Under the pieces are notes generated by a model. It worked only from the letters and a program-made list of their open reading frames with translations, had not been told where the DNA came from and searched no databases. The position numbers and the translations under genes were made by a program. From Mycobacterium intracellulare ATCC 13950 (GTDB lineage Bacteria; Actinomycetota; Actinomycetes; Mycobacteriales; Mycobacteriaceae): a DNA stretch of 64,000 nucleotides. Shown here in pieces: positions 1 through 64,000 of the stretch; the stretch's first letter is position 1; every line of letters starts with the position of its first letter. The DNA is taken from positions 1,054,001 through 1,118,000 of the forward strand of contig NC_016946.1 of assembly GCF_000277125.1 (NCBI RefSeq). The letters are read 5' to 3'.

Positions 1-1352
1 TAGTTCAGCAGCAGCCCGGACAGCATCGCCGAAAGCGCCGCGGGCGCAACGCCTCCGAACAACCCGACCAGCAGCACCCCCACAAAGAACAAGGCGCTCT
101 CGCCGCCGGTGTCCAGGTAGGGATCCAGCGCCGTGACGGTGATCGCGCAGATGATCGACGGCACGATGAGCGCCGCCAGCCACGACGTCACCCGCCGTTC
201 GCGCGGCGCGAGCGAGGCCGTGCGAAATCCGCGCTTGGCCTCCTCGTGGGTGACCAGATGCACGTCGATCTTGCCGGACAGCTCGACGATCCTCGGGCCG
301 ATGCCCTCCTCGAACAGGCGCGCCCAGCGCGACCGCCGCGAGGTGCCGATCACCAGCTGCGTGGCGTTCATCTCGCGCGCGAACTCGAGTAGGGCCGTGG
401 GCACGTCGTCGCCGACGACGGTGTGCAGCGAAGCGTCCAGGCTGCTCGCCAGCTCGCGGATCTTGGCCATCCGGGATTCCGACAGGCCGGCCAGGCCGTC
501 GCCGCGGACGACGTGGACCACCATGAGCTCGGCGGTGGACTTCGACGCGATGCGGGACGCCCGTCGCACCAACGTCTCGGATTCGCGTCCACCGGTGACC
601 GCGACGACAACCCGCTCGCGGGCCTCCCACATGTCGGTGATCTTGTTCTCGGCCCGGTATTTTGCCAGCGCCGTATCGACCTGGTCGGCGAGCCACAGCA
701 GCGCCAGTTCCCTTAGCGCGGTGAGGTTTCCGCGACGGAAGTAGTTCGACAGCGCCGCATCGATGCGATCGGGAGCGTAGACATTGCCATGGGACAACCT
801 GCGCCGCAACGCCTCTGGCGTGATATCGATGAGTTCGACCTGCGCGGCCTGCCGCACGATCAGGTCCGGGACGGTCTCCTTCTGCTCGATCCCGGTGATC
901 TGGGCGACGACGTCGTTGAGGCTTTCCAGGTGCTGCACGTTGACCGTGGAGATCACCGTGATCCCGGCGTCGAGCAACTCCTCGACGTCCTGCCATCGCT
1001 TGGGGTTCTTGCTGCCCGGCGCGTTGGTGTGCGCGAGTTCGTCGACGAGGACGACCTGCGGGCGGCGCGCCAGCACGGCCGGCACGTCGAGCTCGGGGAA
1101 GCGGCCGCCGCGATACTCGATATAGCGCGGCGGAATGATCTCGATGCCCTCAAGCAGCTCAGCGGTTTTCGCACGCCCGTGGGTTTCCACCACGCCCGCC
1201 ACCAGATCGGTGCCACGCTCCAGCCGCCGATGCGCCTCACCCAGCATCGAATACGTCTTACCCACACCCGGAGCGGCACCGAGGTAGATGCGTAGCTCCC
1301 CCCGCCTGGGTTGGCGGCCGTGGAGGTTGACGTCACTCACGCCAACCATCAT
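1..1352 (-). CDS. kdpD: KdpD sensor histidine kinase, N-terminal part (cut by window edge)
   Basis: Sensor kinase of the KdpDE system, which controls the high-affinity K+ pump encoded just upstream. Only about 450 N-terminal residues are visible; the kinase domain lies beyond the left edge. The translation opens with the KdpD nucleotide-binding domain (Walker A GAAPGVGKT; VDELAHTNAPGSKNPKRWQD), continues through a universal-stress-like domain (VVAVTGG, VIGTSRRSRWARLFEEG) and reaches the first membrane helices near the edge. Candidate starts are ATG at 1352 or 1349, or GTG at 1340; the position just before HGRQPRRGELRIYLG favours the GTG or the ATGs equally. It follows kdpC by about 11 to 23 bp on the same strand, so it is probably co-transcribed with the pump genes. 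Confidence 0.95.
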   Translation of the reverse strand, partial: MMVGVSDVNLHGRQPRRGELRIYLGAAPGVGKTYSMLGEAHRRLERGTDLVAGVVETHGRAKTAELLEGIEIIPPRYIEYRGGRFPELDVPAVLARRPQVVLVDELAHTNAPGSKNPKRWQDVEELLDAGITVISTVNVQHLESLNDVVAQITGIEQKETVPDLIVRQAAQVELIDITPEALRRRLSHGNVYAPDRIDAALSNYFRRGNLTALRELALLWLADQVDTALAKYRAENKITDMWEARERVVVAVTGGRESETLVRRASRIASKSTAELMVVHVVRGDGLAGLSESRMAKIRELASSLDASLHTVVGDDVPTALLEFAREMNATQLVIGTSRRSRWARLFEEGIGPRIVELSGKIDVHLVTHEEAKRGFRTASLAPRERRVTSWLAALIVPSIICAITVTALDPYLDTGGESALFFVGVLLVGLFGGVAPAALSAMLSGLLLN

Positions 1353-1363
1353 CCCCCTTGCCG

Positions 1364-2233
1364 CTAACTCGTGACGGGATACCGGTGGTCGAGTTGCAGG
1401 TTGAGTTGCAGCACATCGACGCACGGCTCACCGAAAAACCCCAGCGCGCGGCCGCTCCGGTTCTGCGCCACCACCGCACGGATCTGATCCGGGCTGACAC
1501 TGCGGGCGTGGGCGACCCGTGCCACTTGGATGTCGGCGTAGGCCGTCGAGATGTTCGGATCGAGGCCGCTGCCGCTGGCGGTGACCGCGTCGGCCGGCAC
1601 GGCCGGGCTGGCGGGCGCGGCGCCGCGGACGGGTACGGTCTGTCCGATCGAGTAGTCCTCTGCGGTTTGGGCGCATTCGACGCGCACCCCCTGGTAGAGG
1701 CTGAGGAACGGCGCCGGCGTCGAGCCGCACGGCTCGTTGACGCTGATAACCCGGGTCGGGTGGACGACGTTTCCACGCGCGTCGCGCGGGCCGATCACCG
1801 ACAGCACCGCGCCCACGCCGCCGCCGGTGCAGAACGGCCGCGACCCGTCGACACCTTCCAGCCTGCCCACCGCGGCACTGCGCGCACACACCTGCGTCAG
1901 CAGGCTCGGCTTGCCGGGCGCGTCGACGATGCTTTCCGGCCCCAGGTTGCTGCCGCCCGACGAGGTCGGGTCGTAGCCGGCGCCCGCCGCCGAGGGTCGG
2001 CTCTGGAAGTATTGCGGCAACGGGTTGCCGCCGGAGTCGGTGAAGGACTGGCCGATCAACCTGCTGCCCACCGGCTTACCGTCCGCGGTGAGGATCGACC
2101 CCTCGGCGTGCTCCCGCAATCCCGGAAGCTGCGCGACGGCCCAGACGAATAGGGGATAGGCCAGACCGGTGATCGCGGTCAGCACCAGCAGCGCACGCAG
2201 TGCCGCCCAGTGCAGGCGGACGAAATTCGTCAT
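1364..2233 (-). CDS. kdpC: K+-transporting ATPase subunit KdpC
   Basis: Small accessory subunit of the KdpFABC pump that holds KdpA and KdpB together and promotes ATP binding. The 289-aa product has one N-terminal membrane helix (WAALRALLVLTAITGLAYPLF) and the KdpC signature pieces: GSRLIGQSF, YFQSRPSAAGAGYDPTSSGG, SGLDPNISTAYA and the C-terminal VDVLQLNLQLD. It is longer than the E. coli protein (about 190 aa) because of an insert around residues 100-190, a feature I recall in actinobacterial KdpC proteins. It starts 1 bp after the kdpB stop codon, which indicates tight operon coupling. Confidence 0.96.
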   Translation of the reverse strand: MTNFVRLHWAALRALLVLTAITGLAYPLFVWAVAQLPGLREHAEGSILTADGKPVGSRLIGQSFTDSGGNPLPQYFQSRPSAAGAGYDPTSSGGSNLGPESIVDAPGKPSLLTQVCARSAAVGRLEGVDGSRPFCTGGGVGAVLSVIGPRDARGNVVHPTRVISVNEPCGSTPAPFLSLYQGVRVECAQTAEDYSIGQTVPVRGAAPASPAVPADAVTASGSGLDPNISTAYADIQVARVAHARSVSPDQIRAVVAQNRSGRALGFFGEPCVDVLQLNLQLDHRYPVTS

Positions 2234-2234
2234 A

Positions 2235-4385
2235 TCAGGACATCCCCGGGATGAATTGGACGATCAGGTCGATCGCCTTGATTCCGGCGAACGGGGCGAC
2301 GATGCCGCCCAGACCGTAGACATACAGGTTGCGGCTCAACAGTTTTGACGCGCTGCTCGGCGTGTACCGCACACCGCGCAGCGAGAGCGGGATCAGCAAC
2401 ACGATGACGATCGCGTTGAAGACGACCGCGGACAGGATCGCCGATTGCGGGCTGTGCAGCCGCATCACGTTGATCAGGTCCAGGCCGGGGAACAGCGCGA
2501 CGAACATCGCCGGGATGATCGCGAAGTACTTCGCGATGTCGTTGGCGATCGAAAAAGTCGTCAGCGCCCCGCGGGTGATCAGCAGCTGCTTGCCGATCTC
2601 CACGATCTCGATGAGCTTGGTGGGATCGGAGTCGAGGTCGACCATGTTGCCGGCCTCTTTGGCGGCCGACGTGCCGGTGTTCATCGCCACACCCACGTCG
2701 GCCTGCGCCAACGCGGGCGCGTCGTTGGTGCCGTCGCCGGTCATCGCCACCAGTTTGCCGCCGGCCTGCTCGCGCTTGATCAACGCGAGCTTGTCCTCCG
2801 GGGTGGCCTCGGCCAGGAAGTCGTCGACACCGGCCTCGTCGGCAATCGCCTTGGCCGTCAACGGGTTATCGCCGGTGATCATCACCGTCCGGATGCCCAT
2901 CCGGCGCATCTCGTCGAACCGATCCCGCATGCCCTGCTTGACGACGTCTTTGAGGTGGATGACACCGAGCACCCTCGCGTGCCCGTCGACGCTTTCCCCG
3001 ACCACCAGCGGCGTGCCGCCACCGGCGGAGACGCCGTCGACGATCTCGCCGAGCTGCGCGGGGACGTTGCCCCCTTGGCCGCGCACCCATTCCGCGACCG
3101 AGCTGGCCGCGCCCTTGCGCAGCAGGTGCGCGTCGAGGTCGACGCCCGACATCCGTGTGGTGGCTGAGAAGGCGACCCAGTGGGCCTGTGACAGCTCGCC
3201 CGGTGTGCGGGCACGCAATCCGAAGTGCTCCTTGGCGAACACGACAACCGAACGGCCCTCGGGTGTTTCGTCGGCGAGGCTGGACAATTGCGCGGCGTCG
3301 GCCAATTGTTCGGGCGACACTCCGTCGAGAGGGATGAAGGCGGCGGCCTGCCGGTTGCCCAGTGTGATGGTGCCCGTCTTGTCCAGCAGCAGGGTGTTGA
3401 CGTCGCCGGCGGCCTCCACCGCCCGCCCGGACATGGCGAGCACGTTGCGCTGCACCAGCCGGTCCATGCCGGCGATGCCGATGGCCGACAGCAGCGCGCC
3501 GATGGTGGTCGGGATCAGGCACACCAGCAGCGACACCATCACGATCCCGGTCACGCCGCCGGCGTCCAGCGCCTGGCTATCCGGGACGCCGGGGTTGTTC
3601 GCCTTGGAGTAGATGGCCAGCGGCTGCAAGGTCACGACGGCGAAGACGAAGATGATCGTCAACGCGGCCAGCAGGATGTTCAGCGCGATCTCGTTCGGGG
3701 TCTTCTGCCGGTTGGCGCCCTCGACGAGCGCGATCATCCGGTCGATGAAGCTCTCACCGGGCTTCTGGGTGATCTTGACGACGATCCGGTCGCTGAGCAC
3801 AGTGGTGCCGCCGGTGACCGCCGATCGGTCGCCGCCGGACTCCCGGATCACCGGCGCCGACTCGCCCGTGATGGCCGATTCGTCCACGGAGGCAATGCCT
3901 TCCACCACGTCACCGTCGCCGGGGATCGCCTGGCCGGCCTCGACCACGACGATGTCGCCCTGTCGCAGTTGCGCCGCGGCGACCGCTTCCTCGACCGCGG
4001 CGCCCCCCGGTACCCAGTCCTTGAGCCGGCGGGCGACGGTTTGCGTTTTGGCTCGGCGCAGCGTTTCGGCCTGGGCCTTGCCCCGGCCCTCGGCAACCGC
4101 TTCGGCGAGATTGGCGAACAGCACGGTCAGCCACAACCAGATCACGGCCAGCCAGGCGAACCAGCTCGGCGCGGCGACCGCCAGGACGGTGCTCCAGGCG
4201 GCGCCGATTTCGACGATGAACATCACCGGGTTGCGCCACAGGGTGCGGGGGTTGAGTTTTCGCAGCGCGTCCGGGGTCGAGCGCCACAGCATCCTCGGGT
4301 CGAGCAGGCCACCCTGCACCCGTTTTCTGCCGGTGGACGCCGCCGGTCGCGTCTGCTCGGCCGGCTGGATCGCGGTGGCGGTCAT
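2235..4385 (-). CDS. kdpB: K+-transporting P-type ATPase, catalytic subunit KdpB
   Basis: ATP-hydrolysing subunit of the KdpFABC potassium pump in the inner membrane. The 716-aa protein has all the P-type ATPase marks: TGES in the actuator domain (about residues 173-176), the phosphorylated Asp335 in [23 protein letters not shown], and the hinge motif [19 protein letters not shown]. Hydrophobic segments match the usual seven-helix layout, and the length is close to the family norm (about 680-710). The start ATG overlaps the kdpA stop codon by one base (TGATG), so translation is probably coupled. Confidence 0.97.
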
Positions 4386-6055
4386 CAGTGAATCCCTTCG
4401 GCCAGGGGCCCGAGCGCGAGCATGGGCAAGAACGTCAGGGCAACGACGATCAACGTGACGCCCGCGACCATGCCCACGAACTGCGGCCGGTGCGTGGGCA
4501 AGGTGCCCGCCGAGGCCGGTGTGCTGCCTTGCCGGGCCAGCGATCCGGCCAGCGCCAGCACGAGCACGATGGGCAGGAACCGGCCGATGGCCATGGCCAG
4601 GCCGAGAGCGGTGTTGTACCAGTCGGTGTTGGCGCTCAGGCCGGCGAAGGCGGACCCGTTGTTGTTGGCCGCCGAGGTGAACGCGTAGAGGATCTCGGAG
4701 AGTCCGTGCGGTCCGCTGTTGAGCATGCCGGCGCGTTGGCCGGGCAACGCCATCGCGATCGCGGTGCCGGTCAGCACGATCAGCGGAGTGACCAGGAAAT
4801 AGCTTGCGGCGAGCTTGATCTCGCGCGGGGTGATCTTCTTGCCGAGGTATTCCGGGGTCCGTCCGACCATCAGGCCGGCGACGAACACGGTGATCACCGC
4901 CAGCACCAGGATGCCGTACAGGCCGGAGCCGGTGCCGCCGGGCGCGACCTCACCCAGCTGCATGTTGAACATCGTGATCATGCCGCCCAGGCTGGTCAGC
5001 GAGTCGTGCGCGGAATCGACCGCGCCGGTGGACGTGAGGGTCGTCGCGGCGGCGAACACCCCCGAGTCGGCGACGCCGAAGCGCTGCTCGACCCCCTCCG
5101 TCGCCGCGCCGACGGCCGTCGGCACCGTGCCGTGGTGCTGCGTCTGGAACCACAGCATGAAGGTGGTGCTGATCATGTACAGCGTCGCCATCACGGCCGC
5201 AATCGCGAAGCCCTGCTTGGTGTTACCCACCATGCGCCCGAACGTGCGGGGCAGTGAGAACCCGATCACCAGGATGAGGAAGATCTCCAGCCAGTTGGTC
5301 CAGCCGGTCGGATTCTCAAACGGGTGCGCGGAATTCGCGTTGTAGAAGCCGCCGCCGTTGGTGCCGAGTTCCTTGATGACCTCCTGGCTGGCCACCGGCC
5401 CGCCGGTGATCGTCTGCTGGGCGCCGCCGACGGTGGTGACCACCTGGTCGTGCAGGTGGAAGTTCTGGATCGCCCCACCGGCGATCAGCAGGATCGCGCT
5501 GACGATGGCGACGGGCAACAGGATCCGCAGCGTCCCGCGCACCAGGTCGACCCAGAAGTTGCCGAGCTCGCCGGTGCGGGTGCGGGCGAACCCGCGCACC
5601 AGCGCCACGGCGACCGCCATCCCGACGGCGGCGGACACGAAGTTCTGCACCGCCAGGCCGGCCATCTGCACGAGATGTCCCTGTGTCGTCTCGCCGGAGT
5701 AGGCCTGCCAGTTGGTGTTCGTGACAAAGCTGACCGCGGTGTTCCACGCCAGCGAGGGCGTCAGCCTGGTGGCCGGATCATGCAGGTGCAGCGGCAACTT
5801 GCCCTGGACGAGTTGGAAGACGAACAAGAACAGAATGCTGATCGACGAGAACGCCAGCACGCTTCGGGCATAGGCCCCCCAGGTCTGTTCCGAGCGCGCG
5901 TCGACGCCGATCAGCCGATAGACCATCCGCTCGACAGAAGAATCCTTCTCCGCGGCGTACACGCGAAACATGTAGTCCCCGAAGGGCACGTGGACAACCG
6001 CCACCGCCGCGACGAGGACAACGAGGAAAACGATCCCGGCCGTTGTCGTGCTCAC
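4385..6055 (-). CDS. kdpA: K+-transporting ATPase subunit KdpA
   Basis: Potassium-selecting membrane subunit of the Kdp pump, related to Trk/Ktr channels. The 556-aa polytopic protein contains the selectivity-loop sequences expected of Kdp[35 protein letters not shown] (first 20 residues typical) and [14 protein letters not shown]. The length is standard. The start is GTG immediately after the kdpF stop codon (TGAGTG), the usual junction in this operon. It lies upstream of kdpB, with which its stop overlaps by one base. Confidence 0.97.
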
Positions 6056-6145
6056 TCAGAACCTCTCGGGGAACAGCAGGGCGCTACCCACGTAGAGCGC
6101 AACGAGGACGGAAAGCACCAAACCGACCGCGTTTTGGTAGTTCAT
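6056..6145 (-). CDS. kdpF: KdpF, small stabilising subunit of the Kdp pump
   Basis: A 29-aa single-helix membrane peptide, starting MNYQNAVGLVLSVLV and ending LFPERF. That matches KdpF, which sits at the KdpA/KdpB interface and stabilises the complex. An in-frame upstream ATG at 6262 would give a longer arginine-rich extension, but that extension looks like out-of-frame coding. The ATG at 6145 gives the normal KdpF length and overlaps the stop codon of the preceding 27-aa gene (ATGA). The kdpA GTG follows directly after its stop. Confidence 0.93.
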   Translation of the reverse strand: MNYQNAVGLVLSVLVALYVGSALLFPERF

Positions 6146-6225
6146 AGCCGCTCGACCAGCTTCTGAGCCACGCCGAGTGCGGCGAACACCGCCACGGTCA
6201 GCACGACGTACACCGCCACGCCCAT
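6142..6225 (-). CDS. 27-aa membrane peptide, first gene of the kdp operon
   Basis: Short open frame coding MGVAVYVVLTVAVFAALGVA followed by QKLVERL. It starts at ATG 6225 behind a good ribosome-binding site (GGAGACGAG), and its TGA stop overlaps the kdpF ATG by four bases. It is almost entirely one hydrophobic helix with a short charged C-terminal end, so it is predicted to be a membrane peptide, possibly a second small regulatory or structural subunit of the pump. The RBS and translational overlap argue that it is real. I do not recognise a named family; a similar small ORF before kdpF is familiar to me in other actinobacteria, but I cannot verify that here. Confidence 0.7.
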   Translation of the reverse strand: MGVAVYVVLTVAVFAALGVAQKLVERL

Positions 6226-6384
6226 CTCGTCTCCGTTCCGCGCCAATCACGCGCATACGCAAGGGACTCCGAGTAGCCCCACCGTCGCGCGACAGCCGCG
6301 GGCCAACGTCCGATTGAAACTAACCGGGTGGCGTGCGGTGAGGGTGTGTGGTTGACGGTTTCCTAACGGGGCTACCGTGCACCT
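6226..6384 (-). promoter_or_regulatory. kdp operon leader and probable promoter region
   Basis: This 159-bp gap separates the trcS stop codon from the first small kdp gene and is the only non-coding stretch upstream of the operon. It should therefore hold the KdpE-controlled promoter. It contains AT-richer patches (reverse-strand TTAATAAACCG and GTTAGGAAACC), but I cannot assign -35/-10 boxes with confidence. Confidence 0.35.
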
Positions 6385-7920
6385 TTACGGTTTATTAACG
6401 CCCCGTGGCGGCCCGTCGATCAGGGGGAGCCGTACCCGGAAAACCGTCTCGTCCTCCGTGGATTCGACGGTGACCGAACCATGATGGGCCTTGACGATCG
6501 AACTGACGATCGGCAGGCCCAGTCCGTGGCCCGAGCCGTCGGATCTCGATTTGTCTGCGCGGACGAACCTTTCGAACAGCCTGGGCAGTAGCTCTTCGTC
6601 GATGCCGGGCCCGTCGTCGGTGACGGTCAATTCCACGAACGGCGGTTCGGGACCGTCACGGTGGCAGGTGATTCCGGTCGTCACCGTCACCCCGGGCGGT
6701 GTGTGCACCCGGGCGTTGCCCAGCAGGTTGCTGACCAACTGGTGCAGCCGGGCGTGGTCGCCCCGCACCCAGACCGGATGGTCGGGCAGGTCTTTGACCC
6801 AGTGGTGGGTCAGCGCAGCCACCGTCGCGTCATTGACCGCGTTGTTGGCCACCGCGGCCAGGTCGACGTCCTCGGACTGCAGATCTTGCCCTTCGCCCAG
6901 CCGGGAAAGCAGCAGCAACTCGTCGACGAGCAACGCCATCCGCCGGGCCTCGGACTCGATGCGGGCCAGCGCGTATTCGGTGGTCGGCGGCAGCTCCGAA
7001 CTGTCCTGGCGAGTGAGTTCGGCGTAGCCCTGAATCGCCGCCAAAGGTGTGCGCAGTTCGTGGCTGGCGTCGCTGATGAATTGCCGCATCCGCAAATCGG
7101 ATTCGACCCGATGCGCCAGCGCGCCATCGACGTTGTCCAGCAAGCGGTTCAGCGTGTGGCCGACGATCCCGACCTCGTTTTGCGGGTCGGTGTCCTGCGG
7201 TTGTACCCGGATGCTGATGCGGTGGTCGTCGTCGGCGAGCGGCATGGCGGCGACGTTGGCCGCGATCGCGCCGAGCCGGCGCAGCGGACGAAGCGTGTAC
7301 CCGACGACCCACCCGGTCAGAGCCGCGGTAAGGGCCAGCGCCCCGGCGGTCAGCGCGATCGTGGTGATCTGCTTGCGCGCGATGATCCGGTCGGCGAGGT
7401 TCTGCGACATCCCGACCACGAGCACGTCGGAGCCGTCCACGGTGCTGTCGAGGCGATAAGACCCGAGCCTGCCCAGTATTTCGGTCCGGGGTGGGCCGCC
7501 GGACCACGTCTGCCCTTCCAGCGCGCTGATGACGTCGGCCGGCGCGGGTTTCGGTTCGCCCTCGGAGAAGACCGCCGACCCGATCACCACGCCGTTGCGC
7601 AGCACGGCGATCAGGTTGCCCGGCGTCTGTCCGGTGAATTCCAGCATCGCCTGTCCGATCGGCGGCGTGCCCGGATGCGTCGAAGTGTGTTCGCCGTTGC
7701 GGTATTTCGTGTACTGGTGGCTGAACGCGTCGAGGGACTCGGCGATGTCGGCGTCGCTCATGGCGTTGACATAGCCGCGCAGGCTGAGCACGGAAACGAT
7801 GCCGACGGTCACCAGCACCACGCTGACCACGGCCAGCACGCCCAACAGGAGCTGGCGGCGCAGCGACGAGGGAAACCACCGGGGAAAGATCCCGGATGTC
7901 GCGGCCTTGTCTTCGGTCAT
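6385..7920 (-). CDS. trcS: TrcS-type sensor histidine kinase
   Basis: Membrane sensor kinase of the TrcRS two-component system. I chose ATG 7920 (511 aa), which overlaps the trcR stop (ATGA) and places two membrane helices correctly (about residues 25-47 and 187-208) around a roughly 135-residue extracytoplasmic sensor domain. A HAMP region follows (RPLRRLGAIAANVAAMPL), then the phosphorylated His287 in DASHELRTPLAAIQGY, and N, G1 and G2 boxes (LVSNLLGNARVH, DDGPGIDEELLPRLFERF, GHGLGLPIV). The order trcR-trcS next to kdp genes is as in M. tuberculosis (Rv1033c-Rv1032c). Confidence 0.93.
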   Translation of the reverse strand: MTEDKAATSGIFPRWFPSSLRRQLLLGVLAVVSVVLVTVGIVSVLSLRGYVNAMSDADIAESLDAFSHQYTKYRNGEHTSTHPGTPPIGQAMLEFTGQTPGNLIAVLRNGVVIGSAVFSEGEPKPAPADVISALEGQTWSGGPPRTEILGRLGSYRLDSTVDGSDVLVVGMSQNLADRIIARKQITTIALTAGALALTAALTGWVVGYTLRPLRRLGAIAANVAAMPLADDDHRISIRVQPQDTDPQNEVGIVGHTLNRLLDNVDGALAHRVESDLRMRQFISDASHELRTPLAAIQGYAELTRQDSSELPPTTEYALARIESEARRMALLVDELLLLSRLGEGQDLQSEDVDLAAVANNAVNDATVAALTHHWVKDLPDHPVWVRGDHARLHQLVSNLLGNARVHTPPGVTVTTGITCHRDGPEPPFVELTVTDDGPGIDEELLPRLFERFVRADKSRSDGSGHGLGLPIVSSIVKAHHGSVTVESTEDETVFRVRLPLIDGPPRGVNKP

Positions 7921-8690
7921 TCCGCCGGCCGCAGCATGTACCCCACGCCGCGGACCGTGTGAATCATCGGCTCCCGGCCGGAGTCGATCTTTTTCCTCAA
8001 GTACGAGATGTAGAGATCCACGATGCTGGTGCGCCCCGCGAAGTCGTAGTTCCACACCCGGTCCAGGATCTCGGTGCGGCTCAGCGCGCGCCGCGGGTTG
8101 CGCATGAGGAAGCGCAGCAACTCGAACTCGGTGGAGGAAAGCGACACCGCGGTGTCACCGCGGGTGACTTCCCGGCTGGCGGTGTCGACCCGCAGGTCGC
8201 CGACGATGAGGGTTTCGGCCGTCGGCGTGGGCGGCTGGCCGGAGCGGCGGAGCAACCCGCGCAGCCTAGCGACCAATTCCTCCAGGCTGAACGGTTTGGT
8301 CATGTAGTCGTCGGCGCCCGCGGTCAGGCCGGTCACCCGGTCCATGACCGAGTCGCGCGCGGTCAGGAAAAGCGTCGGGGTGTAGACGTCGGATTGGCGC
8401 ACCCGCTCGAGGATCCGCAACCCGTCGACGTCGGGAAGCATGATGTCGAGGACGAGCACGTCGGGGTTGACCCTCTCGAACTTGGCCATGGCCTCACGCC
8501 CGTTGTGGGCGATGTCGACCACCCAGCCCTCGTAGTGCAGGGCCATCTTCACCAGATTGGTCAGCGCCGGCTCGTCGTCGACCAGCAAAACCCTGATCGG
8601 TGAGCCATCGGCACGGTTGATCCGCGGCAGCTGCCCCAGGATGGCTTGGCGGGGCCGCTGCGAGCCTGAGTATCCGGCCGTTGCGGTCAT
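7917..8690 (-). CDS. trcR: TrcR-type OmpR-family response regulator
   Basis: DNA-binding response regulator partnered with TrcS. The 257-aa protein has a receiver domain (acidic pocket LLVDDE, phosphoacceptor Asp82 in VLDIMLPD, Lys in MTKPFSLEELVAR) and an OmpR/PhoB winged-helix domain (LSSTEFELLRFLMRNPRRAL, RTSIVDLYISYLRKKID, GVGYMLRP). In M. tuberculosis TrcR has been reported to autoregulate and to repress Rv1057; a probable Rv1057 ortholog lies at 28471-29562 here. The gene is expressed as a unit with trcS through a four-base overlap. Confidence 0.95.
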   Translation of the reverse strand: MTATAGYSGSQRPRQAILGQLPRINRADGSPIRVLLVDDEPALTNLVKMALHYEGWVVDIAHNGREAMAKFERVNPDVLVLDIMLPDVDGLRILERVRQSDVYTPTLFLTARDSVMDRVTGLTAGADDYMTKPFSLEELVARLRGLLRRSGQPPTPTAETLIVGDLRVDTASREVTRGDTAVSLSSTEFELLRFLMRNPRRALSRTEILDRVWNYDFAGRTSIVDLYISYLRKKIDSGREPMIHTVRGVGYMLRPAE

Positions 8691-8863
8691 ATTCCTTCAA
8701 TTCTGGCCGGTCACACACCGGATTGTCACGGAGTTCATAGAATTCTCAAATGTATGCGCGTCTCCCGACGCTTTCGAAAGGCGCTGTGCCTTGAGGCGTT
8801 ACGGGCATTCGTCTTCCAAAACGACGGCGCCCGAGCGGGTTTCGTCGAGTGGACTGGAGATGC

Positions 8864-8903
8864 AAAACGGGGCCGCACACCGGTCGGTGCGCGGCCCCGT
8901 TTT
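8864..8903 (-). terminator. Rho-independent-type terminator below esx genes
   Basis: A near-perfect hairpin with a 5' A-run and a 3' T-run: AAAACGGGGCCGC pairs with GCGGCCCCGTTTT around a central CACCG/CGGTG stem. Because of its symmetry it can act in both directions. It lies 15 bp after the esxI stop codon and upstream of trcR, so it most likely ends the PE-PPE-esx transcript. Confidence 0.8.
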
Positions 8904-8917
8904 CAAGAGACGAGGCG

Positions 8918-9202
8918 TCAGGCCCAGCTGGACCCGACGGCGCTGTCGGTGCTGGCCATGTTGTTGCCCGCGGACTGAACCTTCTGTCCGTGGGAGTTGG
9001 CCTGCTCGTAGATCACCTGGAAGTTGCGACCCAACTGGGTGATGAACTCCTGGCACGCGACCGAACCGGCACCGCCCCAAAAGTCGCCGGCAGCAAGCAC
9101 ATCGCGAATGATGGCCTGGTGCTCGGCCTCCAAGGACGCGGCCTGGGCGCGGATCAGGGCACCGTGGGCGTCTACGTCGCCGAACTGGTAGTTAATGCTC
9201 AT
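8918..9202 (-). CDS. esxI: WXG100 protein, EsxI/EsxN (Mtb9.9) family
   Basis: Secreted ESAT-6-like protein of 94 aa. It starts MSINYQFGDVDAHGALIRAQ and carries the WxG turn (DFWGGAGS) typical of helix-turn-helix WXG100 proteins, plus a C-terminal helix. This sequence pattern belongs to the Mtb9.9 subfamily (EsxI, L, N, O, V), which pairs with a QILSS-family partner and is secreted by ESX-5. The partner is encoded 41 bp upstream. The assignment to EsxI rests on position beside trcR and PPE15/PE8; the paralogs are too similar to separate by eye. Confidence 0.9.
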   Translation of the reverse strand: MSINYQFGDVDAHGALIRAQAASLEAEHQAIIRDVLAAGDFWGGAGSVACQEFITQLGRNFQVIYEQANSHGQKVQSAGNNMASTDSAVGSSWA

Positions 9203-9243
9203 TACATGGCTCCTTAAAAGTGTTGGGCAGCAGCAGTTCTGGG

Positions 9244-9540
9244 CTAGCTGCTGAGGATCTGCTGCGAGGCCTGCTCTTGCTGCTCGTAGTTGTTCGCGTC
9301 GCGGATCAGCCCGTCACGCACCCCGTGGAGCATGTTGACGATGTTGCGGAAGGCCTGGTTGACCTGGCCCATGGTGTCATACGACGTCGCCTGCGCCTGG
9401 CCGCTCCAGCCCGCGCCCGCGATGTTCATCGACGACGCCCACATCTTGCGAGCCTCGTCCTCGACGGTCTGGGCGTGGACCTCGAAACGGCCCGCCATCG
9501 CCCGCATCTCGTGCGGGTCGGTCATAAAACGTGTTGCCAT
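9244..9540 (-). CDS. esxJ: WXG100 protein, EsxJ (QILSS) family
   Basis: A 98-aa ESAT-6/CFP-10-type protein starting [20 protein letters not shown], with the central GAGWSGQAQ turn and ending ASQQILSS, which defines the QILSS subfamily (EsxJ, K, M, P, W). It is expected to form a heterodimer with the Mtb9.9-family protein downstream and be exported by a type VII system, probably ESX-5 because of the linked PE/PPE pair. It is followed by esxI and preceded by a 160-bp gap after PPE15. Confidence 0.9.
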
Positions 9541-9701
9541 GTCGGCTGTCTCCTATCTTGATAGCTTCAGTCGGCCGAAGTCTTAACAATGGAAATTGAT
9601 GCGGCGGTGGCCGCGGTTCAACTAGATTACGGCCTGCCGGTTAATTGTTCGCCTTAAACGGGCGACATGTACCCCCTTGATTCCCGTATCAGCGTCCCTC
9701 C

Positions 9702-10856
9702 TCAGACGACAACCTGCTTGGGCATGACGATCGGCTTGAAGCCGTACCGGGGTCCGGTGCCGTAGGCGCCGGCGCCCTTGGCCGCCGCCGCCATGCCCGG
9801 CATGCCGGGCATCGCGGTGACGCCCTCCGCTTCGGCCGCGGCCGTCCAGCCCGAGCCCTCGAGCGGAGCGGTGGCCGACGCCAACGACGACGCCGGGGCG
9901 GCCGCGTTCCAGCCGGCCGGCACCGAGAGACGGCCCACGGTGGAGGCCTCGCCCAGCGCCGCCGATGCGCCCGCGCCCGACACCGAGCCCACCGTCGTGC
10001 CGGGCGTGATGGCGGCCGCGCCCGCCGCCGGCGCGACGGAGTCGGCCAGCGAGAACGGAATCGACGGCACCGATCCCAGCGTGTGCCCCAGCGACACCGC
10101 GTTCGGGATCGTGGCACACACCCACCACGCCGCGGTGTTGACGGCGCCGTTGGTGGCGTTCAGGAACGACGGGGTGCCCATCAAGTTGTCGATGGACTGC
10201 AGCAGGCCGCCACTGCTCGTTGGCGACGTGATGAGCGACGACAGGTCCAGGCCGGCCGCCTGCGACGTACTGTTCGCCGCGTCGAAGGCGACCGCGCCGT
10301 TGTCCACGGCCGCGGCTCGCGCCGGGTCGGTGGTCGACGTCAGCGGCGTCACCGGGGTGAGGACCCCGGCCGCCGCCGAGGAGGCCTGATAGGCGGCCAT
10401 CATGGTGGCGTCTTGTACCCACATCTCGGCGTATTGCGCTTCGGTCGCGGCGATCGCGGCCGAATTGACGCCGAGGAAGTTCGTCGCGACGAGTGTGGCC
10501 AGCAACGTGCGATTGGCCGCGATCACCGGCGGGGGCACCGTCGCGGCGAACGCCGCCTCGTAGGCAGCCGCCGACGCGGTGGCCTGCGCGCTCGCCTGCT
10601 CGAGGGTGGTCGCCGTCTCCGTCAGGTAGGACACGATGGGCTGGGCGGCGGCCGCCGCCGCGGCCGACCCACCGCCGGTCCACTGTTCGGTGGTCAAAAG
10701 CGAGATGATCGACTCCCACTGCGTGGCGGTGGCGCTCACCTCGGCGGCCAGGTTGGCGTACGCCGTCGCGGCGGCCATGAGCGGAGCCGAGCCCGCACCC
10801 GCGTACATGAGCGAGGAGGTGATCTCCGGGGGCATCGCTGAAAAGTCAAGAACCAT
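9702..10856 (-). CDS. PPE15: PPE-family protein, PPE15-like (PPE-SVP subgroup)
   Basis: Type VII secreted or surface protein of 384 aa. The start at ATG 10856 gives MVLDFSAMPPEITSSLMYAG, the conserved PPE N-terminus; a longer reading of the frame is arginine-rich and not PPE-like. The WxG turn appears as QWTGGG near residue 60. The C-terminal region has the SVP signature (GRLSVPAGW) and ends RYGFKPIVMPKQVVV. It lies 58 bp downstream of the PE gene, with which it should form a heterodimer. The gene order PE8-PPE15-esxJ-esxI matches H37Rv Rv1040c-Rv1037c. Confidence 0.92.
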   Translation of the reverse strand: MVLDFSAMPPEITSSLMYAGAGSAPLMAAATAYANLAAEVSATATQWESIISLLTTEQWTGGGSAAAAAAAQPIVSYLTETATTLEQASAQATASAAAYEAAFAATVPPPVIAANRTLLATLVATNFLGVNSAAIAATEAQYAEMWVQDATMMAAYQASSAAAGVLTPVTPLTSTTDPARAAAVDNGAVAFDAANSTSQAAGLDLSSLITSPTSSGGLLQSIDNLMGTPSFLNATNGAVNTAAWWVCATIPNAVSLGHTLGSVPSIPFSLADSVAPAAGAAAITPGTTVGSVSGAGASAALGEASTVGRLSVPAGWNAAAPASSLASATAPLEGSGWTAAAEAEGVTAMPGMPGMAAAAKGAGAYGTGPRYGFKPIVMPKQVVV

Positions 10857-10914
10857 CTGGGTTTCCCGCTCCTTGTCTGTTCGGATTCGATGTCTGACGA
10901 GTGGCCGTGATCGC

Positions 10915-11799
10915 CTAGACGGCCGCCGGTTTCGGCATGACGATCGGCTTGACGCCGTAGCGCGGCGCGCCGAAGCCGGCGCTGTTGCGCCCCATCGCAC
11001 CCACCCCGGGCATGCCGGGCACCACCGTGCCGGCACCGGTCTGCGGCGCGGCGGCGGTCCAGCCGACGGTCTGCAGCGGCGCGGCGCTCGAGCCGGCCAC
11101 CGGGGTGGAACCGGCCCAGCTCGGCGGCACCGAGAGCTTGTTGACCATGGTCGCCTGGCCCATCGCGGCGGCGGGCATCGCGCCCACGCCCGCCACGCCG
11201 CTCACCCCGGCGCCGGCCGGCGTGGTCGAGGTGGCCAGGTCCGCCGCGGCGGCCGCACCGGCGGCGTCACCGGACGTGTCCAGCAGGCCGCCACCGGCGA
11301 GGCCGAGGAGGTTCGACGTGGCCGACGCCCAGTTTCCGAAGCCGATGTTTCCGATGTTGGCGCCGTTGCTCGACAGGCCGAACATGCCGCCGAGGCCGCC
11401 GCTGGACTGGCCGTTGAAGCCGAGGAGCCAGGCAAGGATGTCGATCGGGTTGGAACCCGTGGCAGCGCCGGTGCCGGAATCCGCGGCGTCCAACGCTTGG
11501 ATGGCGGCCTGGCTGGCGTTGACGGCCTCGGTGTCGCCGTAGCTGTTGGAGCTGATGCCCAGGGTCTGCGAGTACTTCTCCAGCTGCGCCTGCGCCTCGG
11601 CGGCGATCGCCTGGTACTGGGTGCCGTACGCCGAGAAGATCGCCGCCTGCTGGGCCGACACCGGGTCGGCGGCGGCGGGCGCGATGACGGTCGTCGCCGA
11701 CGCGGCGCCCGTGTTTTGCGCCGCCAGGTTGCTGTTGATTCCGGACAGCAACGTCTCCGCGGCTAGCATTTCCTCGGTCTGTGTTGTCAGAAACGACAT
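10915..11799 (-). CDS. PE8: PE-family protein, PE8-like, with PPE-SVP-type C-terminus
   Basis: PE protein of 294 aa that begins MSFLTTQTEEMLAAETLLSG. The roughly 95-residue PE domain contains YGTQYQAIAAEAQ before the YxxxD/E-type secretion region. Unlike simple PE proteins it carries a C-terminal extension with the PPE-SVP features KLSVPPSWAG, GWTAAAPQ, PGMPGVG and a final RYGVKPIVMPKPAAV, almost the same end as the neighbouring PPE protein. M. tuberculosis PE8, as I recall it, has the same arrangement. It is the first gene of the four-gene esx operon, so the promoter should lie in 11800-11950. Confidence 0.92.
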   Translation of the reverse strand: MSFLTTQTEEMLAAETLLSGINSNLAAQNTGAASATTVIAPAAADPVSAQQAAIFSAYGTQYQAIAAEAQAQLEKYSQTLGISSNSYGDTEAVNASQAAIQALDAADSGTGAATGSNPIDILAWLLGFNGQSSGGLGGMFGLSSNGANIGNIGFGNWASATSNLLGLAGGGLLDTSGDAAGAAAAADLATSTTPAGAGVSGVAGVGAMPAAAMGQATMVNKLSVPPSWAGSTPVAGSSAAPLQTVGWTAAAPQTGAGTVVPGMPGVGAMGRNSAGFGAPRYGVKPIVMPKPAAV

Positions 11800-12134
11800 C
11801 TGTTGCTCCTATGCTGAACGAGCCGACCCCCGGTGTGGATCGCTGTGTGTTCACGTAACGGCCGCTGTGCGTTGGCGTAACGCTAGCGAGCCACAACTCC
11901 ACATTCCCCACCCAATGAGCTGGGGTTACAGTCGTTTACGGCTTCTTAACGACAAGGGCGGCAGTTTTAACAAGACCTTGTCGGACGACATCGGGACGTC
12001 ATCTGATCGCGGGCGCGGACAGGGAGAAATCGCGCGCGGCGCGCGGATCCTAATCGATGGACACGGCCCCCGCACGTTGGACGTCTGGCAAATACCGGCC
12101 GGGATGCGATGCCCCGTGTTCGGGTTTCACGCGC

Positions 12135-12140
12135 TAGATT
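12135..12140 (+). promoter_or_regulatory. Probable -10 box of the tRNA-Leu gene
   Basis: TAGATT ends 9 bp before the tRNA 5' end and fits the mycobacterial TANNNT -10 pattern; no convincing -35 is visible. The rest of the 11800-12149 gap holds the divergent PE8 promoter region and no gene that I can support. Confidence 0.45.
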
Positions 12141-12149
12141 CGCCGCCGG

Positions 12150-12226
12150 GCCCCCATAGCCCAATTGGCAGAGGCAGCGGACTTAAAATCCGTCAAGTGT
12201 CGGTTCGAGTCCGACTGGGGGCACCA
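12150..12226 (+). tRNA. leuX: tRNA-Leu, anticodon UAA
   Basis: Folds into a complete cloverleaf: acceptor GCCCCCA/TGGGGGC, D-arm GCC/GGC, anticodon stem GCGGA/TCCGT around the loop CTTAAAA (anticodon TAA), T-arm GTCGG/CCGAC with loop TTCGAGT, and encoded CCA. The variable region is only five bases (CAAGT), short for a leucine tRNA, which usually has a long arm. The 3' half is reused as the attachment site of the downstream element; integration leaves the tRNA intact. Its position after PE8 matches leuX in M. tuberculosis, as I recall. Confidence 0.93.
12178..12225 (+). repeat. attL core: 48-bp 3' half of tRNA-Leu
   Basis: The bases from CGGACTTAAAATCC to GGGGGCACC are repeated exactly at 24500-24547. 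One copy inside a tRNA gene and a direct repeat 12.3 kb away, with an integrase between them, is the standard signature of site-specific integration into a tRNA 3' end. Confidence 0.93.
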
Positions 12227-12396
12227 GTGTTTTAGCAGCTAGAGATGTTTTCTGGTTGTTGGTGAGGCGTTCACCGACCGCGTCGGCTCACGGTGTGACA
12301 GCGGCAGGACAGCGGTATGGCAGAGGGGGACCCTCCTTCCTGCCGATTCGAACTGTAGTTCGATTGTTGTCGGTGGACGGGCGTAGATTGCCAGAT

Positions 12397-12816
12397 ATGA
12401 CCAACGACCCACGGTGCCGAATGACTACCGGGAAGGTGAACGACTCCTACACTGACGGCATGATGGAGGCCGGAAGCCCGACCAAGAATTCAATTCCTGC
12501 GAGCGCCATCGCTGGCGCCATCGCCGCTCGGTGGAACGAGCAAGCGTCCTCTAGCGTCGAGATGTTGGCCCCGACCTTTGTCTATGTGCATCAACACCGG
12601 CTCTTGGAGGCCGTTTTTGATAACGCCAACGAGGCGGAAGCGGCGCTGGGGGTGCTCCGCAAGGTCCGGAAGACGGGCGTAAGTGTGGCCGCAATTCTTC
12701 CGCTGAGTGAGTTAGGCCGCGCTCACGATGCCCTCTGGGGCACGGGTCTGACCTTGCACGGCTGGGTCGAGCATGGCGATGGGACCGTTCGGTTCACAGG
12801 ACCCGAGGTCGCCTAG
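12397..12816 (+). CDS. Hypothetical protein, first gene of a pair with HAD phosphatase
   Basis: Unrecognised 139-aa protein when started at ATG 12397 (MTNDPRCRMTTGKVNDSYTD). Other in-frame starts are ATG 12421 and the double ATG at 12460. None has a clear ribosome-binding site, but TAGATT sits seven bases before 12397, so a leaderless transcript is plausible. The C-terminal 80 residues look folded and include VYVHQHRLLEAVFDNANEAE and ILPLSELGRAHDALWGTG. It abuts the next gene (TAG then GTG), so the two are probably co-translated. Inside the mobile element, thus accessory. Function unknown. Confidence 0.6.
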   Translation: MTNDPRCRMTTGKVNDSYTDGMMEAGSPTKNSIPASAIAGAIAARWNEQASSSVEMLAPTFVYVHQHRLLEAVFDNANEAEAALGVLRKVRKTGVSVAAILPLSELGRAHDALWGTGLTLHGWVEHGDGTVRFTGPEVA

Positions 12817-13755
12817 GTGCCACCACCGTTAAGCCTCCAGAACGTCATCGCGTTCATCTGGGACTTCGACAAGACGCTAACGCCGTCATATATGCAAAAG
12901 CCACTCTTTGAGCGCTACGGAGTGGACGAAGGCACGTTCTGGCGCGAGGTCAATGGTCTGCAAGATTTCTACGGAGAATTCGACCTTAAAGTCTCGAAAG
13001 ACACTGCCTATCTTGAACATACGCTGCAATACGTGCGTGACGGCAAGTTTCACGACTTAACCAATCCATTGCTTGTAGAGCTTGGCGCCGAAGTGCCGTT
13101 GAACCCCGGCATGCCGGATTTCATGCAGCGCTCCAAGGATGTCATCGCGAGCAATCCACGGTACTGCGGTCACGGAATCACAGTGGAGCACTACGTCGTA
13201 TCGACCGGATTCCGGAAGATGATCGAGGGCAACCCCATTCGTGAGCACCTGGATGGTGTGTATGCGTGTGAACTCCTGCCTGCCCCTGCCGATCTATCCG
13301 GCGGCCCAAGCACTTTCGACCCCAACGGTCTGCTCGCACAGATCGGCTATACCATCGACAACACAACCAAAACTCGCGCAGTGTTTGAGATCAACAAAGG
13401 TGTGAACAAGCTTCCCGGCGTCGAAGTGAATGCCTCCATTCCTGAAGAAGACCGGCGAGTTCCGTTCGCGAACATGGTGTACATCGCAGACGGGCCTAGC
13501 GATATCCCCGTCTTCTCGGTTGTCCGTAAACACGGCGGTCAAACGCTGGCCGTTCACACGGGCGTCAACTACAGGGAAGTTCAGATCCTGCAGGAAACCG
13601 GTCGCGTGAACCACACGGCGCGGGCCGACTACAGCGAGGGTAGCGACGCTGACCTCTGGCTGATGCTCGCCCTCGACAAGATTGCAGACAGAATCTCCAA
13701 TCAGCGCGAGCAGAACATCGCCAGCATCGTCAACGCGCCTGGCCACGTCACATAG
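12817..13755 (+). CDS. HAD-superfamily phosphatase, accessory cargo
   Basis: A 312-aa soluble protein with the haloacid dehalogenase motifs: motif I DFDKTLTP (Asp16, Asp18), motif II VVSTGF, and the acidic motif IV YIADGPSDIPVFS. This set is closest to phosphoserine-phosphatase-like HAD enzymes with an alpha-helical cap; the substrate cannot be told. It begins with GTG directly after the stop codon of the previous gene and its end overlaps the convergent integrase by 8 bp. Its place at the tRNA-proximal end of the element, where cargo genes usually sit, suggests a host-interaction role rather than mobility. A HAD from core metabolism acquired by the element is the alternative. Confidence 0.8.
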   Translation: MPPPLSLQNVIAFIWDFDKTLTPSYMQKPLFERYGVDEGTFWREVNGLQDFYGEFDLKVSKDTAYLEHTLQYVRDGKFHDLTNPLLVELGAEVPLNPGMPDFMQRSKDVIASNPRYCGHGITVEHYVVSTGFRKMIEGNPIREHLDGVYACELLPAPADLSGGPSTFDPNGLLAQIGYTIDNTTKTRAVFEINKGVNKLPGVEVNASIPEEDRRVPFANMVYIADGPSDIPVFSVVRKHGGQTLAVHTGVNYREVQILQETGRVNHTARADYSEGSDADLWLMLALDKIADRISNQREQNIASIVNAPGHVT

Positions 13756-15109
13756 CTGCACGTCGCAGAGCGGTCACCTTGGGGGACTCAATGACGCCCC
13801 GTCCAACCTTTGGTGCAGTGAATTCATCCTCATTGATGTAGTCCGCGTAGGTGGTTGGCGTCAGCACGAACGTGGAGTGTCCCAACCACTTCGACACCTG
13901 CATGTAGTGCTCGCCAGCGCTGAGGTTCATTGTGGCGAAGGTATGGCGAAGGTCATGAAAGCGAACATTACCGAGCTCAAGAGCTCGGCAGGCCGGCTGC
14001 AGATAGTGCTCGTACAGGTTTCCGGCGTGGATCGGGTTAGCCCAATCGAACACATAGCGATTGCGCCGCCCGGGAAACAGGGGAGCGTGCGGTACGTGCT
14101 TGTTCCCTGCCGCGTTGGTGGCCGAAAACGGGTGAACCGTAGCCAGGTATTGCCGTAGCTCATCCGCCAGCCACGGCGCCAGCGGCACTACGCGATCCGT
14201 CGACGCCTCGCTCTTGGGAGTGCCGTAGTTCCAGCCCCGGCCTTTACGCTTGGCGGTACGAACAATACGGATGCTTCCAACCGTGGCGGGGAGGGTGGAC
14301 AAAACCACGTCCTGCAGCTGCAAACCCTGTAGCTCGCTGGCTCTAACTCCGGTATGGGCGGCAAACAGGACCGCCAGCGCGTACACCGGGTTGCCGCGTT
14401 TCTGGCTGCCGTTGCGCTCGATCCAATCCACCACCGAGGCTACTTGGTTGGCCGTCAGCGGCCGGTGTTTGAATGGCTTACGGCCGTTGCCGCTGGCCTG
14501 GCGTTTGGTGGTGTGCCGCCTACCGGCGACCACGGGGTTGCTCGGTATGGCCTGATCGTCTACGGCCACATCAAGAATCCGCTTCAAGGTGCCGACAATG
14601 TGCTTGACCGTCTTAGGGCTACGGGTGACAAGGCAGGGGCGGGGAGTGGTTGTGGGTTTAGCTCTGCCGTGCCGCCGCTGATGCGGTGCTAGCAGCTGCG
14701 CGCGGAATCTTGTCACGTCCGCGGTCGTGATGGCAGCTACAGGCTTGCTACCGAATACCGGCCCGATGTGAGCTCGGAAAATCTTCTCGTAGTCCTCGAT
14801 CGTGTTCGGATCGATGGCGCCCGCAAGACCGTCAAAATACTGCCGGGCATACGTGCCCAGCGGCATATTGGCCTTCGCTTTTGCACTGCTCGGATCAATG
14901 CCTTTGGCACCGGCCAGACCGGTCTCCACTTCCAGCAGACGGGTCTTAGCTGCCTTCTCGGTATCGAAGGTTTCGGTACGCTGCACCGTCTTGCCGGGCA
15001 CGATTGCGCCGAACTCGTCTCGCACCGGCTCCCGCCAGCACACAACGTAGCTTTTGACCTGCCTGCCTTTGGCTCTGGCCTTAGTGTCGCGAACGCGTAT
15101 GTAAGCCAT
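13748..15109 (-). CDS. int: Tyrosine site-specific integrase
   Basis: Catalyses integration and excision of the element at the tRNA-Leu attB. The 453-aa protein has an arm-binding N-terminal region, a core-binding domain (about residues 85-190) and a catalytic domain with the full active set: Arg256 (HTGVRASEL), Lys299 (TPKSEAS), His385 and Arg388 (FHDLRHTFATMN), His411 (LGHST) and Tyr421 (TPTTYADY). Its ATG overlaps the stop of the preceding 60-aa gene (TAATG), with a GGAG site within that gene. It ends tail-to-tail with the HAD gene. Intact, so presumably active. Confidence 0.95.
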   Translation of the reverse strand: MAYIRVRDTKARAKGRQVKSYVVCWREPVRDEFGAIVPGKTVQRTETFDTEKAAKTRLLEVETGLAGAKGIDPSSAKAKANMPLGTYARQYFDGLAGAIDPNTIEDYEKIFRAHIGPVFGSKPVAAITTADVTRFRAQLLAPHQRRHGRAKPTTTPRPCLVTRSPKTVKHIVGTLKRILDVAVDDQAIPSNPVVAGRRHTTKRQASGNGRKPFKHRPLTANQVASVVDWIERNGSQKRGNPVYALAVLFAAHTGVRASELQGLQLQDVVLSTLPATVGSIRIVRTAKRKGRGWNYGTPKSEASTDRVVPLAPWLADELRQYLATVHPFSATNAAGNKHVPHAPLFPGRRNRYVFDWANPIHAGNLYEHYLQPACRALELGNVRFHDLRHTFATMNLSAGEHYMQVSKWLGHSTFVLTPTTYADYINEDEFTAPKVGRGVIESPKVTALRRAAM

Positions 15110-15291
15110 TACCGAATCTCCTTCGGAGATGAGGTTTCTTCGTCACCTTCGTTACCGTCGCCGTCCTCATCGTCAATTGGCGGCGGCGGGCCGTAGCCCT
15201 TGCAGGTGATCTCGCCGTCGTGCTGTGCTTCGGCCGGACTTGGCACAGTGATGTCGTGCGGGTTGTCGTCCTGATGGCGTTCCCGGTTCAT
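15109..15291 (-). CDS. 60-aa acidic protein between two recombinases
   Basis: Unrecognised, highly acidic peptide (central run PPPPIDDEDGDGNEGDEE) with no membrane segment. Its ATG overlaps the serine recombinase stop by four bases (ATGA) and its own TAA overlaps the integrase ATG, so the three genes form a translationally coupled cassette. That organisation makes it likely to be expressed. It might act as a DNA-mimic or regulator of recombination directionality, but this is a guess from charge and position only. Confidence 0.6.
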   Translation of the reverse strand: MNRERHQDDNPHDITVPSPAEAQHDGEITCKGYGPPPPIDDEDGDGNEGDEETSSPKEIR

Positions 15292-15968
15292 GCGGACACC
15301 TGGCTAACGGTGGCGCTGGCGTAGATCCGGCGCACTGTGGACGGTTGCCATGCCGGATTGCCTAACGGCGATAGGACTTTCTCTGCCGTGAGCGCGGAAG
15401 CGATAGCGTCGTAAGTGCAGCCGGCATCGCGGTCTTGCACAATGCGCCGCACCACCGAGGGCGATGCAACTCTTGGCCTTCCGATACGCTCGCCTCTGCG
15501 CTTCTTCGCGGCCAAAGCGGCCTTCGTACGCTCGCTGATCAATTCACGTTCGTACTGCGCGAAATTGACAAGGTTCATGGCCATCATCCGTCCCGCTGCT
15601 GTAGTGAGGTCTACGCCAAGGTCCAGGATCACCAGCGACCAGCCCTGCGCTTGCGCTGCTTCTATGATGTTGGCTGCGTTGACGATTGATCGGCTCAAGC
15701 GGTCCAGCTTTGCGACCACCAAACCGTCGGCTTGGCCAGAAGCCAGCAGTTGCAACACTTCCGTAAGCTTTGGGCCGATGGTCTTTCCGGAGACGCCTTC
15801 GTCTGCGAAGTGCTCTACGGTCCAGCTGCGCCGTGTGGCCTCACTGTCGATAGTTTCGCGTTGTGCTTCTAGGCCGTTACGCCTGTCGGCCTGTTCGTCT
15901 GTGCTTACCCGCGTGTAGCCAAACATCAACGGCTGCATCACTTCTCGTGTGTCTGACTTAGTCGGCAT
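15288..15968 (-). CDS. Serine recombinase / resolvase family protein
   Basis: A 226-aa small serine recombinase. The N-terminal catalytic domain has the nucleophile Ser22 in GYTRVSTDEQADRRNGL, plus VVAKLDRLSRSIVN and the FAQYERELISERTKAALAAKK helix; the C-terminal end carries a helix-turn-helix (SVVRRIVQDRDAGCTYDAIA). It is of resolvase/invertase size, not the large integrase type. In the element it is co-transcribed with a tyrosine integrase, so it may resolve multimers or invert a segment rather than integrate. The start is ATG 15968; a further in-frame ATG lies about 10 codons in. Confidence 0.93.
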   Translation of the reverse strand: MPTKSDTREVMQPLMFGYTRVSTDEQADRRNGLEAQRETIDSEATRRSWTVEHFADEGVSGKTIGPKLTEVLQLLASGQADGLVVAKLDRLSRSIVNAANIIEAAQAQGWSLVILDLGVDLTTAAGRMMAMNLVNFAQYERELISERTKAALAAKKRRGERIGRPRVASPSVVRRIVQDRDAGCTYDAIASALTAEKVLSPLGNPAWQPSTVRRIYASATVSQVSA

Positions 15969-15989
15969 CTCGTGTGTTCCTTCCGGTTG

Positions 15990-16020
15990 GGGCGTAACCG
16001 TCCGGTTGCGCCTTACGCCC
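15990..16020. promoter_or_regulatory. Inverted repeat upstream of the recombinase cassette
   Basis: GGGCGTAA (15990-15997) and TTACGCCC (16013-16020) form a perfect 8-bp inverted repeat with a 15-bp spacer, 22 bp before the serine recombinase start. Two CCGGTTG copies lie within the same stretch. Position and symmetry suggest an operator controlling recombinase expression. Confidence 0.45.
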
Positions 16021-16097
16021 TACTTTTTAGCCGACCGGTACAAGCAGCGCTACAATGCCTGAACTGGGCAAACATGGTCTCCCACGGCTGCCTCGTC

Positions 16098-16874
16098 CTA
16101 AGGCCGCCTGTACCGCTTGTGCGGACTCTCCAGTGCTAGTTGCTCGTCGAACACGCCATGTTGACGGTTTGCTTCGTTGGCCAGGCGGATAGCGGCCTCG
16201 CCGGTGATATGGCGCTCGCGCGGCTGCTGGCGCTTCTCGCGGTCGAACTCGCGCGGCCTAGCCTGTCGTAGCGGCTCGCTATCCGAAGACGGCTCGCAGT
16301 TCTCTTCAGCTACGGACTGCAGGCCTGAGTACCCCGTATCGCCGTAGGCAGGTGCGGGGGAGGCTACCTGGCCGGCTGAACCGTCGTAAACCAGTGGCTC
16401 ACTAGGATTACCGCCGATAGAGTCGAACACTGTCTCGTAAGGCTTAGCTTCGCCCTGTGCTAGTACAACTTCCGCCGGAGGCTTAAGGCCTGCACGGTCC
16501 AAACTGTTTTGGATGGCCTTCAGCTGCACATCGGGCGGCTTGGTGTCGTCAAAGGCGAACTCAATCAGCTTTCCCATCAAGCGGTTTGAGGCGTTCTCGA
16601 CACGGATGCGTGCAGCCTCCTTGACCCGCTTGGTCGCTCCGCCATGAGTCCGGCAAACCGTGCTTCCGTAAATCGCGAACTTGCGGCACCGTTCTCCACG
16701 GCTATTCGTTGCAACGCAACGTCTTTCCGGATTGTCTGCGAGCAGCGTGTCTTGCCGATTAGGCAGTTCGATGGCCTCAGAGTTTGATGCGTCTGCTGGA
16801 ATTACTGCCGGAAGGTTATCGCTGTCTTCGATTTCCTCTGCTTCTACGTCGATGATCTCATTTGCGTCGCTCAT
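16098..16874 (-). CDS. Phage-type protein with CxnC/CxxHGG zinc-like motif
   Basis: A 258-aa protein when started at ATG 16874, which has a strong site (GGAGGCGCGA); an earlier in-frame start at 16937 lacks one. Residues about 50-85 contain RCVATNSRGERCRKFAIYGS followed by TVCRTHGG, a CCCH-type metal-binding pattern, and then a basic helix (KRVKEAARIRVENASNRL). Proteins with this CxxHGG pattern are common in actinophages and islands, some near terminase genes; I cannot assign a function. The N-terminus is acidic (EAEEIEDSD) and the C-terminus is low-complexity and charged. Possible roles are small-terminase-like DNA binding or a replication accessory. Confidence 0.75.
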   Translation of the reverse strand: MSDANEIIDVEAEEIEDSDNLPAVIPADASNSEAIELPNRQDTLLADNPERRCVATNSRGERCRKFAIYGSTVCRTHGGATKRVKEAARIRVENASNRLMGKLIEFAFDDTKPPDVQLKAIQNSLDRAGLKPPAEVVLAQGEAKPYETVFDSIGGNPSEPLVYDGSAGQVASPAPAYGDTGYSGLQSVAEENCEPSSDSEPLRQARPREFDREKRQQPRERHITGEAAIRLANEANRQHGVFDEQLALESPHKRYRRP

Positions 16875-16952
16875 TCGCGCCTCCAATGTTGCTGTCCTGC
16901 TGGCATTTCCGCAGGTCGCATCCGGCCCATCGGTCACCCAGGGAATTGATAT

Positions 16953-17051
16953 CTAGTGTTGTCTAGTGGTAACTAGTGACATCTATGCAGGTCAGGGCTA
17001 GATACCACTAGATGCCATTGTTTTCGGGAGGTTAGGGCGAGTGGCATCTAG
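16953..17051. repeat. Phased CTAGTG iteron-like array with flanking inverted repeat
   Basis: CTAGTG occurs at 16953, 16963 and 16973, exactly 10 bp apart, with a degenerate CTATGC at 16983. The reverse form CACTAG is at 17006, and CTAGATGCCA (17008-17017) is repeated inverted as TGGCATCTAG at 17042-17051. It fills the gap between the RepA-like ATPase stop and the HGG gene. It is probably a replication-initiator or repressor binding array, possibly the element's origin. Confidence 0.6.
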
Positions 17052-17107
17052 GCTGGTCAGAGCGTTTCACCAGGTCGCCGCGGCGCGCCGTACGGACACA
17101 TGCAGAT

Positions 17108-18259
17108 TCAGAATTCGACATCGTCCGGCTCTTTCACCCTTTGCAGGCCGGGCGGCAATTCCCACGTCCAGTGCGAGATCGCGCCGTCATCCCCGTAATG
17201 GGAAATCTTGATGACCGCGAGATCTTTTGACGCACTTTGCACTGTGCCCTTGCCCGCGCCGGTGGCTTGCTGGACTTTCTCAATCACTTCGTCAGAGCGC
17301 ATGGGACCGGCCGAGAGAAGTTGCTTGAGAGCCTGTTTCGCGGCGTCTCGCATCGGCGCTGTCTTGCGGGCATCGGCCACCTTGGCACCGTCAGCGCCGA
17401 CCAATTGGTCTGCTGTCAAATCAACGGTGCCGCGCCATGCGACAACCGGTACTTCTTCGTTGTCAGGCGAGCTTTCAAGTGAGTAGCCGATAGAGGCTGG
17501 GCCTTTGGACAGATTGCCGATTGCCCGTGCCAGCGCGTACTTTGCGCCTTCTTCGGACTCTCGGACTAACGGTGCAGCCGAGATCACCGAGCGCACCAGC
17601 GCCGAGTACGCCACACTGCCGCCCCCGCGATGCTTGGCGCTCATGCCAGCGGCCTTATTGAAGTGCCGAACCAACAAGATGGCACATCTTGTCTCGCGGG
17701 CCAGCTCCACCAGGTGCATAAGCACGCGACGAATCGATGTATCCACGCCGTGCTTGACGTTTTCGGGCATGCAGGCCGAGATGGGATCAATGACTACGAG
17801 TTTGGCATCGGTCTCTGTGATGCCCTGCCGCAGCCAAGCAATGTCGTCGGGAATGGTGAACGGCCTTGCGTCACCCCACTCGTCGACCGGCCTATTGAGC
17901 GTCGCGATCCTCTCCAGGTCCGCCCCGGCAGCGATCAATCGCGGCACGATGGTGTCGTCTTCGTCGTCTTCGATGCCCACAAGGATCACATCGGCAGGAT
18001 CCGCTATGGAGTCAACACGCTTGGCCCCAACGACCGTGGTAGGCCATGGCTTTCCCTGCGACACAATAGCGGCCATTGCAAGGGTGACCGTGGACTTGCC
18101 AACATCGGAGTCGCCCTCCAGGATCGACACCTTTCCGAGGGGTATCCAGCCATACCAAAGCCATTTGACGGCAGTAGGTTTAACGCCGCTCAGCCGGCGG
18201 ATCGCGCTTCCGCTCTCACCGCTGGTATCGACCCGCTCGTCGGCTACAATGTCTGACAT
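17108..18259 (-). CDS. RepA-like AAA ATPase (plasmid/phage replicative helicase family)
   Basis: A 383-aa P-loop ATPase of the AAA_25/RepA type: Walker A EGDSDVGKST (about residues 48-57), Walker B KLVVIDPISA, and the sensor-like CAILLVRHFNKAAG. A C-terminal winged-helix-like region (APMRDAAKQALKQLLSAGPM) could bind DNA. Proteins of this family act as hexameric helicases or loaders in plasmids and phage satellites, usually together with a primase-polymerase, which is present upstream. The ATG at 18259 has a strong GGAGGTGAA site. The iteron-like array begins just after its stop codon. Confidence 0.88.
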   Translation of the reverse strand: MSDIVADERVDTSGESGSAIRRLSGVKPTAVKWLWYGWIPLGKVSILEGDSDVGKSTVTLAMAAIVSQGKPWPTTVVGAKRVDSIADPADVILVGIEDDEDDTIVPRLIAAGADLERIATLNRPVDEWGDARPFTIPDDIAWLRQGITETDAKLVVIDPISACMPENVKHGVDTSIRRVLMHLVELARETRCAILLVRHFNKAAGMSAKHRGGGSVAYSALVRSVISAAPLVRESEEGAKYALARAIGNLSKGPASIGYSLESSPDNEEVPVVAWRGTVDLTADQLVGADGAKVADARKTAPMRDAAKQALKQLLSAGPMRSDEVIEKVQQATGAGKGTVQSASKDLAVIKISHYGDDGAISHWTWELPPGLQRVKEPDDVEF

Positions 18260-18269
18260 TTCACCTCCG

Positions 18270-18317
18270 AACGAGACCGCCCGTTGTCCGTCAAAGCAAT
18301 TGGGCGGTCTCGTTTTT
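18270..18317. other. Strong hairpin between excisionase-like gene and ATPase gene
   Basis: ACGAGACCGCCC (18271-18282) pairs perfectly with GGGCGGTCTCGT (18302-18313) and is followed by TTTTTT on the plus strand. As a terminator it would act on rightward transcripts. For the minus-strand operon the T-run is on the wrong side, and the stem lies just upstream of the ATPase ribosome-binding site, so it may be a processing or stabilising hairpin. Confidence 0.6.
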
Positions 18318-18324
18318 TACTCGA

Positions 18325-18543
18325 TCAGACGGCCCGCTCGATCCGGCTATCTAGCCACGCCTCGATGTCCTGACGCGCAAAGTACACACGCCCACCAATC
18401 TTGGTGCGCTTCAACGGCCTATCGCCGTAGTAGGCCGCCTTCTTGACCGTGCTGGAGCTCACGTCGACATGACCCAGCTCGCGAGCAACAAGCACAGTCT
18501 CTGCTGAGTCATAGAACTGCTTATCGGGGGTCAACACAGGCAT
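18325..18543 (-). CDS. xis: Excisionase-like HTH DNA-binding protein
   Basis: A 72-aa protein of the MerR-like/HTH_17 excisionase family. The segment SSSTVKKAAYYGDRPLKRTK followed by IGGRVYFARQDIEAWLDSRI is the typical winged-helix pattern in which the second half recognises DNA (KIGGRVYFAREDIEAWL type). Such proteins act as recombination directionality factors or transcriptional regulators. It is located between the primase-polymerase and the ATPase genes rather than next to int, so a control role in replication gene expression is equally possible. Confidence 0.82.
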   Translation of the reverse strand: MPVLTPDKQFYDSAETVLVARELGHVDVSSSTVKKAAYYGDRPLKRTKIGGRVYFARQDIEAWLDSRIERAV

Positions 18544-18739
18544 TTGGGCGCTGTCCCTTCATGTTTCGGATTTAACCGACGGTTACCCGTCGACTGCCCA
18601 AATTCTGCCGCACGACGCGCGCCATGTCTGCCCCTGCGGCCCGTAGGCTATTGCCCCTCAGCGCAATACGGCGGCTACACCGACACACGTCGTCAATTCA
18701 GCCGCCGCAATGGGCCAAAGTTTGGCAGATTCTTCCTAG

Positions 18740-19642
18740 CTACGCATACTCTCTAGAGTCGGTACCGGAACAGCGGTCGCTTTTGAGCTGCAACTGTTCG
18801 GCGCTGCTGTTCTCTGCCACATCTATGGCCCACTGCACCAGGCGTGAAAACTCGTTGCGGTCGCGGTCCCAGTACTCCCGTAGGGTCCGTATGACGGTTC
18901 GAGCGGGCACATAGCCAACGCGGGCCTCGCTCATGCCCACCTTTAGCGCTTCCCGCATAGCGTCGTGCGGACTGCGGCCCCGCTCCAGCAGTACCGCGTA
19001 CATCGTCAGCAGCGCATCAAGTTTGTGCGGCCTGGCGTTGCCGGTGTAGCGGGTGCAGAACTTGCCGACTGTGGTCCTATTGCCGCCAACCACCACCCCG
19101 GCCCCTGCCTTAACCACATGTGTTGCTAGGTAGCTGGCCAGCTCTTTCGGAATAGCCGGCGGCGATCCAGCACGCACAACGCGGCGGTTGCCATAGGGAG
19201 GCAGCACGATACCGCCGCCCACACAGCGCACCTCCCCGAAGGGCAGTGTGGGGTTACCGAGACGCAATCCTTTGGGAAGCGAGAACCAGTAGTGTCCGCG
19301 GTTGGGGCTCTCATCGGGACGGGTGGCCACGTACACAGCAGCGGCCAGGTGCTTTCGCAGGTGCCGGGGAGTGGAGGGCGGCCGATCAACGTCAATCACC
19401 AAACAGCCATATAGGCCGGGACTGGTGGCAAGGGCGCTGAAGGGTCCGAACTGTTCTCTCCACCGCAGCAGCTGCTTAGCGTCGGTGGTGATGTCTCGGT
19501 AGCCCACTAGGTTCCAGCACGATTTGCCCTTACCCTTGGCCGGGTCAAATGGCGCCACGGGAATACCGTTGGCCGCGTATTCCACGGCCGCGTCGAACAC
19601 GTCCAGACCGGTTACGTCCGGAAGCGATACGGACATATTCAC
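18740..19642 (-). CDS. Bifunctional primase-polymerase (Prim-Pol) domain protein
   Basis: A 300-aa protein with an N-terminal archaeo-eukaryotic-type primase-polymerase domain as found in plasmids and prophages: the opening VFDAAVEYAANGIPVAPFDP, the metal-binding CLVIDVDRP, and the later PNRGHYWFSLP and GEVRCVGGGIVLPPYGNRRV. The C-terminal region (about 190-290) is a helical domain. With the RepA-like ATPase downstream it forms a minimal replication module. The start is GTG 19642, overlapping the preceding stop (GTGA); an ATG two codons in is an alternative. Confidence 0.88.
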   Translation of the reverse strand: MNMSVSLPDVTGLDVFDAAVEYAANGIPVAPFDPAKGKGKSCWNLVGYRDITTDAKQLLRWREQFGPFSALATSPGLYGCLVIDVDRPPSTPRHLRKHLAAAVYVATRPDESPNRGHYWFSLPKGLRLGNPTLPFGEVRCVGGGIVLPPYGNRRVVRAGSPPAIPKELASYLATHVVKAGAGVVVGGNRTTVGKFCTRYTGNARPHKLDALLTMYAVLLERGRSPHDAMREALKVGMSEARVGYVPARTVIRTLREYWDRDRNEFSRLVQWAIDVAENSSAEQLQLKSDRCSGTDSREYA

Positions 19643-19878
19643 CCTAGGTCCGCCTTGGCCTCTTCTAGCAGCCGTAGGGCTCTGGCTTGCTTGTCCTGGG
19701 CCTTGGCACGGCGGGCACGCTTCACGGCTTCCGGCTTTAGATCGGCAATGGCTTGGTGGGCCGCAGCTTTAGCCACTACGGCCCGCACGTAATCACTAGG
19801 CACTCCTAGGCGGATGCTGATGTAGCCGGTGCAGTAGCCCTGATTGTGCAGCTGAAGAACCTTTTGCGCCTCGTACAC
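19639..19878 (-). CDS. Small HTH protein upstream of primase-polymerase
   Basis: A 79-aa protein beginning with GTG 19878. The first half (KVLQLHNQGYCTGYISIRLG followed by VPSDYVRAVVAKA) reads as a helix-turn-helix similar to those of sigma- or resolvase-type domains; the rest is a basic, charged helix (KRARRAKAQDKQARALRLLE). It overlaps the Prim-Pol start by four bases and its GTG overlaps the stop of the split gene upstream by one (TAGTG). It is possibly a replication or copy-number regulator; no named family recognised. Confidence 0.65.
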   Translation of the reverse strand: MYEAQKVLQLHNQGYCTGYISIRLGVPSDYVRAVVAKAAAHQAIADLKPEAVKRARRAKAQDKQARALRLLEEAKADLG

Positions 19879-19993
19879 TAGAACAACTCCGGCATGTCAC
19901 GGTTGTCGCCGTTGTCAAACCACGTTTGGGACTGCCCCCAGTTTGGTTGACTCCTGACCTGTGAGGATTCGTCCTCGCTGGAAGGATCAGCTC

Positions 19994-20323
19994 GTGCCGA
20001 AACCGTTTCCTGCCGAGTTCCGAGCCGACGTCATCGCTGTGGCCCGCAAGGGCGAGGCGCCGCTGCGCCAGATCGCGAAGGACTTCGGCATCTCGGAAGC
20101 CTGCTTGCACCGCTGGCTCAAGATCGCCGACCGCCAAGACGGTGGCGACCGGGCCAGCACGCCATCTGCCGTTGCTGACGATGTAGCCGCGCAGCTGCGC
20201 GAGGCGCACAAGCGGATCAAACTCCTCGAGCAGGAGGCCGAGGTGATGCGCCGCGCGGTCGGCTACCTGTCCCGGGACGCTAACCCAAATGATGTACCCG
20301 CTGGTCCTCGACCTTGCCGCTGA
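19994..20323 (+). CDS. IS3-family transposase OrfA
   Basis: DNA-binding subunit of the IS3 transposase. From GTG 19994 the 109-aa product reads VPKPFPAEFRADVIAVARKG, then an HTH (LRQIAKDFGISEACLHRWLK) and a coiled-coil/leucine-zipper tail (LREAHKRIKLLEQEAEVMRR). An in-frame ATG at 19961 would lengthen it. It overlaps orfB by 35 bp in another frame, the arrangement in which a programmed -1 frameshift makes the OrfAB fusion. Appears intact. Confidence 0.88.
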   Translation: MPKPFPAEFRADVIAVARKGEAPLRQIAKDFGISEACLHRWLKIADRQDGGDRASTPSAVADDVAAQLREAHKRIKLLEQEAEVMRRAVGYLSRDANPNDVPAGPRPCR

Positions 20324-20981
20324 CGGGATCCCTGTTACGGTGACCTGCCGGGTCTTGGGATTCTCTACCCAGGCGTTCTACAAATGGCGCAAAGCACCGC
20401 TGTCGCAGCGAGATTGGGACGATGCGCACCTGATCAACGCCGCCCGCGACATCCACGCCGACGACCCCGCATTCGGCTACCGATTCATCGCAGACGAACT
20501 TCCCGGGCGCGGGATCACCGCCGGTGAGAACCGCGTCGCACGGCTGTGTTCCCAGGAGCGCATCTGGTCGATCTTCGCCAAGAAACGTGGACTAAACCGT
20601 CGATCCGGACCACCGGTCCACGACGACCTCGTCCAGCGTCAGTTCGGCGCCCCGGCCGCCAACCAGGTCTGGCTGGCCGATATCACCGAGCACCGCACCG
20701 ACGAAGGCAAGCTCTACCTCTGCGCCATCAAAGACGTCCACTCCAACCGGATCGTGGGCTACTCGATCGACTCGCGAATGAAGTCTTCGCTGGCGGTGGC
20801 CGCCCTGGATCACGCCGTGGCGCTTCGCGCACCTGTCGCGACGATCGTTCATTCCGACAGGGGCAGCCAATTTCGGTCACGAAAATTCGTCCACGCACTG
20901 TCGCACAACGGGTTACACGGATCGATGGGCCGGGTCGGTGCGTGCGGAGACAACGCCGCCATGGAGATGCTCCTATCGGTG

Positions 20982-22037
20982 TCAAGTGGTGATCGGGGCG
21001 GTTTCGAGAAGTCGGAAGAGATGGCGCGCGTAGTACCGCTTCAGACACCGCATGGCTTCACGTTTGGTCTTGCCATCGCTGACCCGACGGGCGATGTAGG
21101 CCTTGGTTGGCGGGTGAACCTTGGCCCGGGCCAGGATGACCGTGTGCAGTGCACGGTTCAGCTGGCGGTCACCACCACGTGAGAGACGGTGGCGAGTCTG
21201 GGTTTGACCCGAGGTCGCTTCGAGCGGTGCAACGCCGCCAAGGCGTGCGAAGGCGGCTTCGTCCCGGCAGCGGCCGGGGTGTGACCAGGACACGAGGATC
21301 TGAGCGGCCATCAGCACACCGATGCCCGGTTCATCGAGTAGCGCGGGTGCCATCGACCGCACCAGCGGGATCATCGCCAACTCAAGCTCGCGGCACTCGT
21401 CGGTCAGTTGCCTGACTCTGTTCGCAGTGCTGCGCAAGGACAACTTCGTAGCCGCGTATTCGGGGTCAGTAGCAGTGTCGGGGCGCAGTCGTTGGCAACG
21501 AGCCACCAACGCCATCAGGGGTCGACCTCGGAGTTCCTCACGGAGGTCAACCGGCGCGGTTACGACAAGAGCCTTGAGCACGTTAATCGCAGCGACCCGG
21601 GCAAGTTTCGCGCTATCGCGTGCGGTGATGAGTGTGCGCAGCCCTTCGCGCGTACCGCGCGACCGCGGGGTTGCCCAACTCTTACGTCCGAGAATCTCCC
21701 GTGCGGCCCTGACTGCGTCAAGGGAGTCGGACTTCGCGCCGTCCTTGGCCGCTCTGGTGCAGGGATGGTCAAATTCGATGACGAACTCGCCCTTCGCCGC
21801 CAAGGCTGCCGCGAGGCCGGCGCCGTAGCTCCCCGTGGACTCAATCGACCAGGCCCGCCGACCCTCGGTCGTGTAGGGCGCTGCCCACCGCAACGCCTGC
21901 CCATACCCGCGGGCCGTGGTGGGAAAAACTTTCGAGGCGAGCTCACCCTGGGTCTTCGAACATACGACGGCCGCGGTAATCCGATCACGATCAGGATCTA
22001 CGCCAATGACGTGATCGACGAGTTCTGCCAGTGCCAT
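20982..22037 (-). CDS. IS110-family DEDD transposase/recombinase
   Basis: A 351-aa RNA-guided recombinase of the IS110 family. The N-terminal RuvC-like domain has the DEDD residues Asp14 (GVDPDRD), Glu66 (SIESTGSYG), Asp104 and Asp107 (AKSDSLDA). The C-terminal Transposase_20 domain has PGIGVLMAAQILVSWSHPGR and the catalytic serine region ATSGQTQTRHRLSRGGDRQLN. The ATG at 22037 has an AAGGAG site. Complete, so potentially active. Confidence 0.93.
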   Translation of the reverse strand: MALAELVDHVIGVDPDRDRITAAVVCSKTQGELASKVFPTTARGYGQALRWAAPYTTEGRRAWSIESTGSYGAGLAAALAAKGEFVIEFDHPCTRAAKDGAKSDSLDAVRAAREILGRKSWATPRSRGTREGLRTLITARDSAKLARVAAINVLKALVVTAPVDLREELRGRPLMALVARCQRLRPDTATDPEYAATKLSLRSTANRVRQLTDECRELELAMIPLVRSMAPALLDEPGIGVLMAAQILVSWSHPGRCRDEAAFARLGGVAPLEATSGQTQTRHRLSRGGDRQLNRALHTVILARAKVHPPTKAYIARRVSDGKTKREAMRCLKRYYARHLFRLLETAPITT

Positions 22038-22254
22038 GCCTTGCTCCTTCTGATGCGGCGTTAAGGACTCCGCCGAGGAGTTGAGGCAGGACTGTGATGG
22101 GTCACCCGAAGGGACAAGCTCCTAATCAAGCCATCGAGGTCGGCGGTGCGGCTGACGGACATATCTCTCAATGAGGACACCGGTGGGGTCGGTCATTCTG
22201 TGGGTCACGTCAGCCAGCACCACCTTGCCGCGCAGCATGCTGGAAGTGTCACAG
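22038..22254 (-). ncRNA. Candidate IS110 bridge RNA
   Basis: The long leader of IS110 elements encodes a bridge RNA with a target-binding loop and a donor-binding loop. Reading the minus strand from the end inward, four short segments appear in the published IS621 order. AGAATGAC (22199-22192) matches the left target AGAACGAC with one difference that still allows a G-U pair. CATTGAG (22173-22167) is complementary to the right target CTCCATG except at one base. TAGGAGC (22124-22118) matches the right IS end TAGGAGC. TCACAGT (22097-22091) is complementary to the left end ACTGTGA. Boundaries of the RNA are not determined. Confidence 0.6.
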
Positions 22255-22699
22255 TCGTTCTTCGCCCTTCTGCAACGCAACGTGCTCGACCGGCGACGCT
22301 GGTCCACCCGAGCCGAACTACGCCTGGCGATCGTGACCTGGATCGAGCGGACCTACCACCGACGCCGCCGGCAACGCGCACTCGGCAGGCTCACCCCGAT
22401 AGAGTTCGAACTGCTCCACACACCAGTCGCAACCGCGGCCTGAAAATCACACCCCGCGAGTCAACTGAACTCGGGGCAGTCCCAACTGCTCGGCCTTCTC
22501 GGGCCGCAGCTGGCAAAGTGCGCTTAGAGTGCGCGCTACTTCCAAGAGGGTGGTCTCGGGGCCGATGCTGCGTTGATTGTCGATAGACATTGCTATCCCT
22601 TTCGGGGTCGAAACACGGCACCTCACCGGTCGGTGAAGGTGGACCGCGTTTCGCGCGTGCCTCCCGAAGGGCCGTGACTTAACGCCAGACTGTTTGCGT

Positions 22700-22738
22700 T
22701 CTCAAGTGCGTGCCGAGCCGTCAGGCCGTTACTTGAGA
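22700..22738. promoter_or_regulatory. Inverted repeat in the divergent control region
   Basis: TCTCAAGT (22700-22707) and ACTTGAGA (22731-22738) are perfect 8-bp complements, 23 bp apart. They lie in the 354-bp gap between the divergent split replication-operon gene and the HEPN-like gene, a natural place for an operator of the element. Nothing else in the gap looks coding. Confidence 0.45.
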
Positions 22739-22916
22739 TGCGCGCCGTTTCCTGCGCCGTGGTGCCGTGTCAGCGGCACGTCTGCAGATTACAGCGGTAC
22801 GTCGCCGTTGTCACTGTGGTCCGCAGGCCACGACTGCGACACGCCGTGAACGGTCGTGCCGTTTGTCGGTCCTTCGTGCGATCCTGTAGGGCTGCCCACC
22901 AGAAGGGAGCCACACG

Positions 22917-22922
22917 ATGTGA
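22917..22922 (+). promoter_or_regulatory. Start-stop ATG-TGA behind a strong ribosome-binding site
   Basis: AGAAGGGAGCCACACG precedes ATG immediately followed by TGA, 23 bp before the GTG start of the HEPN-like gene and out of frame with it. A start-stop pair with a good Shine-Dalgarno can stall or reinitiate ribosomes and could tune translation of the downstream gene. Confidence 0.35.
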
Positions 22923-22944
22923 CAGTACGAGGAAAGGTACAGAC

Positions 22945-24345
22945 GTGGAGGATGACGACCAGGAAGAAGTAGAGCGCGTACGAGAGTGGATCGGCCGGCT
23001 GAACGCTTTCACATCGTCACTGGACGACATCGTGGAGGAAGGTCCGATAGATCTCTGCGAGAAGGCGTGCGAGGCATGGCAGGCATCCTTCACTGAAAAT
23101 CCTCCGCGGCCTGCTACTGCAGCCGCTCTTGTTGTCCTCGAGACGTTGCAGGCGCTCATGGACGCGGCGTTTGCAGCGACGGTGGACTATTACGAGACCC
23201 CGGATGTCAGAGACCGGATGACCCGCGATGACGTTCTCAAGTCCTTGCGGGAAGCCCTGCGCAGCGTGCGCCAGCTGAGCGAGCAGTCCTTATCGAACGG
23301 CTTACCGTCAGCCGAAGTGATCAAGCAACGCAACAATTCGGCGATCACCAGCATGCAGAGGATCAAGGAAGCCGCTGACAAGTTGCAGGCCCAAGACGAA
23401 GCCCACGAGGCCGAAGCAGCCGCAGACCCGTACGGCGCGATCTTTCTTCACCTGGACCCCAGCCGTTCTGACGCCCCGATCATGGAGAAGGTGAGCTCGT
23501 TGACTGAAGACGATGACAAACGTTACCGCGATGCCTACGAACGCCTTCGGCGCATGATCGACAGCGAGTTGCTGGAGCACATCTCCGATGAGAGCGACCG
23601 TTTGTGCGATGTGGTGATGGCACTGCTGATTGATCTGAGAGACAACCGGATATCGCTCTTTGACGAGGACGCTTGGGACGAACATAGGCGCAAGATCCGG
23701 TCTGCACTGATCTCATTCACCACGGCGCTATACAGCCACAGGGAGCAGACGGTCAGGGCGGCCAAGAAGGCGTTTAATCGCGGTCCTGAGGTCCAGGCAG
23801 TCGAGAAGTTGTTTGACGAGCTGCGTAAGACGTCGTTTGAGTACGGCTGGCTGGAAGAGCTGCGGGGTGCGCTGCAGCATGGCGACATCAACGCCTTCAG
23901 GTGGGGCTTCGGGGCATCGATGGACGCGGAACCTACGGCGAACGTGTACATGAGTCGAGAGTTCATGCTGGGCTTCACGCACAACTCGTCGCAGAAGAAG
24001 TGGTTGAAGCGTCGAGAGCTGGAAGACATGGAGTCTGATCCCAGCGTGCTGGACATGATCAAAGCGGTTCAGCCGTTGATGGGACCGCTCCAGGAGAAGC
24101 TGGACAAGATCCTGTACCCGAACGTGGCGGATGACGTTGCCACGGTACGGGAGCTGTTGAGCCGTTACCCGCACCCGAACGGACTGCATGCGTTGCAAAA
24201 CGGTCCCGGCTTCACGCGCCGCAACCCGTGGCCGCCCCTGAGCCCGCTTGCTCCGCGCGTGTTGCGCTTCGTCGTCAACTACGAACCTAACGACGTCATT
24301 GACGACCAGGCCAGCGGTGATGCTGACGGCGTGACAGCACCGTGA
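22945..24345 (+). CDS. Unknown protein with possible HEPN domain, element cargo
   Basis: A 466-aa soluble, helix-rich, acidic protein. The start is GTG 22945 with GGAAAGG upstream; the longer open frame in front is arginine-rich and unlike coding sequence. Around residues 299-345 it reads FEYGWLEELRGALQHGDINA and later YMSREFMLGFTHNSS, which resembles the R-x4-6-H active-site helix of HEPN proteins (Arg307, His312). The usual Asn after Arg is Gly here. HEPN proteins are often RNases in toxin-antitoxin or phage-defence systems, so a defence cargo is possible. It is the only gene on this strand at the attR end. The assignment is by eye and tentative. Confidence 0.65.
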   Translation: MEDDDQEEVERVREWIGRLNAFTSSLDDIVEEGPIDLCEKACEAWQASFTENPPRPATAAALVVLETLQALMDAAFAATVDYYETPDVRDRMTRDDVLKSLREALRSVRQLSEQSLSNGLPSAEVIKQRNNSAITSMQRIKEAADKLQAQDEAHEAEAAADPYGAIFLHLDPSRSDAPIMEKVSSLTEDDDKRYRDAYERLRRMIDSELLEHISDESDRLCDVVMALLIDLRDNRISLFDEDAWDEHRRKIRSALISFTTALYSHREQTVRAAKKAFNRGPEVQAVEKLFDELRKTSFEYGWLEELRGALQHGDINAFRWGFGASMDAEPTANVYMSREFMLGFTHNSSQKKWLKRRELEDMESDPSVLDMIKAVQPLMGPLQEKLDKILYPNVADDVATVRELLSRYPHPNGLHALQNGPGFTRRNPWPPLSPLAPRVLRFVVNYEPNDVIDDQASGDADGVTAP

Positions 24346-24499
24346 CAGCAGCGCGGCAGCACGACGGCTGCCTGCGGCAATGAGCCAGCAGCGGCCCTAT
24401 TGCCCGTTTTGCCGCCTGTACAGCACCGCTGAAGTGCAATTTTCCGGCTCTGCTGGGTCGCCGCGAGGCGTTGCAGCAACCACAATCGGACAAGGGATC

Positions 24500-24547
24500 C
24501 GGACTTAAAATCCGTCAAGTGTCGGTTCGAGTCCGACTGGGGGCACC
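24500..24547 (+). repeat. attR core: 48-bp copy of the tRNA-Leu 3' half
   Basis: Exact copy of 12178-12225, without the 5' half of the tRNA, marking the right end of the integrated element. The 154 bp before it (24346-24499) contain no gene that I can support and probably hold integrase arm-binding sites. Confidence 0.93.
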
Positions 24548-24644
24548 GCGAAACCCGTCCGAACACGCACGCGCGCCGTGTGGACGCCACGCCCGCATCC
24601 ACCGCCTCGCCGCGCCGGTGCGGGTTTGCGGCTAGTGTCCAGGG

Positions 24645-25058
24645 ATGGATGGACAGCCGTCGGTATTGCTCAGACCAACTATTCGTACGGCTTTCGATCC
24701 GGGCTCCCGGCAAGACGTTGACGCTCTGCGCTGTGAGCTGGCCAGCGAAGGGCGCAACGTCACCCTCCGAATGCCTGATGCCGGCAAGTTCGCCGTTCAG
24801 ACGCCGGAATCGGTCAGCGTCTACATCCTCGCCGGCGTGACAACCCAATTCCTGTCCCTGTTGCTGGCCGATATCTCCGACAGCATCAAACGGTGGCTGG
24901 TCAGGCGTTTCAACAAGGACGACAAGGCCAGCGCGCAGGCCGTGACAATCTACGTGCATGGCAAGGCCGTCAAAAGCATTCTCGGGAGAAGCGCCGACGA
25001 CATCGAGGACGTGTCCACGTACCTGGAGGGCTGGGACGCAACGGCGACCCGCCCCTGA
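24645..25058 (+). CDS. Conserved hypothetical protein
   Basis: A 137-aa protein starting MDGQPSVLLRPTIRTAFDPG. It has a hydrophobic stretch in the middle (SVSVYILAGVTTQFLSLLLA) that is either a membrane-associated helix or a buried core, followed by a charged region (KRWLVRRFNKDDKASAQ) and a beta-rich tail. It is the first chromosomal gene right of attR, co-directional with the methyltransferase downstream. I do not recognise a family. The start follows CCAGGG; no in-frame alternative looks better. Confidence 0.65.
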   Translation: MDGQPSVLLRPTIRTAFDPGSRQDVDALRCELASEGRNVTLRMPDAGKFAVQTPESVSVYILAGVTTQFLSLLLADISDSIKRWLVRRFNKDDKASAQAVTIYVHGKAVKSILGRSADDIEDVSTYLEGWDATATRP

Positions 25059-25076
25059 ACGCCCCACTCGCGGTAA

Positions 25077-26345
<1,269 letters not shown>

Positions 26346-26430
26346 CACCCGGTCGACGTGGTTCAGCGTCGGACCAACATTTTGGGCCTGCCCACGCCGG
26401 AGCAAACCGTCACTCATACACTGACCCAGC

Positions 26431-27228
26431 ATGGGCATGCTGTTCGGTCTCGCGCCGTGGATTGTGTATTGGGTCCTTGTCGGAAACGTTCCCTTCGCCG
26501 CTGCAGTACTGGTCGCGCTGGCGGTCGCCGCCGCCGGCCTGGGGCTGGGCGGCGCGACGGGCAGGCGGTGGCAGTTCTTTGACTTCGCTTCTGTCGCAGC
26601 GCTTTTGATCCTCACTGTGCTGACTTTCACGCTCAGTCAGTCGTTCCTCGAGCGGTGGCTACTGACGCTCAGCAACGCCGGGATCTTGGTGGTGACACTG
26701 GTGGGGATGCTGGTCGGCAAGCCGTTCGTGGCCGAGTTCGCCGCCGCGGAGCACGCGCCCGACGTCGCCAAAACCGAGCTGTTCGGCCGCGTCGTCCAGG
26801 TCCTCGGCTGGGTCTGGGTCGCGACGTTCGCCGCCATGACGGTCTCCTCGGCCGTCCCGTCGATCGTGCAACGGCCCGCGGCGAACGCCTCCGCCCTGAT
26901 CCTGGACACCAAGACCCCGCTGTCCTTCCTCTGCTACTGGATCATCCCCTTCGGGCTGGTGGGCCTGGCCGCGGTGGCCTCGCGGCTGCTGCCCGACCGG
27001 ATGCTGGCCGGGATCGACGATGTGGCGCGGGAAACCTCCTTCGTCGCCTACGACGAGGCCACCATCGACGAGCTGTACTTCCTCGCCCAGGAACACGCCA
27101 ACCGAGAGGTGGGCCCGGGCAAGGAGGCCTACGCCGTCAAGGTCGGCGGGATGGGAACCCCGTTGACCGGAGACGAGTCCCGCAAGTCGTGGCCGTCGAC
27201 GTACAAGGTGCGCGACAAGCGGCACTGA
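26431..27228 (+). CDS. Multi-pass membrane protein of unknown function
   Basis: A 265-aa protein with about six hydrophobic segments in the first 190 residues (for example APWIVYWVLVGNVPFAAAVL and ILVVTLVGMLVGKPFV) and a soluble C-terminal tail of about 70 residues ending TYKVRDKRH. The tail includes DELYFLAQEHANREVGPGKE. No transporter or enzyme motif is visible. It is separated from the methyltransferase by 85 bp and followed after 18 bp by the leader peptide of the DUF427 gene, so it may share a transcript with the latter. Confidence 0.75.
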   Translation: MGMLFGLAPWIVYWVLVGNVPFAAAVLVALAVAAAGLGLGGATGRRWQFFDFASVAALLILTVLTFTLSQSFLERWLLTLSNAGILVVTLVGMLVGKPFVAEFAAAEHAPDVAKTELFGRVVQVLGWVWVATFAAMTVSSAVPSIVQRPAANASALILDTKTPLSFLCYWIIPFGLVGLAAVASRLLPDRMLAGIDDVARETSFVAYDEATIDELYFLAQEHANREVGPGKEAYAVKVGGMGTPLTGDESRKSWPSTYKVRDKRH

Positions 27229-27246
27229 ACCCGACAAGGAGTCGTG

Positions 27247-27315
27247 ATGAACGCGCCCAGCCCGACGGAGGGCATCGTGTGGATTCACCACCTGCCCGGA
27301 TACGGCCGACCATGA
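27247..27315 (+). CDS. 22-codon leader peptide coupled to the DUF427 gene
   Basis: ATG 27247 sits 6 bp after a strong AAGGAG, codes MNAPSPTEGIVWIHHLPGYG then RP, and stops with TGA overlapping the next gene's ATG (ATGA). The DUF427 start itself has no ribosome-binding site, so ribosomes reading this peptide probably supply it by re-initiation. Too short to be recognised; may be only a translation device. Confidence 0.5.
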   Translation: MNAPSPTEGIVWIHHLPGYGRP

Positions 27316-28073
27316 CCGACTATCCGCAAATGGCCGCCGCCCGGGGCAGGATCGAGCCCGCGCCCCGGCGGGTCCGTGGCTTTCTCGGCGACGCGCTGGT
27401 CTTCGACACCACCGCCGCGCGCTACGTGTGGGAGGTCCCCTACTACCCGCAGTACTACATTCCGCTGGCCGACGTCCGCACCGAGTTCCTGCGCGACGAG
27501 AACCACGCGCAGACAGTGCAATTCGGCCCGTCGCGGCTGTACTCCCTGGTGGCCGAAGGCCAGACGCATGCGTCCGCCGCGCGGGTATTCGACGCCGACA
27601 GCGACAGCCCGCTGGCGGGCACCGTGCGGTTCGAATGGAATCCGTTGCGCTGGTTCGAAGAGGACGAGCCGGTCTACGGTCACCCGCGCAACCCCTATTC
27701 GCGTGTCGACGCCCTGCGCTCGCACCGCCATGTCCGGGTGGAGCTCGACGGAATCACCTTGGCGGCCACCAAATCTCCCGTGTTGCTGTTCGAAACAGGC
27801 TTGCCCACAAGGTATTACATCGATCCTACCGACGTCGTCTTCGAGCACCTGCAACCCAGCACCACACAGACATTGTGCCCGTACAAGGGAACGACGTCGG
27901 GATATTGGTCGGTGCGAGTGGGTGACATCGTGCACGAGGACCTGGCGTGGACCTACCACTATCCGCTGCCCGCGGTCGGTCAGATCGCCGGCCTGATCGC
28001 CTTCTACAACGAAAAGGTCGACATCGTCGTCGACGGGGCCCCATTGGCGCGGCCGCAGACGCAGTTCAGCTAG
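27312..28073 (+). CDS. DUF427-family protein, Rv1056-like
   Basis: A 253-aa soluble protein with two copies of the DUF427 fold: the first around VRGFLGDALVFDTTAARYVW and YYPQYYIPLADV, the second around VRVELDGITLAATKSPVLLF with TRYYIDPTDV and CPYKGTTSGYWSV, a typical DUF427 ending. The biochemical role is unknown. M. tuberculosis Rv1056 has the same length and the same neighbour (Rv1057), so this is the likely ortholog. The start ATG 27312 overlaps the stop of a 22-codon leader; starting further upstream in this frame would enter non-homologous sequence. Confidence 0.88.
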   Translation: MTDYPQMAAARGRIEPAPRRVRGFLGDALVFDTTAARYVWEVPYYPQYYIPLADVRTEFLRDENHAQTVQFGPSRLYSLVAEGQTHASAARVFDADSDSPLAGTVRFEWNPLRWFEEDEPVYGHPRNPYSRVDALRSHRHVRVELDGITLAATKSPVLLFETGLPTRYYIDPTDVVFEHLQPSTTQTLCPYKGTTSGYWSVRVGDIVHEDLAWTYHYPLPAVGQIAGLIAFYNEKVDIVVDGAPLARPQTQFS

Positions 28074-28256
28074 CGGCGGCGGCCGAATCGCGGCGGTGTG
28101 ATATTCGCCTCGCTGACGGCAAATCCTGAGAATTCCTTACTAAAGCCTCGGTCGAGCGGAAACGCGAATCGTTAGCGGTGTAAGCAAAATCCGCCGGAAG
28201 CGGGTTTGCGTGCGTTTCGCTACGGGTAAGCGATTGCGATACAGCGTGATTGGAAG

Positions 28257-28273
28257 TCTGAGCAGAACCTGAG
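28257..28273. promoter_or_regulatory. Direct repeat upstream of the beta-propeller gene
   Basis: TCTGAG (28257) and CCTGAG (28268) are spaced by 11 bp; on the other strand they read CTCAGG-TTCTG-CTCAGA, which resembles the loose direct repeats bound by MprA. They lie in the 397-bp gap 28074-28470, which is AT-richer than its surroundings and should hold the promoter and TrcR-type operator of the next gene. No gene is seen in the gap. Confidence 0.3.
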
Positions 28274-28470
28274 TGCGCCGAGTGACGTAGCTAACGTCGG
28301 GCATTTCGAACTGCTTTAAGGCGATTTTTGGTCAGTAGACTACCGAAAACCAGTCTCGTCAGCGCCTTTCGGTGCTGAAAGCCGGTGGATCCGGAGGCCA
28401 AATCGTCGCGTGTGTGCGGCGGCGCCACTTGGCCACCAGGGCCGACGAACACAGCAAAGGCGGTACCAGC

Positions 28471-29562
28471 GTGAGTGATGCATACGACCCAACGGCGGCC
28501 GGGTTCTCGGTCGACGACACCGCGGTGGTTCGAGTCCCGGTGCACCACGGCCCGATCAGCGACATGGACCTCAGCGGCGACGGTCGCCGGCTGCTCGTCA
28601 CGAACTATGCCCGCGACGCGGTAACGGTCATCGACGCCCACACGCTTCGGGTCTCGAGCACCCTCGCCGGCCTCTGCGAACCGTCCGCCGTCGCCATGAG
28701 CAGCGCGGACGCGAACTACGCCTACGTCAGCACCGCCACCGCCGCCTACGACGCCATCGAAGTCATCGACGTCGTCACGAACTGGCGGATCGCCACGCAT
28801 CGGGTCGCGCACAGCGTGAGCGACCTGACGGTGAGTGCCGACGGAAAGCACCTGTACGCGAGCCGAAACGCCGTTCGCGGCGCCGACGTGACGGTCCTGG
28901 ACACCACCACGGGCGAACTCGAGGTGATCGAACTGGCCACCGCACCCGGCACGACCACCGCATGCGTGCGGGCCAGCGCCGACGGCCGGCGCCTCTACGT
29001 CGGGGTCAACGGGCCGAACGGCGGCAGCCTCGCCGTCGTCGAAACCCGCACCCGATCCGATGGCGGCCGGGTGGGCGGCCGCTCGCGCGTGGTCGGCACG
29101 ATCGAGCTCGGTCTGCCCGTCCGCGATGTGGCGCTGAGCAGCGACGGCGCCACGGCATACGTCGCCAGTTGCGGCCCGGTCGTGGGCTCGGTGCTCGACG
29201 TCATCGACACCCGCGCGAACAAACTCGTCAAGACGCACAAGATCAACGAGATCACCGGGCCGCTGGCGCGGATGACGCTCAGCCGCGACGGCGAGCGGGC
29301 CTACCTGGTCAGCGACGACCGCGTCACGGTGCTGGGCACGCGCGCGCTCGACGTCCTCGGCGAGGTCACGGTGACCAAGAACCCGTCCTGCGTGCTGGAA
29401 AGCCCCGACGGCAGCCACCTGTACGTCGCCGACTACTCCGGAGTGCTCACCGCGGCGCGCATCGACTCGGGCCAGACGCCACACAGCGGCGACGCGGATC
29501 ACCCGGACGCGACCGCGGGCTGGCTGTTCGATGTGCCCCAGTGGGAGCCGGCGCTGGCCTAG
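28471..29562 (+). CDS. Beta-propeller protein, Rv1057-like (TrcR target)
   Basis: A 363-aa protein from GTG 28471 (site AAAGGCGG); an in-frame GTG at 28372 would give 396 aa, close to my memory of Rv1057 (393 aa), so the start is open. The sequence is a series of about seven repeats of the YncE/WD-like type, with recurrent segments such as LSGDGRRLLVTNYARDAVTV, VSADGKHLYASRNAVRG, LSSDGATAYVASCG and ESPDGSHLYVADYSGV. This forms a beta-propeller, probably a binding scaffold. In M. tuberculosis the gene is stress- and macrophage-induced and repressed by TrcR; trcR/trcS are 20 kb away here. Confidence 0.88.
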   Translation: MSDAYDPTAAGFSVDDTAVVRVPVHHGPISDMDLSGDGRRLLVTNYARDAVTVIDAHTLRVSSTLAGLCEPSAVAMSSADANYAYVSTATAAYDAIEVIDVVTNWRIATHRVAHSVSDLTVSADGKHLYASRNAVRGADVTVLDTTTGELEVIELATAPGTTTACVRASADGRRLYVGVNGPNGGSLAVVETRTRSDGGRVGGRSRVVGTIELGLPVRDVALSSDGATAYVASCGPVVGSVLDVIDTRANKLVKTHKINEITGPLARMTLSRDGERAYLVSDDRVTVLGTRALDVLGEVTVTKNPSCVLESPDGSHLYVADYSGVLTAARIDSGQTPHSGDADHPDATAGWLFDVPQWEPALA

Positions 29563-29615
29563 CCGGCTGCACTGCGGGACGGCGCGGCGCCCGGAGTGTG
29601 TGAATCCTCGCCCTC

Positions 29616-29624
29616 GAGTGTGAA
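29616..29624 (+). repeat. Left arm of palindromic intergenic repeat around IS30 copy 1
   Basis: GAGTGTGAA, preceded at about 29594 by a related GAGTGTGTGAA. The partner arm on the other side of the IS is TTCACCCTC (30979-30987) with further CACACTC copies at 31001 and 31044, next to the hairpin GGCGTGTCGCC. The IS has therefore split a pre-existing repeat. Confidence 0.6.
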
Positions 29625-29644
29625 TCCTGGGCCGGGGATCGTCG

Positions 29645-30959
29645 GGGCGGTTTCAAGGTTTGGTTGCAACAGTGGTTCCTGTCGGAGTTGACAGTAGCCG
29701 GTTGAGGACCTGGGCGGGGCTGTCCCAACCGAAGCGTTTACGTGGGCGTTCGTTGAGTTCGGCGGCAACCTCGGCGAGGTAGTCCACCGAGTGCACGGAT
29801 AAGTCGGTGCCTTTCGGGAAGTATTGGCGCAGAAGGCCATTGGTGTTCTCGTTGCTGCCACGCTGCCAGGGTGAGTGCGGATCGCAGAAGTAGATGTCGA
29901 TGCCGGCGTCGATACTGATGCGGGCATGGCGCAGCATCTCGTGGCCTTGATCCCAGGTCAGCGAGCGGCGCAGCGCTTCAGGCAGGGTTTTGATGGTGGT
30001 GATCATCGCCTCAGCCACCGTGTCGGGATCGCGCCGGGCGGGCAGGTGCAGCAGTTGCACGAATCCGGTGGAGCGTTCCACCAGGGTGCCGATCTGGGAA
30101 TGCTGGTTTTTGCCCAGGATCAGATCGCCCTCCCAGTGCCCGGGCACCGCGCGGTCAGCAGCCTCGGCGGGCCGCTCGCTGATGTTGACCATGCCCGGGA
30201 TGCGGCCACAGCCAGTGCGGGCGCCGACCCTGGCACGTGGCTTGCGTAAGGCCCGCCCGGTCCGCAAACACTTGGTCAACTCGCGGCGCAGTTCCCCGCG
30301 TCCTTGCACGTAGAGCGCCTTGTAGATGGTTTCGTGGGACACCTGCATCTCCGGGCGATCGGGATAAGTCTTGGCCAACACCGAAGCGATCTGCTCGGGG
30401 CTGTACTTCTTGGCTAACCACGCTTGCACCTCGGTGCGCAAGACCGGGCAGCGACCCAGCTTGCCGGTCTTAGGCCGGCGCGCTCGCTGCTCACTGCGCA
30501 GCTGAGCAATCCGCGCCGAATAGCCTGATTTCGCGTCCCAGCCGGCCCGGCGGGCTCCGAAGCGATACCGGGCGCGATACCGGCCCACATACCCTCGCAT
30601 CACGCCGTTGTGGGCGATCTCGCGCATGATCGTCGAAGGGGCCCGGCCCAACCGACGTGCCATCGAGCGGATCGACTCGCCTTGAGCCGCGCCGATCATG
30701 ATCTGTTCGCGCTCATCCGCAGACAGCCGCGGCCGTTTCTGCCCCTCAGGGACAACCCATCGTGGATTCACGCCACCAAATCTGCGAAACCACTTGCTCC
30801 CGCACGTCGCCGACACGCCGACCGCACCCCCGGCATCCTCCGACGACAACCCCGCCGCGATCAATTCCCAATACCGACGCTGCACCGCCAACAGCTGAGG
30901 CTCACCCGTCATCAACACCCCTAACTACGAAGTGTTGCAATCACCCCTTGAGCCCAAGC
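29645..30959 (-). mobile_element. IS30-family insertion sequence, copy 1
   Basis: A 1315-bp segment shared, in opposite orientation, with 43699-45013. The ends carry related inverted repeats, GGGCTCAAGGGGTGATTGCA and GGCGGTTTCAAGGTTTGGTT, both leading into TTGCAACA. One long transposase gene fills it. The exact outermost bases (1-3 bp) and the 2-bp target duplication cannot be fixed by eye. Confidence 0.88.
29653..30918 (-). CDS. IS30-family transposase, copy 1
   Basis: A 421-aa transposase. It has an N-terminal HTH region (LSADEREQIMIGAAQGESIR and SMARRLGRAPSTIMREIAHN), a basic middle, and the DDE integrase core: first Asp in GHWEGDLILGK, second Asp in LTWDQGHEM, and the Glu in SPWQRGSNENTNGLLRQYFP. 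This order and the final helix VAAELNERPRKRFGWDSP are typical of IS30. It appears intact and its protein is identical to that of copy 2 at 43740-45005, so the two copies are recent. Confidence 0.95.
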   Translation of the reverse strand: MLMTGEPQLLAVQRRYWELIAAGLSSEDAGGAVGVSATCGSKWFRRFGGVNPRWVVPEGQKRPRLSADEREQIMIGAAQGESIRSMARRLGRAPSTIMREIAHNGVMRGYVGRYRARYRFGARRAGWDAKSGYSARIAQLRSEQRARRPKTGKLGRCPVLRTEVQAWLAKKYSPEQIASVLAKTYPDRPEMQVSHETIYKALYVQGRGELRRELTKCLRTGRALRKPRARVGARTGCGRIPGMVNISERPAEAADRAVPGHWEGDLILGKNQHSQIGTLVERSTGFVQLLHLPARRDPDTVAEAMITTIKTLPEALRRSLTWDQGHEMLRHARISIDAGIDIYFCDPHSPWQRGSNENTNGLLRQYFPKGTDLSVHSVDYLAEVAAELNERPRKRFGWDSPAQVLNRLLSTPTGTTVATKP

Positions 30960-31251
30960 GGCGTGTCGCCGCCCAGCGTTCACCCTCAACTCCCGGGACG
31001 CACACTCAACGGCAGCGGGCGCGGGTCGTCGGCAGAGCACGCACACTCAACCGCAGAGTCATCCGAAAGGCCCGCCCGCCGAACGGGATCCACGTCGCGG
31101 GCGACCGGCACGGGTGGTTGCTGTCACGATCGCCGAAATCGGGCTTAGGGTGGAAGCGGCCGACGGCCCGTCGCCGTCGGCCCGGAATGCGGGCGCGGCA
31201 TTTCGCGGCTTGGCACGGACGGTGCCGCGCGGAGAGTGAGGCGGTACATCG

Positions 31252-32883
31252 ATGGACGGCACGATGCAGGACTATCCGTTGACGATCACCGCGATCATGC
31301 GCCATGGCTGCCGCGTTCACGGGGATCGCACCGTCACCACCGCCACCGGGGACGGCTACCGCACGACGAGCTATCGGGAACTGGGCTGCCGGGCCGCCCA
31401 GCTGGCGAATGCGTTGCGCCGGCTCGGGGTGACCGGTGACCAACGGGTCGCGACGTTCATGTGGAACAACTCCGAGCACCTGACGGCGTACCTGGCGGTG
31501 CCCTCGATGGGCGCCGTACTGCACACCCTCAACATCCGCCTGTTCCCCGAACAGATCGCCTACGTCGCCAACGAAGCCGAAGACCAGGTGGTGCTGGTCG
31601 ACGCCTCCCTGATCAACGTGCTCGCCCCGGTGCTGCCCCGCCTCGAGACCGTGCACACCGTGATCGCCGTCGGCGAGGGCGACACCGAACCGCTGCGGGA
31701 ATCGGGCAAGACCGTGCTGGACTACGCCGACGCCATCGCCGCGGAGCCGACCGAATTCGACTGGCCGCACATCGACGAGAAATCCGCGGCGGCGATGTGC
31801 TACACCAGCGGGACCACCGGCAACCCGAAAGGCGTGGTGTACAGCCATCGTTCGAGTTACCTGCACACCATGGCGGCGTCCACCACGAACGGCATCGGCG
31901 TCGGGGCCGTCGACAGCGTGCTGGCGATCGTGCCGATGTTCCACGCCAACGCCTGGGGACTGCCGTACGCGGCGCTGATGGCCGGCGCCGACTTGGTGCT
32001 GCCGGATCGCCACCTCGACCCGGCATCGGTGGTCGGCATGGTAGAAGACCTGCGCCCCACCGTGACCGGCGCGGTGCCGACGATCTGGAACGCCGTCCTG
32101 CACCACCTCGAGGACGACCCCGACCACGACCTGTCGTCGCTGCGGCTGGTGGTCTGCGGCGGCTCGGCCGTCCCGGTCTCGCTGATGCGCACCTTCGAGG
32201 AAAAGCACGACGTGCAGATCCGGCAGCTGTGGGGCATGACGGAGACGTCGCCGCTGGCGACCATGGCCTGGCCACCGCCGGGCACCCCCGAGGACCAGCA
32301 CTGGGCCTTCCGCGGAACCCAGGGCCAACCGGTCTGCGGGGTGGAGATGCGGATCGTCGACGACGACGGCCAGGTGCTGCCCAACGACGGCGTCGCCGTG
32401 GGGGAGGTGGAGGTCCGCGGCCCGTGGATCGCCGGCTCCTACTACCTGGGCCACGACGAGTCGAAGTTCGACTCCGGCTGGCTGCGCACCGGCGACGTGG
32501 GCCGCATCGACGGCCGCGGTTTCGTCACGCTGACCGACCGGGCCAAAGACGTCATCAAATCCGGCGGGGAATGGATCTCCTCGGTGGAGCTGGAGAACGT
32601 CCTCATCGGCCACCCCGAGGTGGTCGAGGCCGCGGTGGTCGGCGTCCCCGACGAACGCTGGGAGGAACGCCCACTCGCGGTGATCGTGGCCAAGGAGGGC
32701 GCGTCGGTCAGCCCGGGGCAGCTGCGAAACTTCCTCGCGGACAAGGTCGCTCGGTGGTGGCTGCCCGAACGGTGGACGTTCGTCGACGAGATCCCCCGCA
32801 CCAGCGTCGGCAAGTACGACAAGAAAGCCATTCGCTCGCGCTACGCCGAAGACGGCTACCAGGTGGTCGAAGCCCGCGACTGA
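31252..32883 (+). CDS. fadD14: Acyl-CoA synthetase FadD14
   Basis: ATP-dependent fatty acid-CoA ligase of the ANL superfamily; it activates a carboxylic acid as acyl-AMP and then acyl-CoA. The 543-aa protein contains the AMP-binding P-loop CYTSGTTGNPKGVVYSH, the A5 motif LWGMTETSPLATMAWP, the A8 hinge SGWLRTGDVGRID and the catalytic Lys in RTSVGKYDKKAI. Length and position after Rv1057 match M. tuberculosis FadD14 (Rv1058). It belongs to the medium-chain-like branch with the conserved HANAWGLPYAA motif. The 292 bp upstream hold the IS30-split repeats. Substrate unknown. Confidence 0.9.
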   Translation: MDGTMQDYPLTITAIMRHGCRVHGDRTVTTATGDGYRTTSYRELGCRAAQLANALRRLGVTGDQRVATFMWNNSEHLTAYLAVPSMGAVLHTLNIRLFPEQIAYVANEAEDQVVLVDASLINVLAPVLPRLETVHTVIAVGEGDTEPLRESGKTVLDYADAIAAEPTEFDWPHIDEKSAAAMCYTSGTTGNPKGVVYSHRSSYLHTMAASTTNGIGVGAVDSVLAIVPMFHANAWGLPYAALMAGADLVLPDRHLDPASVVGMVEDLRPTVTGAVPTIWNAVLHHLEDDPDHDLSSLRLVVCGGSAVPVSLMRTFEEKHDVQIRQLWGMTETSPLATMAWPPPGTPEDQHWAFRGTQGQPVCGVEMRIVDDDGQVLPNDGVAVGEVEVRGPWIAGSYYLGHDESKFDSGWLRTGDVGRIDGRGFVTLTDRAKDVIKSGGEWISSVELENVLIGHPEVVEAAVVGVPDERWEERPLAVIVAKEGASVSPGQLRNFLADKVARWWLPERWTFVDEIPRTSVGKYDKKAIRSRYAEDGYQVVEARD

Positions 32884-32918
32884 TCGACGCCGCAACGAGA
32901 CCGGAAAGGCTTGAGGCA

Positions 32919-33392
32919 GTGACACATTCACTCGTCGTCGACCAATCCGTCGTCACACCGGTCGCGGTGCACGACGCGTTCGGCCGGACGCTGCCGATGC
33001 CACTGCCCACGCTGTTCAACCGCTGGTACGGCCCGTTCCCGCCGATCCGCGACGTGCGCGAGCAGACCGGCGCCTGGGACGCGGCGGGGCAGACCCGCAT
33101 CGTGCACCTGGCCGGCGGCGCCACCATGCGCGAGGAGCTGACCAGTGTCGACCCGCCGCGCTCGTTCGGCTACCGGCTCTGCGAGGTCACCGGCCCGATG
33201 GCGTTGCTGGTCGATCACGTTGTGGGCGAATGGATTTTCACACCGGCGGCCGCCGGAACCGAGATCACCTGGCGCTGGGACATCCACCCGAAGTCGCCGC
33301 GCACGGCCTGGGCGCTCCCGCTGCTGGGCAGGATGTGGAAGGGCTACGCGCGGCGCGCGCTGGCCAACTTGTCGGCCTTGCTGACGAAGTGA
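32919..33392 (+). CDS. SRPBCC-like conserved protein, Rv1060-like
   Basis: A 157-aa protein from GTG 32919, 35 bp after fadD14. The pattern of alternating strands with MREELTSVDPPRSFGYRLCE, PMALLVDHVVGEWIFTPAAA and GTEITWRWDI is that of a polyketide-cyclase/SRPBCC (START-like) ligand-binding fold. The C-terminal helix is amphipathic and basic (LGRMWKGYARRALANLSALL). The length equals Rv1060 in H37Rv, the next-but-one gene after fadD14 there; I see no counterpart of Rv1059 between them. The ligand is unknown. Confidence 0.75.
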   Translation: MTHSLVVDQSVVTPVAVHDAFGRTLPMPLPTLFNRWYGPFPPIRDVREQTGAWDAAGQTRIVHLAGGATMREELTSVDPPRSFGYRLCEVTGPMALLVDHVVGEWIFTPAAAGTEITWRWDIHPKSPRTAWALPLLGRMWKGYARRALANLSALLTK

Positions 33393-33420
33393 GAGCCGCG
33401 AACCGTTACGGTGTGAAGCC

Positions 33421-34311
33421 ATGTGCCGACTCTTTGGCCTGCACGCCGGGACGCACGCGTGCACCGCGACCTTCTGGCTGCTGGACGCGCCGGACAGCCT
33501 GTCCGAACAGAGCCGGCGAAACCCCGACGGCACCGGCCTGGGCATCTTCGACGAGCACGCCGCGCCGCACCTCTACAAGGAGCCGATAGCGGCCTGGCAG
33601 GACGCCGCATTCGCGACCGAGGCGCACCGGTTGACCGGCACCACCGTCATCGCCCACGTCCGCTACGCCACCACCGGCTCGCTCGACATCCGCAACACCC
33701 ACCCGTTTATGCAGGACGACCGGATCTTCGCGCACAACGGCGTCCTCGAAGGGCTGGACATCATCGACGAGCGGCTGCGCGAGATCGGTACCGCCGATTT
33801 GGTATTGGGCGACACCGACTCCGAGCGCGTGTTCGGCTTGATCACCGGCTCGATCCGGGCCCGCGGCGGCGACATCACCGCGGGGCTCGTCGACGCCATG
33901 CGATGGCTCGCCGAGCACGTTCCGATCTACGCGGTCAACGTGCTGCTGAGCACGGCCACCGACATGTGGGCGCTGCGTTACCCGCAAACCCACGAGCTCT
34001 ACGTCTTGGATCGATCCGACGGTGTGGCGTCCCAAGACCCCGAATTCGACTTGCACACCATACGAATTCACGCGCGCTCCGAGCACCTGTGCACGCGGCC
34101 GTCGGTGGTGTTCGCCACCGAACGCATGGACGCCGACCCGCGCTGGCGCCTTCTCGAGCCCGGCGAGCTGATTCACGTCGACGCCGGGTTGCGCGTCACC
34201 CGCAGTCTGGTGCTGCCCGAGCCGCCCAACCAGCTGTTGCGCCGCGAGGACCTGAGCACGCCGGTGGAGGACTCGCAACACGCCCTGCCGAGCACCCGGC
34301 GGCTGGTCTGA
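33421..34311 (+). CDS. Class II glutamine amidotransferase, YafJ-like (Rv1061)
   Basis: A 296-aa N-terminal-nucleophile hydrolase. The start MCRLFGLHAG leaves Cys2 as the catalytic nucleophile after removal of Met1. The glutaminase pocket is marked by RNPDGTGLGIF, HVRYATTGSLDIRNTHPF, FAHNGVLEGLD and GDTDSERVF. There is no synthase domain, so the acceptor of the ammonia is unknown. In H37Rv the same gene (Rv1061) precedes the patatin-like Rv1062, as here with a 6-bp gap, suggesting co-expression. Confidence 0.88.
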   Translation: MCRLFGLHAGTHACTATFWLLDAPDSLSEQSRRNPDGTGLGIFDEHAAPHLYKEPIAAWQDAAFATEAHRLTGTTVIAHVRYATTGSLDIRNTHPFMQDDRIFAHNGVLEGLDIIDERLREIGTADLVLGDTDSERVFGLITGSIRARGGDITAGLVDAMRWLAEHVPIYAVNVLLSTATDMWALRYPQTHELYVLDRSDGVASQDPEFDLHTIRIHARSEHLCTRPSVVFATERMDADPRWRLLEPGELIHVDAGLRVTRSLVLPEPPNQLLRREDLSTPVEDSQHALPSTRRLV

Positions 34312-34317
34312 GGACGT

Positions 34318-35205
34318 TTGGCAGAGTTGGTGAGCGTGACGAACAAACGCGCCCTGGTGCTGGCGGGTGGCGGGATCGCGGGAATCGCCTGGGAGACAGG
34401 TGTTCTGCGGGGCATCGCCGACGAGTCGCCGGCCGCGGCCCGGCTGTTGATCGAATCGGACGTGCTGGTGGGGACGTCGGCGGGCTCGGCCGTCGCCGCG
34501 CAGCTCGGCAGCGGCCACACGCTGGACGAGCTGTTCGACCGGCAAGTCTCCGAGTCGTCGGCCGAAATCGACTCCGGCGTCGACGTCGACACCATCACCG
34601 AACTGTTCCTGACCGCCCTGGCCGCGCCGTACGAGGAGCCGCTGGACAAGACCCGCCAACAAATGCAGCGGATCGGGGCCGTGGCCCTGGCGACCGAAAC
34701 CGTTCCCGCGCCGGTGCGCCGCCAGGTGATCGCGCAGCGCCTGCCGTCGCACGAGTGGCCCGAGCGCGCGGTGCGGCTCACCGCCATCGACGTCGCCACC
34801 GGAGAGCTGACCGTCTTCGACCGCGAATCGGGCGTCGACCTCGTCGATGCCGTGGCGGCCAGCTGCGCGGTGCCCGGGGCGTGGCCGCCGGTGTCGATCG
34901 CGGACCGCCACTACATGGACGGCGGGGTGGCCAGCTCGGTCAACCTCGTGGTCGCCGCCGACTGTGACGTCGCGGTGGTGCTGGTGCCCTCGGGCATCGA
35001 CGCGCCGTCGCCGTTCGGCGCCGGGCCCGCCGCCGAGGTCTCATCGTTTCCCGGGGCGGCGTTCGCGGTGTTCGCCGACGCCGATTCGCTGGCCGCCTTC
35101 GGGCCCAACGCCTTGGATCCGGGCTGCCGCATCCCCTCGGCCCTGGCCGGGCGCGAGCAGGGTCGCCGCGAAGCCGCGGCCATCGCCCGGTTCCTGGGCT
35201 TGTGA
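34318..35205 (+). CDS. Patatin-like phospholipase, Rv1062-like
   Basis: A 295-aa serine acyl hydrolase with the patatin catalytic dyad: oxyanion glycines LAGGGIAGIAWETGVL, nucleophile Ser in VGTSAGSAV, and catalytic Asp in YMDGGVASSVN. No signal peptide is visible, so it is likely cytoplasmic or peripheral. The reading frame starts with TTG 34318; GTG at 34330 or 34336 (MTNKRALVL) are equally possible, and no strong ribosome-binding site decides. The gene is followed tail-to-tail by a second patatin gene on the other strand. Confidence 0.88.
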   Translation: MAELVSVTNKRALVLAGGGIAGIAWETGVLRGIADESPAAARLLIESDVLVGTSAGSAVAAQLGSGHTLDELFDRQVSESSAEIDSGVDVDTITELFLTALAAPYEEPLDKTRQQMQRIGAVALATETVPAPVRRQVIAQRLPSHEWPERAVRLTAIDVATGELTVFDRESGVDLVDAVAASCAVPGAWPPVSIADRHYMDGGVASSVNLVVAADCDVAVVLVPSGIDAPSPFGAGPAAEVSSFPGAAFAVFADADSLAAFGPNALDPGCRIPSALAGREQGRREAAAIARFLGL

Positions 35206-35230
35206 CGGATTTGGTTGCCGCACACAACCT

Positions 35231-36301
35231 TTAGCGATCGATCGCGGGCGGGACGGCGTCGTCGCGCCCGGCTTCCAGCGAGTCCAGGGCGTCATCCGCG
35301 AGCGCTCGGCCGGTGGCGATCACCTCCACCGCCCGGTGAAATTCCAGGGCCCGACACGTCGACCGCGGAACCTCGATGAGCAGGTCGGGCGGGTAGACCG
35401 CCAGCGTGTGACGCGCCAGGGCGGCCTGCGCGATGTCGATCGTCCGGTTCATCACCTCGAAGCTGCCCAACTTCGGCACGTCGGACACCGCGGCGGCCAG
35501 CTCGCCGGCGACAGCGTCGGCCGGTGACGGCTCTTCGTCGGGGTTGTCCGACCAGTCATCCGGCTCGCCGCCCGGCCCGCCCAGCCTGCTCAGTACCGCC
35601 CGGGCGGTCGGCCGGTCGAGCAACGAGCGGGCGGCGGCCGTGTCGAGCAGCGCGGAGGTGCTGCGCAGCATGCGGGTCAACCATTCGGCGGTGGCCCCCG
35701 GCTCCGCTTCCCGGGTGGTGATCGCCTCGCTGCCGGACAGGTTCACCGCGATGGTCAGGTCGGCGTTGACGGCCGACAGCGGGGCCATCGGCAGCGGGTC
35801 CAGGATGCCGCCGTCGGCCAACAGCCGCCCGTCGACCGCGTGCGGCGCGATCACCCCCGGGATGGCGATCGACGCCCGGATCGCCTCGTCGAGTGGGCCG
35901 CGCTGAAACCACACCGACTTTCCCGCCAGCAGGTCGGTCGCCACCGCGGTGTACGGGATCCGCAAGTCTTCGATGGCGACCGGACCCAGGATGTCGCGCA
36001 CCGCGTCCAGGATCTTTCCGGCTCGCATCACGCCGGCCGCGCTGATCGACGGGTCCAGCAGCCGCAGGATGGTGCGCTGGGTCAGGGACTTCGCCCACTC
36101 GGAGAACTCGTCGAGCCGCCCGGCCGCGTGCAGGCCGCCGACCAGCGCGCCCATCGACGAGCCGGAGATGCCGACGATGTCATAACCGCGTTCGCGCAGC
36201 GCCTCGATCACCCCGATGTGCGCGTAGCCGCGGGCGCCACCGCTGCCGAGCGCCAGTGCCACCCGAGTCGGTGCCGAGCGACGCGGAAGTTCGTCAGGCA
36301 C
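35231..36301 (-). CDS. Patatin-like phospholipase, Rv1063c-like
   Basis: A 356-aa patatin/RssA-type hydrolase. The motifs are ALGSGGARGYAHIGVIEAL (oxyanion hole), Ser in GISGSSMGALVGGL, and Asp in LLADGGILDPLPMAPL. A long acidic insert (GGPGGEPDDWSDNPDEEPSP) follows the catalytic region and is unusual. It is convergent with Rv1062-like patatin (25-bp gap), and the two are different subfamilies, so this is not a recent duplication. The start ATG 36301 is the obvious one. Confidence 0.88.
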   Translation of the reverse strand: MPDELPRRSAPTRVALALGSGGARGYAHIGVIEALRERGYDIVGISGSSMGALVGGLHAAGRLDEFSEWAKSLTQRTILRLLDPSISAAGVMRAGKILDAVRDILGPVAIEDLRIPYTAVATDLLAGKSVWFQRGPLDEAIRASIAIPGVIAPHAVDGRLLADGGILDPLPMAPLSAVNADLTIAVNLSGSEAITTREAEPGATAEWLTRMLRSTSALLDTAAARSLLDRPTARAVLSRLGGPGGEPDDWSDNPDEEPSPADAVAGELAAAVSDVPKLGSFEVMNRTIDIAQAALARHTLAVYPPDLLIEVPRSTCRALEFHRAVEVIATGRALADDALDSLEAGRDDAVPPAIDR

Positions 36302-36401
36302 CCCACCATTTTGCGCGGCGGGGGTCCTCAGCGGGCCGCGCGCGGACTTTTTTCAGCCGTGATCGTAATTACTCCGCGGGGGAGGGCGCCGGCGCGCGGC
36401 G

Positions 36402-36857
36402 CTACCCGCACTCGTCGTTGGCCGCCGCCCGCGCGGCGACGATCACGGCGGCCTGCCGGGCCGGGGTCAGCTTCGACCAGGGGGCGTTCCAGCTGCCCGC
36501 CGTGCCCGACGGCGACGCCTGCAGCATGGCCAGATAGGGCTCGAACAGCGACGCGCCGGTCCTGGGCTGGCCATCCATCCACACTTTTGCGGCGTGACAG
36601 GCCTGGTAGTACTCCTCCTCGGTTGAGTGTGCGGGGACGTCGACCCTGGTGGTCACGCCGCCGGGGGACACGCCGATGGCGCCCGCCGGCACCGAGCCCG
36701 GGCCGCCGGCGCTGTCCGATTGCGGCGCCGACGAGGGGGCCGGTGCGCCGTGCTGGCCGCCCTGCGAGCAGCCCGCGACCGCCAGCAGGACGCCCACTAC
36801 AAGGGCCGCGGCAACCGCCGCGCCCCGCCGCCGGGGTCGACCACCGCGCCAGCGCAC
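36402..36857 (-). CDS. lpqV: Lipoprotein LpqV
   Basis: A 151-aa secreted lipoprotein: twin-arginine-rich N-region (RGGRPRRRG), hydrophobic core, and lipobox AVAGC with the lipidated Cys30. A Ser/Gly/Pro-rich linker follows, then a conserved C-terminal domain (TEEEYYQACHAAKVWMDGQP and LTPARQAAVIVAARAAAND) that is probably disulfide-linked (two Cys). Position between Rv1063c- and Rv1065-like genes identifies it as LpqV (Rv1064c). Function is unknown. Confidence 0.87.
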   Translation of the reverse strand: MRWRGGRPRRRGAAVAAALVVGVLLAVAGCSQGGQHGAPAPSSAPQSDSAGGPGSVPAGAIGVSPGGVTTRVDVPAHSTEEEYYQACHAAKVWMDGQPRTGASLFEPYLAMLQASPSGTAGSWNAPWSKLTPARQAAVIVAARAAANDECG

Positions 36858-36972
36858 GGTCTCAATCTATGCAACACTGGCTGCCGTGATGGAGCGCTTC
36901 GGATTTTGCGAGTGTTGTCGGCCGTAACACGCCGCCGCCCGTTCGATCCTCTTTCGCTCTGGAGTTCCCCCC

Positions 36973-37587
36973 ATGACTTTGTCCCTTGCCGGGGCAGCGC
37001 CCGTCACCGCCGCGGTCACGCACCCACGAACCCTTTCGTCCCCGTCCGCGGGCCCGACCCCGCTGCGGGTGCCAGACCTGTTGCACGCGACCGACCAGGC
37101 CGCCGACGACGTGCTCAGCGGGCGCTGCGACCACCTGCTGCCCGAGGGCGGCATCCCGGAGTCGCAGCGCTGGTTCACCCGCATCCACGGCGACGAGGAG
37201 CTCGACGTCTGGCTGATCAGCTGGGTGCCCGGCCATCCGACCGAGCTGCACGACCACGGCGGGTCGCTGGGTGCGTTGACCGTCGTTTCCGGCTCGCTCA
37301 ATGAATACCGTTGGGACGGAAGGGCTTTGCGGCGCCGTCGGCTCGACGCCGGCGACCAGGCCGGGTTCCCGCTGGGCTGGGTGCACGACGTTGTCTGGGC
37401 GCCGCGGCCGGTCACCGTGCCGGTCACGGGGTTGCCGGGTGCGAGCGCCGGGCCGGCGCAGCCGACCCTGAGCGTGCACGCGTACTCGCCGCCCCTGACC
37501 GCCATGTCGTACTACGACATCACCGACCGCAACACGTTGCGCCGGCAACGCACCGAACTGACCGACCAGCCGGAAGGATCGCCGTGA
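36973..37587 (+). CDS. Cysteine dioxygenase-like cupin protein, Rv1065-like
   Basis: A 204-aa cupin. The first cupin motif with the iron-binding histidines is visible in PTELHDHGGSLGALTVVSGS, followed by the downstream HDV (GWVHDVVWAP) and LSVHAYSPPL. This matches the cysteine dioxygenase type I family, which oxidises a thiol to a sulfinate using non-haem Fe(II). The roughly 30 extra N-terminal residues may indicate a later start, but ATG 36973 follows a C/T-rich leader and no better site is seen. It overlaps the rhodanese gene by four bases (GTGA), so the pair probably acts in sulfur metabolism. Confidence 0.87.
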   Translation: MTLSLAGAAPVTAAVTHPRTLSSPSAGPTPLRVPDLLHATDQAADDVLSGRCDHLLPEGGIPESQRWFTRIHGDEELDVWLISWVPGHPTELHDHGGSLGALTVVSGSLNEYRWDGRALRRRRLDAGDQAGFPLGWVHDVVWAPRPVTVPVTGLPGASAGPAQPTLSVHAYSPPLTAMSYYDITDRNTLRRQRTELTDQPEGSP

Positions 37588-38021
37588 GCCGCATCGACGT
37601 CGTCTTGAGGTCCGCCCGGCGCCGGTATCGCCGCCTGCCCGCCACCGAAGTGCCCGACGCGCTGCGGCGCGGCGCGGTGCTCGTCGACATCCGCCCCCAG
37701 GCCCAGCGGTTCCGCGAGGGGGAGGTGCCCGGGGCGCTGGTGATCGAACGCAACGTCCTGGAGTGGCGCTGCGACCCCACCAGCGACGCCAAACTGCCCG
37801 AAGCCGTCGGCGACGACGTCGAATGGGTGATCCTGTGCTCGGAGGGCTACACGTCCAGCCTGGCTGCGGCCGCGCTGCTGGACATCGGCCTGCACCGCGC
37901 CACCGACGTCATCGGCGGGTATCACGCGTTGGCCGGCGCGGGCGTGCTCACCCAGCTGGCCGGCGGTGCGTCCGGCGCCCCGTTGGCCGACGCGGCCGCG
38001 GGCGCCCGCCGCTGGATCTAG
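37584..38021 (+). CDS. Single-domain rhodanese, Rv1066-like
   Basis: A 145-aa sulfurtransferase-type protein. The rhodanese fold is shown by GAVLVDIRPQAQRFREGEVP, the catalytic Cys in VILCSEGYTSSLAA, and VIGGYHALAGAGV. The active-site loop CSEGYTS is a common variant. It starts with GTG inside the stop codon of the cysteine dioxygenase-like gene, indicating translational coupling and suggesting that the two handle the same sulfur metabolite. Confidence 0.87.
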   Translation: MSRIDVVLRSARRRYRRLPATEVPDALRRGAVLVDIRPQAQRFREGEVPGALVIERNVLEWRCDPTSDAKLPEAVGDDVEWVILCSEGYTSSLAAAALLDIGLHRATDVIGGYHALAGAGVLTQLAGGASGAPLADAAAGARRWI

Positions 38022-38028
38022 CCGGCCG

Positions 38029-38142
38029 CTAGTTAACTGCAACCCCGACGGGTGATTCGGCACTGGGAACGCACGCGGCCGCGGTGACGGCGGTGAGTGC
38101 GAGGACCGCCGCAACGACGAGTTTCGCGGCTAGACGTGACAT
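38029..38142 (-). CDS. 37-aa secreted or lipidated small peptide
   Basis: A short reading frame MSRLAAKLVVAAVLALTAVT followed by AAACVPSAESPVGVAVN. The N-terminus is a clear signal peptide; the AAAC site could be a weak lipobox or a signal-peptidase-I site, leaving a mature part of about 14 residues. ATG 38142 has GGAGTCCTC in front. It was not expected from H37Rv order. Real expression is uncertain. Confidence 0.5.
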   Translation of the reverse strand: MSRLAAKLVVAAVLALTAVTAAACVPSAESPVGVAVN

Positions 38143-38221
38143 GAGGACTCCGTTCGTCGGCCCCCCGGCGCAGAACTCTAGCGGGGCTACGAGCAAATTT
38201 CAATAACGATTGAATTAATCG

Positions 38222-38881
38222 CTAACCGTCGGCTGATTGCGACGTCGGGTCCAGCCCCAGCTCGTCGGCGGGTGCGGTCAAGAACCGATGCACCGCCGGC
38301 CCCACCAACCCGACCACCTCGTCGACCCCGAGCGACGACAGCGGAGGCACCCGCATGACGTAGCGCAGCATTCCGGTGCCGACGAGGTTGGTCGCGGCCA
38401 GCGTTGCGCGCAGCCGCGCCTCATCTCCACCGCCCAAAGCGCTGGCCACCGCGGTGAGCAGGTAGTCGTGCAGGAATCCGCGAAACGCGTCGTTGGCGTC
38501 GCCGTTCGACGTCGCCGACCGCACCATCGACGCCATGCTCGAGGCCGTGTCGGGCTGCTCCCAGATACCCAGGTAGGCGCGCACTACGCGGCAGCCCAGA
38601 TCGTCGTCGTTGCGTGCGATCTCGGTCGTCAGCAGGTCAGCGGGCAGCACCAGCTTCAGCGATTCGCGAAACAATGCCGCCTTCGAGCCGAAGAGATAGA
38701 GAACCATCGAAGGATCAACTCGCGCATCGTCGGCGATCGCGCGCAGCGTCGTCTTGTCGTAGCCATGGGCGGCGAACTGCCGCTTCGCCGCGCGAAGGAC
38801 CGCGTCGCGCGATACCGGCTCGCCCTGGCGTCTACCGCGCCGCTTCTGAATCCCAGACGGGGACACCGGTTCCCGGCCCAC
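38222..38881 (-). CDS. TetR-family transcriptional regulator
   Basis: A 219-aa repressor-type protein. The N-terminal TetR HTH is SRDAVLRAAKRQFAAHGYDK then TTLRAIADDARVDPSMVLYLF, with the usual FGSKAALF turn. The C-terminal ligand-binding half is helical and resembles the TetR_C_7/17 groups (AIPADLLTTEIA-type start). GTG 38881 lies 4 bp after the stop codon of the membrane hydrolase gene, so it is the last gene of an echA9-echA8-hydrolase operon and may regulate it. H37Rv has PE_PGRS genes at this place, as I recall. Confidence 0.9.
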   Translation of the reverse strand: MGREPVSPSGIQKRRGRRQGEPVSRDAVLRAAKRQFAAHGYDKTTLRAIADDARVDPSMVLYLFGSKAALFRESLKLVLPADLLTTEIARNDDDLGCRVVRAYLGIWEQPDTASSMASMVRSATSNGDANDAFRGFLHDYLLTAVASALGGGDEARLRATLAATNLVGTGMLRYVMRVPPLSSLGVDEVVGLVGPAVHRFLTAPADELGLDPTSQSADG

Positions 38882-38885
38882 CCGG

Positions 38886-40658
38886 CTAGCCTTCGGCGTG
38901 CAGGAGCGGCCGCAGCCGGGCCGTCTTCTCCGGTGTCCACCCGGGCGGCGACATCACCGCCGCCCAGCCGTCGGCGACGTCGGCGACGTAACGGTGACCG
39001 TGCCCGTCGGGGACGTCCACCGCGACGGCCATGTCCGCCGACACCTGAAGGAAGGTGACGACCGGGATCCAGCGCGTCTGCGGCAACACGTCATAGCCGC
39101 GCCGCTCCCGCAACCAGTCGGGCTTGCTGAACACCAGGTCCGGGGTCCACCAGGCGATCGGGTCCGAGGCGTGCTGCAGATAGACCACCCGCGGGTGATC
39201 CCACGGATCCTTCGGGCGCGCCAGGTTGCCCGCGCGGGCCACGAAGCGGACGTAGCGGCCGTCGTCGTAGATCGGCAGCCATTCGGGGGACCCGGGGTCG
39301 CGTGTCGTGGTGAGGTCGGTCCAGATGGTGTTCTGGAACGTCGGCCCGCTGAACAGGGCGCCGTCGGTGCGGGCGAGCACGTTGTTCAGGCTCATGAACG
39401 ACGCCTCGCCGCCGAACGAGCCGAGGCTCTCACCGAACACGACCAGCTTGGGGCGTTGGGCTTCCGGCATCTGGCGGATCAGCCGGTCGACGGCCTCGAA
39501 CAGCGCCTGGCCGGCGTGCCGGGCGTTCTCCTTGTCCACCAGAAACGACAGCCAGCTCGGCAGGAACGAATACTGCATGCTGACGATCGCGGTGTTGCCG
39601 TTGTACATGTACTCGAGGGCGGTGGCCTCCGCCTCGTTGATCCAGCCGGTGCCGGTGGTGGTCGCGACCGCGACGACCGCGCGCCGCAGCCCGCCCGTGC
39701 GCTGCAGCTCGCGCGCGGCGAGTTCGGCGGTCGCGGTGATGCCGTCGGCGGAGTTCAGCCCCGCATAGGCCCGTATCGGTTCGGTCGCAGGGGCGCCGTT
39801 GAACGCGGTCAGATCGCCGACCTTGGGACCGCCCTCGACGAAGACGCGCCCTTGGTGGCCAAGGGATTCCCACGACACCAGCGACTCCGGTCCGCCGGAG
39901 CGCAGCGCGGTCTTCGGCGGCGCGCTGTCGGGGTTCATCTCGTTGTTGGCCGAGGCGAAGGTGTCGTTCATGGTGCGCATGGCGAACTTGAGCACGACGC
40001 CGTTGAGCACGGTGACGGTCAGGACCGCCAGCGTGACGACCACGATGGTCGCCGAGAGCCGAAACGGCACGAACCGGTCGACCTGACCGACCAGGAAGCG
40101 GACCAACCAGCGGGTGAACTGGCCGATTTCGACCACCGTGAACAGCACCACCAGCGAGAGGACTCCCGATAGCGGGTAGTCGTACCACTCCAAATGTGGC
40201 ACGCCCATCAGGTCGCGCACGTCGTCCTGCCACACGTGGAACCAGATCGCCATCAGTACCTGGCCGACCACACCGATCGGGATCAGCACCTTCCAGGCCC
40301 AGCGTGGCGGCGGCGGGCTGTGATCCTTTTCCCGCATGAACCGCACCAACCAGACCGAAAAGACGCCCAGCCCATAGCCGATGGCGCCGGAGAGCCCGCT
40401 GACGAGTCCCTGGAACAACGGGCCGCGCGGCAGCAGCGAGGGCGTCAGCGAAAGCCAGATGAAGACCAGGCCGACCGTGGTGCCGGTGAATGTGTAATGC
40501 CGCACCCACCAAGGCTTTTCGGTCCACGGCAGAGTGGGGGCGGCGCGCCCGGCCCGCGGGGCGGGCGGGGCCTGTGAAACGGCGACCGCGGATTCCTCGA
40601 CGTCGTCCGCCGGCTTGTCGCCGGTGTCGACGTTGGTCGCGGAGCCGGGTTCGCTCAT
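38886..40658 (-). CDS. Membrane-anchored alpha/beta hydrolase, Rv1069c-like
   Basis: A 590-aa protein with an acidic cytoplasmic N-terminus and about five membrane helices in residues 60-250 (for example TTVGLVFIWLSLTPSLLPRG and VLIPIGVVGQVLMAIWF). A large C-terminal domain has the nucleophile elbow VVFGESLGSFGG and conserved GYDVLPQTRWIPVVTFLQVS. This is the alpha/beta-hydrolase membrane family found widely in mycobacteria; no substrate is known. ATG 40658 gives 590 aa, near Rv1069c (587). The longer upstream frame overlaps echA8 and is not coding. It lies 8 bp after echA8. Confidence 0.88.
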   Translation of the reverse strand: MSEPGSATNVDTGDKPADDVEESAVAVSQAPPAPRAGRAAPTLPWTEKPWWVRHYTFTGTTVGLVFIWLSLTPSLLPRGPLFQGLVSGLSGAIGYGLGVFSVWLVRFMREKDHSPPPPRWAWKVLIPIGVVGQVLMAIWFHVWQDDVRDLMGVPHLEWYDYPLSGVLSLVVLFTVVEIGQFTRWLVRFLVGQVDRFVPFRLSATIVVVTLAVLTVTVLNGVVLKFAMRTMNDTFASANNEMNPDSAPPKTALRSGGPESLVSWESLGHQGRVFVEGGPKVGDLTAFNGAPATEPIRAYAGLNSADGITATAELAARELQRTGGLRRAVVAVATTTGTGWINEAEATALEYMYNGNTAIVSMQYSFLPSWLSFLVDKENARHAGQALFEAVDRLIRQMPEAQRPKLVVFGESLGSFGGEASFMSLNNVLARTDGALFSGPTFQNTIWTDLTTTRDPGSPEWLPIYDDGRYVRFVARAGNLARPKDPWDHPRVVYLQHASDPIAWWTPDLVFSKPDWLRERRGYDVLPQTRWIPVVTFLQVSADMAVAVDVPDGHGHRYVADVADGWAAVMSPPGWTPEKTARLRPLLHAEG

Positions 40659-40666
40659 GGTGCGTC

Positions 40667-41449
40667 CTAGCGGTGGGTGAAGTTCGGCGCGCGCTTCTCG
40701 ACGAAGGCCGCCATCCCCTCGGATTGGTCCTCGGTCGCGAAAGTGGAGTGGAACAGCCGGCGTTCGTAGAGCAGCCCCTCGGCCAGCGTGGATTCGAACG
40801 CGCGGTTGACGGCCTCTTTGGCCATCCGCGACGCCGACCGCGACATCTGGGAAATGGTGGTCGCGACTTTCTTCGCCTCGGTCAGTAGGTCGTCGGCGGG
40901 CACCACGCGCGAAACCAGCCCGCTCCGTTCGGCCTCCGCGGCGTCGATGGTGCGCCCGGTCAGGATGAGGTCCATGGCCTTGGCCTTGCCGATGGCGCGG
41001 GTCAGGCGCTGCGAGCCGCCCATGCCGGGCAGCACACCGAGTTTGATCTCGGGCTGGCCGAATTTCGCTGTGTCGGCGGCGATCAGCACGTCGCACATCA
41101 TGGCCAGCTCGCAGCCGCCACCGAGCGCGTGCCCGGCCACCGCGGCGATCGTCGGGGTGCGGACCTCGGCGAGTCTGCCCCAGGGGGCGAAGAAGTCGGC
41201 GCCGAAGGCGTCGGCGAACGTCAGCTCGGCCATCTCCTTGATGTCGGCGCCGGCGGCGAACGCTTTGGCCGAGCCGGTGATGATGATCGCGCCGATGCCG
41301 GGGTCGTCGTCGAAATCCGCTGCCGCACTGGTGACCTCGTTCATCACCTGGGTGTTCAGCGCGTTGAGGGCCTTCGGCCGGTTCAGGGTGATGATGCCGA
41401 CGCGCTCCTCGCGCTCGACGAGGATGGTCTCGTACTGCGTGTCTGTCAT
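40667..41449 (-). CDS. echA8: Enoyl-CoA hydratase EchA8
   Basis: Crotonase-fold enzyme of 260 aa that hydrates trans-2-enoyl-CoA in beta-oxidation. It has the oxyanion-hole signature [13 protein letters not shown], the glutamate region [20 protein letters not shown] and the second catalytic Glu in [18 protein letters not shown]. Both catalytic glutamates are present, so a true hydratase is expected. Order with echA9 and the Rv1069c-like gene is as in H37Rv (Rv1070c). Confidence 0.93.
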
Positions 41450-41462
41450 CTGGGCCGCCTTT

Positions 41463-42500
41463 CTAGAAACTCAGGTCGTCGTCGACCGGGGTGAAATACG
41501 CCTCGACATCGGCCGCCGTGACGGCGGCCAGCTGCGCCGGCGACCACTTGGGATTGCGATCCTTGTCGATCAGCTGCGCGCGAATTCCCTCGACCAGGTC
41601 GTGTGAGCGCAGCGACGCCGAGGACACCCGATAGTCCTGAACGAGAACGTCTTTGAGCGTTTCCAATTCGGCCGCGCGGCGTACCGCCTCCAGCGTCACC
41701 GACAACGCGATGGGGGAGCGGGTGGCGATCAGGTTGGCGGCGTCGTTCGCCGGGCCCGCGCCGTGGCCCGCGAGGGCCGCGACGATGTCCTCGACCGTGT
41801 CGCGCGCGAAGCAGTCGTCGATCCAATCGCGTTGTGCGGCAAGTTCACTCGGTGGCGGTTCGACGGTGTATTTGGCGAGCGCGTTCTCGACTCCGTCCCC
41901 GACGATCGCCCGACGGAACGCCTCGATGTCGGCGTGCGGCACGTAGTGGTCGGCGAAGCCCATGGCGATGGCGTCGGCTCCCGAGAACGGCGCCCCGGTC
42001 AGCGCGGCGTGCAGGCCCAGGCCGCCGGGCGCGCGCGACAGCAGGTAAACCCCGCCGACGTCGGGGATGAAGCCGATTCCGACCTCGGGCATGGCGATCT
42101 TGGAGGTGTCGGTCACCACCCGGGTGTTCGCGTGCGCGCTGACGCCCACACCGCCACCCATCACGATGCCGTCCATCACCGCGACGTATGGCTTGGCGAA
42201 GTCGGCGATCTGGGCGTTGAGCAGATATTCGTCGCGCCAGAAGCGTCGCGCCTCCGCCCCGTCCTTGCGCGCGCTGTGGTAGATCGAGACCACGTCGCCG
42301 CCCGCGCACAGTCCGCGTTCACCGGCGCCGGAGAGCACCACCGCGCGCACCGCCTCGTCGCCGGCCCAGCCGGTGAGGATGGCGGTCAGATCGTCCACCA
42401 TCCGTTGGTTCAGCGAGTTGATCGCCTTGGGCCGGTTGAGCGTGATCAAGCCGACGCTTCCGTCAACCTCGGTGAGAACCTCATCGGATCCGTCGGTCAC
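41463..42500 (-). CDS. echA9: EchA9, 3-hydroxyisobutyryl-CoA hydrolase-like crotonase
   Basis: A 345-aa crotonase-family protein, longer than hydratases because of a C-terminal extension typical of 3-hydroxyisobutyryl-CoA hydrolases (ECH_2). Features: [59 protein letters not shown], and the C-terminal [20 protein letters not shown]. It may act in valine catabolism; annotation as an enoyl-CoA hydratase is historical. It is the first gene of the four-gene minus-strand operon, 13 bp before echA8. Confidence 0.92.
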
Positions 42501-42726
42501 GCCTTAGCCTCCCTCGCGCCGGTCCAGCCTCGAGGAAGAAATCTAGATCGTCACGACCGGCGCGGTATGCGCGGGTAAGGGTTATGTTTAACGCGACGAC
42601 AACGGCTTAAGCCTTCCAAGGCTCGAGAACTCCGCAAAATGCCCAGCTCGGCTGGGAACCTGGGTGGACCGCTGATCGTTGAGATGGTGTTCGCACAGCT
42701 CGAAGCCAACAAGAGAGGATCCGACG

Positions 42727-43578
42727 GTGCGGGAGACAAGCAACCCGGTATTTCGTTCGCTGCCTAAGCAGAGGGGCGGATACGCGCAATTCGGCACTGG
42801 CGCGGCCCCGATGCAGGGCTACCAGGCCGACCCCTATGCGGCTCCCTACCAGGCCCCGTACCAGGAGGCCCGGCCTTCGCGCCCCCTGACCATCGACGAC
42901 GTCGTCACCAAGACCGGCATCACGCTGGCCGTGCTGGCGGCCTCCGCCGTCGTCTCCTACTTCTTGGTGGTCTCGAACCTCGCGCTGGCGATGCCGCTGA
43001 CCCTGATCGGCGCGCTCGGCGGCCTGGGCCTGGTGCTGGTCGCGACCTTCGGTCGCAAGCAGGACAGCCCGGCGATCGTGCTCAGCTACGCCGTACTCGA
43101 GGGTCTGTTCCTGGGAGCGCTTTCGTTCGTCTTCGCCCACTTCTCGGTGTCGAACGCCAACGCCGGCGTGTTGATCGGGGAGGCCGTCATGGGCACCTTC
43201 GGGGTGTTCTTCGGCATGCTGGTCGTCTACAAGACCGGCGCCATCCGGGTCACGCCCAAGTTCACCCGCATGGTGGTCGCCGCCCTGTTCGGCGTGCTGG
43301 CCCTGATGCTCGGCAACTTCGTGCTGGCCATGTTCGGTGTCGGCGGCGGCGCGGGCCTGGGCCTGCGCAGCGGCGGCCCACTCGCGATCATCTTCTCGCT
43401 GGTGTGCATCGGCATCGCGGCGTTCAGCTTCCTGATCGACTTCGACGCGGCCGACCAGATGGTCCGCGCCGGTGCGCCGGAGAAGGCGGCATGGGGCATC
43501 GCGCTGGGCCTGACCGTGACGCTGGTCTGGCTGTACATCGAGATCCTGCGCCTGCTCAGCTATCTACAAAACGATTAG
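42727..43578 (+). CDS. BAX inhibitor-1/YccA-like membrane protein, Rv1072-like
   Basis: A 283-aa protein from GTG 42727 (site GAGAGG). The N-terminal 65 residues are soluble, Tyr/Pro/Ala-rich (AAPMQGYQADPYAAPYQAPY); then seven membrane helices follow, ending with FLIDFDAADQMVRAGAPEKA. The acidic FDAAD between the last helices is the calcium/pH-sensor region of the BI-1/YccA family. It may act in membrane protein quality control or calcium leak; the exact role is unknown. A strong terminator follows 13 bp after its stop. Confidence 0.88.
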   Translation: MRETSNPVFRSLPKQRGGYAQFGTGAAPMQGYQADPYAAPYQAPYQEARPSRPLTIDDVVTKTGITLAVLAASAVVSYFLVVSNLALAMPLTLIGALGGLGLVLVATFGRKQDSPAIVLSYAVLEGLFLGALSFVFAHFSVSNANAGVLIGEAVMGTFGVFFGMLVVYKTGAIRVTPKFTRMVVAALFGVLALMLGNFVLAMFGVGGGAGLGLRSGGPLAIIFSLVCIGIAAFSFLIDFDAADQMVRAGAPEKAAWGIALGLTVTLVWLYIEILRLLSYLQND

Positions 43579-43590
43579 CTCTGCCACACG

Positions 43591-43624
43591 AAAACCGGCA
43601 CGCCGATGGGCGTGCCGGTTTTTT
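43591..43624 (+). terminator. Strong Rho-independent terminator after Rv1072-like gene
   Basis: AAAACCGGCACGCC and GGCGTGCCGGTTTT form a perfect 14-bp stem around GATG, followed by further T residues. One of the few classic intrinsic terminators in this window, symmetrical enough to work in both directions. Confidence 0.9.
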
Positions 43625-43650
43625 GTCTGCGGTCCTCGTGCACTGCCGTT

Positions 43651-43679
43651 GAGTGTGAAGCGCCGGCGTCGAGAGTGAA
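43651..43679 (+). repeat. Left arms of palindromic intergenic repeat around IS30 copy 2
   Basis: GAGTGTGAA (43651) and GAGAGTGAA (43671) on the left; TTCACACTC (45033-45041) and TTTCACACGC (45052) on the right of the IS, again with GGCGTGTCGCCGCCCAG directly next to the IS end. Same repeat family as at IS30 copy 1. Confidence 0.6.
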
Positions 43680-43698
43680 CCAGCGGTGCGCTGGCTCG

Positions 43699-45013
43699 GC
43701 TTGGGCTCAAGGGGTGATTGCAACACTTCGTAGTTAGGGGTGTTGATGACGGGTGAGCCTCAGCTGTTGGCGGTGCAGCGTCGGTATTGGGAATTGATCG
43801 CGGCGGGGTTGTCGTCGGAGGATGCCGGGGGTGCGGTCGGCGTGTCGGCGACGTGCGGGAGCAAGTGGTTTCGCAGATTTGGTGGCGTGAATCCACGATG
43901 GGTTGTCCCTGAGGGGCAGAAACGGCCGCGGCTGTCTGCGGATGAGCGCGAACAGATCATGATCGGCGCGGCTCAAGGCGAGTCGATCCGCTCGATGGCA
44001 CGTCGGTTGGGCCGGGCCCCTTCGACGATCATGCGCGAGATCGCCCACAACGGCGTGATGCGAGGGTATGTGGGCCGGTATCGCGCCCGGTATCGCTTCG
44101 GAGCCCGCCGGGCCGGCTGGGACGCGAAATCAGGCTATTCGGCGCGGATTGCTCAGCTGCGCAGTGAGCAGCGAGCGCGCCGGCCTAAGACCGGCAAGCT
44201 GGGTCGCTGCCCGGTCTTGCGCACCGAGGTGCAAGCGTGGTTAGCCAAGAAGTACAGCCCCGAGCAGATCGCTTCGGTGTTGGCCAAGACTTATCCCGAT
44301 CGCCCGGAGATGCAGGTGTCCCACGAAACCATCTACAAGGCGCTCTACGTGCAAGGACGCGGGGAACTGCGCCGCGAGTTGACCAAGTGTTTGCGGACCG
44401 GGCGGGCCTTACGCAAGCCACGTGCCAGGGTCGGCGCCCGCACTGGCTGTGGCCGCATCCCGGGCATGGTCAACATCAGCGAGCGGCCCGCCGAGGCTGC
44501 TGACCGCGCGGTGCCCGGGCACTGGGAGGGCGATCTGATCCTGGGCAAAAACCAGCATTCCCAGATCGGCACCCTGGTGGAACGCTCCACCGGATTCGTG
44601 CAACTGCTGCACCTGCCCGCCCGGCGCGATCCCGACACGGTGGCTGAGGCGATGATCACCACCATCAAAACCCTGCCTGAAGCGCTGCGCCGCTCGCTGA
44701 CCTGGGATCAAGGCCACGAGATGCTGCGCCATGCCCGCATCAGTATCGACGCCGGCATCGACATCTACTTCTGCGATCCGCACTCACCCTGGCAGCGTGG
44801 CAGCAACGAGAACACCAATGGCCTTCTGCGCCAATACTTCCCGAAAGGCACCGACTTATCCGTGCACTCGGTGGACTACCTCGCCGAGGTTGCCGCCGAA
44901 CTCAACGAACGCCCACGTAAACGCTTCGGTTGGGACAGCCCCGCCCAGGTCCTCAACCGGCTACTGTCAACTCCGACAGGAACCACTGTTGCAACCAAAC
45001 CTTGAAACCGCCC
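43699..45013 (+). mobile_element. IS30-family insertion sequence, copy 2
   Basis: A 1315-bp copy of the element at 29645-30959, in the opposite direction. The ends GCTTGGGCTCAAGGGG and TTGAAACCGCCC are shared with copy 1. It lies between the convergent Rv1072-like and fadA3 genes, a spot where H37Rv carries Rv1073. Confidence 0.9.
43740..45005 (+). CDS. IS30-family transposase, copy 2
   Basis: A 421-aa DDE transposase, identical in protein sequence to copy 1, with GHWEGDLILGK, LTWDQGHEM and RGSNENTNGLLRQYFP marking the catalytic triad. The frame opens with GTG 43740; ATG 43746 is an alternative. Identical copies in inverted orientation 12.7 kb apart are a substrate for homologous inversion. 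Confidence 0.95.
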   Translation: MLMTGEPQLLAVQRRYWELIAAGLSSEDAGGAVGVSATCGSKWFRRFGGVNPRWVVPEGQKRPRLSADEREQIMIGAAQGESIRSMARRLGRAPSTIMREIAHNGVMRGYVGRYRARYRFGARRAGWDAKSGYSARIAQLRSEQRARRPKTGKLGRCPVLRTEVQAWLAKKYSPEQIASVLAKTYPDRPEMQVSHETIYKALYVQGRGELRRELTKCLRTGRALRKPRARVGARTGCGRIPGMVNISERPAEAADRAVPGHWEGDLILGKNQHSQIGTLVERSTGFVQLLHLPARRDPDTVAEAMITTIKTLPEALRRSLTWDQGHEMLRHARISIDAGIDIYFCDPHSPWQRGSNENTNGLLRQYFPKGTDLSVHSVDYLAEVAAELNERPRKRFGWDSPAQVLNRLLSTPTGTTVATKP

Positions 45014-45091
45014 GGCGTGTCGCCGCCCAGGCTTCACACTCAAAGCCCGGGTTTCACACGCAAAGCCGGGACGCACCCAACGACGAGCGGC

Positions 45092-46309
45092 TCAGCTGAG
45101 CCGCTCGATCACCATCGCCATGCCCTGCCCGCCGCCGACGCACATGGTCTCCAGGCCGAACGTCTTGTCGTGCGTCTGCAGGTTGTTGAGCAGCGTGGTG
45201 GCGATGCGGGCACCGGTCATGCCGAACGGGTGGCCCAGCGCGATCGCCCCGCCGGACACGTTCAGCTTGTCCTCGTCGATGCCCAGCTCGCGGGCCGAGC
45301 CCAGCACCTGGACGGCGAACGCCTCGTTGATCTCGAACAGGTCGATGTCGCTGACCGACAGCTTGGCCCGCGCCAGCGCCTTCTTGGTCGCCTCGATCGG
45401 GCCCAGGCCCATGATCTCCGGGGAGAGGCCGCTGACCCCGGTGGACACGATCCGCGCCAGCGGCGTCAGGCCGAGCTCCTTGGCCTTGGTGTCGCTGGTG
45501 ATCACCACCGCGGCCGCGCCGTCGTTCAGCGGGCACGCGTTGCCCGCGGTCACCGTGCCGTTGGGCCGGAACACCGGCTTGAGCTGGCTGATCTTCTCGT
45601 AGGTGGTGCCGGGGCGGGGGCCGTCGTCGGTGCTCACCGTGGTGCCGTCGGGCAGGGTCACCGGGGTGATCTCCCGCTCGAAGAACCCGCTCTTGATCGC
45701 CTCCTCGGCGCGGTTCTGGCTGCGCACTCCCCAGTGGTCCTGGTCTTCGCGGCTGATGCCGGTCAGCAAGGCGACGTTCTCGGCGGTCTGCCCCATCGCG
45801 ATGTACACGTCGGGCAGGTTGCCGTCGGCGCGGGGATCGTGCCACTCGTCGGCACCTTCGGCCGCGGCGGCCGAGCGCTCCTGAGCCTCACCGAACAGCG
45901 AGTTCTTGGTGTCCGGCCACGAGTCGGCGCTGCCCTTGGCGAACCGCGACACGGTTTCCACACCCGCCGAGATGAACGCGTCGCCCTCACCGGCCTTGAT
46001 CGCGTGGAACGCCATCCGGGAGGTCTGCAGCGACGACGAGCAGTACCGGTTGACGGTGGTGCCCGGCAGGAAGTCGAAGCCGAGTTCGACGGCGATGACT
46101 CGCGCCAGGTTGTATCCGGATTCGCCGGCGGGCTGCCCGCAGCCCAGGATCAGGTCGTCGATCTGGTGCGGGTTCAGGGCGGGCACCTTGTCCAGCGCGG
46201 CCTTCACGATCTGAACGGTCAGGTCGTCGGGGCGCATGTTGACCAGCGACCCCTTCATCGCGCGGCCGATCGGCGAGCGAGCAGTTGAGACAATGACGGC
46301 TTCAGGCAT
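45092..46309 (-). CDS. fadA3: Acetyl-CoA acetyltransferase / thiolase FadA3
   Basis: A 405-aa degradative-type thiolase that cleaves 3-ketoacyl-CoA with CoA. It has the nucleophilic Cys90 in NRYCSSSLQ, INEAFAVQVLG, SGGAIALGHPFGMTGAR and the C-terminal catalytic Cys in TMCVGGGQGMAMV. ATG 46309 has a GAAGGGA site and gives the standard N-terminus MPEAVIVSTARSPIGRAMKG; the upstream in-frame ATGs are not preceded by one. It matches Rv1074c in order and length. Confidence 0.93.
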   Translation of the reverse strand: MPEAVIVSTARSPIGRAMKGSLVNMRPDDLTVQIVKAALDKVPALNPHQIDDLILGCGQPAGESGYNLARVIAVELGFDFLPGTTVNRYCSSSLQTSRMAFHAIKAGEGDAFISAGVETVSRFAKGSADSWPDTKNSLFGEAQERSAAAAEGADEWHDPRADGNLPDVYIAMGQTAENVALLTGISREDQDHWGVRSQNRAEEAIKSGFFEREITPVTLPDGTTVSTDDGPRPGTTYEKISQLKPVFRPNGTVTAGNACPLNDGAAAVVITSDTKAKELGLTPLARIVSTGVSGLSPEIMGLGPIEATKKALARAKLSVSDIDLFEINEAFAVQVLGSARELGIDEDKLNVSGGAIALGHPFGMTGARIATTLLNNLQTHDKTFGLETMCVGGGQGMAMVIERLS

Positions 46310-46402
46310 GGTGGTTCCCTTCAGATCCCTGCAGATCCCACAGATGGGGCTGGCTCGCTTCATCATCGGGCGGTGGGCCCACGCCGACGGGCGAAGACAA
46401 AT

Positions 46403-47377
46403 CTAGTCGCTGCCAACCTCGGGGCACGAAGACGGGGCAGGTCCGGGTGCCGGGCGCCGCCACAGCCGCGACATCACGCTGGCCCGCGTGTGGCGCTGCC
46501 CCAGGACCGGCTCCGCCGGCGGCACCGGTGGACTCAGCGGCGGGCGCTCCACCTTCTCGCCCAGCGCGTCGCACAGGGCCAGCAGCAGCGCGTCGGCGGC
46601 CAGCGCATAGGCGGGCGCCGACGGGTGGTAGCCGTCGGCGGAGAACATCGCGTCGGGCGTGGCCCGGAACTGCGGCGCCATCAGCTGCGCCAGCGGAACC
46701 GGCACGCCGCCGGCCGAGCGGACCGCCGCGGTCTGGGCGCGGGCGAGTTGCAGGCAACGCTCGTGCGCGAGCGACCGCAGCGGCTGCGGAATCGCGCTGA
46801 TGAAGCCCAGATCCGGGCAGGTGCCGACGATCACCACGGCGCCCCGGGCGCGCAGCCTGCGGACGACCAACCCCAGCCGTTGCGCCGACTGGCTCACCCC
46901 GTTGAGCGCGGTGACGTCGTTCGCGCCGACCATGACCACCGCCACGTCCGGCGGGGGGCCCGCCACGAACATGGCGTCGACTTGGCCGCACAAGCCCTTC
47001 GAGGTGGCGCCCACAATGGCCTTGGTGCTCAGCCGGATTCGCTTGCCGGTCTGCTCGGCCAGGCCGCGCGCGATCCGCACCCCCGGCACCTCGTCGGCAC
47101 TCATGCATCCGTATCCGGCGGCGGTCGAATCGCCGAAGATCATCAGGTGCAGGTCGGCCGCCATCCCGCGGCGCCACCGCTCCACGGGCCCACCGCCGCG
47201 CGTGTACACGCCGTCGGCGCGGGGCGGGATGTCCCATGCCTTGGGGATGACGGTGCGCGCGTGGGACGCCTGGCCGACCAACAGACTGCGTGCCCCCAGG
47301 TAGGCGGTTCCTGTCGAGGCCAGCGCGCCCGCTGTGGCCAGGGCGATCGCCGACCGGCGTGGCACCCGAATGGTCAC
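46403..47377 (-). CDS. Secreted SGNH/GDSL esterase, Rv1075c-like
   Basis: A 324-aa protein with an N-terminal signal or membrane anchor (RRSAIALATAGALASTGTAY) and an SGNH hydrolase domain: block I Ser in IFGDSTAAGYG, block III VMVGANDVTALN, and block V DGYHPSAPAYALAADALL with the Asp-His pair. The protein from M. tuberculosis (Rv1075c) has been described as a GDSL lipase. The last 40 residues are proline-rich and probably disordered. It is co-directional with fadA3, 93 bp away. Confidence 0.88.
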   Translation of the reverse strand: MTIRVPRRSAIALATAGALASTGTAYLGARSLLVGQASHARTVIPKAWDIPPRADGVYTRGGGPVERWRRGMAADLHLMIFGDSTAAGYGCMSADEVPGVRIARGLAEQTGKRIRLSTKAIVGATSKGLCGQVDAMFVAGPPPDVAVVMVGANDVTALNGVSQSAQRLGLVVRRLRARGAVVIVGTCPDLGFISAIPQPLRSLAHERCLQLARAQTAAVRSAGGVPVPLAQLMAPQFRATPDAMFSADGYHPSAPAYALAADALLLALCDALGEKVERPPLSPPVPPAEPVLGQRHTRASVMSRLWRRPAPGPAPSSCPEVGSD

Positions 47378-47610
47378 GCACTCAAGTTTAGGGCCGCTGC
47401 GGAGTTTGCGCGGCCGGTGGGAAAAAACGAACTGATCACGGTGCGAAGCAAAACTGGTATCAACTCAGAGATTTCATACGTTGCACTAAGCGATGGCTGT
47501 CAAGCTGAGAACAAGGGGATGGCTGAGCGCTTTGGCAAACGGTCGAACCAGACGCTCAACAGCCTCGTCACATGCTGTATCGCACTACAACGGCGTAGGA
47601 AGTGTTGAGC

Positions 47611-48678
47611 ATGACCGCACCTAGCAAGGTATCGGGGTCGCCTGAGGCCACCGTTCGTGCCCATGATGTCCTCAAAGCCCGGCGCGCCCAGACGCGCAAG
47701 TTCGCGATCAGCGACGGCGCGCCCGTCGAGGTCCTCGAATCCGGCCCCAGCGTTGCTGCGCGATTGGCCAACCTGACGTCACGGCTGACGATCCGACCGA
47801 TTCTGACCGTCGGCAGCCACGTCCCCAACCTGCCGTGGCCGTGGGGCCTCATCGACCTCACCGCCCGGGTGCTGATCCCGGCGTCGGCCACCGTCCGCGA
47901 GACGGTGAAGTTGCCGCACGCCTCGGCGCAGCTGGTGCGCGCGCCCGGCGTGCTTCCCGCCGACGGCAGCCGCCGCGTGGTCGTCTACCTCCACGGCGGC
48001 GCGTTTTTGACCTGCGGGGCAAACTCGCACGGCCGGCTCGTCGAAGCCCTCTCCAAGTTCGCCGACGCGCCCATCTTGGTGGTCAATTACCGTCTGCTGC
48101 CCAAGAATTCGGTGGGCATGGCGATCGAGGATTGTCACGACGCCTACCGATGGCTGCGGCTGCGCGGCTACCAACCCGACCAGATCGTGCTGGCGGGCGA
48201 TTCCGCGGGCGGCTACCTGGCGCTCACGCTCGCGCAACGCCTGCAGGAGGAAGGCGAGGAGCCCGCGGCGCTCGTGGCGATCTCGCCGCTGCTGCAGCTG
48301 GCGAAGGAACCCAAGCAGGCCCACCCCAACATCGACACCGACGCGATGTTCTCCGCCGGGGCGTTCGACGCCCTCGCCGAGCTGGTTGCCGCCGCGGCCG
48401 GAAAGAACAAGGTCGACGGCAAAGCCGAGGAGATCTACGAGCCGCTGGAACACATCAAGCCGGGCCTGCCGCGCACCCTGATTCACGTCTCGGGCTCCGA
48501 GGTGTTGCTGCACGACGCGCGGTTGGCGGCGAGCCGGCTGGCCGCAGTCGGCACCCCGGCCGAGGTGCGGGTGTGGCCCGGCCAGATCCACGACTTCCAG
48601 CTGGCCGCGCCGATGGTGCCGGAGGCCGTGCGCTCGCTGCGCCAGATCGGCGACTACATCCGCGAGGCCACCGAGTAG
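47611..48678 (+). CDS. lipU: Alpha/beta hydrolase LipU (HSL family esterase)
   Basis: A 355-aa esterase of the hormone-sensitive-lipase family. It has the oxyanion motif YLHGGAFLTCG, nucleophile in LAGDSAGGYLAL, catalytic Asp around SGSEVLLHDA and His in GQIHDFQLAAPM. ATG 47611 has GGAAG eight bases upstream; a GTG at 47602 is in frame. Position after the GDSL gene and before cbs matches Rv1076. The 233-bp upstream gap (47378-47610) is clearly AT-richer than its surroundings and shows no gene; it should hold the promoter. Confidence 0.9.
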   Translation: MTAPSKVSGSPEATVRAHDVLKARRAQTRKFAISDGAPVEVLESGPSVAARLANLTSRLTIRPILTVGSHVPNLPWPWGLIDLTARVLIPASATVRETVKLPHASAQLVRAPGVLPADGSRRVVVYLHGGAFLTCGANSHGRLVEALSKFADAPILVVNYRLLPKNSVGMAIEDCHDAYRWLRLRGYQPDQIVLAGDSAGGYLALTLAQRLQEEGEEPAALVAISPLLQLAKEPKQAHPNIDTDAMFSAGAFDALAELVAAAAGKNKVDGKAEEIYEPLEHIKPGLPRTLIHVSGSEVLLHDARLAASRLAAVGTPAEVRVWPGQIHDFQLAAPMVPEAVRSLRQIGDYIREATE

Positions 48679-48713
48679 CGCGCCGCCCGAAACCGCCTGA
48701 GACGATGTGACGC

Positions 48714-50120
48714 ATGCGGATCGCGCAGCACATCAGTGACCTCATCGGCGGCACGCCGCTGGTGCGCCTGAACTCCGTCGTTCCCGACGGTGCCGGCATC
48801 GTGGCGGCCAAGGTCGAATACCTCAACCCCGGCGGCAGCTCGAAGGACCGGATCGCGGTCAAGATGATCGACGCCGCCGAAGCCAGCGGACAGCTGCGGC
48901 CCGGCGGCACGATCGTCGAACCCACGTCGGGCAACACCGGCGTCGGGCTGGCGTTGGTCGCCCAGCACCGCGGGTACAAGTGTGTGTTCGTCTGCCCGGA
49001 CAAGGTCAGCGAGGACAAGCGCAACGTGCTGATCGCGTACGGCGCCGAGGTGGTCGTGTGCCCGACGGCCGTGCCCCCCGACCACCCGGACAGCTACTAC
49101 AGCGTCTCCGACCGGCTGGTCACCGAAATCGAGGGCGCGTGGAAACCGGACCAGTACGCCAACCCGGAAGGCCCGGCCAGCCACTACGCCACCACCGGCC
49201 CGGAGATCTGGGCCGACACCGACGGCAAGGTCACCCACTTCGTCGCCGGCATCGGCACCGGCGGCACGATCACCGGCGCCGGCCGCTACCTCAAGGAGAT
49301 ATCGAACGGGGCCGTGCGCATCATCGGCGCCGACCCCGAGGGCTCGGTGTATTCGGGCGGCACCGGCCGGCCCTATCTGGTGGAGGGCGTCGGCGAGGAC
49401 TTCTGGCCGCAGGCCTATGACCGCACGGTGCCCGACGAGATCATCGCGGTGTCCGACTCCGACTCGTTCGACATGACCCGGCGCCTGGCCCGCGAGGAGG
49501 CGATGCTGGTCGGCGGGTCGTGCGGGATGGCGGTGGTCGCCGCGCTGCGCGTCGCCGAGCAAGCCGGACCCGACGCGCTCGTCGTGGTCCTGCTGCCCGA
49601 CGGCGGCCGGGGCTACATGTCGAAGATCTTCAACGACGCCTGGATGTCGTCGTACGGGTTCCTGCGCAGCCGGCTCGACGGGTCCACCGAGCAGTCCAGG
49701 GTCGGCGACGTGTTGCGCCGCAAGTCCGGTGCGCTGCCCGACCTGGTGCACACCCACCCGTCGGAGACGGTGCGCGACGCCATCGGCATCCTGCGCGAGT
49801 ACGGGGTGTCCCAGATGCCGGTGGTCGGCGCCGAGCCGCCGGTGATGGCGGGGGAGGTCGCCGGCAGCGTCTCCGAACGCGAATTGCTGTCGGCGGTGTT
49901 CGAGGGCCGGGCGAAACTGGCCGACGCGGTCGCCCAGCACATGAGCCCGCCGCTGCCGATGATCGGCGCGGGTGAGCTGATCAGCGCGGCGGGCACGGCC
50001 TTGCGGGACTGGGACGCGTTGATGGTGGTCGAGGAGGGCAAACCGGTCGGCGTGATCACCCGTTATGACCTGCTGGGCTTCCTCTCCGAGGGGCCCCGTG
50101 GACTGAGCGGACGCCGGTAG
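48714..50120 (+). CDS. cbs: Cystathionine beta-synthase
   Basis: PLP enzyme of 468 aa that condenses homocysteine with serine to cystathionine, the first step of reverse transsulfuration. It has the PLP-binding Lys44 in GGSSKDRIAVKM, the phosphate loop TSGNTGVGLAL and GIGTGGTITGAG. The C-terminal 130 residues form two CBS domains (HPSETVRDAIGILREYGVSQ and the later WDALMVVEEGKPVGVITRYD), as in M. tuberculosis Rv1077. The metB gene 0.9 kb downstream completes a methionine/cysteine interconversion locus. Confidence 0.95.
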   Translation: MRIAQHISDLIGGTPLVRLNSVVPDGAGIVAAKVEYLNPGGSSKDRIAVKMIDAAEASGQLRPGGTIVEPTSGNTGVGLALVAQHRGYKCVFVCPDKVSEDKRNVLIAYGAEVVVCPTAVPPDHPDSYYSVSDRLVTEIEGAWKPDQYANPEGPASHYATTGPEIWADTDGKVTHFVAGIGTGGTITGAGRYLKEISNGAVRIIGADPEGSVYSGGTGRPYLVEGVGEDFWPQAYDRTVPDEIIAVSDSDSFDMTRRLAREEAMLVGGSCGMAVVAALRVAEQAGPDALVVVLLPDGGRGYMSKIFNDAWMSSYGFLRSRLDGSTEQSRVGDVLRRKSGALPDLVHTHPSETVRDAIGILREYGVSQMPVVGAEPPVMAGEVAGSVSERELLSAVFEGRAKLADAVAQHMSPPLPMIGAGELISAAGTALRDWDALMVVEEGKPVGVITRYDLLGFLSEGPRGLSGRR

Positions 50121-50231
50121 TTCGCCGCGCTCGGCGGGTGATGCGCGTCTCGCCCGTCCGTGAAACGCTCAGGTACGGTAATTCGGCTAATCCAGCGAGA
50201 TGTCCAGCTGTTCCGCAGTGGAAGGTTGCCC

Positions 50232-50966
50232 ATGACCGATCAACCGCCGACCGGCGGCGCCTACCCGCCGCCCCCCTCGTCGCCCGGCCCATCCGGTGGG
50301 CAGCAGCCGCCGTCCGGCGGTCAGGAGTTCCCGCCGCCTCCGTCGGCGCCCGGCGGCGGTTCCTACCCCCCGCCGCCACCGCCACCCGGCGGGTCCTACC
50401 CGCCACCGCCGCCGTCGTCCGGGGGCTACGCGCCGCCGCCGCCGGGACCGGCGATCCGGACCCTGCCGACGCAGGAGTACACGCCGTGGCTCACCCGCGC
50501 GCTGGCGTTCGTCATCGACATCCTCCCGTACGTCGTCGTGCACGGCATCGGCACCGCGATCCTGCTCGCCACGCAGCAGACGGCCTGCATCACCGACGTC
50601 ACCCAGTACGCCGTCAACCAGTACTGCGCCACCCAGAATTCGACCCTGGGCATGGTGGCGCAGTGGTTGGCGTCGATCGTCGGGCTGTTCTACCTGATCT
50701 GGAATTACGGCTACCAGCAGGGCACGACCGGGTCGAGCGTCGGCAAATCGGTGATGAAATTCAAAGTGGTCAGCGAGATCACCGGCCAACCCCTGGGCTT
50801 CGGCCTGTCCGTGGTGCGGGCGCTGGCGCACTTCGTCGACGCGATCATCTGCTTCATCGGTTTCCTTTTCCCGCTGTGGGATTCGAAGCGTCAGACGCTG
50901 GCGGACAAGATCATGACGACCGTGTGCCTGCCGATCGACGGGACCGAAAGGCCGCCGGTCACCTAG
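50232..50966 (+). CDS. pra: Proline-rich RDD-domain membrane protein (Pra-like antigen)
   Basis: A 244-aa protein whose first 75 residues are Pro/Gly repeats (GGSYPPPPPPPGGSYPPPPP) and whose C-terminal 165 residues form an RDD-family membrane domain with three helices (ALAFVIDILPYVVVHGIGTA, QWLASIVGLFYLIWNYGYQQ, and a third near VRALAHFVDAIICFIGFLFP). It corresponds to the proline-rich antigen homolog Rv1078. ATG 50232 is preceded by GGAAGG; the open frame in front is not Pra-like. Two cysteines lie in the first loop. Confidence 0.92.
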   Translation: MTDQPPTGGAYPPPPSSPGPSGGQQPPSGGQEFPPPPSAPGGGSYPPPPPPPGGSYPPPPPSSGGYAPPPPGPAIRTLPTQEYTPWLTRALAFVIDILPYVVVHGIGTAILLATQQTACITDVTQYAVNQYCATQNSTLGMVAQWLASIVGLFYLIWNYGYQQGTTGSSVGKSVMKFKVVSEITGQPLGFGLSVVRALAHFVDAIICFIGFLFPLWDSKRQTLADKIMTTVCLPIDGTERPPVT

Positions 50967-50977
50967 GCTGATCGTCG

Positions 50978-52144
50978 ATGAGCGACGACGGCAACCCACA
51001 CCCCGAGTTCACCGGGCTGGCCACCAAAGCGATTCACGCCGGCTACCGGCCGGACCCGGCGACCGGAGCGGTCAACGCCCCGATCTACGCCAGCAGCACC
51101 TTCGCCCAGGACGGCGTCGGCGCATTGCGGGGCGGATTCGAATACGCGCGCACCGGCAACCCGACCCGCGCCGCGCTGGAGGCCGCGCTGGCCGCCGTCG
51201 AGGAAGGCAGCTACGGCCGGGCCTTCGCCTCGGGGATGGCCGCCACCGACTGCGCCCTTCGCACAGTGCTGCGGCCGGGTGACCACGTCGTGATCCCGAA
51301 TGACGCCTACGGCGGCACGTTCCGGCTGATCGACAAGGTCTTCACCCAGTGGAACGTCGACTACACGCCCGTCGCGCTGCACGAGCTGGACGCCGTCGCC
51401 GCCGCGATCACGCCGCGCACCCGGATGATCTGGGTGGAAACCCCGACCAACCCGTTGCTGTCCATCGCCGATATCGCCGCCATCGCCGAGCTGGGCGAGC
51501 AGCATTCCGCGAAAGTGTTGGTGGACAACACCTTTGCCTCACCCGCGCTGCAGCAGCCGCTGACGCTGGGGGCAGACATCGTGCTGCACTCCACCACCAA
51601 GTACATCGGCGGCCATTCCGACGTGGTGGGCGGCGCGCTGGTCACCAACGACCAGGAACTCGACGACGCGTTCGGCTTCCTGCAGAACGGGGCCGGCGCG
51701 GTGCCCGGCCCGTTCGACGCCTACCTGACGATGCGCGGACTGAAGACCCTGGTGCTGCGCATGCAGCGGCACAGCGAAAACGCCATGGCCGTAGCGGAAT
51801 TCCTTGCGGGCCATCGCGCGGTGAGCGCGGTGCTCTACCCCGGCCTGCCCAGCCACCCCGGGCACGAGGTCGCCGCGCGGCAGATGCGCGGGTTCGGCGG
51901 CATGGTCTCGGTGCGCATGAAAGGCGGCCGGGACGCCGCCGGGGATCTGTGCGCCAACACCAAGGTGTTCATCCTGGCCGAATCGCTGGGCGGGGTCGAG
52001 TCGCTGATCGAGCACCCCAGCGCGATGACGCATGCGTCGACGGCCGGGTCGCAATTGGAAGTGCCCGACGACCTGGTGCGGCTGTCGGTCGGCATCGAGG
52101 ACGTCGCCGACCTGGTGGCCGATCTGCAGCAGGCCCTCGCCTAG
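50978..52144 (+). CDS. metB: Cystathionine gamma-synthase/lyase
   Basis: A 388-aa fold-type I PLP enzyme of the Cys/Met metabolism family. It has the PLP Lys208 in LHSTTKYIGGHSDVVGG, YARTGNPTRAALEAALAAVE, FASGMAATDCALRTVL and the C-terminal SLGGVESLIEHPSAMTHAS. In mycobacteria MetB provides both transsulfuration directions. It starts 11 bp after the pra stop codon and belongs with cbs, so homocysteine-cystathionine-cysteine conversion is encoded within 3.5 kb. Confidence 0.95.
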   Translation: MSDDGNPHPEFTGLATKAIHAGYRPDPATGAVNAPIYASSTFAQDGVGALRGGFEYARTGNPTRAALEAALAAVEEGSYGRAFASGMAATDCALRTVLRPGDHVVIPNDAYGGTFRLIDKVFTQWNVDYTPVALHELDAVAAAITPRTRMIWVETPTNPLLSIADIAAIAELGEQHSAKVLVDNTFASPALQQPLTLGADIVLHSTTKYIGGHSDVVGGALVTNDQELDDAFGFLQNGAGAVPGPFDAYLTMRGLKTLVLRMQRHSENAMAVAEFLAGHRAVSAVLYPGLPSHPGHEVAARQMRGFGGMVSVRMKGGRDAAGDLCANTKVFILAESLGGVESLIEHPSAMTHASTAGSQLEVPDDLVRLSVGIEDVADLVADLQQALA

Positions 52145-52163
52145 CGCACCTCGCGCAAAGCGA

Positions 52164-52658
52164 TCAGGAGTGGTACGGCTCCGCGCTGACCAGCGTGACC
52201 TCGACGGTGTTGCCGTTGGGCACCACGTAGCTGCGGGTCTCGCCCACCTTGGCGTCGATCAGGGCGCCGCCCAAAGGTGAATTCGGCGAGTACACCTCGA
52301 GCTTGCCGTCGTTGACGCCCTCCTGGCGGGTGGCGATGAGGAACGTCTCGGTGTCGGACTTGTCGCCGTTGTAGTAGACCTTCACCACCGAACCGGGCAG
52401 CGCGACGCCGGACTGCTTGGGCGCTTCGCCGACCTTGGCGTTGTTGAGCAGATCCTGCAGCTGGCGAATCCGGGCCTCCTGCTGGCCCTGCTCTTCGCGG
52501 GCGGCGTGGTAGCCGCCGTTTTCGCGCAGGTCGCCCTCCTCGCGGCGGTCGTTGATCTCCGCGGCGATGACCGGACGATTCGCGATCAACTGGTCGAGCT
52601 CGGCCTTGAGTCGGTCATGCGACTCCTGGGTCAGCCAGGTCACCGAAGTGTCCGTCAT
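52164..52658 (-). CDS. greA: Transcription elongation factor GreA
   Basis: A 164-aa factor that rescues backtracked RNA polymerase by stimulating transcript cleavage. The N-terminal coiled coil has the acidic tip [20 protein letters not shown], with both catalytic acidic residues present, and the C-terminal FKBP-like domain has GSVVKVYY and [17 protein letters not shown]. Length and sequence are typical of mycobacterial GreA (Rv1080c). It is convergent with metB (19-bp gap). The upstream 52659-52877 gap contains its promoter and no gene. Confidence 0.96.
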
Positions 52659-52877
52659 CTCGTCGTGCTCCTCGTATGTTGTTCCGCGAGTTCGCGTAAG
52701 TCCTGTTAACTCCGCCGTCGAAAGCGTGCGGGTCCATCCCCGTGTGCTGCGGCGCCGATCTGCTGACGGCCGCTAATGCAGCAACACGGTCCCAATCGGA
52801 ACCGTGCATTCACCCATGTTACCACCGCGCGAACAACTGATGACTCCATCTTCGCTGTTCGGCGTCGATGGCGACGG

Positions 52878-53312
52878 TCAGGACGGGCGCAGGTAGGCGG
52901 GCACATCGGTGCCGCAGCCATAGATGTCGGCCACCGCCGGCGGCTGAGAGGATTTGACCGTCGTCGTCACCTGCACCGTGGCCGCGTCGGACGGCGGGAC
53001 CAGCAGCTCACGTCGTCCCGTCTCGCTCCCGTCGGCGGAGCGGACCCGCACGATGCAGTCCACCGGGCGCGACGGATCCGATCGGGTCACGCTGATCGTT
53101 ATCGACGCCGTCTGCTCGTCGATCACCCGGTACCCGGCCAGCGTCCCCTTGACATCACTGGTGCCGAAGCGGTGGTAGCCGACGGCGGCCACGGCCAGGC
53201 CTGCCGCGACGACCAGCACGCCCAGCGCGACGATCACCCATCGCCGGGGGATGCGCGACAGCCGGGAACGCCCGTAGCGGGCCTCCGGACGCGGAGTGGG
53301 GGTATCGGTCAT
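52878..53312 (-). CDS. DUF4307-type single-pass membrane protein, Rv1081c-like
   Basis: A 144-aa protein with a basic cytoplasmic start (RYGRSRLSRIPRRW), one membrane helix (VIVALGVLVVAAGLAVAAVG) and an extracytoplasmic domain with two Cys (DCIVRVRSADGSE and IYGCGTDVPAYLRPS) that could form a disulfide. It is conserved in actinobacteria next to greA and mca, as in H37Rv. Function unknown. It is transcribed divergently from mca across a 112-bp gap. Confidence 0.85.
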   Translation of the reverse strand: MTDTPTPRPEARYGRSRLSRIPRRWVIVALGVLVVAAGLAVAAVGYHRFGTSDVKGTLAGYRVIDEQTASITISVTRSDPSRPVDCIVRVRSADGSETGRRELLVPPSDAATVQVTTTVKSSQPPAVADIYGCGTDVPAYLRPS

Positions 53313-53424
53313 GGCTGGTTATGCCTGGTTGTCGGCCGCCGGCCACCGGCCGACAGCATGCAACGATGTGGAACTGGAATTATAGGGTCAGACCGGGTGA
53401 CCACCCGAGGTGACAAGGGAGCAC

Positions 53425-54297
53425 GTGAGCGAATTGCGGTTGATGGCGGTGCACGCCCACCCCGACGACGAGTCCAGCAAGGGCGCGGCCACCCTGGCCC
53501 GCTACGCCGACGAGGGGCATCGGGTGCTGGTGGTGACGTTGACCGGCGGTGAGCGCGGCGACATCCTCAACCCCGCGATGGATCTGCCCGAGGTGCACGG
53601 GCACATCGCCGAAATCCGCCGCGACGAGATGGCCAAGGCCGCGGAGATCCTCGGGGTGGAGCACACCTGGCTCGGCTTCGTCGACTCCGGCCTGCCCAAG
53701 GGCGACCCCCCGCCCCCGCTGCCCGAGGGGTGTTTCGCGCTGGTACCGCTGGAGGAGTCGATCGAGGCGCTGGTGCGCGTCGTACGCGAGTTCCGCCCGC
53801 ACGTGATGACCACGTACGACGAGAACGGCGGCTACCCCCATCCCGATCACATTCGCTGCCACCAGGTTTCGGTCGGCGCTTTCGAGGCGGCCGGCGATTA
53901 TCGGCGCTTCCCGGACGCCGGTGAACCGTGGACGGTGTCCAAGCTGTACTACAACCACGGCTTTCTGCGGGCCCGGATGCAGTTGCTGCACGACGAGGCC
54001 CTCAAGCACGGTCACGAACCGCCGTTCAAGAAGTGGCTCGAGCACTGGGACGCCGCGCACGACCCGTTCGAATCCCGGGTGACCACGCGCGTCGAGTGCT
54101 CGGCCTATTTCAGCCAGCGCGACGACGCGCTGCGGGCGCACACCACGCAGATCGACCCCGACCACGACTTCTTCGCGGCGCCCATCGAATGGCAGCAACG
54201 GCTTTGGCCCACCGAGGAATTCGAGTTGGCCCGCTCGCGGGTCCCGGCCCGGCTGCCCGAGGACGACCTGTTCGCCGGGATCGAGACGGACGCGTGA
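53425..54297 (+). CDS. mca: Mycothiol S-conjugate amidase
   Basis: Zinc hydrolase of 290 aa that splits mycothiol conjugates of electrophiles and antibiotics into a mercapturic acid and GlcN-Ins. It is of the MshB/LmbE fold: zinc site [20 protein letters not shown] (His12, Asp15) and the partner His in [13 protein letters not shown]; Mca-specific parts include [14 protein letters not shown] and [15 protein letters not shown] 53425 follows AAGGGAG. It overlaps the next small membrane gene by four bases. Together with neighbouring sulfur genes it supports a thiol-metabolism region. Confidence 0.95.
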
Positions 54298-54597
54298 ATC
54301 ACCTCGTCCTCCTCGCGAGCGCCGCCGGCTGGCAGGCCGACAACGCGCCGCAGCACACCGGGCCCGACTTCGGCAAGGCCAGCCCGGTCGGGCTGCTGAT
54401 CGTCGTGTTGTTGTTGATCAGCACGCTGTTCTTGCTGCGCTCGATGAACCGGCAGCTGAAGAAGGTGCCGGAGTCGTTCGACCCCAAGCATCCCGAGCCG
54501 GACCAGGCCGCGGACGAGGGCACCGACGCGGTCGACCCGGGCGCCGGGCAGGCCCCGGATCGGGCGGACGGGTCGCCGCGACCCCCGGGATCCGGCG

Positions 54598-54611
<14 letters not shown>
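54294..54611 (+). CDS. Small single-pass membrane protein, Rv1083-like
   Basis: A 105-aa protein from GTG 54294, starting inside the mca stop codon (GTGA). It has one membrane helix ([20 protein letters not shown]) followed by a short basic segment and an acidic, Pro/Gly/Asp-rich tail ([20 protein letters not shown]). The N-terminal 30 residues would be outside the membrane. Its 3' end overlaps the next gene by 14 bp. It is conserved in position in H37Rv; function unknown. Confidence 0.82.
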
Positions 54612-56613
<2,002 letters not shown>

Positions 56614-56615
56614 GC

Positions 56616-56780
56616 CGATGGTGGTGACCCGCTGCGCCCGGCTGCGCCGCGCTGGCGATCACCACTGGGTCGATGGTGGTGACCCGCTGCGCCCGGCTGC
56701 GCCGCGCTGGCGATCACCACTGGGTCGATGGTGGTGACCCGCTGCGCCCGGCTGCGCCGCGCTGGCGATCACCACTGAAG
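56616..56780. repeat. Three-copy 55-bp tandem repeat (VNTR, MIRU-like)
   Basis: The unit beginning GATGGTGGTGACCCGCTGCG recurs at 56617, 56672 and 56727, exactly 55 bp apart and without visible internal differences except at the very end of the third copy. Each unit can form a hairpin between GTGGTGA and TCACCAC. It lies just after the YyaL-like stop and before the KSI-like gene. Such intergenic repeats vary in copy number among mycobacterial strains. Confidence 0.9.
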
Positions 56781-56799
56781 CCGGGTTACCCTGCCTCCC

Positions 56800-57183
56800 A
56801 TGCCGAATGCCGCCAAGACCGAAGCGATCAGAAGCACGGTCCACCGCTACATCGAGCTGGTCGCCAAGGGCAGCGCCGACGACTTGGTCGAGCTGTACGC
56901 CGACGACGCCACGGTCGAGGACCCCGTCGGCGGCGAGGTGCACATCGGGCGCCAAGCGATCCACGGCTTCTACTCCGCGGTCGACAACCTGCAGCGCGAA
57001 TGCGAACTGAAGACGCTGCGCGTGGCCGGCAACGAGGCGGCCTTCCAGTTCCGGCTGACCGTGACCGCCGGCGAGCACCGGATGGTGATCGAGCCGATCG
57101 ATGTCATGGTCTTCGACGGCAGCGGGAAGATCGCGGCGATGAAGGCGTACTGGTCACCCGACGACGACGTCGACCAGGGCTAG
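56800..57183 (+). CDS. Steroid delta-isomerase (ketosteroid isomerase) family protein
   Basis: A 127-aa SnoaL/NTF2-fold protein closely resembling bacterial 3-oxo-5-steroid isomerases. It has Tyr17 in VHRYIEL, the catalytic-base region DDATVEDPVGGEVHIGRQAI (Asp41 equivalent to Asp38 of Comamonas enzyme) and IEPIDVMVF with Asp101 matching Asp99. All three catalytic positions are therefore kept, so a true delta-5-delta-4 isomerase is plausible. No counterpart is known to me between Rv1084 and Rv1085c in H37Rv. The gene follows the 55-bp tandem repeat and converges with the hemolysin-III gene. Confidence 0.85.
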   Translation: MPNAAKTEAIRSTVHRYIELVAKGSADDLVELYADDATVEDPVGGEVHIGRQAIHGFYSAVDNLQRECELKTLRVAGNEAAFQFRLTVTAGEHRMVIEPIDVMVFDGSGKIAAMKAYWSPDDDVDQG

Positions 57184-57191
57184 CCGGGCCA

Positions 57192-57965
57192 TCAGGCTCC
57201 CAGCAGCCACGCGTGTTCTTCCGTGTAGAACACGGCGAACCACATGGCGATGTAATGCAGGATCGCCGCGATCGCGGTGAAGGCGTGGAAGAACTCGTGA
57301 TAGCCGAACGTCCGCGGCCACAGGTCGGGCCAGCGTAGACCGTAGAAAATGCCACCGACGCTGTAGAACACACCGCCCACGGCCAGCAGCACCATCGCGG
57401 CCACCCCGGCCTGGTGCAGAATCGTCGGCGCGTACCAGATCGCCACCCAGCCCAACAGCAGATAGAGCGGTACACCCAGCCAGCGCGGCGCCGTCGGCCA
57501 GCACACCTTCAGCGCGATGCCCGCGAGCGCGCCGCCCCACACGATGCACAGCACCACCACGCCGGTGTCCTGCGGCATGACCAGCCGCGCGAACGGCGTG
57601 TAGCTGCCGGCGATGAAGATGAAGATCATCGAATGATCGAGCCGCTTCATGCGAATCCGGGCCAGGTCCGATTTCCAGTGCACCCGGTGATAGGTCGCGC
57701 TGACCGCGAACAACGCCACCGTGCACGCGGCGTAGATCAGCGTCGAATGCCCGGCGCGGGGCGAGGACGCCGCCCACGACACCGACACCAGCGTGGCGCC
57801 GGCGATGATCGCCAGCCACGCCGAGTAGAAGTGGATCCAGCCGCGCATCCGGGGTTTGCCCAAAACATTGGCGGCCCCTTCGGCGAGTCGCTCGACGGTG
57901 TTGCCCGGGGCGATCGGCTCGGGTTCGCGCTCAGGATGCGGGACGGTGCTGGTCTGGCTGCTCAT
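57192..57965 (-). CDS. Hemolysin III / PAQR-family membrane protein, Rv1085c-like
   Basis: A 257-aa seven-helix membrane protein of the HlyIII/PAQR family. The conserved metal-site residues appear in [20 protein letters not shown] (His and Asp), [14 protein letters not shown], and [20 protein letters not shown] (HxxxH). The family includes adiponectin-receptor-like hydrolases; in bacteria the function is unclear and hemolytic activity is not implied. The start ATG 57965 is the first good one and the upstream 180 bp are shared with the divergent prenyl synthase gene. Confidence 0.9.
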
Positions 57966-58146
57966 GTCTCCTGTGGAATGTCTCTACAACGGGGACGCCG
58001 GTGGCCACGGTGCCATGGGCGGGGTGTAAGAGCCAGAGTAGCCAGAGATGGTTACGGCGCAGTGTCGACTTCTCGGCCGGCTGCTCGGATGACCGGCCGA
58101 AATCGCAACCCGGAATCCATTGCGCCTGGCAGTAGGGTGTGTGTTC

Positions 58147-58935
58147 GTGGAAATCATCCCGCGGCGACTCAAAGAGCCGCTGTATCGGATCTACGAGATG
58201 CGGCTGCGGCAGGGCCTGACCGCTTCCAAGTCGGAACTGCCCCGCCACATCGCGGTGCTGTGCGACGGGAACAGGCGCTGGGCGCGCGACGCGGGGTACG
58301 ACGACGTGAGCTATGGCTACCGCATGGGTGCGGCCAAGATCGCCGAGATGCTGCGCTGGTGCCAGGAAGCCGGCATCGAAATGACCACCGTCTACCTGCT
58401 TTCCACGGAGAACCTGCAGCGCGATCCCGACGAGCTGGCCGGGCTCATCGAGATCATCACCGACGTCGTCGAGGAGATCTGCGCGCCGGCCAACCGCTGG
58501 AGCGTGCGCACCGTCGGCGACCTCGAGCTGCTCGGCGAGCAACCGGCCCGCCGGCTGCGCGGGGCGGTGGAGTCCACCCCGGTCGTGGCGCCCTTCCACG
58601 TCAACGTCGCCGTCGGCTACGGCGGTCGCCGCGAGATCGTCGACGCGGTGCGTTCGCTGCTGAGCAAGGAACTCGCCAACGGCGCGACCGCCGAAGAGCT
58701 GATCGACACCGTCACCGTCGATGCGATCTCGGAAAATCTCTACACCTCCGGTCAGCCCGATCCCGACCTGGTGATCCGCACCTCGGGCGAGCAACGGCTC
58801 TCCGGCTTCCTGCTGTGGCAAAGCGCGTACTCGGAGATGTGGTTCACCGAGGCGCACTGGCCCGCCTTCCGCCGCGTCGACTTCCTGCGCGCGCTGCGCG
58901 ACTACAGCCAGCGCCATCGCCGCTACGGGAAGTAA
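58147..58935 (+). CDS. Short-chain Z-isoprenyl diphosphate synthase, Rv1086-like
   Basis: Cis-prenyltransferase of 262 aa. In M. tuberculosis the ortholog (Rv1086) makes omega,E,Z-farnesyl diphosphate from geranyl diphosphate and IPP, the primer for decaprenyl phosphate used in cell-wall assembly. It has the catalytic Asp in HIAVLCDGNRRWARD, the phosphate site and RRLRGAVEST, GYGGRREIVDAVRSLL, and the C-terminal DLVIRTSGEQRLSGFLLWQS (IPP site). GTG 58147 reproduces the length of Rv1086 exactly; upstream in-frame starts are weaker. Confidence 0.94.
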   Translation: MEIIPRRLKEPLYRIYEMRLRQGLTASKSELPRHIAVLCDGNRRWARDAGYDDVSYGYRMGAAKIAEMLRWCQEAGIEMTTVYLLSTENLQRDPDELAGLIEIITDVVEEICAPANRWSVRTVGDLELLGEQPARRLRGAVESTPVVAPFHVNVAVGYGGRREIVDAVRSLLSKELANGATAEELIDTVTVDAISENLYTSGQPDPDLVIRTSGEQRLSGFLLWQSAYSEMWFTEAHWPAFRRVDFLRALRDYSQRHRRYGK

Positions 58936-59083
58936 ATCCGCTGCGCCTGTGACTCGTGGGGCGGCTGATCCCGCCCGACTGGCGCGTGTCAAATATTTAC
59001 AAAATAACGGGAATAGCCGGGTGAACCACCTCGTCGTTGTATCCGTGGCAATAGCCAACACCGCCATCGCGAGGAGTAATCAC

Positions 59084-59509
59084 ATGTTGCTTGTTTCTGG
59101 TGTATCCGGCCTCACCACGCGGCCGCTCTACGACGCGACCGACTCGCTGTTGCGCTTCGCCGTGCGCTCCGACGCCACCCTGACGGGACTCTTCGGCTTG
59201 GTCATCGCCTTCCTCGCCGACCCGCTCTCGTCGCTGACCGGCCTGACGTCCTTCGAGAATTACGCCATGGGGGCCTTCTTAGTGATCTACGGCCTCGTGG
59301 TGTTCAGCCTCGGGGCGATGCCGGACGTGCGCGGTGTCGGCATCGGCGTGATCGTGGCCAACATCTTTTTCACGCTGTCCTCGATCGTGGCAACCGAGGC
59401 ATTGCCGCTGACCGTCACCGGGGCCGCGCTGACGCTGGCCAGCGGCGCCTACGCGGCCGCGTTCGCCGCGCTCCAGTACCTGGGAGTGCGTGGCCTCGAG
59501 ACGGCGTAG
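59084..59509 (+). CDS. Small four-helix membrane protein
   Basis: A 141-aa protein from ATG 59084 with a strong GAGGAG site; the open frame in front is not convincing. It has about four membrane helices (ATLTGLFGLVIAFLADPL, AMGAFLVIYGLVVFSLGA, GIGVIVANIFFTLSSIVA, GAALTLASGAYAAAFAAL). No functional motif is seen; it resembles DoxX- or SdpI-sized hypothetical proteins only in topology. It is convergent with coaA (6-bp gap). In H37Rv PE/PE_PGRS and celA2 genes occupy this interval, as I recall. Confidence 0.75.
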   Translation: MLLVSGVSGLTTRPLYDATDSLLRFAVRSDATLTGLFGLVIAFLADPLSSLTGLTSFENYAMGAFLVIYGLVVFSLGAMPDVRGVGIGVIVANIFFTLSSIVATEALPLTVTGAALTLASGAYAAAFAALQYLGVRGLETA

Positions 59510-59515
59510 TCGCGC

Positions 59516-61850
<2,335 letters not shown>

Positions 61851-61946
61851 CGCCCGTCTGGTCGGGTTCGAGGACCAACGTCACCACTTGCTCCGACACG
61901 ACCCCGCCGATTTCATGAACCTGTGTACGCGGGTTACAGTTATCTC

Positions 61947-62774
61947 ATGGCCGAAAGACCCGTCGCTAACGCGCTGACCCTGGAACTCGAGCCGGTCGTC
62001 GAAGCGAACGTCGACCGCCACCTGTCCACCGAAGAGCTCTGGTTCGCCCACGATTACGTGCCGTTCGATCGGGGCGAGAACTTCGCATTCCTCGGTGGGC
62101 GCGACTGGGACCCGTCGTCGATGACATTGCCGAGACCGCTGACCGACGCCTGCGAGATCATGCTGCTGCTCAAGGACAACCTGGCCGCGCACCACCGCGA
62201 GCTGGTCGAGCACTTCATCCTCGAGGACTACTGGGGCCGCTGGCTGGGCCGGTGGACCGCCGAGGAGCACCTGCACGCCATCGCGTTGCGCGAGTACCTG
62301 GTGGTGACCCGCGAAGTCGACCCGACCGCCAACGAAGAGGCCCGCGTCCAGTACGTCATGAAGGGCTACCGCGCCGACACCTACTCGCAGGTGGAGACCC
62401 TGGTGCACATGGCGTTCGTCGAACGCACCCACGCCGTGTTCTGCGAGAACCTGGCCGCCAAGCTCGAGGAGCCCATCCTGGCCGGCCTGATCGACCGGAT
62501 CGCCCGCGACGAGCGGCGGCACGAACTGTTCTTCTCCAACCTCGTCGAGCACTGCCTGGGATACACCCGCGACGAGACGATCGCGGCGATCGCCGCCCGT
62601 GCGGCCGACCTGGATGTGCCCGGCGCCGACATCGACGCGTACCGCGACAAGGTGCAGAACGTCGAAAAGGCAGGCATTTTCGGTCCGGAGCAGCTGCGTC
62701 AGGCGATCTCCGACCGCATCGCCGCATGGGGGCTCGCGGACGAGCCCGCGCTGCGGCAATTCATCGTCGGCTGA
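61947..62774 (+). CDS. desA2: Acyl-ACP desaturase-family protein DesA2
   Basis: A 275-aa member of the soluble diiron stearoyl-ACP desaturase family. Helical bundle with iron-ligand motifs [14 protein letters not shown] and [19 protein letters not shown], plus Glu ligands around [14 protein letters not shown] 61947 ([20 protein letters not shown]) gives the DesA2 length; the longer frame begins before any site. M. tuberculosis DesA2 (Rv1094) is needed for mycolic acid synthesis; it lacks some canonical desaturase features, and the same could hold here. Confidence 0.92.
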
Positions 62775-62821
62775 GCCGCGTCCCCGTCCCCGATCCCTTT
62801 GGGGGGTCGTCGCGGCTCGTC

Positions 62822-63019
62822 ATGTCGGCGCGCCTGCACAGCGGGCACGCGACCACGGGAGTAGCGTCGTTCCCGATGGTCAGCGTCATGCTCTGCTGCC
62901 AGGGCGGCACCTCCCGTCATCACAACGGAAGGACCGGCCCCGGTCCTGGTGCTGCGGTTCCCGTCGACATGCCTGTGCGGGTCCGCGCGGGCTCATCCCG
63001 CTCGAGGAGCGCTACGTGA
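62822..63019 (+). CDS. phoAT: PhoAT-like small protein overlapping phoH2
   Basis: A 65-aa basic protein ([20 protein letters not shown] onward; C-terminus [13 protein letters not shown]) whose TGA overlaps the phoH2 GTG by four bases. In M. tuberculosis and M. smegmatis a previously unannotated gene, phoAT, sits upstream of phoH2 with this overlap and was proposed as its antitoxin-like partner. No clear ribosome-binding site is seen; a start at the internal ATG 62879 is possible. The reading frame is open far upstream inside desA2, so coding is inferred from position, not from sequence conservation. Confidence 0.5.
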
Positions 63020-64000
63020 CCGATATCCGGACCTACGTGATCGACACTTCCGTGCTGCTGTCCGACCCATGGGCGTGCAGCCGGTTCGCCGAACACGAGG
63101 TGGTTGTTCCGTTGGTGGTGATCAGCGAGCTGGAGGCCAAACGCCACCACCACGAGCTGGGATGGTTCGCCCGCCAGGCGTTGCGCCTGTTCGACGATCT
63201 TCGGCTTGTGCACGGGCGCCTGGATCAACCCATTCCCGTTGGGACACAAGGCGGTACGCTCCACGTCGAACTCAACCACACGGACCCGGCGGTGCTGCCC
63301 GCCGGCTTCCGCAACGACAACAACGACTGCCGGATCCTGAGTTGCGCCGCCAACCTGGCCGCCGAAGGCAAACGAGTCACGTTGGTCAGCAAGGACATTC
63401 CGCTTCGGGTCAAGGCCGCCGCGGTGGGGCTGGCCGCCGACGAATACCACGCCCAAGACGTCGTGGCCTCCGGCTGGTCGGGCATGCGGGAGATCGAAAC
63501 CGCCACCGAGGATATCGACGCCCTGTTCAGCGACGGCGAGATCGATCTGGCGGAAGCCCGAGACCTGCCCTGCCACACCGGTATTCGGCTGCTCGGTGGC
63601 AGCTCTCACGCGCTGGGCAGGGTCAACGCGGACAAGCGCGTTCAGCTGGTCCGCGGTGACCGCGAGGTGTTCGGATTGCGTGGGCGGTCCGCCGAACAGC
63701 GGGTCGCGCTGGACTTGCTGCTCGACGAGTCGGTGGGCATCGTGTCGCTGGGCGGCAAGGCCGGCACCGGCAAGTCGGCGCTGGCGCTGTGCGCCGGGCT
63801 GGAGGCCGTGCTGGAGCGGCGGACCCAGCGCAAGGTGGTGGTCTTCCGCCCGTTGTACGCCGTCGGCGGCCAGGAGCTGGGATACCTGCCCGGCAGCGAG
63901 AGCGAAAAGATGGGCCCGTGGGCGCAGGCCGTGTTCGACACCCTCGAGGGGCTGGCCAGCCCGGCGGTCCTCGAGGAAGTGCTGTCCCGCGGCATGCTCG
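63016..64000 (+). CDS. phoH2: PhoH2: PIN-domain RNase fused to PhoH ATPase (cut by window edge)
   Basis: The first 328 residues are visible. An N-terminal PIN domain has the acidic active-site residues [28 protein letters not shown] and [13 protein letters not shown]; then the PhoH-like ATPase has [18 protein letters not shown], Walker [14 protein letters not shown] and the start of the following motif [20 protein letters not shown]. PhoH2 proteins are sequence-specific RNA helicase/RNases. GTG 63016 follows GAGGAGC and overlaps the PhoAT-like stop. The ortholog is Rv1095. Confidence 0.95.

Follow-up and report, generated by a model that had tools for sequence, protein, structure and literature searches.

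A predicted bridge RNA in the leader of an IS110-group element inserted in the catalytic Glu codon of an IS3 gene of Mycobacterium intracellulare

The leader of an IS110-group insertion sequence in Mycobacterium intracellulare ATCC 13950 very probably encodes a bridge RNA that guides insertion into the catalytic Glu codon of IS3 orfB, as judged from sequence comparison. Comparison finds four matches between guide segments and DNA, covariation of guides with targets, a consensus loop architecture, conserved active-site residues in the recombinase, and an exact empty site; an insertion codon shared with relatives and a covariance model built here (R1) add to the support. Weighing against this reading are a mismatch in the right target guide (RTG), a left target guide (LTG) that reads CC where the target core has CT, the fold of the window's leader taken by itself, weak LTG scores in some distant elements, damaged relatives, and the lack of a matching Rfam family. 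The window is the whole stretch of DNA that was analysed, 64,000 nucleotides long; coordinates below are counted from its first base.

By analogy with IS621 and ISEc21, the RNA would be produced and bound by the protein, and the element would be excised as a circle joining the right end, CT, and the left end. The second RNA loop, carrying the left and right donor guides (LDG and RDG), would pair with the circle junction, and the first loop, carrying LTG and RTG, with the IS3 target AGAACGA-CT-CCATG. The DEDD/Ser recombinase would then exchange strands at CT, and the element would enter the catalytic Glu codon.

The element, its empty sites and its recombinase

The inserted element, the two pieces of the gene that it interrupts, and its terminal features are as follows.

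20289..20966, plus strand: first piece of IS3 orfB, whose last codon is the catalytic Glu, GAG
20967..22254, minus strand: IS110-group insertion sequence, 1288 bp including one CT core, bounded by comparison with two uninterrupted IS3 copies
20967..20975, minus strand: left donor at the right IS end, TAGGAGCAT preceding core CT
20980..20985, minus strand: TTGACA at the right end, -35-like by sequence only; TTGAC recurs near the right end in many relatives
20982..22037, minus strand: DEDD recombinase gene, 351 aa, identified by Pfam, NCBIfam, and phmmer
22038..22254, minus strand: leader of 217 bases, upstream of the recombinase gene at the left end
22248..22254, minus strand: left IS end (right donor), CTGTGAC including the core
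22255..22443, plus strand: second piece of IS3 orfB, whose first codon is Ser, TCG, and all of whose 63 residues agree with L106 and L107, the uninterrupted copies

The genome is a single contig of 5.40 Mb, and the IS110 element is present in it at copy number 1. The 13-base pattern AGAANGAYTCCAT has two matches in the genome, compared with one for a reversed-pattern control. Both are uninterrupted copies of the same IS3, L106 and L107, and serve as natural empty sites; L106 is identical to the interrupted gene at 226 of 226 residues before the break and 63 of 63 after it. The empty site in these uninterrupted copies reads GCCATGGAGTCGTTC, which fixes the exact boundaries of the element and the AG (CT) core. 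The core dinucleotide is CT on the minus strand, and the empty sites reveal no target duplication beyond the core. The two uninterrupted copies thereby show the left target, core, and right target to be those claimed in an earlier reading made from the sequence alone. L107, near position 1386998 of the genome contig, has a break in the orfB frame near residue 199, before the target site.

The first orfB piece (20289-20963) matches NCBIfam model transpos_IS3 at 207.9 bits, and 35 residues separate its second Asp from the Glu at the insertion. This gap equals the DD(35)E spacing of IS3 transposases, which places the insertion in the catalytic Glu codon.

The recombinase matches both Pfam models DEDD_Tnp_IS110 and Transposase_20, while its score of 136.2 bits to the NCBIfam model 'IS110 family RNA-guided transposase' falls just under the cut-off of 140. 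Searches with phmmer gave weak matches to ISCro4 (9t56, E 1.5e-8) and IS621 (8wt6, E 2.9e-7). The reading frame is open, and residues D, E, D, D, and S align with those of ISCro4, so that both the DEDD RuvC domain and the Tnp domain with conserved Ser of the IS110 group are present. In IS1111-type elements, including IS1383 and IS4321/IS5075, the guide RNA lies downstream of the gene; here the leader lies upstream, and the gene stops just 15 bases short of the right IS end. The role of the DEDD and Ser residues is described for IS621 in PMC11208158.

Elsewhere in the window, an AAA ATPase, a small HTH protein, and a primase-polymerase are encoded next to the IS3 at positions 17108-19878, and a tRNA lies at 12150-12223; these are possibly part of an integrated element. 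Positions 62265-62332 on the minus strand match the Rfam family ASdes, a small RNA named from tuberculosis bacteria.

Guide segments and predicted fold of the leader

Four guide segments and the predicted structural parts of the leader are listed in order along the minus strand, the whole RNA first.

22083..22224, minus strand: predicted bridge RNA, two stem-loops with internal loops, from covariance model R1 (the window row is in its training set)
22142..22224, minus strand: predicted target-binding stem-loop, outer stem 22204-22224 with 22142-22160, LTG and RTG in the internal loop
22192..22199, minus strand: LTG, AGAATGAC, one G-U pair with target AGAACGAC
22167..22173, minus strand: RTG, CATTGAG, matching right target CTCCATG at 6 of 7
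22085..22132, minus strand: predicted donor-binding stem-loop, LDG and RDG flanking a conserved apical hairpin
22118..22124, minus strand: LDG, TAGGAGC, identical to 20975-20969
22092..22097, minus strand: RDG, TCACAG, pairing with CTGTGA (core plus left end)

On re-reading the sequence, all four segments stand where the sequence-only reading had put them on the minus strand, and the identity of LDG with the right IS end is exact. The claimed six of seven for RTG also holds, the remaining base being a real mismatch; the corresponding RTG of the sister elements L005, L008, and L033 is TTTGGAG, with five contiguous pairs. Two claims needed trimming. The single C/T change described for LTG does permit a G-U pair with the target, but at the core LTG has CC for the target's CT, and the proposed complementarity of TCACAGT (22097-22091) to the left IS end holds for TCACAG, pairing with CTGTGA. 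The order LTG-RTG-LDG-RDG, as in IS621, is borne out, with the four guides matching target and donor.

Short matches might arise by chance in a leader of 217 bases, and 20,000 dinucleotide shuffles of the window leader show how readily. A match of the observed quality appears in 2.7% of shuffled leaders for LTG and 0.6% for LDG, and in 37% each for RTG and RDG (both at 6 of 7). All four occur jointly in none of the 20,000; the product of the single-guide rates is 2.1e-5, or about 9e-7 after division by the 24 possible orders. In the window copy alone, then, LTG and LDG carry the weight, while RTG and RDG are weak singly and gain from relatives. Given the joint result and the tests across copies described below, chance as the source of the matches is scarcely credible.

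A consensus fold of seven close leaders leaves LTG unpaired on the 5' side of an internal loop and places RTG on the 3' side of the same loop. On the RTG side it forms a three-base CUC/GAG pairing, and it also folds LDG into a short hairpin and joins the left end to RDG. Its outer stem has four pairs with changes on both sides among the seven leaders; the other helices are invariant and hence uninformative on covariation. The structure named in the list above is this consensus without the RTG-side, LDG-hairpin, and left-end/RDG pairs, plus a three-pair stem at the donor base. It has 97.3% of its cells paired, compared with at most 54.1% when slid by one to three columns. Of five measures compared with 500 shuffles, four stand out, with 2 to 10 shuffles reaching the observed value, whereas further pair types do not, with 409 shuffles reaching it. 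As modelled from the seven leaders and R1, the leader has the two stem-loops with guides in internal loops that characterize the IS110 group.

The sequence-only reading had proposed folding as a check that the guides fall in loops rather than stems. The consensus leaves LTG looped, but the minimum-energy fold of the window's leader alone (z -1.8 and -2.9) pairs part of LTG, AAUGA with UCAUU, so that the folding check speaks in part against the guide reading. Because the consensus disagrees with it for LTG, the single-sequence fold was not relied on.

A covariance-model search had been proposed as well. No bridge-RNA family in Rfam matched the leader at gathering or permissive thresholds, so model R1 was trained on seven leaders; it finds most leaders, matching 50 of 63 sources when E<=1 is allowed and 38 when E<=0.01 is required. 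Matches occur once per source, each upstream of an IS110 gene, and none occurs in the two empty-site loci. The window is the only training leader among the 63 sources, although training row L033 has a near-identical counterpart there in L011.

Relatives at the same codon and guide matches in the wider set

Relatives were sought by a genome scan (26 loci), in genomes of the genus (297), order (397), and class (394), and in plasmids, sampled as 17 of 1,114 matching records; element numbers drawn from the matches listed are lower bounds. The close clade, with IS110 proteins 73-97% identical to the window's, has at least ten further loci at the same orfB codon: L004, L005, L007, L008, L009, L011, and L033, where L006 is by its flank the same insertion as L009, and, seen on the right side only, L022, L023, and L031. 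The flanks of L011 and L033 are nearly the same, so the separate sites may number nine. In tblastn searches with the two IS3 pieces of the window, the break falls at residue 226 of the first piece or residue 1 of the second in every close-clade locus, except in L008, where the alignment of the first piece stops at residue 222.

The IS3 genes diverge more than the IS110 elements inside them, with the first piece 32-77% and the second 45-85% identical to the window's. Between the window and L009, taken as M. rhizamassiliense, the IS110 proteins are 97% identical and the IS3 pieces 60% and 46%. Separate insertions at the shared codon are therefore the simplest reading of these sequences, and a single ancient, co-inherited insertion was rejected on these identities. 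They bear equally on the wider proposal that the window copy is dead and the shared site a relic of one ancient insertion carried inside IS3. The element is indeed single-copy in its genome and rare, with matches at E<=1e-100 in just two more of the 297 genus genomes, and its recombinase gene is damaged in L008 (two stops) and cut in L006. With the window recombinase open, its active-site residues kept, and the insertions apparently separate, we consider such a relic very unlikely. Among 247 genomes from the genus of the Microbacterium copy, a search at E<=1e-80 gave two matches, both already in the set. A protein scan of viral contigs yielded 14 stretches that fit a pattern, none of them confirmed as a relative, and no such contig contained an exact 33-base pattern from the leader.

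Seven of the ten close-clade loci include a leader, and their guides agree with their targets except at third codon bases. LTG is AGAATGAC in most. In L033 and L011 it is AGAACGAT, and the target likewise reads AGAACGAT; in L007 LTG is AGAAACTC and the target AGAAGCTT, a difference that arises because that IS3 uses an AGC serine codon (codons were read by eye). Within the 8-base guide, mismatches and G-U pairs of this clade fall at third codon positions, that of serine and, in L007, that of Glu too; the tolerant guide base lies at a degenerate codon position. Diverged IS3 genes struck separately at one codon, together with empty sites in the same genome, make a natural experiment in RNA-guided insertion, in which guides track codon changes down to a switch of serine codon family. 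The suggestion that this copy would be a natural test has in this respect proved sound.

The wider comparison uses a curated set of 47 elements with a left end, whose proteins are 36-100% identical to the window's. Fragments were left out, as were near-duplicates (L006, L011, L053, L088, L092, L096) and elements whose left end was unclear (L031, L032, L037, L038, L051, L057, L059, L064, L067, L068, L072, L073, L075, L076, L078, L083, L084, L102, L105). Left ends were picked mainly by complementarity to RDG, but for several elements with the target guide in view. LTG matches its own target at 8.04 of 9, against 6.42±0.10 in shuffled pairings that treat elements as independent of kinship (47 elements); none of 20,000 shuffles reaches the observed mean. 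The other guides also exceed the maximum of 20,000 shuffles, with a smaller excess than that of LTG: RTG 5.53 against 4.87±0.09 (40 elements), LDG 7.57 against 7.10±0.06 (38 elements), and RDG 6.06 against 5.49±0.07 (47 elements). RDG complements the first six bases of the end, itself picked as described, fully in 41 of 47; three miss one core base and in three it was not found. The paired versions of RDG and end include TCACAG/CTGTGA, TCGCAG/CTGCGA, TGACAG/CTGTCA, TCACTG/CAGTGA, TTACTG/CAGTAA, TCAATG/CATTGA, and others.

Element by element, no control target equals the own-target LTG score in 20 of the 47, and at least 10% of control targets match equally well in 11, the window included (5 of 33). 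Six score at most 6.5 of 9, no better than controls (L050, L063, L070, L082, L085, L101). Copies inserted at sites that do not match their guides had been named in advance as evidence against guidance; all ten listed close-clade loci lie at the same codon, but these six members of the wider set do not show the expected match. A fully automatic pass, in which the donor guide set the left end and fixed anchors set LTG, yielded 52 rows and none for 18 loci; in 26 rows at least 8 of 10 positions paired, and the other rows included wrong picks. Because of wrong anchors in a number of rows, it was rejected as main evidence and kept as a check.

An alternative is that the protein picks the target and that common ancestry accounts for the leader matches. 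Close relatives do share both protein and target, and the shuffles ignore kinship. Within one clade, however, the guide shifts with the codon struck (L007, L033), and elements with proteins 36-58% identical to the window's, inserted elsewhere, have in most cases guides that fit their own sites. We therefore hold this alternative to be highly improbable and retain the reading of the leader as a guide.

Targets of related elements and comparison with known systems

The insertion lies inside a transposition gene in 19 of the 47 elements, where target genes were assigned from flank pieces searched apart, mostly one piece per element, with many scores below the models' whole-protein cut-offs and 7 of the 47 outside the flank search.

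IS3, Glu: seven elements, the window, L004, L005, L007, L008, L009, L033
IS3, Tyr/Phe-Asp before Asn: L035, L036, L070, L101, L103 (the tool matched the right piece only in L035 and L101, the left only in L036)
IS3, second Asp: L104
IS5-like: L015, and L065 by a weak match
IS1634: L069
IS630: L077
ISL3: L050
IstB, after GPPGTGKT: L030

Four more adjoin a transposition gene: L013 before istA, L089 before an IS6 gene, L082 after an IS110 gene (a weak match), and L094, with an IS5 piece on one side. In 13 of the 47 the flank pieces tried matched no family, and in four the flanks match other families (L081 and L100, and weakly L085 and L098). A further element, L073, is not among the 47 and is flanked on the right by an IS30 piece. 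The insertion sites in ISL3, IS630, IS30, and IstB are presumably catalytic motifs. The share of insertions in transposition genes was discarded as an estimate of preference, the elements having been sampled as relatives of the window protein among the matches listed and from 17 of the 1,114 plasmid records.

In a tree of 46 recombinases (L090, too short, was omitted), the IS3-Glu and IS3 Tyr/Phe-Asp groups each form a clade, with support of 100/100 and 100/99 respectively, and the midpoint root separates the two. The Tyr/Phe-Asp clade (L035, L036, L070, L101, L103) strikes orfB a few codons off, in the opposite orientation and with a different guide, at Gly-Asp-Ser/Ala-Tyr/Phe-Asp followed by Asn-Ala; L035 and L036 are on R. 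rhodochrous plasmid NZ_CP083975.1.

One tentative reading, which we find plausible but stop short of favouring, is that the bridge RNAs of actinobacterial IS110s have come time and again to target the best-conserved codons of competing transposition genes, in a niche that resembles the one of homing elements. The codons meant are those for the IS3 Glu, second Asp, and Tyr/Phe-Asp-Asn, those struck in ISL3, IS630, IS30, IS5-like, and IS1634 genes, and the IstB P-loop. Such a niche would offer targets in many hosts, probably at little cost to the host, with a competitor disabled at each landing. If true, the pattern would give a route to study natural retargeting of bridge RNAs and to ask whether RNA-guided elements live by disabling other elements.

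The element resembles IS621, as described in PMC11208160 and PMC11208158, in its leader RNA upstream of a DEDD gene, guide order, CT core, and active-site residues, and in having a variable first loop and a conserved second loop (PMC11208160). Recombinase similarity to IS621 is low (the phmmer E of 2.9e-7 above), and IS621 targets REP elements (PMC11208160), unlike the window element with its IS3 orfB Glu codon. ISEc21, according to PMC11187229, is likewise an IS110-group element with an upstream guide RNA and a target in IS3 DDE codons; its relative ISMch6 is described there as a case of natural redirection. ISEc21 strikes codons round the second Asp, whereas the window element, set apart by that description, strikes the Glu in actinobacterial IS3s. 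IS1383 and IS4321/IS5075, wider-family members that appear among the references of PMC11208160, also land in other mobile elements, but their targets are terminal inverted repeats rather than a catalytic codon. As far as these texts go, the mechanism and guide order are already known from IS621 (PMC11208160, PMC11208158), as is targeting of the IS3 second Asp from ISEc21 (PMC11187229); new are the catalytic Glu target, the codon-level covariation, and the related elements in other transposition genes. A search of literature with few subscription papers, PMC12500396 included, turned up neither the Glu target nor the wider pattern.

Several arrangements among the relatives were noted in passing. 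In L010/L053 (JAPPLW010000107.1), one IS110 appears by eye to lie within the leader of another. L062 and L088, the two that were read of five copies of one IS110 in genome G720, occupy similar intergenic sites (GGTGGTCGAGCAG...), repeat-like by eye. L079, L081, L085, L086, and L087 form a subgroup whose left end starts CATTGATG, CATTGATC, or CAGTAATG and which lies beside open frames; the adjoining frame has no clear family in L085-L087 and matches DUF222 in L081.
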